A stretch of 27,695 bases of DNA from a virus. The stretch is from the IMG/VR virus record IMGVR_UViG_3300038451_000063, positions 1 through 27,695 of that record, one strand, 5' to 3'. The translations under genes and the position numbers were made by a program. A model generated the notes under the pieces. That model was not told the origin of the DNA. It did not search any database and saw nothing but the letters and a program-made list of their open reading frames with translations. Below are positions 1 to 27,695 of this stretch, one piece after another (the first letter of the stretch is position 1; each line of letters opens with the position of its first letter).

Positions 1-1
1 G

Positions 2-448
2 TGGTATCAATGGACTGACCCGACTGCAGCTTCATTGTCTCTAGTGGCTTCGACGTTTAATAGTGCGCAGCAAGTAGTGTTACAAGATGTGACTGACGGG
101 AATTTGTACACATTTTCTAATGCAGCTTACGGTGATGACGGCATCCCATTTCCGGTAGATCTGTACACCCCTAATTGGGATGGCGGGACGAAGAAGAGGA
201 AGACGGTTAATAAGCTCTATGTGATTGCAGATCAGACTGCGGGGAGTCGGGTTACGATTCGGACAAATGATTCAGATTATGCAGTTGGGAGTTGGTCGAA
301 TCCAGTGATGGTAGATCTAAGCCAAGAAGCTCCGTATATAGATAACATGGGAACATTCATTCGTAGAGCTCACCATGTGAGACACCTTGCGAACACACCG
401 TTGCGGTTGAAGGCGCTCGAACCTCATTTATTGATAGGAAGTCTGTAA
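2..448 (+). CDS. Phage head-completion/tail protein, C-terminal part (5' end outside window)
   Basis: The reading frame is open to the left edge of the window, so the gene starts upstream; an internal TTG at 35 is not needed as a start. The visible 148 residues end in a beta-rich segment with the pattern 'GSWSNPVMVDL...NMGTFIRRAHHVRH...PLRLKALEP'. This resembles the C-terminus of P22 gp10-like packaged-DNA-stabilisation proteins and related podovirus tail-knob proteins, where a W-S-x-P strand is followed by a G..RR..H/W segment. The likely role is closing the portal channel and joining the tail. Its position just before ejection-protein candidates fits. The family call is by resemblance only; a tail tubular or other beta-propeller protein is possible. 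The stop overlaps the next ATG (TAATG). Confidence 0.55.
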   Translation, partial: WYQWTDPTAASLSLVASTFNSAQQVVLQDVTDGNLYTFSNAAYGDDGIPFPVDLYTPNWDGGTKKRKTVNKLYVIADQTAGSRVTIRTNDSDYAVGSWSNPVMVDLSQEAPYIDNMGTFIRRAHHVRHLANTPLRLKALEPHLLIGSL

Positions 449-1011
449 TGGCCAATTTTCAGCCGCCACCGACATACGCCCCCCCGATGGAGGAAAGCAG
501 AGATGGGGTGCTGATTTTTAATCCGCTGTGGCTTGACTGGTTTCTTTCTGTGGCGCAGTTTATTAATAACAATAGTAATGGGGTGACAGCGGGGAGCTTT
601 ACCTCTCTCTCGGCTTCGGGAGCAGTTGGTGGGACAGGGTTCTCGGCGTTGTTTGCATCCCCTCCGTCGATCGGGGGTACAGCATCAAGTGCGGGAAGTT
701 TCACTACGTTAGAGGCAACTAGTCTGACGGTTACAGTGGCCGCGAGCTTTGGCGCAGTCTCGACGGTAAGTTTTGGTTGTACCGGCTTAGCAGCCCTCGC
801 CGCACTAACAGCGTCAACGATTAAAGCCACTGGGGCGTTTGGTTGTAACGGGGCGCTGGCGCAAACAGCCTACGCTTCTGGCGGAGCGGTGGTTACGACA
901 GGGGCAGCTCTGGCTTCGTATGGCTACACAACAGCGGCGCAAGCAAACGGAATTGTAACGCTGTTAAATAATATTCGGACAGCCCTAGTGAACAATGGTA
1001 TAATGTCTTAA
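448..1011 (+). CDS. Fibre-like repeat protein (virion-associated, hypothetical)
   Basis: A 187-residue protein starting at the ATG that overlaps the previous stop. After a short N-terminal segment with 'NPLWLDWFLSVAQFI' (about residues 25-40), the rest is Gly/Ala/Ser/Thr-rich with repeated 'GSFT(S/T)L' units (about residues 50-90), typical of phage fibre shafts. It ends with a short predicted helix, 'ANGIVTLLNNIRTALVNNGIM', a kind of C-terminus often seen in phage head-fibre and appendage proteins. A virion fibre or a small trimeric appendage is the most natural reading. No enzymatic motif is visible. The product name is an inference from composition and position between a head-completion protein and ejection proteins. 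Confidence 0.6.
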   Translation: MANFQPPPTYAPPMEESRDGVLIFNPLWLDWFLSVAQFINNNSNGVTAGSFTSLSASGAVGGTGFSALFASPPSIGGTASSAGSFTTLEATSLTVTVAASFGAVSTVSFGCTGLAALAALTASTIKATGAFGCNGALAQTAYASGGAVVTTGAALASYGYTTAAQANGIVTLLNNIRTALVNNGIMS

Positions 1012-1021
1012 GGAGACGGTG

Positions 1022-2077
1022 ATGGGAGGTTATTTTAGTGGTGGATCTATAATTCCTGGTGTAGATAATCCATTCCAAAGTGGTAATAGTACAATCTCGC
1101 AGGGAGCTAATGCTGTTGGTATAAACCCCCAGGGGATTAATGCTCAGAACACTATAGGGACTATAACGGACCCAATTCTAGCAAGTGGTAATGCTATTAG
1201 TCGTATGACTGGAGGTTCAGGTAATGTTTTAAATGATGTAGGTATTGGGGGTGTCCTTGGTAATACAGCGAATATGACTTACAGTGGGTTGGCCGATTCT
1301 GCCCTAATTGCGGGGGCGGTTGTCGGGGGAGCCTATCTCGGAGGGGCGGATTTTTCCGGTACTTCGATGGATATGTCGAATGCTGGCGATACCATGGGTC
1401 AATATTATGATTCAGGTCAGTACACAGCTCAAATGGGGAATACCACTGCTTTTGATGGTGGTTATAGTGGATCTAGTATGGCCTCTATGGCGGGAACACC
1501 CGGAACTTCATGGTCAGGTGTCGCGGGGAAAACTCTTGGTACTATGGGGAATATGGCCACACTTGGTGCTGGCTTGAAACTTGTAGGCGGGTTGTATGGA
1601 CTATATAAGTCGAGTCAGAATCCGAATACATCTAACACACCAAGCCCCGCAGTGACCACGGCTTCTAATGCGAATGCAACAGCCTCAGCCACAGCAGCTA
1701 CCCAGCTGACAACAGCACTGAATGATCCTAGTAGTTATTATGATTCTGCCTCGTATCAAGCAGGGTTACAAGCTCTTGAACGTACGGATGCGGCTCAAGG
1801 GTATGCAGGTTCCGGTAAAATGCTGGCAGATCTGCAAAATTACGGTCAGACTAGTTATCAGAGTTATATCACCAACCTTTCGCAAATTGCTAACATGAGT
1901 CTGGGTGCTTCCACCGGAGCCGTGAATGCAGGTACGAATGTAAGCCAAGCTTCGAATCAGAATAACTCATTGAACTTGCAGTCGCAGATCAATGCGCTCA
2001 ACTTGATTGGTGGTACACTGGGGCAATGGGGTTCGAATAATAGTAACAATACTGTAGCCAACTCTGCGGGGTTCTGA
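1022..2077 (+). CDS. Candidate DNA-ejection (internal virion) protein, Gly/Ser-rich
   Basis: A 351-residue protein. I choose ATG 1022 over GTG 1019 because AGGAG at 1011-1015 is then about 6 nt away. The N-terminal two thirds are Gly/Ser/Asn-rich with a hydrophobic stretch around residues 85-105 (SALIAGAVVGGAYLGG). The C-terminal third carries 'ALERTDAAQGYAGSGKMLADLQNYGQTSYQSYITNLSQIANM'. This matches the pattern A(A)xG-x2-SG-x2-L-x-L-x2-[YF]G found in P22 gp7-like and related podovirus DNA-transfer proteins. Such proteins are packaged in the capsid and ejected with the DNA to span the cell envelope. Placement directly before two more candidates of this class supports it. The exact family is not proven here. 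Confidence 0.65.
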   Translation: MGGYFSGGSIIPGVDNPFQSGNSTISQGANAVGINPQGINAQNTIGTITDPILASGNAISRMTGGSGNVLNDVGIGGVLGNTANMTYSGLADSALIAGAVVGGAYLGGADFSGTSMDMSNAGDTMGQYYDSGQYTAQMGNTTAFDGGYSGSSMASMAGTPGTSWSGVAGKTLGTMGNMATLGAGLKLVGGLYGLYKSSQNPNTSNTPSPAVTTASNANATASATAATQLTTALNDPSSYYDSASYQAGLQALERTDAAQGYAGSGKMLADLQNYGQTSYQSYITNLSQIANMSLGASTGAVNAGTNVSQASNQNNSLNLQSQINALNLIGGTLGQWGSNNSNNTVANSAGF

Positions 2078-2078
2078 T

Positions 2079-3251
2079 ATGCCAAATCCATTAGCAATAG
2101 AGTACGGCCCAACGCCGCAGGAGCAGATGGCTTCCCTTGCGAACATGCAATCGCAGACGGAACTGCGGCGAGCCCAAACGGGGGAAGCGAAGAATAATCA
2201 AATACTCCAACAACAGCAAGCGCAGAAGAATAAGCTTGAGCTTGACAAGATGCAGAAGTGGCAGGAGGTCTTGCGGAATCAAGCGGCGCAAGCGGGGGTG
2301 CATCCAAATGATACCCCTTCGGTTAATGACGTCCCTGGAAGTCTTGAGTTCATGTCGAATCTGGCTTTGCGGGCACAAGATCCGGAGAAGGCGGCGGAGC
2401 TGGCAGGACAAGCTGCCCAAATTCGCCAACGCCAGATGGCCGCTCGTACGAATCAGTTGCGCGGAAATCAAATGCAAGTAGAGGTGCAAAAGAAACAACT
2501 TGATATGGTATCACAACTGATGGACTCAGTTAAAGATGATGACTCACTGTCACGAGCAAATGCTATCATTGCGGCGACAACGGGACAGGCGAGTCCGTTT
2601 GCAGGGAGGAAGTATGCTGAAGTGAAAGGGGTCATTGAACAGCTCCGTGATGGCGCAATGACGCATAAGCAGAAGGTGGACGAGAACATTAAATTACAAG
2701 AGCAAATTAGTAAGGAAGAGAATCGTAAAGATATGATTCGTCATAGGCAATTTCAAGATGCACAAGCCGCAGCTCTCCGGCCGCTGAAGGAAGCTGAATT
2801 GAAACGGAAGGCGAAATCGGGTGGGAAGAGTATTGGTGAACCGACGACGAAAAATATTGAGCTGACCTATATGGATTTGAAGGAAGCTCACCCTGATGTT
2901 TCGCAAAACGAACTGATGCAGAAAGCTCGGGCAATTGAATCTCAGACGAAAGCTCTCATGCTTGCCAACCGCGGACTGACGGCGGATGATGCTAGACGCC
3001 AAGCGAAGCAAGGGATTAGTATGCAACCTGGGGTGACGTATCAAGACGGGTCGAGTGCGAGCCTTGCCCTCCCGCCACCACCGGACAGGAACTTTGAAGT
3101 CGGGAAATTCTACGCTGCACCTAACGGCGGGGTGTATGAATATCTGGGTGGGGGGAAAGCTCGGAAGGTCGAAACAGCTCCTGTAGCCACGGGGTTGGAA
3201 CTGGCTAATGAATCAGGGGATGATGAGACGCCTCCTGATGATGCGGAGTAA
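2079..3251 (+). CDS. Coiled-coil internal virion protein candidate
   Basis: A 390-residue, highly charged, Gln/Lys/Glu/Ala-rich protein. Residues about 5-70 and 95-240 have the low-Gly/Pro, heptad-compatible composition of long helices or coiled coils (for example 'QILQQQQAQKNKLELDKMQKW'). The C-terminus (from about 320) is a short Gly/Pro region with a small beta motif, 'FEVGKFYAAPNGGVYEYLGGGKARKV'. It begins one base after the previous stop and ends two bases before the next gene, so it is part of the same operon. The second of three ejection proteins is the most plausible role, by analogy with three-gene podovirus ejection cassettes (P22 gp7/gp20/gp16; T7 gp14/gp15/gp16). No family-specific motif was recognised. 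Confidence 0.55.
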   Translation: MPNPLAIEYGPTPQEQMASLANMQSQTELRRAQTGEAKNNQILQQQQAQKNKLELDKMQKWQEVLRNQAAQAGVHPNDTPSVNDVPGSLEFMSNLALRAQDPEKAAELAGQAAQIRQRQMAARTNQLRGNQMQVEVQKKQLDMVSQLMDSVKDDDSLSRANAIIAATTGQASPFAGRKYAEVKGVIEQLRDGAMTHKQKVDENIKLQEQISKEENRKDMIRHRQFQDAQAAALRPLKEAELKRKAKSGGKSIGEPTTKNIELTYMDLKEAHPDVSQNELMQKARAIESQTKALMLANRGLTADDARRQAKQGISMQPGVTYQDGSSASLALPPPPDRNFEVGKFYAAPNGGVYEYLGGGKARKVETAPVATGLELANESGDDETPPDDAE

Positions 3252-3253
3252 TC

Positions 3254-6200
3254 ATGACAGATGAATCTATAGCAGACGTATTTGGTGTACAAGCTACAGT
3301 GACACCTCCGACAGCGAAACCTGCGGTTGCGGGGAAGAAGGCAGCTGCGCCTGTGCAAGACATTGAAGATGTGTTCGGACGGGCGAAGAAATCCCCTTCG
3401 ATGTTGCAAGAGATTATTCCAGCTGTAGACACCGTGCTAGGGTTCCCTGCCTTCATAGCTCAGATGGGTATGACAGGAGTAGCGGATATCGCTGCTCTCG
3501 TCGATGGGTCGGAACATCCGCTTGCTGCGGGCTCCGCCATCATTAATAAGGCAATGCAAACACCTTGGATGAAGTTTATGCAGAAGCCGATACAAACGGC
3601 TATGCAAACGGATACATCTGACACGAAGATGGAAGAGGTGGGGAATTGGATTACAAAGCAGGTTGATGCGGCGGCAGACTATGCTGTGAAGAAGACAGGG
3701 AATCCGGAAGCAGGAGAAGCTGTTCGGCAGGGTGCGAATATCGCTATGGCGAAGGGAGGGGATGCTGTCAGGCATATTGTGATGAAGGGTGCAGATGCCA
3801 TGCGCACGAAACCATCCGGTTCCGCACACACAGATACACCCGCCCCCGAAACTCCCGCTGAAGAGAAAGCACCGGAGCCTACCCACGGTACACTATTTGG
3901 GAAAGATGCTCAGATCAATGCGGATAAGATAGCCCATGATATGATTAAGCGGGGTGCCCCGCTGAGGGATGTACTTGCGGCGAGGAAGCGGAATCCTCTG
4001 GTTGGTGATGCGATTGATAGGATTATGGGAAATCGGCAGATGTTTCGCTCTGGCCCTATGGCGGAAGGGGTTAGCCAAGGGGAGGTGGCGCCACCGGAAT
4101 TTCAGAATGGGCGGGAGAGGGTTAGCCAAGCTCTTCCCGATCCTCATGAGTATGGACAGGTGGTGCGGGAACATGCAGATGTAAGGGTGAGGCAACTTGA
4201 GTTGAAGGATGCGGAGGCGGTTAAAGCGAGGGAAGACGGAAAGGCCGCAATCCCTGATGAGCTGAAAGCGGTCGAGCAGAAGTATCCGAACAAACAGCAA
4301 GGTGGTTATACTGACGTCAAGACCCTCGTGAAGATAGCTGCTGCTGGTGTTGGAGCGGCTGCTGGATACGCTCTTGCCGATAAAGAGGATAAGATTGAAG
4401 GAACCCTTCGCGGAGCATTGGGTGGGCTTATTCTAACCGCTATCAATCCAATGAAGGCAATTGATGTGGCGAAGAAGTTAACTGCCCATGATGATCGGAT
4501 AACTATTGGTGATCTCGGTGACAACCAAGAGGTAGCGATTAAGAGTGCGGAGATTGTCCACCACATTATGAAGAAGAAGATTGACGAACGAGTGCCAGAT
4601 AAAAAGAGGCAAGCTGCCATCACTCATTGGGTGGAGGGGGATCTGACACAGCAACTCGCCCCACACGAACTCGCCGTTGCGAAAGAAGCTAAAGCCTTCT
4701 TCGAGAAACTTGCGCAGGAACAAAATGCCGCAGGGACGTTGAAAGGGTATAGGGAGAACTATGTTACTCACATCTGGGAATGGGGACTGCAAGGAAAGTC
4801 GGCGCTTGAACGGGCGTTCGCAAATAAGGCAGCTGGTGCTGGCATGTCACCTAAAAGTCAGTTCTCTAAAGAGCGAACCATCTCGACGATTGCGGAAGGG
4901 AAGAAGCTTGGGCTGACACCGAAGACGGAAGCGATTGGCGAGATCATGGAGGTCTATGGGAATAGCGCAGCGCGTGCGATGGCGAACAAGAGACTGATTG
5001 ACGGGTTACGTGCAGCGAAGACGCTCGATGGTACGAAACTGTCTCTACCCGCAGATAAAGCTCCCCACACTTATGTGAGTATTAATCACCCACAACTGAA
5101 TGGGCTGAAGGTACATCCAGACATTGCACCAAGTCTCCAATTTCTCTTTGACACGAGAACACCGAGTGCAGCAGGGAGAGCTCTCGATGCTTTCAATACG
5201 GCGTTGAAACGGACTGCAGTATCATTTAGTCTGTTCCATAATAAGGCACTGACGGATGCGTTCATCGGGGGATCAAGTAAACCTTGGAAGGCGTTGTCGA
5301 ACATAGCAGGATTTGTCACCGCGAAAGATGCTTACCTGCGGCAACTGAATGATGAAGGGTTGACACCACTAATTCAAAGCGCACTGAAAGGTGGACTGAC
5401 ATTCACTCTGGATAAGGCGACCTCCGTTGATGAAGATGTAGGTGGAGCGTTCTATGGTGCGCTGAAAGATCTTCAAGGTATGGCCGATCAAATCGTCCCT
5501 GGGATGGGGAAGCCTATTGAAGGGATAGCGAAGATTAACCACGCTGTGGACACAATGACGTGGGCACGGATGCACACAGGAATGAAACTGAATATTTTCG
5601 CGGAGAAGCTAGAGCAGATTAAATTGAATAACGCTCGGGCGCATGAAGCTAATCCCGAGAAAGTTCCCCTGTTTAAAGAAGGGGAAGCGGAGAAGATCGC
5701 GGCCTCTTTCACGAACGATATTTTCGGCGGACTGAACTGGAGACGGATAGCGGAAGCTACGAAGAGAGAATGGGCGAGGGATATTGCATTGGGGGCTCTT
5801 AAACCTTCGAGTCGTCGAATGATGCAGTTGCTTATGTTCGCACCAGACTGGACGCTGTCGACTGTACGGGCTATGACACAAGCGTCCGGGAAAGGTTCGT
5901 CGGTTAAAGGATTGCTGAATGCGCGGACGCTTGCTGATTTGCACAGACAGTATATGATTCGATCAGCGATTTACTATATGACTGTTGGCGATGGAATTAA
6001 TTATGCTATGTCCGGTCACCACATCTGGGATGATAAGCAGAAGGATAAGACTCGCATTGACTTAGGTGATGGGCGAACTATGCAATGGTCTAAACATACG
6101 ATGGACTCTATCCACTGGGTGCTGAACCCAAGCCAACAAATGCTGAACAAATTTGGTGCAATTCCGAAGCAGATGATAGAACAGGCGTTGCATAAAGAAT

Positions 6201-6463
6201 ATCTGTCGGCGCACGGGCAATCACCTGAGATGAAAGGAAGCCGTCTCGGACACCTGTTGAAAGGAATTTCCCCCATCGCGGTGCAACAAAACTTCGATGC
6301 AGGCTCTAGTGCTGGTATCGCGGGTTTCCTCGGCGCACCTATCTACGGGAAAACGCGAGAACAAAAGTTCGATGACAAGATGAAGAAGGAAATGTCTGCT
6401 ATGACACCGGAACAGATTGAAGAGCGTAGGAAGAAACGTATGCAACAACTGGAGGAACAATGA
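3254..6463 (+). CDS. Large internal virion / ejection protein candidate (1069 aa)
   Basis: The largest protein of the late arm. The N-terminus has two 'DVFG' motifs (residues about 8-11 and 38-41), of the kind often seen at the start of large phage ejection or polyvalent proteins. A Gly/Ala-rich hydrophobic segment lies at about residues 358-395 (KIAAAGVGAAAGYALAD...RGALGGLILTAI), compatible with membrane insertion or a flexible core. The C-terminal third is helical and aromatic, with 'DIFGGLNWRR', 'LSTVRAMTQ' and 'LNPSQQMLNKFGAIPKQMIEQ'. The basic tail (EERRKKRMQQLEEQ) ends in a 4-bp ATGA overlap with the next gene. Size, position and composition suit the third ejection protein (T7 gp16 / P22 gp16 position). 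I see no lysozyme or transglycosylase motif. Confidence 0.6.
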   Translation: MTDESIADVFGVQATVTPPTAKPAVAGKKAAAPVQDIEDVFGRAKKSPSMLQEIIPAVDTVLGFPAFIAQMGMTGVADIAALVDGSEHPLAAGSAIINKAMQTPWMKFMQKPIQTAMQTDTSDTKMEEVGNWITKQVDAAADYAVKKTGNPEAGEAVRQGANIAMAKGGDAVRHIVMKGADAMRTKPSGSAHTDTPAPETPAEEKAPEPTHGTLFGKDAQINADKIAHDMIKRGAPLRDVLAARKRNPLVGDAIDRIMGNRQMFRSGPMAEGVSQGEVAPPEFQNGRERVSQALPDPHEYGQVVREHADVRVRQLELKDAEAVKAREDGKAAIPDELKAVEQKYPNKQQGGYTDVKTLVKIAAAGVGAAAGYALADKEDKIEGTLRGALGGLILTAINPMKAIDVAKKLTAHDDRITIGDLGDNQEVAIKSAEIVHHIMKKKIDERVPDKKRQAAITHWVEGDLTQQLAPHELAVAKEAKAFFEKLAQEQNAAGTLKGYRENYVTHIWEWGLQGKSALERAFANKAAGAGMSPKSQFSKERTISTIAEGKKLGLTPKTEAIGEIMEVYGNSAARAMANKRLIDGLRAAKTLDGTKLSLPADKAPHTYVSINHPQLNGLKVHPDIAPSLQFLFDTRTPSAAGRALDAFNTALKRTAVSFSLFHNKALTDAFIGGSSKPWKALSNIAGFVTAKDAYLRQLNDEGLTPLIQSALKGGLTFTLDKATSVDEDVGGAFYGALKDLQGMADQIVPGMGKPIEGIAKINHAVDTMTWARMHTGMKLNIFAEKLEQIKLNNARAHEANPEKVPLFKEGEAEKIAASFTNDIFGGLNWRRIAEATKREWARDIALGALKPSSRRMMQLLMFAPDWTLSTVRAMTQASGKGSSVKGLLNARTLADLHRQYMIRSAIYYMTVGDGINYAMSGHHIWDDKQKDKTRIDLGDGRTMQWSKHTMDSIHWVLNPSQQMLNKFGAIPKQMIEQALHKEYLSAHGQSPEMKGSRLGHLLKGISPIAVQQNFDAGSSAGIAGFLGAPIYGKTREQKFDDKMKKEMSAMTPEQIEERRKKRMQQLEEQ

Positions 6464-7794
6464 AGATTCTTGTTATAGATACACTTAAGACTTGTCTCTT
6501 TCTTGCCATGCGATTTGAGGAAGCTGGCCATGAGGTTCGGTATTTCCTCCTCCCACTAGAGTCAGGGAAGGCTAAGCCAGACGGTGATGGGTTAGTGGGG
6601 AAAGTGAAAGACTGGAAACCATCTATGGGATGGGCAGATCTTATTGTAATTACAGATAATTCGATTGAACCAGAGAAGTTTGAACCTTACTTTAAATCGG
6701 GTTACCCTATTTTTGGGTGTAATATGAAGGCAGCGGAATTAGAACTTGATCGTGAAGCAGGGCAAAAGGTTTTCCAAGAGAATGGAATAGAGGTTGTCCC
6801 CTTCAAATCATTTAAAGATTATGATAAAGCTATTGCTTATGTGGAAAAAGAGAAACGTCCATTCGTATCGAAACCTTGGGGAGGGGAAACGGATAAAAGT
6901 TTATCCTACGTTCCAAAAGGTGCTACGCCTATTGAAGCAGCTGCTAATCTTATATCACAACTCGAGCACTGGAAGAAGCAAGGCCTCAAAGCGGATTTTA
7001 TTCTACAAGAAATGGTTGAGGGGGATGAGATGGCAGTGGGTGGATGGTTCGGCCCTCACGGTTGGAACAAGTGGAAGAATGAGAACTGGGAAGAGAAGAG
7101 ATTGATGAATGACGGTTTCGGGCCGAACACAGGTGAAATGGGAACTGTACTTCGCTATGTGAAGAAAAGTAAACTGTTTGACGATGTATGTGAACCAGTG
7201 ACGGAAGAGTTATTGAAGCTTGGGTATGTAGGTTATGTCGATGTAAACTGTATTGTGACAAAAGAAGGGATACCGATTCCACTGGAATTCACTCTGCGGT
7301 TTGGCGAGCCTCATTATAAACTTGCTATGCACATGCACAAGGGCGATCCAGCACAATGGATGCTCGACCTTGTACAAGGAAAAGATACACTGGAATGTGA
7401 AGAAGGCTTTTGTGTAGGTATTATTATGGGGATGGGGGATTATCCTTGGGAGAAGGACGATCCGATTATAGTGACCGGCCATCCTATCCGAGGTGTGACG
7501 GAGAAGAATAGAGGTGGGGTTTATTTCTCGAGTGTCAAACTTGGGGAGGCCCCTATAGTAGTGAGGGATAAAATCACTCGCGGAGAAACTTATGTTAGTT
7601 CTGGGGAGTATGTTTTGACGGTCTGCGCAACAGGGAAGACAATTAAAGAGGCGGCAGAAAAAGCAAATGAACTTGCGGAAGAAATTAACTGGCCACCGCA
7701 CATTACTCGCCGGACGGATATAGGAGCTCGTCTCGAGAAAGGTCTACCGGAGTTGCAGGTGCATGGTTACGCGAAAGGAGCTCGCTATGGGTGA
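6460..7794 (+). CDS. PurD-like ATP-grasp ligase embedded in the virion operon
   Basis: A 444-residue protein with the whole GAR-synthetase (PurD) architecture. It has an N-terminal alpha/beta domain (MKILVID), an ATP-grasp region with 'FVSKPWGGETDKS' (135-147), the PurD-like 'GPNTGEMGT' (221-229) and 'PLEFTLRFGEPH' (274-285, where PurD has an E-x-N-x-R-F-G-D-P-E core), and a C-terminal domain with 'SSGEYVLTV...RRTDIGARL'. The usual N-terminal GGREHAL motif that contacts phosphoribosylamine is replaced by 'DTLKTCLFLAMRF', and the Asn and Glu of the core motif are Thr and His. The fold is therefore clear while the acceptor substrate is probably different. It overlaps the ejection gene by ATGA and the zinc-ribbon gene by 8 nt. 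True GAR synthetase activity is unproven. Confidence 0.8.
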   Translation: MKILVIDTLKTCLFLAMRFEEAGHEVRYFLLPLESGKAKPDGDGLVGKVKDWKPSMGWADLIVITDNSIEPEKFEPYFKSGYPIFGCNMKAAELELDREAGQKVFQENGIEVVPFKSFKDYDKAIAYVEKEKRPFVSKPWGGETDKSLSYVPKGATPIEAAANLISQLEHWKKQGLKADFILQEMVEGDEMAVGGWFGPHGWNKWKNENWEEKRLMNDGFGPNTGEMGTVLRYVKKSKLFDDVCEPVTEELLKLGYVGYVDVNCIVTKEGIPIPLEFTLRFGEPHYKLAMHMHKGDPAQWMLDLVQGKDTLECEEGFCVGIIMGMGDYPWEKDDPIIVTGHPIRGVTEKNRGGVYFSSVKLGEAPIVVRDKITRGETYVSSGEYVLTVCATGKTIKEAAEKANELAEEINWPPHITRRTDIGARLEKGLPELQVHGYAKGARYG

Positions 7795-8071
7795 AGCTGA
7801 TTTCCTCGCACTTGGTGACTGGAATGCGGTGTGCTACGAATGCGGGAAGAAGAAAAAAGCAAGCACACTGAAAAAACATTGGCAAGGTTATTGGGTGTGC
7901 CCGAGTTGCAGGGAGCCGAGGCATCCTCAAGATTTTGTCCGAGCGGTGCAGGATGTTCAGACACCACCCTGGGTGCAACCTTATCCAAGTTTAGCTTTTG
8001 TTAGTAATAAATATGACGCTACAATTGATATTGCTATTATAGATATCGCTATTATAGATACAGTTATTTAA
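7787..8071 (+). CDS. Small zinc-ribbon phage protein
   Basis: I choose ATG 7787 (94 residues) because AAAGGAG at 7774-7780 is 6 nt upstream; an in-frame GTG/ATG further up lacks this. The protein has CYEC and CPSC knuckles (about residues 22-25 and 47-50) and a following 'REPRHPQDFVRAVQDVQTPPWVQP', a pattern I recognise from small zinc-ribbon proteins in phage structural operons, function unknown. The C-terminus is odd: 'DIAIIDIAIIDTVI' is encoded by three near-identical 15-bp units. The 8-nt overlap with the ATP-grasp gene suggests translational coupling and perhaps a functional link, which is inference only. Confidence 0.8.
   Translation: MGEADFLALGDWNAVCYECGKKKKASTLKKHWQGYWVCPSCREPRHPQDFVRAVQDVQTPPWVQPYPSLAFVSNKYDATIDIAIIDIAIIDTVI
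8027..8071 (+). repeat. Three tandem 15-bp repeats at the 3' end of the zinc-ribbon gene
   Basis: The units are GATATTGCTATTATA (8027-8041), GATATCGCTATTATA (8042-8056) and GATACAGTTATTTAA (8057-8071). The first two differ at one base and the last contains the stop codon. The repeat is in phase with the codons, giving DIAII-DIAII-DTVI, and is much more AT-rich than the rest of the gene. It looks like a slippage expansion. Confidence 0.85.
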
Positions 8072-8082
8072 AGGATACGATT

Positions 8083-8673
8083 ATGGCTGATACACAGTAT
8101 GTACCAAAGATAACAGTTATAACATCCCCTTGGATACAGCCAGTGAATGATGCTGTGTATAAAGGGGTTGACCCGAATTATCAAACGTTAGGGGGGTTGG
8201 TAAATGCTTATACGTTTACCTTTCCGAGTGGGAGTTTGGTGACGGCATTGACAGCTGGGATGGTTATTCGAGCTAATGTGAATATAACGAATACAGGGGT
8301 GGCAACACTTGTTGTTACAGGAGCCACCGTGTTAGCTCCTGTTCCTATTGTGAGTAAAGGGGCAGCGTTATCTGGGAGTGAGCTACTTGCCGGTACAATT
8401 GCTGAGATGCAGTTTGATGGGACGTCGATGCAACTGCTCGGGAGTGCCCCCCGATTCGCTCCGACGGAAATACCGGCAGGGGCAATGAACGGAGCGAATA
8501 CGAGCTTCACGCTTACTCACAGTCCCAGGACTGGGTATCTTTCTTTACATTTAAATGGTTCCTTGTTACAATCGGGGGTAGGAAATGATTATACAATCAC
8601 TGCAAATACTATTACAATGGCCACTGCCCCGCTTGCAACGGATGTTTTAATTGCAGCACCCTATCAATATTAA
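8083..8673 (+). CDS. Virion fibre/decoration protein (hypothetical)
   Basis: A 196-residue protein with start ATG 8083 preceded by AAAGGA. The N-terminus 'ITVITSPWIQPVNDAVYKGV' is followed by a beta-rich section with Thr/Val/Gly repeats (about 30-125). A separate C-terminal module (about 128-196, 'PAGAMNGANTSFTLTHSPRTGYLSLHLNGSLLQSGVGNDYTITANTITMATAPLATDVL') has the look of an immunoglobulin-like beta-sandwich that occurs at the ends of phage fibre and head-decoration proteins. It sits between the zinc-ribbon gene and other surface-protein genes, so it is probably exposed on the virion. I see no catalytic motif. Confidence 0.6.
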   Translation: MADTQYVPKITVITSPWIQPVNDAVYKGVDPNYQTLGGLVNAYTFTFPSGSLVTALTAGMVIRANVNITNTGVATLVVTGATVLAPVPIVSKGAALSGSELLAGTIAEMQFDGTSMQLLGSAPRFAPTEIPAGAMNGANTSFTLTHSPRTGYLSLHLNGSLLQSGVGNDYTITANTITMATAPLATDVLIAAPYQY

Positions 8674-8685
8674 AGGAGGTTTGAA

Positions 8686-9384
8686 ATGAGGAAAATTTTT
8701 GCAGGCGTTATTATAGCAATTGCCCTAGTAGCTTTAACAGCAGCGGCAACACGGATTAATCTGTCTACGCAGTCAATTGTAGGTGGAACTAACTATGGAG
8801 TGGTATATCAAAATGCTTCAGGGGTTCCGCAGACAACTGTAGCCGGAGCTTCGGGAAATGTGCTGACGTCTACAGCGACCGGTGCGCCTGTGTACCTACC
8901 AGCAGTTGGTGCGACATTAAGTGCGAACCAGACATTTACCGGAATAAATACTTTCAGTAATGCGAGTTCAACTTTTGCTGGAAATGCGGCTACAGCTACT
9001 ACAGCTACTAACCTACTTGGGGGAACAGTACAGGCTACGCAATTAGGATTCCAAACAGGAGCAGGGGTTGGTACCTCTTTAAGTGGCAGTTCAATACCGC
9101 TCGTCGCCGCCACCAATAATCTAGTTGGGAATATTGTTTTGTCGACTGTGACACTGGTCACAGGAATTACGGAAATAGCCGCAATTACAAGTTCTAAAGT
9201 TGGCCCTGACGATATTATACTCGTGTCTGGTTATGTCATTGGGTCTGGGGGTTACGTCGGATATGATCAATTCTGGGCATCAAATCCGTCTGGTTCAACT
9301 TTTTATATCTTTGCCTCAAGCCCTGGATTTACAAATCAGACCATAAACCTGAATTATGTAGTAATAAAAGGTACCGCGAATTAA
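8686..9384 (+). CDS. Fibre-like protein with N-terminal signal peptide
   Basis: A 232-residue protein with a strong ribosome site (AAAGGAGGT) before ATG 8686. Residues 1-21 form a textbook Sec signal: Met-Arg-Lys, then a hydrophobic core FAGVIIAIALVAL, then TAAA with a likely cleavage after Ala21. The mature part has phage-fibre features: 'GGTNYGVVYQNASGVPQTT', 'GNVLTSTATGAPVY', and an 'NQTFTGINTFSNASSTFAGNAATATTAT' repeat as in tail-fibre shafts. It ends in a compact Gly/Tyr/Phe-rich domain (about 165-232). An export signal on a fibre-like protein is unusual in a virion operon. The protein could be periplasmic, surface-exposed on the infected cell, or membrane-anchored by an uncleaved helix. 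Confidence 0.65.
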   Translation: MRKIFAGVIIAIALVALTAAATRINLSTQSIVGGTNYGVVYQNASGVPQTTVAGASGNVLTSTATGAPVYLPAVGATLSANQTFTGINTFSNASSTFAGNAATATTATNLLGGTVQATQLGFQTGAGVGTSLSGSSIPLVAATNNLVGNIVLSTVTLVTGITEIAAITSSKVGPDDIILVSGYVIGSGGYVGYDQFWASNPSGSTFYIFASSPGFTNQTINLNYVVIKGTAN

Positions 9385-9422
9385 AGCGTTAAAATTTAAC
9401 ATTTAACCTACAGGAGTTTTAC

Positions 9423-11561
9423 ATGGCAAATGCAAACAGAGCGGCAGGTCTCATTCCCGTCAACTATCTTAATGGAGCTAGGTGGAATGGGCAAGCAAAC
9501 ATTTACTACATACCGCAATCCGATACGAATGCCTATGCGGTAGGCGATCCGCTGGCAACAGCAGTTGGGTCAGCCGACCTCAATGGTGTGAGTGCAGTTA
9601 CACTTGCAACCGCTGGTACGGGGCAACCTGTGCGGGGGGTACTGGTGGGTGTGGGTACAGGTGAAGGGATGATGGCGAATCCGCAGAACTTGAATCAGAT
9701 CTTTGTACCAGCGACAAAGACACGGCCCTACTACGTTATGGTTGTAGATGATCCGAATGTGATCTTTGAAATCCAAGCGAATGATAATCACTATGGACAA
9801 GCGGATATTGGGAATAACTGCAACCTGCTTGCGGGGGTGAATAATGGTTATACGTCTGGATGGCAGATTGATGACTCGGTAGCTTCGACAGGGTACACAT
9901 CTGCCGGGCAATTGAGGTTGTTGGGAACTTCGCGGAGACTTGCTAATGTGTTAGGGCAGTCTCATTGTGCATTTTTAGTTCTGTTACGTACCCATGAGTT
10001 AGGAAGTGCTGGAGGTGGAAGTGGAAGTGGAAGTGGAGGGGGAGTTAGCTTCTCCCTCGACTCCAATGGAAACCCAGTCGGTTTTGTTACCCCGAATGGG
10101 GGTGTGCTTCCAACAGTATTCAGCCCTAACAACGCACCATTAACTGCTTATGGTCAACCTTTAACGCAAGGACAGATGAAGCTCACTGCCAATGCGTTAA
10201 AAACCCCTTCCGTTGCTTTTGGGGTTCTGCTTAATTACCAAGCAGGCATTACATCAGCAGCTTCTACTATTACACCACGCGAATTAGATGTTTTAATTGA
10301 GCCGTTAGAAAGATTAATGCGTTCAAGTGTATGGGCAAAGCTTATAGATTTGTGGGTTCCTTGCGGAGCCGCTGCGGCTGCGGGGTATGTAAAATTAAAA
10401 TATACAGCTACGTCTGGACAATCGGTTACTACAACAGCCCCACCAACTTACACCCCAACAACGGGATTTACAGGGGACGGAGCTACAACGTTCTTAACTA
10501 CAGGCTTTAAACCCGCGACAGAAGTTGCGACAGCAGGGGAATGGGGATTTGGGGTTTATGTAACGAACCAAACAACAAGTGGGCTTTTAGGTGGAACAAC
10601 GGCCAGTAATAGTTATCTTGCCTATAAACTAGGGGCAAGCTCCCGGATAAACGGAAATGCGGTAATAACTACAGGACAATTTACACGCTTTAACGCCATT
10701 CAGCGATCAGGCGGAAATACAAGTGTTTGGAATAACGGATATGTACAAGCCTCTGCGGCCTCTGCTGCAGGTACTTTAGATACCGCTGCTCTTACGTTGT
10801 TAAACTCAAATGCCGGATCATTCTTCTCTTCACAGACGGTTGCGGGCTACGCAACCTGGACACCGGGATTAACTGCCGGTGAAATGTTACTCTTGACTAA
10901 TTTCTTTGATTCTGTGAATGCGGGATTATGGCGTAATACTTGGGTTGGTTCATTAGTAGCATGTGGTGATAGCAATGTAAGCGGAACAGGAGTTACAAGC
11001 GCACAACGATTTAGTGCGTTGTTGTCTGGGACGTTGGGGTTAACTGAAAATAACCAAGGTCTTGCAAGTTCGGGAATGTCTTCCCATGACAATGGAGGTA
11101 TGGTGGGAGGCAGGTGGGTAACTAATTTCCCCGTGGCCAATTCCGCCATTAAAGCGGGGACTCTTTATCTAATTGCTCTCGGAACTAATGATGCGAGGTA
11201 CGCGGTTCCGATTGCCAATTTTGCCGCTGATTATGAGACTTGGCTGAATTATCAATTCCAGAATGGTATAGACCCTTCCTGTTTCATTTTGATGGCGGCT
11301 GGTGCGGCCACAGACGCGCTTTCTGTTGCTGCTGGAGCTGCGGTTTTTATAGCCCAGAATGCAGCCATTAAAGGCCTTGCGTCCAAATACGGCTGCGGAT
11401 TCTTTGATACGTACGCGCTAACACTCGGGCAGGCGAGTTATTTCCAAGGCGATGCTTTACATTATTCTGTCGCGGGGCATATAGCAATATCTAACGCTAT
11501 CTTGGCATACATAGCAACGACGTATCCGCGTTCAAAGATTCAAACCAACGTGATTGGTTAA
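9423..11561 (+). CDS. Capsid-decoration/fibre N-domain fused to SGNH hydrolase (712 aa)
   Basis: Three parts are visible. Residues 1-193 form a phage virion domain ('MANANRAAGLIPVNYLNG...YYVMVVDDPNVIFEIQ...HEL') of a type known from phage decoration or fibre-base proteins. Residues 194-207 are a Gly-Ser linker. Residues about 340-500 look like a concanavalin/LamG-type beta-sandwich. Residues about 510-700 form an SGNH/GDSL hydrolase with block I GDSN (Ser517), block II Gly546, block III GTND (Asn589) and block V DALH (Asp677, His680). The likely job is virion-borne deacetylation or esterolysis of host surface polysaccharide during adsorption. It starts at ATG 9423 after an AGGAG site. The enzyme call is strong; the substrate is unknown. 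Confidence 0.8.
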   Translation: MANANRAAGLIPVNYLNGARWNGQANIYYIPQSDTNAYAVGDPLATAVGSADLNGVSAVTLATAGTGQPVRGVLVGVGTGEGMMANPQNLNQIFVPATKTRPYYVMVVDDPNVIFEIQANDNHYGQADIGNNCNLLAGVNNGYTSGWQIDDSVASTGYTSAGQLRLLGTSRRLANVLGQSHCAFLVLLRTHELGSAGGGSGSGSGGGVSFSLDSNGNPVGFVTPNGGVLPTVFSPNNAPLTAYGQPLTQGQMKLTANALKTPSVAFGVLLNYQAGITSAASTITPRELDVLIEPLERLMRSSVWAKLIDLWVPCGAAAAAGYVKLKYTATSGQSVTTTAPPTYTPTTGFTGDGATTFLTTGFKPATEVATAGEWGFGVYVTNQTTSGLLGGTTASNSYLAYKLGASSRINGNAVITTGQFTRFNAIQRSGGNTSVWNNGYVQASAASAAGTLDTAALTLLNSNAGSFFSSQTVAGYATWTPGLTAGEMLLLTNFFDSVNAGLWRNTWVGSLVACGDSNVSGTGVTSAQRFSALLSGTLGLTENNQGLASSGMSSHDNGGMVGGRWVTNFPVANSAIKAGTLYLIALGTNDARYAVPIANFAADYETWLNYQFQNGIDPSCFILMAAGAATDALSVAAGAAVFIAQNAAIKGLASKYGCGFFDTYALTLGQASYFQGDALHYSVAGHIAISNAILAYIATTYPRSKIQTNVIG
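10011..10043 (+). repeat. GGAAGT hexamer repeat encoding a Gly-Ser linker
   Basis: A short run of GGA/GGT/AGT codons (GGAAGT repeated three times, flanked by GGAGGT and GGAGGG) encodes GGGSGSGSGGG. It marks the junction between the virion-attachment domain and the receptor/enzymatic part, a natural recombination point for domain exchange. Confidence 0.85.
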
Positions 11562-11582
11562 CTCGACACAGAAAGGAAATAC

Positions 11583-12035
11583 ATGCAAAAACTAACTACA
11601 CATTTCTCTCTAGAGGAATTAACGCAGAGTTCTACTGCACAACGTCTCGGAATAGACAACACACCGCCAGCAGATATACTCCCCCATCTCCAATCGCTTG
11701 CAGAAGGGTTGGAAGCTGTGCGGAGTCACCTGAGGTTATACAGTGTACCTATCCACGTTGATTCAGGTTACAGATGCCCCACCCTCAACACTGCTGTTCA
11801 TGGGGCCTCAGACTCTGCTCACATGACAGGGTATGCAGCCGATTTTACCTGCGACATGGTAGGCACGCCACTAGAAATTACCCAAACTCTTTTGAAAACA
11901 GATATTCAGTTTGACGAACTCATTTGCGAAGGCACTTGGGTTCATATCTCATTCGCTCCACCACTTCGCCGCCGAGTGATGACAGCGCATTTTGGAACAG
12001 GCGGCACAACCTATACAGAAGGAGTCTCAGTATGA
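11583..12035 (+). CDS. M15-family peptidase endolysin
   Basis: A 150-residue protein starting at ATG 11583 with AAAGGAAA upstream. It is a compact Peptidase_M15_3-type domain: 'VDSGYRCPTLNTAV' (residues 59-72), the zinc motif 'SAHMTGYAADF' giving His80 and Asp87, and 'WVHIS' giving His121, the three expected zinc ligands. The family cleaves peptide cross-bridges of peptidoglycan (L-Ala-D-Glu or D-Ala-x). There is no cell-wall-binding domain or signal peptide, as is usual for endolysins of phages of Gram-negative hosts that depend on a holin. The following holin-like gene overlaps its stop. Confidence 0.9.
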   Translation: MQKLTTHFSLEELTQSSTAQRLGIDNTPPADILPHLQSLAEGLEAVRSHLRLYSVPIHVDSGYRCPTLNTAVHGASDSAHMTGYAADFTCDMVGTPLEITQTLLKTDIQFDELICEGTWVHISFAPPLRRRVMTAHFGTGGTTYTEGVSV

Positions 12036-12244
12036 AAGCAAATCCGCTCTTAGTAGTTATTGTTCTGGCGATTATAGCGGCAGTAGCTATAATCGTAACC
12101 GGACATGCCGCAGATGGTGCCGGTCTCTTGGCCACACTGTTTACGGTCATAGGTCTTGCTGGTGGGGGTCATTTAGCTAACCCACCCGATACCAGTACAC
12201 CACCGGCAGCCGCACCTGATTCAACCATCGCAACTAAATCTTAA
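12032..12244 (+). CDS. Holin-like small membrane protein
   Basis: A 70-residue protein. ATG 12032 overlaps the endolysin stop (ATGA) and follows an AAGGAG site. Residues 4-23 (NPLLVVIVLAIIAAVAIIVT) and 31-47 (GLLATLFTVIGLAGGGH) are two membrane segments, with a short basic N-terminus and a Pro/Ala/Thr-rich soluble tail. Size, two-segment topology and position directly after the endolysin suggest the holin, which would release the endolysin to the periplasm. Holins have no diagnostic motif, so another small membrane lysis protein such as an antiholin is possible. Confidence 0.65.
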   Translation: MKANPLLVVIVLAIIAAVAIIVTGHAADGAGLLATLFTVIGLAGGGHLANPPDTSTPPAAAPDSTIATKS

Positions 12245-12254
12245 GGAGAACCAA

Positions 12255-12614
12255 ATGTCATTTCAAACTTTTTTCGCAGGACTGGACGCAGAAGTTAAAT
12301 ATCTTTTAGGTATTGCTACAGCAGCCGCACCGCTGATCACACCTGGAAGCCCCCAAACAGCAATAACATTAGCGGCGGTAAACGAAGCTATTGCCATTGC
12401 TTCTCCCGTTCTTCGCCAAGTGGCCTCTCAAGCAGATGGTGCTACATTGACACCAGATCAAGTAGCTGCACATGCCCAAGAATTACTGACAGCTTCCGTG
12501 TCTCTTGGGGCAGCCTCCGGCGCTATCACTGCAGATAAAGCCGCGAAGATTCAATCACAAATTGCTACTGTTGTTGCGGTAGCTGCCGCTGCTAATGCCC
12601 CTGTGACGCCATGA
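12255..12614 (+). CDS. Ala-rich small phage protein in lysis cassette (hypothetical)
   Basis: A 119-residue protein starting at ATG 12255 (TTAAGGAGAACCAA upstream). It is very rich in Ala, Thr, Val and Ile and is predicted helical throughout, with amphipathic stretches such as 'AITLAAVNEAIAIASPVLRQVASQA' and 'AAKIQSQIATVVAVAAAANAP'. I do not recognise the family. It sits between the holin candidate and the DUF1353 gene, with ATGA coupling to the latter, which suggests a role in lysis or an accessory virion function. No clear transmembrane helix or lipobox is visible, so it does not look like a spanin. Confidence 0.55.
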   Translation: MSFQTFFAGLDAEVKYLLGIATAAAPLITPGSPQTAITLAAVNEAIAIASPVLRQVASQADGATLTPDQVAAHAQELLTASVSLGAASGAITADKAAKIQSQIATVVAVAAAANAPVTP

Positions 12615-13033
12615 GTGCTTTTCTAGATGAATTGGAAGTTGTTTGCGTGAATGATCTAGATAATAGTGGAAGGGGGATTTGGAAACTGCTACAACCCTTT
12701 CGCTATCAATCAGATCTTCTCGGAAGGACGCTTACAGTAGAGTCTGGATTCTTGACAGATTATGCGAGTGTTCCGCGAGTGCCTGGCGCTTACCTACTGT
12801 TCGGGGATACTAGCCATAAAGCAGCCGTCATCCATGACTGGCTTTTCCATCACCATGAAGTATGCGATGAACAGACAGCTAATAAAGTGTTGCTCGAAGC
12901 GATGGTAGTGGAGGGGATTCCAGCCTGGCGACGGCTGGGGATTTACCTAGGAGTTGTTATTGGTGGTGAATCTGGTTGGGAAGAAGATGGAAAAGGTAGT
13001 GGGCATTTCGTTGTAAATGATAAGATAGTTTGA
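12611..13033 (+). CDS. DUF1353 family phage protein
   Basis: A 140-residue protein starting in a 4-bp ATGA overlap with the gene before. The DUF1353 core is clear: 'LTVESGFLTDYASVPRV' (about 41-57), where the family has a V-P-x-G-F-x-T-D-x-A-S-V-P-R pattern, and 'HKAAVIHDWLFHHHEV' (about 69-84), the family's A-x-x-x-H-D-[WY]-L-[YF] motif. The conserved Asp and His residues suggest a metal site or hydrolase-like fold, but no biochemical function is established. DUF1353 genes often lie next to phage lysis or tail genes. It is the last gene of the late arm, followed within 10 nt by the terminator. Confidence 0.85.
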   Translation: MSAFLDELEVVCVNDLDNSGRGIWKLLQPFRYQSDLLGRTLTVESGFLTDYASVPRVPGAYLLFGDTSHKAAVIHDWLFHHHEVCDEQTANKVLLEAMVVEGIPAWRRLGIYLGVVIGGESGWEEDGKGSGHFVVNDKIV

Positions 13034-13041
13034 AGGGCAAG

Positions 13042-13070
13042 CCCCCAGATAGAAATGTCTGGGGGTTTTT
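13042..13070 (+). terminator. Intrinsic terminator ending the late operon
   Basis: A perfect 8-bp stem, CCCCCAGA (13042-13049) with TCTGGGGG (13058-13065), closes an 8-nt loop and is followed at once by TTTTT (13066-13070). It lies 9 nt after the DUF1353 stop. There is no matching T-run on the other side, so it should act on + strand transcripts only. Confidence 0.92.
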
Positions 13071-13078
13071 CTCGCACA

Positions 13079-13096
13079 CGAAACGGGGTTGTTTCG
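13079..13096. promoter_or_regulatory. Orphan copy of the early-promoter quasi-palindrome
   Basis: CGAAAC-GGGGTT-GTTTCG is a perfect 6-6-6 inverted repeat with the same spacing and a similar central sequence as the operator-like sites at 25496-25513 and 26972-26989. It lies in the convergent gap between the late terminator and the last early gene. CGCACAC follows it, as it does near the 26972 site. No good sigma70 -35/-10 pair accompanies it. Confidence 0.55.
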
Positions 13097-13104
13097 CACA
13101 CACG

Positions 13105-14310
13105 TTATTTATCATTCTTATGTTCATACAGCAGCCAGAATTCACTCCCCCTCTGTTGAAGGGATATATAACCAGATCGCACAGCCCCAGAAACAATCCC
13201 TTCGAAATCGCGGAAGTCGGGGAAGTAGGCATGAACCATTTTGTAAGCTTCTTGATAAGTGACTGCTCCCCGTTTCTTAACCATCGTGATGAATTGTTCG
13301 GCGTAGAGGGACTGCTCTGTCCGCCCTATACGGGAGAAGACTTTGGACAAGTTCACCTCGGTGGAGTTGATCATAGTCTCCGCGAGGCCGAGGTCGTCCT
13401 TTAAAATGACTAGCTCGTCTCGTTGAGAAGCGGCTATTATCATCGCAAGCTTGTGCATGTGAGTTTGCTTCCGCGCAACATATCCATCTAGACGATCGTC
13501 CTCAATCGCCTTGCTTGACTCTCCCCAGAGCTTCTCATACCAATCCCTCCCCCATTTGCGGGCGTCTGGATTGAGTTTATACTCCCCGCAGAGATTGAGA
13601 GAGATATGCTCAAGATCATGGACGAGACGTTTCTTCCCCTCATCATAATCTCTTGCCACAGCCTCGTCCCCATAAGCGATGAAGTGCTCTTTCTTCTCTG
13701 CGTAGACGAAGACGCATCGAGAAGTGAACCCGCCCCCAACAGTTGCTGAAGGCATATTATCAGCTATCCAATGGGGGGTGGTACATCCAAGCATGTTAAT
13801 CCATGGAGCTTCCACAATGTCGCATCCCGAACCCTTGGTTACTTTCTCCAGCGTCTTCCTCCCATCCCACAGAGTGATGTAGAGGTTAATCATATCCTTA
13901 TCTGCAGGGTTGATGAGGTTACCGAATTCGCTGGCGACAAGTGTGAGTGGTGACATAGGATGCCATTCTTCCCCAAGCTGGAATGATTCACTCGCATCTA
14001 CAAACGCACCAACAAGAGCTGGCCATGTAACTATATCCGGCCCGAATTTAATCCCAGGAACCTGCCGCAACAGTTCCATCGAGAGGTCGGCGGTAGAGGA
14101 CTTCGATATAATCCCTGGAGGTGCGACGAGGATTATGTAGAAGTTCGGATACCACTGATACCGTTTGAAGTCGAGCCAGACCTTTCGACGGAGGCAACCG
14201 GCAATAGCAGAAACACCAGCCCAAAATAACATGAGCTTAGGTGCTTCTGTTTTACCTGTGTTGTCGAGAAATGCTGGAATCCAATCTTTGTAATGTCTAC
14301 TCACATGCAC
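13105..14310 (-). CDS. DUF3987-like P-loop protein (putative primase-helicase component)
   Basis: A 401-residue protein starting at GTG 14310, 14 nt inside the polymerase gene; no in-frame ATG fits. The segment 'YPNFYIILVAPPGIISKSSTADLSMELL' (54-81) is a P-loop-like strand-loop-helix in which Lys70-Ser71 sit as in Walker A, although the usual last Gly is Ser69. 'LTLVASEFGNLI' (122-133) looks like the Walker B strand with Glu128. The C-terminal 90 residues look like a winged-helix domain ('GAVTYQEAYKMVHAYFP...IVSGAVRSGYI'). This layout resembles DUF3987 phage replication proteins. Downstream position after the polymerase supports a role at the fork. The helicase activity is inference. Confidence 0.65.
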   Translation of the reverse strand: MHVSRHYKDWIPAFLDNTGKTEAPKLMLFWAGVSAIAGCLRRKVWLDFKRYQWYPNFYIILVAPPGIISKSSTADLSMELLRQVPGIKFGPDIVTWPALVGAFVDASESFQLGEEWHPMSPLTLVASEFGNLINPADKDMINLYITLWDGRKTLEKVTKGSGCDIVEAPWINMLGCTTPHWIADNMPSATVGGGFTSRCVFVYAEKKEHFIAYGDEAVARDYDEGKKRLVHDLEHISLNLCGEYKLNPDARKWGRDWYEKLWGESSKAIEDDRLDGYVARKQTHMHKLAMIIAASQRDELVILKDDLGLAETMINSTEVNLSKVFSRIGRTEQSLYAEQFITMVKKRGAVTYQEAYKMVHAYFPDFRDFEGIVSGAVRSGYISLQQRGSEFWLLYEHKNDK

Positions 14311-17300
14311 CCCAGCTCTTAGTGGAAATCTTCACGCCCGTTGGAATGATGAGAGGATCTGGATAAGGAATGACAATCTGAGATAGATCGCGAAGCTTCT
14401 CAAGGCAAGCAGCAGTGTTGTTGGAAGGAAATTGCCCCGCCAAGGAATCATGCACTTGTAGTAAGATCTGAATCTCCGGAGCCTGCTCATAGATATTCAC
14501 CCACGCTCTGTTGATGACATTGGCAACTGTGCTCTGGGGTATCCACGCGAGAGCCTCGGGAAGTAGTCCATCCGTGCGGTCGAAATAATATCTTCTATAT
14601 CCGAAAGCATTTTGGACAAAGCGTTTAGTCGTGAGTTGCCGGTAGACACGCTCGTGCCAGGACTTGAGACCGGGGTACTTACCAAAATATATCTTCTGGA
14701 ATCGGTCAGCTTGATGGACAGTGACCCCTGCGGCGATAGCCATAGTTCGAGCTCCGCCCCCGTAGTTAGTGTTTCCCGTGACTCCAATTTTACCCTCCCT
14801 TCGAAATAAAAAATAACCACTAGAAGTTTTCGGGCAATATACTTTTGTAGGTTCCGTCAATCGTCGCGTGACTTGCATAGAAGATAGACGCGCCAGTGGT
14901 CGGTTATTCAGACCGACATGCCAAAGATCTTGCCTTCCATCAGGTCGATTTCGTTTCACACCCACACTTGCGCCTTTACCGCGTAAGTGCGCTATTGTAG
15001 CTACCCATTCTATATGCTGCTGATTAATCCCCATAATTTCCACACGACCTGTTTCTCCGAAAGTTCCGTCCCAATGCGGAAGTTCATCTAACCAAGCGTC
15101 CATCATAGCAGACGTCCATTTAAGTATCCAAGGCCCCGCATATTTAAACTCTGGGGGAATGCCAAGAACTTCCCTACAACCAAAAGTACCATCAGACCAA
15201 GTAGAGAACCTTGCGTTTGGAAATAGTTTTAACAAGCGTTCACGCTTTCGCGTTTTTGCTATATGGAAAACGGTTGCACCTGAAATATCTGTAGTACCGT
15301 CAGCTTGAAAAGCTGCGACACGACGGGCGAACAATAAACTGTCTTCTTCACTAACACCATTCCAAAAATAGCCACCTTTAGGTAATCGTGCGGAGTGCGG
15401 AACATCGCAAGCTCTTTTTGTGTGGTATCCATTTGAATCTACTTTATATAGGACACGATGGTCGAAAGTCATTTCCTGTGACCAAGCCTCCCCTTTATAC
15501 GTGATTAAATCTATAGCTTTATCTCGATGGAAATAGGAGGGAATCTCCCACTTTAAACTGTCATTATCCCAGATCATGATTGGTGTCCCGTCTTTATATT
15601 CTGCTACGTCAACCCAGCCTTCCGGTGTTAGCATTTCATGGCCAGCTGTTACGCACCCATGAATAAAGCTTTTTGCAAGTTGTCTCTCCTTTTTATACGG
15701 TACACGATGATCGAGATAGCGGGGGTGACCTTCCACAAGTTCTGCGAGGTCGGGGAGGGTGCGGTTGGCCAGAGTGTATGCGTTGAGTAAGTGCATATCG
15801 ACACCGAGACGAAGAGCTGCTTTCAACTCTTCTTCCCCACTCTCCCACACAACTACTTGCAAATCTGCGCGATCCAAGTCCATATCAAAAAACGTATAAC
15901 CTGTGTCAGGGATAAATAATTTACGCACGTTCGGCAGTTTGAGCCCATCCTCATCATTTCCCTTTGGAATGTTCTGGAGATTAGTGCCTGACTCAAAAGG
16001 GTTTTTCGAGCTTGAGAATCTGTATGTCTCTGTGCCGCATATATTATACGAACAGCGCATCCTCTTATCATAGTCAAGTCCCGCGAGCACAAACGTGCGT
16101 AGGAACACACCAAGGGAGCGGTATTCTTGTATCGCGCGTATAAGAGGTTTCGTAATTGGCTCTCGCTGCATGATCGTAACCAGTGCATTATCGTCACACG
16201 TGACATGGGCGGGTATTCCTTTCTTTGCTTTAGACATTACAGGTTTAATGGCGAGGTCGCCGTAGAAGAAGTTCTTCATTTGAAGGGGACTGCCCGGGTT
16301 TAAGGGGTGACCGAGGACTTCGAGGAAGTATTTTTCGCGCTTGTACATTTCATCTTGAAGCTCGAAAGCGAAACGTGAACGTTCTTTTTCGTCTATGCGG
16401 ACACCCCGAGTCATGGCTTGTAGGACGGGGTAGAAAAGCTTCTGTTGGAAAGCTTCGACTTCCGCAAGACCGAATCGCTGGATGGTTTCGAGTTCCACAT
16501 TTCCAACTTCATTTGTACGAACGCAATCGACACAGTTGTAAGACCACAATTGATCTTCACCGACATCTTTCTCCCACGTTTTCCCGTCATCCTTCCAATA
16601 GACATAATAGTCACAGTACATCGAGGCTTGGAAATCTAGGCGCTTCGGCAACCCCGCAAACAGTGTATGATGGGAAATCATCGTATCTTGCTTCCCATTC
16701 GGAATGAAATGCCAGTGGCGATAGATATACTGTGCGTCATACAGTCCGTTCTGCCACCGCACTAGACAGTTTTTATCCGTCAGTAGAAGGTAGAGTGTAT
16801 GTATGATTGACGCCTCTTCCTTGACAGACCAATAACCCTCCCTTGACTCCACACACATGAAAGGGATACAGAGGGCGTCTGTCTTACTCCACGAAAGACC
16901 GCAACAAGCGATGTGTCCAGCTCTGGTTTCAAGGTCGAGGTCAACCCAAACCTCTCCGCATCCCACCTTATATAAAAGGTCATCCAGAACTTTTTGGACT
17001 GTGTTGAACGAGGGGCGAAGTAGAAAATTCCATTTAGGGGTATTGCTATAACTTCTTGTAGACACTTCTTTCGCCACCCGCTTGAGGTCGGATAAGACCA
17101 AAGCACGAACATCCCATTGGGCAAGGACTCGTCGAGGGTGTAGTGTCGGAATACATTTATACTCCCATCCTTCAAACAGGTCAGCTTGTTCTTTTCGAGC
17201 CAAGAGTTGACTGCCTCTCCACTTATCAGCACCCCATGCACCAGTGAGAGCCCAGAGGGAAGCATTTCCCAATGCGACAATAATATTTGGCTTGACATGA

Positions 17301-17620
17301 TCTATCTCCTTTATAAGACGGGAGTAACCTTCGAGGATTATAGGGAGGACGTATTTGTCTCGCATAACTTTATGGCGAGAAGTTATATCTTTTTTCTTGA
17401 GAGCAATCCAAGATGCTATATCCCCATTCGGTGGCCGAGTGTTGACGAGGTTGGTGAAGTAGCATTCGGACTGCATGATACCTGCTTCGTGCAAGAGGCG
17501 TGAGAATTCTTTACCGGCCTCCCCTGCGAGTGGTTCGTTATATTGTTCTTCACTATTTCCCCAGCACTCCCCGACAACGAGGATACGGGCGGAGGGGGAA
17601 CCGGAACCTAAGCGTGGCAT
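14297..17620 (-). CDS. UDG-like / 3'-5' exonuclease / family A DNA polymerase with intein
   Basis: A 1107-residue precursor, about 812 after splicing. Residues about 10-185 form a uracil-DNA-glycosylase superfamily domain ('VVGECWGNSEEQYNEPLAGEAG', 'IIVALGNASLWALTG', 'TLHPRRVL'), with no obvious Fe-S cysteine set. Residues about 220-370 form a DEDY proofreading exonuclease (Asp229/Glu231, Asp295, Tyr361-x3-Asp365). Residues 395-1107 form PolA: motif A 'DLDRADLQ' (Asp581), motif B Arg646-x3-Lys650 rejoining Tyr-Gly after splicing, and motif C 'QVHDSL' (Asp1058). The intein occupies residues 656-950. The helical position equal to Klenow Phe762 is His654. This is the phage replicative polymerase. 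The gene overlaps the P-loop gene and starts one base past the zinc-finger gene's stop. Confidence 0.93.
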   Translation of the reverse strand: MPRLGSGSPSARILVVGECWGNSEEQYNEPLAGEAGKEFSRLLHEAGIMQSECYFTNLVNTRPPNGDIASWIALKKKDITSRHKVMRDKYVLPIILEGYSRLIKEIDHVKPNIIVALGNASLWALTGAWGADKWRGSQLLARKEQADLFEGWEYKCIPTLHPRRVLAQWDVRALVLSDLKRVAKEVSTRSYSNTPKWNFLLRPSFNTVQKVLDDLLYKVGCGEVWVDLDLETRAGHIACCGLSWSKTDALCIPFMCVESREGYWSVKEEASIIHTLYLLLTDKNCLVRWQNGLYDAQYIYRHWHFIPNGKQDTMISHHTLFAGLPKRLDFQASMYCDYYVYWKDDGKTWEKDVGEDQLWSYNCVDCVRTNEVGNVELETIQRFGLAEVEAFQQKLFYPVLQAMTRGVRIDEKERSRFAFELQDEMYKREKYFLEVLGHPLNPGSPLQMKNFFYGDLAIKPVMSKAKKGIPAHVTCDDNALVTIMQREPITKPLIRAIQEYRSLGVFLRTFVLAGLDYDKRMRCSYNICGTETYRFSSSKNPFESGTNLQNIPKGNDEDGLKLPNVRKLFIPDTGYTFFDMDLDRADLQVVVWESGEEELKAALRLGVDMHLLNAYTLANRTLPDLAELVEGHPRYLDHRVPYKKERQLAKSFIHGCVTAGHEMLTPEGWVDVAEYKDGTPIMIWDNDSLKWEIPSYFHRDKAIDLITYKGEAWSQEMTFDHRVLYKVDSNGYHTKRACDVPHSARLPKGGYFWNGVSEEDSLLFARRVAAFQADGTTDISGATVFHIAKTRKRERLLKLFPNARFSTWSDGTFGCREVLGIPPEFKYAGPWILKWTSAMMDAWLDELPHWDGTFGETGRVEIMGINQQHIEWVATIAHLRGKGASVGVKRNRPDGRQDLWHVGLNNRPLARLSSMQVTRRLTEPTKVYCPKTSSGYFLFRREGKIGVTGNTNYGGGARTMAIAAGVTVHQADRFQKIYFGKYPGLKSWHERVYRQLTTKRFVQNAFGYRRYYFDRTDGLLPEALAWIPQSTVANVINRAWVNIYEQAPEIQILLQVHDSLAGQFPSNNTAACLEKLRDLSQIVIPYPDPLIIPTGVKISTKSWGACE
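14771..15655 (-). mobile_element. LAGLIDADG-type intein in PolA motif B (295 aa)
   Basis: The extein 'RQLAKSFIHG' is interrupted exactly before 'TNYGGGARTM'. The insert starts with Cys ('CVTAGHEMLTPEGWVDV', block A), has the block B TxxH motif ('MTFDHRVL', Thr718-His721), and ends 'YFLFRREGKIGVTGN' (block F) with C-terminal Asn950 and extein +1 Thr. The penultimate residue is Gly instead of the common His, a known tolerated variant. Between the splicing blocks lie 'FARRVAAFQADG' (764-775) with 'K-x-RKRERLLKLF', and 'ELPHWDG' (846-852), matching the paired degenerate LAGLIDADG motifs of homing endonucleases. Removing it restores a continuous O-helix. Splicing competence is inferred. Confidence 0.95.
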
Positions 17621-17621
17621 A

Positions 17622-17939
17622 TTAATCTTCCTGTGTGTAATGAGCCATTTGTACTTGTAAGGCAGATAGTTGCTTGCGAAGTAAAAACACTTCTGCTAAT
17701 AAAGTATCTTTATCCATTTTTAATGTGGCGTTATGGGTACGGAGGTTTTCTCTATCAGTTTCTGCTTTTTCCCTATGATAGCGGTTACGGCAAGCGACAG
17801 AACAAAAACCTTGCCACATTCTGATAGGGCTATAATTATTGCCGCAAGAAGGGCAAATCCGAAGAGCTCCATCACCTATAGCTTTATCAAACCTTCTTTT
17901 CATTTCCTCTTGCGTCATTTCGTTTAGAATTACCGGCAT
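17622..17939 (-). CDS. Small zinc-finger / coiled-coil protein upstream of polymerase
   Basis: A 105-residue protein with a good AAGGAG site before ATG 17939. It has a treble-clef-like zinc site: C29-PS-C32 and F-C46-SVA-C50-RNRYH, followed by a long charged helix (about 55-100) that could be a coiled coil. The N-terminus is a short helix ('EMTQEEMKRRFDKAI'). This resembles small phage proteins with an 'yCSxxCR' finger that are often DNA-binding or RNA-polymerase-binding. It is the first gene after the replication promoter and its leader contains the phased repeat array, so an autoregulator is a reasonable hypothesis, not shown. It is followed by the polymerase with a one-base gap. Confidence 0.7.
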   Translation of the reverse strand: MPVILNEMTQEEMKRRFDKAIGDGALRICPSCGNNYSPIRMWQGFCSVACRNRYHREKAETDRENLRTHNATLKMDKDTLLAEVFLLRKQLSALQVQMAHYTQED

Positions 17940-17950
17940 ACCATCTCCTT

Positions 17951-18032
17951 ATGGGTTATGAATGAATAGTAATGCATATTAAATGCGTTCTAATGCATTT
18001 ACAATGCATTTTAATTATCCGACATAACCCAT
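17951..18032. promoter_or_regulatory. 10-bp inverted repeat bracketing the replication promoter leader
   Basis: ATGGGTTATG (17951-17960) and CATAACCCAT (18023-18032) are perfect reverse complements 62 bp apart. One arm lies inside the spacer of the - strand promoter; the other lies just upstream of the AAGGAG ribosome site of the zinc-finger gene. The interval between them holds the five phased AATG-led repeats. This is the geometry of paired operators or of an origin-binding site. Confidence 0.75.
17961..18010. repeat. Five helically phased AATGCAT-like repeats
   Basis: Units start at 17961 (AATGAATA), 17971 (AATGCATA), 17982 (AATGCGTT), 17992 (AATGCATT) and 18003 (AATGCATT). Intervals are 10, 11, 10 and 11 bp, averaging one B-DNA turn, so all sit on the same helix face. 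The stretch 17961-18019 is about 24% G+C. Three units contain the palindrome ATGCAT. It follows the predicted transcription start of the replication operon and could be an operator array, an iteron-type origin, or both. Confidence 0.85.
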
Positions 18033-18042
18033 GAAAAGTCAA
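18014..18042 (-). promoter_or_regulatory. Sigma70-like promoter of the replication operon
   Basis: On the - strand, TTGACT (18042-18037) and GATAAT (18019-18014) are separated by 17 bp, each one base from consensus. Transcription would start near 18007 and run into the zinc-finger, polymerase and P-loop genes. The spacer contains one arm of the 10-bp inverted repeat, so a protein bound there would block RNA polymerase. Confidence 0.75.
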
Positions 18043-18061
18043 CCCACTTTATGCGAGCGCA

Positions 18062-18079
18062 TGAAACAAAACCATTCCC
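18062..18079. promoter_or_regulatory. Weak copy of the early-promoter operator motif
   Basis: TGAAAC-AAAACC-ATTCCC, read on the + strand, matches TGRAAC-AMACCC-GTTYCA at 15 of 18 positions. The following bases (CCACACCCGTT) also resemble the 3' flank of the 26972 site. It sits about 20 bp upstream of the replication promoter -35, in opposite orientation to the other copies. Its dyad is poor, so it could be chance or a weak site. Confidence 0.4.
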
Positions 18080-18087
18080 CACACCCG

Positions 18088-18402
18088 TTATTCCGGCCCG
18101 ACTGGGAAGGTTCGTTCATCAGTTACTCCTATTTTGTAGTTTATTATTTCGTGTTTGGCTAATTCAAGACGGCCTACAAGTTTCTCAATAGAACATTCCG
18201 TGTGAAGTAGCTTGTAGAAAGGCTCTTTCGGGTAGAGGAGGAGTATTACACATTCAGTTGATTCACTATCAATCGCACTATCGAGAATCTCCATTACATC
18301 TTCATTACCGGAGCGAAAAGATGCGTCCATTACTTTGCGATCGTCAGTGTCTTTGAAGCAAGCAGGACATTGGCAACCAGAACCTTCTGGGTGATTATCC
18401 AT
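18088..18402 (-). CDS. Small Cys-containing phage protein (hypothetical)
   Basis: I start at ATG 18402 (104 residues), which overlaps the methyltransferase stop by 8 nt with GGAG upstream; the longer frame runs inside the methyltransferase gene and is not credible. The N-terminus carries 'CQCPACF' (residues 10-16), a small metal-binding-like cluster. The middle is acidic. The rest has a beta strand 'TECVILLLYPKE' and a helix 'SIEKLVGRLELAKHEIIN'. I do not recognise a function. It lies between the ParB-methyltransferase gene and the replication promoter, so it closes the exonuclease-methyltransferase transcription unit. Confidence 0.65.
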   Translation of the reverse strand: MDNHPEGSGCQCPACFKDTDDRKVMDASFRSGNEDVMEILDSAIDSESTECVILLLYPKEPFYKLLHTECSIEKLVGRLELAKHEIINYKIGVTDERTFPVGPE

Positions 18403-19747
18403 GGAGGGCTCCGAGACGTTTAGCTGCGAGTCCATAAAAGCTGTCGTCAAGTTCAACTCCTGTCGCATAGCATTGCAAGCTGTTTGCAGCCTCGAAAATT
18501 GTTCCGCTTCCGCAAAAGGGGTCAAGCACTCGATCACCCGGTCTTGCACTTCTTGCCAAGAGTTCTGTAAAGAGAGCAACTGGTTTTTGAGCGTTATGTC
18601 CGACATTTTTATCTACTCCATATTCAAGTACATCATTACCCATGCGATTAGTTTCGCGGTTACCTTTCATTGCATAGAGAATGGTCTCGTAAGTGCGGTG
18701 AGGGCCTTTATTCGGCCACGGAGCGCGGAAACCGGAAGGTTTCGACCAGATGAAGGGGGTGCGGAAAACTTTCCAACCAGCATCTTCGAGTTCCTGCTTG
18801 ATGTAGTGGAACATATCGAAATCGCAGAAGAGATACATATGGGCATCGGGGGCAGCGACACGGTAGGAGAGTCGAGGGAATTCCTTCATCAGGTCGCGGA
18901 GCGTGTCAGGGGAGTCCGAATACTCGTGGGCTCCGGCAGTTCTTCCGCCAGAATCTCCGAATTCGTCAGCGCCCATTCCGTAGGGAGGGTCGGTGAGGAT
19001 AACTGCATACTGTCCTTCATTGGTGGTATCTCTACCCATCCACTCAATACAATCGGCATTGTGAAGTTGGTGGAGGCTGGAAGAGAAAGAATGGCCCACT
19101 TCCTTCGCGAGTTCCGCATGTTTAGCCTTTTGCTCTTTCTTCTTGAGAATGTCGAAAGCTTCTTTAGATGTTTTTGCCTTCATGACATCAGGGTCGTCAA
19201 GGTGGTTGGCGAGGATAGCTTCGCGGCGAACACGAGCTGCTGGGCCGTCATACTGACCGTTGAGTTGGGCTTTCGTCGCGGTAACTTCAGCGGCGAGTTG
19301 GACGACTGTAGGGACAGGGCGACCGAGACGCTCGGCTTGAATCTTGCGAAGTTCCCAGAGGGAATTTGTCGCCGCCGCACGTTCTTGCCATGTGAGGTCT
19401 ACTCGGAGGATGTTTTCTTCGAGTTCCGCCTCCATTCGAGCCAAAGTGGAAATGTCTCCAACATCCACGCAAGGAGCCAAGCCGTCACTAACACTTTGCC
19501 CGAGGTACTTAAGGGTTCCACCCAGACTGTATATATCACGTATAGCACGCAAGCGACGTTCGCCAGATATAAGATAGTAACTCTCATTTTTTCCACTCCC
19601 TTCTGTTCGGATTACGAGGGCGTTCTGAAGTCCGACTTCCCCAAATTGGAGAGACGAGACGAGTTCCTGATTCTTAGCTTCGTCAAATACTTTTCTCTGC
19701 CTATCGGGGGTGACAAGGATTTTGTCTATCTGTATAAATTTAATCAT
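18395..19747 (-). CDS. ParB-like domain fused to DNA methyltransferase (beta class)
   Basis: A 450-residue protein. Residues 1-115 form a ParB/Srx-type domain with 'LISGERRLRAIRDI' (59-72). Residues about 120-220 are helical. Residues 225-450 form a methyltransferase with catalytic motif IV 'TDPPYGMG' (252-259), 'NVGHNAQKPVALFTELL' (381-397) and AdoMet-binding motif I 'VLDPFCGSGTI' (407-417). Motif IV before motif I is the beta-class order, and DPPY suggests N6-adenine (or N4-cytosine) modification. Such fusions are common in phages and may protect phage DNA from restriction or mark it for regulation. The target is unknown. It overlaps the exonuclease gene by 8 nt. Confidence 0.9.
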   Translation of the reverse strand: MIKFIQIDKILVTPDRQRKVFDEAKNQELVSSLQFGEVGLQNALVIRTEGSGKNESYYLISGERRLRAIRDIYSLGGTLKYLGQSVSDGLAPCVDVGDISTLARMEAELEENILRVDLTWQERAAATNSLWELRKIQAERLGRPVPTVVQLAAEVTATKAQLNGQYDGPAARVRREAILANHLDDPDVMKAKTSKEAFDILKKKEQKAKHAELAKEVGHSFSSSLHQLHNADCIEWMGRDTTNEGQYAVILTDPPYGMGADEFGDSGGRTAGAHEYSDSPDTLRDLMKEFPRLSYRVAAPDAHMYLFCDFDMFHYIKQELEDAGWKVFRTPFIWSKPSGFRAPWPNKGPHRTYETILYAMKGNRETNRMGNDVLEYGVDKNVGHNAQKPVALFTELLARSARPGDRVLDPFCGSGTIFEAANSLQCYATGVELDDSFYGLAAKRLGALHG

Positions 19748-20321
19748 GATTGAGCAAAGCCTCCATGCAGTCGATAGTTAGACGAACGTCAGCAAGAGCA
19801 TCGTGGGCGTTGGTCGTATCGAGTTCGAAATACTTTGCAACGTCAACTAGCTTGTATGAGTCGAGACGGAGTTTCCATAGGGCAAGTTGCATGACGTCGA
19901 GGAAGCGGGGATCGACGGGAAGGAAAATGTCGAATTGCTTCGCGCGGTGAAAGAGACGGTCACGGTCAAAATGACTATTGTAGCCAGCAGCGACAGCAAC
20001 CTGATAACGAAATCCTTTTTTACTGGTGCGCGATGAAGTTGCATGATGTTTGAATACCTGTGATAAGCGTTGAAGAGCTTCTTTAAGAGGGATACTGTCG
20101 TCCCATAGTTCAGGGGAATAGCGATTGATGCGGAGGGCTTCGGCATCGCAATCTTCCTCGTCGAATTCCACTTTACACTCGAATGATTCGAGAGTTTCGC
20201 CTGTCTTGGGGAGATAGACGATTGCGGCAATTTGGATGATAGGGTGGTCGAGGTCGAGACCTCCGGTTTCTATGTCGGTTACTACTATAGGGATGTTAGG
20301 GTTGTACAAGTTTGCCTCCAT
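19740..20321 (-). CDS. DnaQ-like DEDDh 3'-5' exonuclease
   Basis: A protein of 193 residues with all catalytic residues: 'TDIETGG' (Asp16, Glu18), 'GYNSHFDRDRL' (Asp119), and 'NAHDALADVRLT' (His173, Asp178). This is the epsilon-subunit/RNase T fold and hydrolyses 3' ends of DNA or RNA. It could serve as an extra proofreading or processing enzyme beside the polymerase's own exonuclease. ATG 20321 lies right after the U-tract of a terminator and lacks a spaced ribosome site, whereas TTG 20309 has GGAGG five bases upstream. The real protein may therefore start four codons later, which does not affect the domain. Its 3' end overlaps the methyltransferase. Confidence 0.92.
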   Translation of the reverse strand: MEANLYNPNIPIVVTDIETGGLDLDHPIIQIAAIVYLPKTGETLESFECKVEFDEEDCDAEALRINRYSPELWDDSIPLKEALQRLSQVFKHHATSSRTSKKGFRYQVAVAAGYNSHFDRDRLFHRAKQFDIFLPVDPRFLDVMQLALWKLRLDSYKLVDVAKYFELDTTNAHDALADVRLTIDCMEALLNHD

Positions 20322-20350
20322 TAAAAATGCAGGAGGATTTCTCCTCCCGC
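20322..20350 (-). terminator. Intrinsic terminator after the Sak4-SSB genes
   Basis: On the - strand, GGAGGA-GAAA-TCCTCC forms a 6-bp stem (20347-20332) with a GNRA tetraloop. It is extended by GC/GC past one mismatch and followed by ATTTTT (20327-20322). It lies 16 nt after the SSB-like stop. It should reduce transcription into the exonuclease-methyltransferase genes. Confidence 0.8.
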
Positions 20351-20365
20351 CAAATTAGACTTCGA

Positions 20366-20827
20366 TTACGACTTTGCTACGCCGCCGATACGCTCAACTG
20401 GTTCACCTTCGTAAATTTCATGCTTGATCTTTACAGTGATAACCTTCCCTGTGAACATACGGGGAGAGAACGGTGCGCCAGGAGTGTTAGTTCCCGTGGC
20501 ATCGCGGTAGTTGCGAAGACCGCGATTTTTCCCCACTCCTGTGTCGATCATCCCAGCCTCATTCAGATCGACAAATACACTGTCTTTCATGTTCAGGATG
20601 CCGTCTTTGAAATCTACGCCGAGGGCTTGCTGAACTTCGGAGGGGATTTCGAGGGCTACAGGAATGTCGAAAGCAATGCCGGACTTTTCGTTCTTACTCC
20701 ATGTGCGAACAGAAATTTCACCGATGGTAGCGATGTACTCACCTGCGGGGATTGGTGGACGCTTGACGAAGGCCTCAGTGATTTGGGCGTCGAGGAAGGC
20801 TTGTGGGTCAAATGCTGATGTGTTCAT
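20366..20827 (-). CDS. Probable phage single-stranded DNA-binding-like protein
   Basis: A 153-residue protein with AAGGAAA before ATG 20827. It has an N-terminal extension, then 'IPAGEYIATIGEISVRTW...GIAFDIPVALEI' (about 26-62), and a conserved-looking 'KDSVFVDLNEAGMIDTGVGKNRGLRNYRDATG' (about 81-112), ending in a beta strand 'GKVITVKIKHEIYEGEP'. The beta-rich build and position directly after a Sak4-like ATPase match phage genes annotated as SSB-like or DUF669-like recombination partners. The acidic tail of bacterial SSB is absent. The family assignment is by context and pattern. Confidence 0.6.
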   Translation of the reverse strand: MNTSAFDPQAFLDAQITEAFVKRPPIPAGEYIATIGEISVRTWSKNEKSGIAFDIPVALEIPSEVQQALGVDFKDGILNMKDSVFVDLNEAGMIDTGVGKNRGLRNYRDATGTNTPGAPFSPRMFTGKVITVKIKHEIYEGEPVERIGGVAKS

Positions 20828-20852
20828 GTGATTTCCTTAAGTTAAAGTTGAA

Positions 20853-21695
20853 TTACGATTGTTGCCTGCTCGCCCATTTGTCCATGATACGACCTAGATC
20901 GGGGGCTTGCTTTGCCGCTATAGGAAGGTTACGGGTTTTTACATCTACACTTGCATTCGCGGTATCCCAGTAGAATGACCCACCCTCTCTCGTCGTGTAG
21001 ATAACGTCTGAAAAGAGCTGAGGAATAATACCGGAGATTGCGCCGCCAATTGCACTGGTCATGAGTTTAATCCCTCCTGTGATTTCATCTTTCTCGCGGC
21101 TGACATGCGCAGTCATAATGAATGTGCAGGAGCAGCCTTGAGTGCAGAGACGGATAAAATTCATGAGACAGTTTTGGGCTACACCATAGTCTGGCATGGA
21201 AGCGGTAGGTTTGTTGCCTATTACCATTTTCATGCAAGCATTGGCGAGCTCGGACAGAGAGTCGATAACAAAGATTTTGTCCGTTCCCCACAAATCGACT
21301 GGGCCGAATTTCTTGCCGGAGAGGTCATCGGGGAAGTCATTACAAGCAGTGAGTATCTTGTAAAATGCGTTGTTATCGCCACCTCTGTTTGCATCACTCA
21401 TTTTCGTAACAGATTCGTAGGTGAGTTTCCCTACTTTATCTGCCGCGTCCATAAGGGAAGTTAGTTTTAACGGTCTAGTCATTGTGTTGTGGTAGTGGAG
21501 GTTCTGCGGGATTGGTTTACTCGCATCCTTCCAGTAGCCTAACAGAGTTTCCAGACCGTTTTCAGTGAAAAGGACGAAAACTTCCTTTCCATTCTTCGCT
21601 GCCCAATCCACGATTGTTCCTATCGCGTGAGTCTTTCCGGAGCCAGAGGTTCCTTCGAGAAGAACTTTCGGGCCGAAGATATGCGGCTCACTCAT
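20853..21695 (-). CDS. Sak4-like RecA-fold ATPase
   Basis: A 280-residue protein. Walker A is 'GTSGSGKT' (residues 15-22) and Walker B is 'IFVIDSLSEL' (141-150, Asp145). The strand 'CTFIMTAHVSREKD' follows with the polar residues expected at motif 3. This is the AAA_24/Sak4 type of phage ATPase. Known Sak4 proteins bind single-stranded DNA and promote strand annealing or exchange with a partner SSB. Here the SSB-like gene follows 25 nt downstream, supporting that pairing. The ATG overlaps the stop of the 79-residue gene (ATGA). Confidence in the ATPase is high, and in recombination function moderate. Confidence 0.88.
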   Translation of the reverse strand: MSEPHIFGPKVLLEGTSGSGKTHAIGTIVDWAAKNGKEVFVLFTENGLETLLGYWKDASKPIPQNLHYHNTMTRPLKLTSLMDAADKVGKLTYESVTKMSDANRGGDNNAFYKILTACNDFPDDLSGKKFGPVDLWGTDKIFVIDSLSELANACMKMVIGNKPTASMPDYGVAQNCLMNFIRLCTQGCSCTFIMTAHVSREKDEITGGIKLMTSAIGGAISGIIPQLFSDVIYTTREGGSFYWDTANASVDVKTRNLPIAAKQAPDLGRIMDKWASRQQS

Positions 21696-21931
21696 GATAG
21701 TGACTCTGAATCAACAAGACTGACGGTGAAAACACCCTGAGGGATAGCTGCATTGCCAGAGAGGCTTCCTCTATAACGACCGAACACTGCCAGAGCATAG
21801 TGTTCCGCCCAAGCGGAATGAGAGGGTACGCCGTCTTTAATAATAATAATGCGATGCTGACCAATAGAATTAGTTTCCTGAACTATGGTGGTTTGTCTTG
21901 TTTTCACTGCTACTTTCTCTTTCTGACTCAT
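21692..21931 (-). CDS. Small phage protein (hypothetical, 79 aa)
   Basis: I start at ATG 21931, which overlaps the upstream stop (ATGA) and follows TAAGGAAAT; upstream in-frame starts lie inside the previous gene. The sequence is basic at the N-terminus (MSQKEKVAVKTRQTT), then beta-rich ('HRIIIIKDGVPSHSAWAEHYALAVFGRYRG', 'PQGVFTVSLVDSE'). No family is recognised. Tight ATGA coupling to the Sak4-like gene suggests a small recombination or replication accessory protein. Its leader closely resembles that of the SSB-like gene. Confidence 0.65.
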   Translation of the reverse strand: MSQKEKVAVKTRQTTIVQETNSIGQHRIIIIKDGVPSHSAWAEHYALAVFGRYRGSLSGNAAIPQGVFTVSLVDSESLS

Positions 21932-22281
21932 GGTAATTTCCTTAGTAAAAGTTGAACTTCTCTCTTTAACATTGCGGGCGGCATGTAGGTTACAGTAAGA
22001 GGCCAAAATGCTGCCCGTTCTTCTAATGCCCTTGGGAAAAGATCTTCAATCATACTACCCGGCAAAGATATGAAATCCCAAGGCCCTGCTTTGTGTCGGT
22101 CACAAGCGGCTGTTACGACACGAAAATAAGTCTGATCTGCGAGAAACCAGACCCTTCCCCAAATGTCCCCACAGTCCCGACAAAAAAAGCAGATAGATTC
22201 TGGGTATGGAAAAGGGGATGGAATAGTGGACTGCCCTATCAGTGCATTATTAATAAAATACTGAACAGTAAAATCTTTCAT
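21928..22281 (-). CDS. Conserved phage protein with zinc-ribbon cysteines (hypothetical)
   Basis: A 117-residue protein starting at ATG 22281, 7 nt after the nuclease stop with no clear ribosome site, so translation is probably coupled. It has 'CFFCRDCGDIWGRVWF' (about residues 31-46) and 'AACDRHKAGPWDFISLPGS' (about 58-76). This is a Cys/His set suggestive of a zinc ribbon, followed by a helical region ending in 'PPAMLKREVQLLLRKLP'. I recognise the layout from small phage proteins of unknown function. It lies between a nuclease and a Sak4-like module, consistent with DNA metabolism. Confidence 0.65.
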   Translation of the reverse strand: MKDFTVQYFINNALIGQSTIPSPFPYPESICFFCRDCGDIWGRVWFLADQTYFRVVTAACDRHKAGPWDFISLPGSMIEDLFPRALEERAAFWPLTVTYMPPAMLKREVQLLLRKLP

Positions 22282-22288
22282 GAAACTA

Positions 22289-23209
22289 TCATTCGATTAA
22301 AAGCGTCTCTGTGCGAGTAAGGGGGTCCCAGCGGCGTTTGACGAATGCGGTTTCAAGCCAGTTTTGTTGGGAAGCCGGTTCGGTCAGGCAGATGTTACGG
22401 AATACGCAACCTCCGTATTCGTTGCAAGAAGCGTCGAGGTTGTAGTCATATACGTCGGACTCCCACTGTTGAATAAATCCCGCTACATCGCGGAGCATTT
22501 GTTCGTACCAGCGGTCTATCATCCACTGAGGGCGGTAGGTAAGGGCTTGCTGTGTATCGTACTTTGTTTTGAGGATGCTGATGCCTCGGACAAGAAAACC
22601 GGCGATAGGAAAACCGGCTTGTTTCGCACCCCAGCAGTAAGCGGTGAACTGACTCCTCATGTCCCACTGTTTCGACCAACTCGCACCAAGAGAAGTAGTA
22701 GTTTTATCATCTTCACCGTAAATAGCGCCAGCATAATCAGTAAGCATATCGAACCGCCCACAATACACCAAAGGATTACCCGTAACAGGATGCTTAATAT
22801 CAATAGGCTCAGCAAAAGAGAATTCAATACCACGCTTGCCAGACGGGAGGGTAACTGGAATTGCATGATCAGTCTCCATAGGGTATTGATCGAAATAAAA
22901 TTCTATCGCGCCGCACATACGTTCGAGGGACTTGGCGGAATCTGCGGGGCACTCGAAATCACCGTAGTGGTTAATGAGAGCTTGAAGGGCGATTGCGGTA
23001 GATTCCTCTTGCGTCTTTCCATCGACGTAGAAAGCGAGGCGGCCGGCTTCGAGACCAGATGCGAAAGCAGCACCAGCGTGAAGGTGGACGGATGGAGTGG
23101 TTGGTTTCCAATGGAGGAGGGATTCGAGCTGGGCATGGCGACTACAGGCGCGGATTTGGCCTAACAAGGTTGAATCAATGACTTCAGGGAAGTCGGGGTG
23201 GTCTTGCAT
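22289..23209 (-). CDS. PD-(D/E)XK nuclease (Cas4/RecB-like) with probable Fe-S cluster
   Basis: A 306-residue protein with AAAGGAGG before ATG 23209. Nuclease motifs are 'VYCGRFDMLTDYAGAIYGEDDKTTT': Asp154, then Glu166-Asp-Asp-Lys169, followed by 'QFTAYCWGAK' (Gln187, Tyr191) as in the PDDEXK_1 family. Cys22 near the N-terminus and 'CNEYGGCVFRNIC' (Cys262, Cys268, Cys274) near the C-terminus give four cysteines arranged as in Cas4/AddB iron-sulfur nucleases. The likely role is 5'-3' or 3'-5' end resection that feeds the Sak4/SSB annealing module downstream. No CRISPR array is present, so a Cas role is not indicated. Confidence 0.87.
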   Translation of the reverse strand: MQDHPDFPEVIDSTLLGQIRACSRHAQLESLLHWKPTTPSVHLHAGAAFASGLEAGRLAFYVDGKTQEESTAIALQALINHYGDFECPADSAKSLERMCGAIEFYFDQYPMETDHAIPVTLPSGKRGIEFSFAEPIDIKHPVTGNPLVYCGRFDMLTDYAGAIYGEDDKTTTSLGASWSKQWDMRSQFTAYCWGAKQAGFPIAGFLVRGISILKTKYDTQQALTYRPQWMIDRWYEQMLRDVAGFIQQWESDVYDYNLDASCNEYGGCVFRNICLTEPASQQNWLETAFVKRRWDPLTRTETLLIE

Positions 23210-23227
23210 TGTGAGCCTCCTTTAGGG

Positions 23228-23479
23228 TTAGTGAGATGCTAGGATGAACGCTTTTTTCCATTCGCCACAGGTTTCGTTGATGGAGATGATTGGGCGGAGG
23301 TTTATGTCTTTAATCTGGATACTCATTTCACCTTCGTTCTGCATGGGTACGGTGACTGCGGTTACAGTTGGTGGGTAACGACGACAGCGGATTGCTTTGT
23401 CGGTGGAAGGGATAGTCTCCGCGTGGTCACATTCGCGGCATGTTGGCTTAGCAGGTTGTGGTGGAAGGGCTAGTTTCAT
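23228..23479 (-). CDS. Small zinc-binding-like phage protein (83 aa)
   Basis: The ATG overlaps the stop of the gene before (ATGA). The cysteine pattern C14-x2-C17, C32 (in 'AIRCRRYPPT') and C71 (in 'NETCGEWK') suggests one bound metal. This 'CxxC...CRRyPP...CGeW' layout occurs in small phage proteins of unknown function. It is translated with the 52-residue zinc-ribbon gene immediately upstream, so two different small metal-binding proteins are produced in tandem. Confidence 0.7.
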   Translation of the reverse strand: MKLALPPQPAKPTCRECDHAETIPSTDKAIRCRRYPPTVTAVTVPMQNEGEMSIQIKDINLRPIISINETCGEWKKAFILASH

Positions 23480-23634
23480 TTCTCCGCTCCTTGCTCAATA
23501 ATCCACTCAAAACAGACGGGACAGATGTTATACACGATTGACTTACTCTCTTCGTCAGGGACACCGAGGAGGATAGCGGGGGCTTCGTAGAACTTTGTCT
23601 TGCAAACATCACAGAATGTAGTGTCTTGGCTCAT
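23476..23634 (-). CDS. 52-residue zinc-ribbon protein
   Basis: A short reading frame between two small genes, starting at ATG 23634, which overlaps the upstream stop (ATGA), with GGGGAG upstream, and ending in an ATGA overlap with the next gene. The protein reads MSQDTTFCDVCKTKFYEAPA..., with CDVC (8-11) and CPVC (38-41), a clean zinc ribbon. The precise fit on both sides, ribosome site and cysteine pairs make it a real gene despite its size. Function is unknown; small zinc ribbons in phages may act on transcription or bind host proteins. Confidence 0.8.
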   Translation of the reverse strand: MSQDTTFCDVCKTKFYEAPAILLGVPDEESKSIVYNICPVCFEWIIEQGAEK

Positions 23635-23840
23635 AATCTCCCCAATTCTGACAGTAAATCATCCGCCCGAATTTCGGCTTTCGGTGCCTTCGCCTTCCGA
23701 CTCTTCTCGCTCGCAACAGCCGCACCTCGTCTATCTCCGCGCAGGGCGATGATGGCTCCCTGCATTTCTTCGACGGTTAGTGTACCTTCCGCCGCCTTCT
23801 GTCGCCATATAGCGATTTTTGACATCATTTCTGGGGTCAT
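23631..23840 (-). CDS. Small helical phage protein (69 aa, hypothetical)
   Basis: ATGA overlaps join it to its neighbours on both sides. The N-terminal half is helical ('MTPEMMSKIAIWRQKAAEGTLTVEEMQGAIIALRGDRRGA'), followed by a basic Ala/Lys-rich linker ('SEKSRKAKAPKAEI') and an acidic end 'RADDLLSELGRL'. The 'eeM..aI..LR.dRr.Aa' pattern is one I have seen in small phage early proteins. The basic linker could contact nucleic acid. No function is assigned. Confidence 0.65.
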   Translation of the reverse strand: MTPEMMSKIAIWRQKAAEGTLTVEEMQGAIIALRGDRRGAAVASEKSRKAKAPKAEIRADDLLSELGRL

Positions 23841-24037
23841 GGATGAATCTCCTTTATCTCTATTAAGTTACCCATTGCTTGCTGTTCTTCCAACCACCGT
23901 TCGGCATCGGCTTGGTCAGGGCGGCCTACCTGACGTGTGAAGGCTTTTAAAGCAGCAATTTCAGGGCTGTCCCCCCAAGCCAAGTTGAGCTTAAGCTCGG
24001 GTTGAGGGGTACTGAGGGCACAAGCGAATTGCCGCAT
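23837..24037 (-). CDS. Small phage protein (66 aa, hypothetical)
   Basis: ATG 24037 overlaps the TAA of the preceding repeat-protein gene (TAATG), so translation is coupled to it. The middle 'SPEIAALKAFTRQVGRPDQADAERWLEEQQAMG' is helical with an Asp/Glu-rich face. It ends in 'NLIEIKEIHP'. I recognise no family. The precise overlaps with both neighbours support expression. Confidence 0.6.
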   Translation of the reverse strand: MRQFACALSTPQPELKLNLAWGDSPEIAALKAFTRQVGRPDQADAERWLEEQQAMGNLIEIKEIHP

Positions 24038-24273
24038 TAGCCGTTACCGCTGCCGTTACCGATGCCGCAGCCGCTGCCGCTGCCGCTGCCGCTGCCGTTG
24101 CCGTTGCCGCTGCCGTAGCCGCAGCCGCTGCTGTAGCCGCTGCCGTAGCCGCTGTCGTAGCCGGTGCCGTTGCCGTTGCCGCTGCCGCTGTCGTAGCCGT
24201 AGCCGCTGCCGTTGCCGTTGCCGTAGCAGCTGTCGTAGCCGTAGCCGCTGCCGTTGCCTTCTATACTTTCCAT
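24037..24273 (-). CDS. Gly/Tyr/Ser repeat protein, copy 2 (78 aa)
   Basis: ATG 24273 follows TAAGGAG by 7 nt. After MESIEG, the protein is an almost strict alternation of Gly with Ser, Tyr, Asn, Asp, Cys or Thr (GNGSGYGYDS-type), ending SGNG. Nearly every codon is GGC followed by TAC, AGC, AAC, GAC or TGC, so the DNA is a degenerate hexamer repeat. The frame is chosen because it alone has a placed ribosome site, shares MESIEG with copy 1, and gives TAATG coupling downstream. The composition resembles low-complexity [G/S]Y[G/S] regions that self-associate in eukaryotic proteins; such behaviour here is untested. Confidence 0.75.
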   Translation of the reverse strand: MESIEGNGSGYGYDSCYGNGNGSGYGYDSGSGNGNGTGYDSGYGSGYSSGCGYGSGNGNGSGSGSGSGCGIGNGSGNG

Positions 24274-24286
24274 TGCTTTCTCCTTA

Positions 24287-24541
24287 TTAGCCGTTACCGC
24301 TGCTGATGCCGCAGCCGCTGCCATCGCCGTAGCCATCGCCGTAGCCATCGCCGTAGCCGTAGCCGTAGCCGCTGCCGCTGCCGCTGCCGCTGTCGTAGCC
24401 GTAGCCGTAGCGGCTGCCGCTGCCGTAGCCGTTGCCGCTGCCGTAGCCAGCGCCGCTGCTGATGCCGCTGCCGTAGCCATCGCCGTAGCCAGCGCCAGCG
24501 CCGCTGCCGCTGCCGTAGCCGCAGCCTTCTATACTTTCCAT
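24287..24541 (-). CDS. Gly/Tyr/Ser repeat protein, copy 1 (84 aa)
   Basis: ATG 24541 lies inside the last codons of the DUF6948-like gene (13-nt overlap). It starts MESIEG and continues as Gly alternating with Tyr, Ser, Asp, Cys, Ala or Arg, and ends SSGNG. It is a clear tandem paralogue of the next gene, with an identical first 18 nt and near-identical last codons. There is no hydrophobic core, signal or motif, so it is probably disordered. In phage genomes I have seen Gly-Tyr repeat proteins beside DUF6948-type genes, function unknown. The tyrosines could mediate stacking or condensate formation. Confidence 0.75.
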   Translation of the reverse strand: MESIEGCGYGSGSGAGAGYGDGYGSGISSGAGYGSGNGYGSGSRYGYGYDSGSGSGSGYGYGYGDGYGDGYGDGSGCGISSGNG

Positions 24542-24900
24542 ACAGGCACACTCGCAATACTATCTTGCGCTTGTTTAGTTACAGACAAAATTTCGACAGC
24601 CCCCAATAGTAAAATTTCAGATACTGGTGCAGGAAATTTGCAATTTTGCGGCTTACTCACCCCTTCTATAGCCAATTGAGACAAACTAGCTGCACCATCC
24701 CAGTACCATAAACGACGGGCCTCGAGGAGCATGACTTCCTGTCCAATTCGTTCTTTTACATACCCAGCAAACACGCCTGCACTTTCTGTACGAACAATAC
24801 GATAATCAAGCCCCTGACTACTTTGTGCGGGTACAAATGCTAAATCCGCCCGAACAAACTTTGTACCATCTATTTGAATCTCTGTTAAGTCACAAGTCAT
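24529..24900 (-). CDS. DUF6948-like phage protein
   Basis: A 123-residue protein. ATG 24900 overlaps the upstream stop (ATGA) with AAAGGAG 9 nt away. The core 'DYRIVRTESAGVFAGYVKERIGQEVMLLEARRLWYWDGAASLSQLAIEGVSKPQNCKFP' (about 32-90) matches my memory of DUF6948, a small beta-barrel-like family of phage and prophage proteins. The end, 'EILSVTKQAQDSIASVPVWKV', is also typical. Function is unknown. The last codons (TGG AAA GTA TAG) overlap the start of the first repeat protein, so the two are co-translated. Confidence 0.8.
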   Translation of the reverse strand: MTCDLTEIQIDGTKFVRADLAFVPAQSSQGLDYRIVRTESAGVFAGYVKERIGQEVMLLEARRLWYWDGAASLSQLAIEGVSKPQNCKFPAPVSEILLLGAVEILSVTKQAQDSIASVPVWKV

Positions 24901-25178
24901 TTGCTTTCTCCTTTTAGTAGTGCGGTTAATAATTCAATCGTCTGCTGATTTCCCTTGACTAAATTTGTGCAAGGTGGTTGGCCAGTCCATTCACTTAAGT
25001 CGAGAATCTTACTCCCGAAGAATTCTTGGATACGGGCAGTCAGGAATTCTTGATACGCACCTTGTGGGACACGACCTTCGACTTCGGAGAATAGGAACAA
25101 TTGTAACTTCGTTGCTATCTCCGGAGGGAGGGCTGTGTTTAAACGAATAGACGGGTTGACAGCGGCCTTACGCGGCAT
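24897..25178 (-). CDS. Conserved small phage protein (93 aa), possibly ribbon-helix-helix-like
   Basis: I start at ATG 25178 because the protein from there (MPRKAAVNPSIRLNTALPPEIATKLQLFLFSEVEGRVPQGAYQEFLTARIQEFF) is compact, and upstream codons lie in the neighbouring gene; overlap with that gene is 11 nt. A beta strand 'PSIRLNTALPP' followed by helices is compatible with, but does not prove, a ribbon-helix-helix DNA-binding fold. The 'SEVEGRVPQGAYQEFL' segment is one I recognise from phage early proteins. If it binds DNA, the operator-like sites in this window would be candidate targets. Confidence 0.6.
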   Translation of the reverse strand: MPRKAAVNPSIRLNTALPPEIATKLQLFLFSEVEGRVPQGAYQEFLTARIQEFFGSKILDLSEWTGQPPCTNLVKGNQQTIELLTALLKGESK

Positions 25179-25473
25179 GGTGGTTGTCCCCGTGGAGAGT
25201 TGTCCAGATGATTCGAGCATCGGCGGCGAACTCCGCCACGCCCGCTTCGAAATCATGCTGACTAGTTGAACCGAAAGTGCAACCGGAACGAATGGCTTTC
25301 AACACCCCTGTCATTGACCAGGGTTTGGTTGTATAAGTGCGGACATACTTAGTAACTGTTTTCATCACAAGTCCTTTCTTTTTGTGGGGAACGTGGACTG
25401 TCTCTTCCACTTCCTTCATGCCGGTTACAACTGTTTCACGCCGAGGTGCGAGATAAGAAATCTGGTGTGTCAT
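25168..25473 (-). CDS. First gene after the 25.5-kb promoter; hypothetical protein (101 aa)
   Basis: ATG 25473 has AAGGAA upstream. The N-terminal part is beta-rich and basic ('ISYLAPRRETVVTGMKEVEETVHVPHKKKGLVMKTVTKYVRTYTTKPWSMTGVLKAIRSG'). The C-terminal part is helical ('HDFEAGVAEFAADARIIWTTL'). No family is recognised. It is the promoter-proximal gene of the unit running through the repeat proteins, nuclease and Sak4 to the terminator at 20350, so it should be among the earliest products. Confidence 0.65.
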   Translation of the reverse strand: MTHQISYLAPRRETVVTGMKEVEETVHVPHKKKGLVMKTVTKYVRTYTTKPWSMTGVLKAIRSGCTFGSTSQHDFEAGVAEFAADARIIWTTLHGDNHHAA

Positions 25474-25495
25474 GTAAGCTTCCTTGTTAGGTGTA

Positions 25496-25513
25496 TGAAA
25501 CGGGTTTGTTCCA
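25496..25513. promoter_or_regulatory. Operator-like quasi-palindrome at the 25.5-kb promoter
   Basis: On the - strand it reads TGGAAC-AAACCC-GTTTCA, a 6-6-6 dyad with one mismatch (or a G:U pair if RNA). It starts 8 bp downstream of the -10 box, covering about +1 to +18, followed by TACACC. The same element is at the same place in the 27-kb promoter. Confidence 0.75.
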
Positions 25514-25520
25514 TGCGTTC

Positions 25521-25548
25521 ATTATAACATAACGTGTGTTTGTGTCAA
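25521..25548 (-). promoter_or_regulatory. Consensus sigma70 promoter
   Basis: On the - strand, TTGACA (25548-25543) and TATAAT (25526-25521) are both perfect consensus with a 16-bp spacer. Transcription would start near 25514 and serve the genes from 25473 down to the terminator at 20350. Confidence 0.92.
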
Positions 25549-25567
25549 CAAAGAAATTAAACGCATG

Positions 25568-25714
25568 GGGGAAATCTAGTCTACGAGGGAGACTTGCCTA
25601 GATTTCCCCGCCCCGCGCCGCCAAGAGCTGGAGGCTCAATTCTTACTCTCGACTTGGCATAGCCAACGCTCGCCTGAACACGTACCACACAAGGCACTCG
25701 CGAAGAATGCCTTG
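25568..25714 (-). other. Cluster of four hairpins in a gene-free stretch
   Basis: The 25549-25731 gap holds no credible gene. It has four consecutive inverted repeats: CAAGGCA/TGCCTTG (25690-25714), TTGGC/GCCAA (25654-25666), GAGC/GCTC (25625-25637) and a perfect 12-bp stem GGGGAAATCTAG/CTAGATTTCCCC (25568-25609, 18-nt loop). None is followed by a clear U-run on the - strand, so it is not a simple intrinsic terminator. It could be a structured 3' UTR, a small RNA or a protein-binding region between two transcription units. Confidence 0.55.
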
Positions 25715-25731
25715 GATGCTACGGGTTACTC

Positions 25732-26340
25732 TTAGTCCATTTCAGCCACCATATCATCTGCATTAATCTCAGATTGTTTCGACTTCTTGTCACGTTCCAG
25801 ACGTTCAATTACCACACCTGTCTTTGTCGTCGGATTGCGGAAGGAAGCGTACAATTCTGCGCGGGTAAGTTTCCGGCCAGCCTCTTTCGCCGCATCCAGT
25901 TTGCCCTGCAAGAACGCCTTAACCGCATCAACAGATTTACCTGTGACTTCGCAGATCGCTTTGATAACGATGGAAGCTCCAGCAAACCCATCCCCAGCAG
26001 CGCGTTGAGCAGACCACTCACCTTTGTTCAGACGGGTGATGATGTCGTCAACTGCGACAACCATATCATCAATGTCTTTAACTCCGGCAGTTTCATCGCC
26101 GATTTTCTGGCTTGCGCCATGACCGATGAATTCGAGAGCGAGGGTAGGTGGAACTTCAAAGACACGAATCTCTCCATTGCGAAAGAGGAAACGAACTGTA
26201 ACCGAACCATCGTCGATGATAACTTCTTTCACCATCTTCCGCTTACCAGCGAATCCAACCACAGAACCGTCCAACATTTTAACTTGCTCAACTTCTGCCG
26301 GAACTTTGCTCTTGCTAACTACTTCGGCTTGCTCATTCAT
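25732..26340 (-). CDS. Conserved phage early protein (202 aa, hypothetical)
   Basis: ATG 26340 has AAAGGAG at good spacing. The N-terminal 100 residues are beta-rich ('VKMLDGSVVGFAGKRKMVKEVIIDDGSVTVRFLFRNGEIRVFEVPPTLALEFIGHGASQKIGDE'), a 'vrFlFrnGe.rvfevP' layout I know from phage early proteins. The rest is helical with 'ITRLNKGEWSAQRAAGDGFAG' and a charged C-terminus 'ERLERDKKSKQSEINADDMVAEMD'. No catalytic motif is visible and the function is unknown. It is preceded by a 119-nt leader with alternative stem-loops, which may control its translation. Confidence 0.7.
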   Translation of the reverse strand: MNEQAEVVSKSKVPAEVEQVKMLDGSVVGFAGKRKMVKEVIIDDGSVTVRFLFRNGEIRVFEVPPTLALEFIGHGASQKIGDETAGVKDIDDMVVAVDDIITRLNKGEWSAQRAAGDGFAGASIVIKAICEVTGKSVDAVKAFLQGKLDAAKEAGRKLTRAELYASFRNPTTKTGVVIERLERDKKSKQSEINADDMVAEMD

Positions 26341-26365
26341 TGTGAAACTCCTTTAAAGGTTTACT

Positions 26366-26439
26366 GCTTGCCATCCTGCAGGGCGATTGGCAACTCCCAG
26401 CGAAAGATCGCCTCGGCAAGCCCTCAGGAGAAGGCTTGC
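26366..26439 (-). promoter_or_regulatory. Leader with mutually exclusive stem-loops
   Basis: In the - strand transcript, GCAAGCC (26439-26433) can pair with GGCTTGC (26422-26416). The same GCTTGCC bases (26421-26415) can instead pair with the later GGCAAGC (26372-26366), enclosing a second stem, GGCGAT/ATCGCC (26412-26382). The ribosome site of the 202-residue protein follows about 15 nt later. The arrangement looks like an attenuator or riboregulator, but no known riboswitch class is recognised. Confidence 0.45.
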
Positions 26440-26459
26440 GAAGTCGCGCTTGCGGCGGA

Positions 26460-26924
26460 TTAAAAGGGTAGGTCGTCTGTTGGCGCTGGAAGTGCGAGGA
26501 GGGTTTGAATCTTCTCCTCGATTTCTTGAACTGCTTTAAACGCTTCCGCTTGAATTTTCTGCTGCTTTTCGCAGAGACGAACTGCTATTTGTTTAATAAG
26601 ATCTTCACGGGAAAGCTTAGGGAAAGCTGGGGCGAGAATTTCTCGTTTTCCGACGAGTACTACTGTGTCTTCGTAAGTGTATTCGTAAGATTTTACTTCA
26701 AGTGAATCGTTATACAGATGTTGATGGTAATAGAGAGTGACGGGGATAGTACCCGCCGCTTGCTCCTGCTCAAGGAAGTTGAGGAGTGCCGCGATTACTT
26801 CTGGTTCAAGATGGATACAGTTGAATGGGTCATTTACCTTCCCATTCTCTGTCGTGAGGACAAGGTGATTCCCCAAAGCTTCTGCATAAACGGAATCGCC
26901 AAGGTAGACTTTAGCTTGTTGCAT
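26460..26924 (-). CDS. Conserved phage early protein (154 aa, hypothetical)
   Basis: I start at ATG 26924 because AGGAGGT is 6 nt upstream; the longer frame would begin before the promoter's expected start site. The N-terminal 'KVYLGDSVYAEALGNHLVLTTENGKVNDPFNCIHLEPEVIAALLNFLEQ' (4-52) is a compact segment I recognise from small phage proteins ('yLGDsvYae..g..ivLtTeNG...p.n.IyLepeV..al'). The C-terminal half is a long charged helix ('LIKQIAVRLCEKQQKIQAEAFKAVQEIEEKIQTLL') ending 'DDLPF', a C-terminal tip like that of SSB proteins. Function is unknown. It is the first gene after the 27-kb promoter. Confidence 0.75.
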   Translation of the reverse strand: MQQAKVYLGDSVYAEALGNHLVLTTENGKVNDPFNCIHLEPEVIAALLNFLEQEQAAGTIPVTLYYHQHLYNDSLEVKSYEYTYEDTVVLVGKREILAPAFPKLSREDLIKQIAVRLCEKQQKIQAEAFKAVQEIEEKIQTLLALPAPTDDLPF

Positions 26925-26971
26925 TTTGAACCTCCTATCTGGTTGTGAAACTGTCTGGTGAAACGGGTGTA

Positions 26972-26989
26972 TGGAACGGGTGTGTTCCA
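26972..26989. promoter_or_regulatory. Operator-like perfect palindrome at the 27-kb promoter
   Basis: On the - strand it reads TGGAAC-ACACCC-GTTCCA, perfect 6-bp arms with a 6-bp centre, starting 10 bp downstream of the -10 box. It is followed by TACACCCGTTTCACC, which repeats the ACACCCGTT core, so a second partial site overlaps its downstream edge. Confidence 0.78.
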
Positions 26990-26998
26990 AACGCACAC

Positions 26999-27027
26999 AT
27001 ATTACAATAACCTCATTCCCATGTCAA
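26999..27027 (-). promoter_or_regulatory. Near-consensus sigma70 promoter
   Basis: On the - strand, TTGACA (27027-27022) and TAATAT (27004-26999) are separated by 17 bp. Transcription would start near 26992, within reach of the operator-like palindrome, and serve the 154- and 202-residue early proteins. Confidence 0.88.
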
Positions 27028-27035
27028 TACAGATT

Positions 27036-27200
27036 TTAAAAATCAATTTTCACCCCGATAACTGGTAACGGAATCTTCCCCTTTTCCAGATCGGACTGGA
27101 AATCTTCATCTGGATCTGGTGTGTCAATGTAAGGGACGATGCGGAGACCGTCTTTTTCGAGGGTCAGATCGTCGATTAGGTCGGACAATAAATCAAGCAT
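27036..27200 (-). CDS. 54-residue acidic phage protein
   Basis: A short frame with AAAGGAA 6 nt before ATG 27200. The protein begins MLDLLSDLIDDLTLEKDG, continues with 'IVPYIDTPDPDEDFQSD' and ends 'PLPVIGVKIDF'. It is strongly acidic in the first two thirds, like many host-takeover or DNA-mimic peptides, although that is only a composition remark. It fills the space between the DUF551-like gene and the 27-kb promoter and has good codon structure with no rival frame. No family is recognised. Confidence 0.65.
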   Translation of the reverse strand: MLDLLSDLIDDLTLEKDGLRIVPYIDTPDPDEDFQSDLEKGKIPLPVIGVKIDF

Positions 27201-27262
27201 GTTAGTTTCCTTTCTCTTTCCAATTATTAACTGATGCCGTTGCGCAGTCCCTTAGCTACACG

Positions 27263-27559
27263 TTAGGCATCGCATTCAGCGTAAGGGGGCTTCGGCAGTG
27301 GCATCCAATGAGTGATTTTGTAACCCATTTTGCACAGGTCAAAATATCGCCCATATTTCCCTGCTGTCTTTCTGCCAATCTTCAACTCGCCTAAATCTGC
27401 AATCGGGTTGAAGAACGATTTATCTACGTTTCCGCCTTCGCATGCGCATAAAACGTGGCACATCGCTTCTGGCCTACGCTCATTTATATCAATCCAGCCC
27501 CCTAACCCGCCGCTGAAGAGGGACTGCGCCGAAGCAGGGTTTATTTCGTGGTTATCCAT
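27263..27559 (-). CDS. DUF551-like phage protein
   Basis: A 98-residue protein starting at ATG 27559 with a weak AGGTAG site upstream. It has the two DUF551 hallmarks: 'GGWIDINERRPEAMCHVLCACEGG' near the N-terminus (family pattern W-I-x-V-x-x-x-x-P) and 'KITHWMPLPKPP' near the C-terminus. DUF551 proteins are small, common in phages and prophages, and of unknown function. The segment between these motifs is basic with several aromatic residues. Confidence 0.85.
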   Translation of the reverse strand: MDNHEINPASAQSLFSGGLGGWIDINERRPEAMCHVLCACEGGNVDKSFFNPIADLGELKIGRKTAGKYGRYFDLCKMGYKITHWMPLPKPPYAECDA

Positions 27560-27563
27560 TTGC

Positions 27564-27695
27564 TTATCTACCTATTTTCTGTAATCTTTTGTTTGCGCAG
27601 ACATACTCACAATTCATCTGCACGATTGTCTTATACTGTTTCTCTTCCACCTTCGGGCTCGCTTTCACTAGTGCCGCCATCCCCACACCACCTAG
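27564..27695 (-). CDS. C-terminal end of a small phage gene (5' end outside or at window edge)
   Basis: The - strand frame from the window edge ends at TAA 27566-27564, five bases before the DUF551-like start. From ATG 27680 it reads MAALVKASPKVEEKQYKTIVQMNCEYVCANKRLQKIGR; the frame stays open upstream to the edge, so the true start is unknown. The short spacing to the next gene fits the operon. The product is basic and small, with no recognised motif. Confidence 0.45.
   Translation of the reverse strand, partial: LGGVGMAALVKASPKVEEKQYKTIVQMNCEYVCANKRLQKIGR

Follow-up and report, generated by a model that had tools for sequence, protein, structure and literature searches.

The Ogr/Delta proteins of phages P2 and P4 are very small zinc-finger activators that act on promoters at palindromic sites, located near position -55. 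Zinc-ribbon patterns are also present in lambda NinG/Rap and in HNH-associated proteins. In phage T4, I-TevI represses its own expression through an operator that lies over its promoter, and a hairpin is formed in the RNA initiated upstream (PMC2988022). The kind of control that we propose below is already known. No description of the zinc-ribbon family presented here, of its operator or of its cassette-like placement was found in the literature searched, most subscription journals lying outside its coverage.

We analysed a stretch of viral DNA of 27,695 nucleotides (the window), in which the zf gene (17622..17939, minus strand) encodes a 105-aa protein composed of a zinc ribbon and a long helix, proposed here to be an autoregulator. 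The locus resembles those of T4 I-TevI and related homing endonucleases in combining a zinc-bearing phage DNA-binding protein, an operator overlapping the promoter and a hairpin restricted to read-through RNA, with the binding by zf, the promoter and the hairpin being predicted. It differs from I-TevI in that the window protein carries no nuclease domain, no intron is present, and the putative operator consists of palindromic octamers in phase instead of a copy of the homing site. With lambda NinG/Rap and the HNH-associated zinc ribbons, zf has in common the zinc-ribbon pattern, detected as weak profile matches, but the window protein lacks their catalytic part. In contrast with the Ogr/Delta sites, the octamers associated with zf genes are found mostly inside the core promoter.

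The zf gene is followed in the same direction by polA (14297..17620, minus strand), which encodes a family A DNA polymerase and starts 1 nt past the zf stop codon, and by a primase-like gene (DUF3987; 13105..14310, minus strand). At its N-terminus, the window PolA has a UDG-superfamily domain. It also contains an intein-like insert, around residues 660-940, which relatives do not have; in the relatives L008, L009, L011 and L012, PolA shows a break near residue 557 that may mark a further site of insertion. A small ORF (18088-18606, minus strand) lies between zf and the ParB-methyltransferase gene, whose end it overlaps; it showed no family match and no relative in the fetched loci. Elsewhere in the window, a 1069-aa late-region protein (3254-6463, plus strand) had no match in 50,697 phage records, and a GC-rich repetitive stretch at 24037-24480 contains low-complexity, Ala/Gly-rich overlapping reading frames.

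A sigma-70-like promoter for zf and polA was predicted on the minus strand, with a -35 hexamer TTGACT (18037..18042), a 17-bp spacer, a -10 hexamer GATAAT (18014..18019) and a transcription start near 18007. It matches the consensus at 10 of 12 positions; as a class, promoter-like matches in the region are not above chance (16 vs 17.0 in shuffles). The ribosome site AAGGAG (17945..17950, minus strand) precedes the zf start codon, ATG at 17939. The array spans the predicted start and extends downstream of it. It consists of AATGCATT at 18003..18010, which overlaps the predicted transcription start, AATGCATT again at 17992..17999, AATGCGTT at 17982..17989 (each 8/8 to AAYGCRTT) and AATGCATA at 17971..17978 (7/8), none assigned to a strand, with steps of 11, 10 and 11 between them; relative to the predicted start, the octamers are placed at -3/+8/+18/+29. 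A preliminary description of this DNA had listed five octamers with 10/11 steps in DNA of about 24% G+C. Its positions and steps were exact, and the G+C content was 23.7% between 17961 and 18019 (29% between 17951 and 18042), but we count four good octamers and one poor one because the in-phase copy at 17961..17968 (AATGAATA, no strand assigned) is degenerate, lacking the GC core. An octamer chain of equal score was obtained in none of 100 dinucleotide shuffles of the whole window and in none of 20,000 shuffles of the local 150 bp. A search of viral contigs for the exact four-copy pattern gave no match.

Alignments of PolA and the methyltransferase added about 150 loci to the comparison. The methyltransferase-polA junction in about 155 relatives is normally devoid of both zf and the array, the interval in the 155 loci being often shorter than 100 bp or occupied by other genes. 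Among 178 loci (1.68 Mb), 10/11-bp octamer chains were found only once, at 1083-1114 of L149, and this chain directly precedes a zf homologue (48% identity). The array is thus no constant feature of the replication locus. The expectation that relatives would keep the phasing failed at the methyltransferase-polA junction and held upstream of several zf homologues elsewhere. The preliminary description had also considered that the array might be the phage replication origin, with the octamers as iterons, and AT-rich phased repeats adjoining polA and primase genes would suit such a function. We regard an origin as very improbable, given that no phased array was present at the junction in 155 relatives and that the array follows zf to other locations. 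Furthermore, the GC skew, suggested earlier as a check for an origin, showed no consistent change and gave no usable signal.

The association of the octamers with zf was then evident from the regions upstream of its homologues. In L175, L176 and L096, the words ACGCAT, ACGCGT or ATGCAT recur at 10-11 bp steps just upstream of zf, which is placed before a primase gene in L175 and L176 and before a methyltransferase gene in L096 and L149. The genes behind zf are parB-methyltransferase in L180, L193 and L195, primase in L185 and L190, and polA in the window. Despite this differing gene context, AAYGCRTT octamers are found just upstream of the zf homologues, often as pairs or triples at 9, 10 or 11 bp. 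The AAYGCRTT motif was derived from the discovery loci and then used as a prediction for further zf loci, which were found by protein sequence alone through a profile scan and a scan of bacterial genome contigs. Taking 29 loci including the window, the 220 bp upstream of zf contained 43 sites in 6,217 bp vs 103 in 151,167 bp elsewhere in these loci, an enrichment of about tenfold (Poisson p 2e-28). All adjacent site pairs within 40 bp were 9, 10 or 11 bp apart (4, 4 and 8 cases, respectively), vs 1 background pair.

The prediction was evaluated in a hold-out set of 29 zf loci from which the discovery loci had been removed. These loci contained 28-29 sites, in comparison with 4.4 expected from background, and dinucleotide shuffles gave a mean of 5.4 (maximum 13 in 2,000 shuffles) vs the 28 observed. 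Pairs spaced at 9-11 bp numbered 7-8 vs a shuffle mean of 0.017 (maximum 1), with no other close spacing. No 7/8 site was present in 12 of the 29 hold-out loci, including the WQ-type loci L184, L192, L205 and L340. In addition, unbiased word counts upstream of zf ranked AATGCAT, AATGCGT, AACGCGT and AACGCAT at the top. The upstream region of L342 reads AATGCATG-GC-AACGCATT, a step of 10; among later loci, L332 shows a step of 9 and L334 a step of 10, and L340 has no sites. These data support, at the level of sequence comparison, the earlier view of a cooperative-type regulatory site at the operon promoter, in the form of octamers linked to zf and restricted in their spacing.

Seen in the window alone, the array has an attractive second interpretation, as three 18-bp ARG boxes, 3 bp apart, bound by the host ArgR. 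Tandem ARG boxes are the canonical design of ArgR operators (PMC6640053), and the array, whose half-sites lie on one face with 10/11-bp alternation as in those operators, contains the window's best tandem ARG-box-like pair, with the canonical 21-bp period and a score of 26/32, reached in 0 of 300 whole-window shuffles and in a fraction of 0.0004 of local shuffles. This hypothesis was dropped once the homologues were compared, and we hold binding by ArgR to be highly unlikely. The homologous sites are AACGCATT or AACGCGTT, the half-sites TGAAT/ATTCA not being kept, and the AAYGCRTT sites of the homologues do not constitute ARG boxes because they are spaced at steps of 9, 10 or 11 bp and often comprise two octamers only. 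In phage P1, ArgR failed to bind a sequence that matches the ARG box at 16 of 18 positions (PMC2409434).

Because the motif follows the zf homologues rather than the locus, the octamers are likely to be bound by the zf protein, a possibility raised in the preliminary description for the zinc-finger protein and supported by the comparison of homologous upstream regions. A zf subfamily without the tryptophan (DQ/GQ type: L182, L204 and L341) carries TACGCR/GTACGCGTAC upstream instead of AAYGCRTT; these three loci hint that the operator may shift along with the protein from one subfamily to another. It is possible, though unlikely, that another host or phage regulator binds AAYGCRTT and controls zf, with the zf protein doing a different job, because the evidence for zf is co-occurrence, which is not binding, and because similar sites exist apart from the gene. 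In the 4.3-kb contig L239, which carries no zf gene, four AAYGCRTT-like octamers in 10-11 bp phase (L239:1638-1676) lie upstream of a gene on the minus strand that is apparently a structural phage gene. In the reciprocal direction, a scan for AANGCATTNNNAANGCATT showed no zf in the vicinity of any of the 80 loci that were examined among the matches listed. On the other hand, zf is the only gene seen to be common to all these loci, and the operator seems to shift with the zf subfamily. A single conserved host factor is unlikely, given the divergence of the phages and the different phyla to which the few bacterial loci belong.

The position of the octamers relative to predicted promoters was also examined. 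Where the predicted promoter scored fairly well, the octamers of many loci fall between -31 and +10 of the predicted start, often in the -35/-10 spacer of the predicted zf promoter: -20/-9 in L180, -20/-9/+2 in L190, -28/-19 in L196 and L197, and -25 in L206. L342, with octamers at -51/-41, is an exception. A position in the core promoter is the place of a repressor operator, and overlap of the operator with its own promoter, as in I-TevI, was found here on predicted promoters. Two clusters of operators are present upstream of zf in L180, L185, L190 and L195, the closest octamers listed being about 46-67 bp apart; the two clusters might act together.

The zf family has the pattern C-x2-C (or C-x4-C) ... 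W-Q-x-F-C-x3-C-R. The model of the window protein (pLDDT 91.6) shows a zinc ribbon followed by a helix at residues 48-104, which in the model is probably a coiled coil; this element is absent in some members, that of L206 being too short for one. Weak profile matches were obtained to NinG and HNH-associated ribbons (PF05766, phrog_1271 and phrog_15471). The match to NinG/Rap (PF05766, 21.6 bits) is below the Pfam curated cut-off of 25.4 and involves only the ribbon part. Fold comparison gave weak similarities only (YacG, E 0.45; MYND-type, Z 5.0) and no match pointing to a sequence-specific bacterial regulator family, and the Ogr/Delta Pfam profile did not match any of 18 zf members at E 0.01. 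DNA-level and protein searches of phage records returned no zf relative, and few members were recovered when the zf profile was run against 100 relative records and about 690 bacterial genomes. In L196 the zf ribbon forms the N-terminal part of an HNH-like protein, and in L201 an HNH-like gene directly follows zf, HNH being read in both cases from residues, without a profile match; this joining or adjacency agrees with a DNA-binding module that can occur either by itself or together with a nuclease. None of the other small proteins of the window, considered as DNA-binding candidates, had an informative Pfam match.

The array in the window is flanked by inverted arms, ATGGGTTATG (18023..18032, minus strand) within the promoter spacer and CATAACCCAT (17951..17960, minus strand) adjoining the ribosome site. 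The arms had been described before as exact reverse complements placed in this way around the array and the TTGACT-17-GATAAT promoter, and all of this was found to be correct. Of 5,000 local shuffles, 32 gave a similarly distant, exact inverted pair of 10 bp; the arms are thus unusual, but the pair had been chosen post hoc. RNA folding in the window predicted an 82-nt hairpin (-37.3 kcal/mol, z -4.8) in which the ribosome site is paired with the CUUUU preceding the 5' arm. As this arm lies upstream of the local transcript start and is transcribed only from upstream, the hairpin can form in read-through RNA only. The ribosome site is predicted to be mostly paired in the read-through RNA, with an opening cost of 2.8-3.3 kcal/mol vs 0.6-1.7 kcal/mol in RNA started near 18004-18010. 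The hairpin is predicted by folding in the window, and the arms were not seen in the homologous zf loci. The control by looping that had been suggested earlier is not needed and found no support as a loop between the arms, which are more readily accounted for as the two sides of a hairpin in RNA. This fold, and the same layout in T4 I-TevI (PMC2988022), would also agree with an element acting mainly as RNA, either as a read-through hairpin hiding the zf ribosome site or as a processing site. We consider a mainly RNA element improbable, as four like octamers in helical phase are unneeded for a hairpin and the homologues keep the octamers and their spacing; a hairpin may coexist with an operator.

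Altogether, these data make it likely, on sequence evidence, that the AAYGCRTT array is the operator of zf and that the zf protein autoregulates its own promoter and the replication genes behind it, probably by repression. A zf dimer, held by the coiled coil, would bind each palindromic octamer, and the 9-11 bp spacing would bring adjacent dimers to almost the same side of the helix, so that binding could be cooperative. Occupancy of the octamers would block RNA polymerase at the zf promoter, since they cover the promoter start region. In this way zf would limit the synthesis of itself, of polA and of the primase-like gene, the control extending to the replication genes because zf precedes them with overlapping or near-overlapping ends. 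In RNA from upstream promoters, the hairpin would hide the ribosome site, and zf would be made mainly from its own promoter.

Two further strong promoter-like sites of the window, at 25548-25460 and 27027-26950 (minus strand), share TGGAACANACCCGTTYCATACACC just past the predicted start. Its place is taken by CGGACGRAC-like repeats at the corresponding two promoters of the 88%-related L015, so that a second type of operator seems to have changed at both promoters jointly. Two zf-operator-like words, CATGCGTT at 25512 and AACGCATG at 25560, lie 48 bp apart around the 25.5-kb promoter. An action of zf on the 25.5- and 27.0-kb promoters, considered because of AACGCATG near the 25.5-kb start, was rejected, as the sites are not kept in the close relative L015.

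In a wider sense, we see about an even chance that these loci represent an undescribed family of phage regulators, formed by small zinc-ribbon proteins of the WQxFC type, some with a coiled coil and some joined to HNH-like proteins. Each would come with its own promoter and AAYGCRTT operator, as a cassette inserted at differing gene boundaries of related replication operons (before polA, primase or methyltransferase) and controlling the genes behind it, with subfamilies using shifted operators (TACGCR). If this is true, a function and a DNA target would be assigned to tiny phage zinc proteins whose only matches at present are to profiles of unknown function or of HNH/NinG fragments. The zinc ribbon would join the DNA-binding folds used in phage autoregulation, with an operator readable from sequence, and a ribbon reading an 8-bp palindrome would offer a compact DNA-binding module for study. 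For these phages, zf would constitute a portable, self-controlled switch that has been set at several positions within a single type of replication operon.
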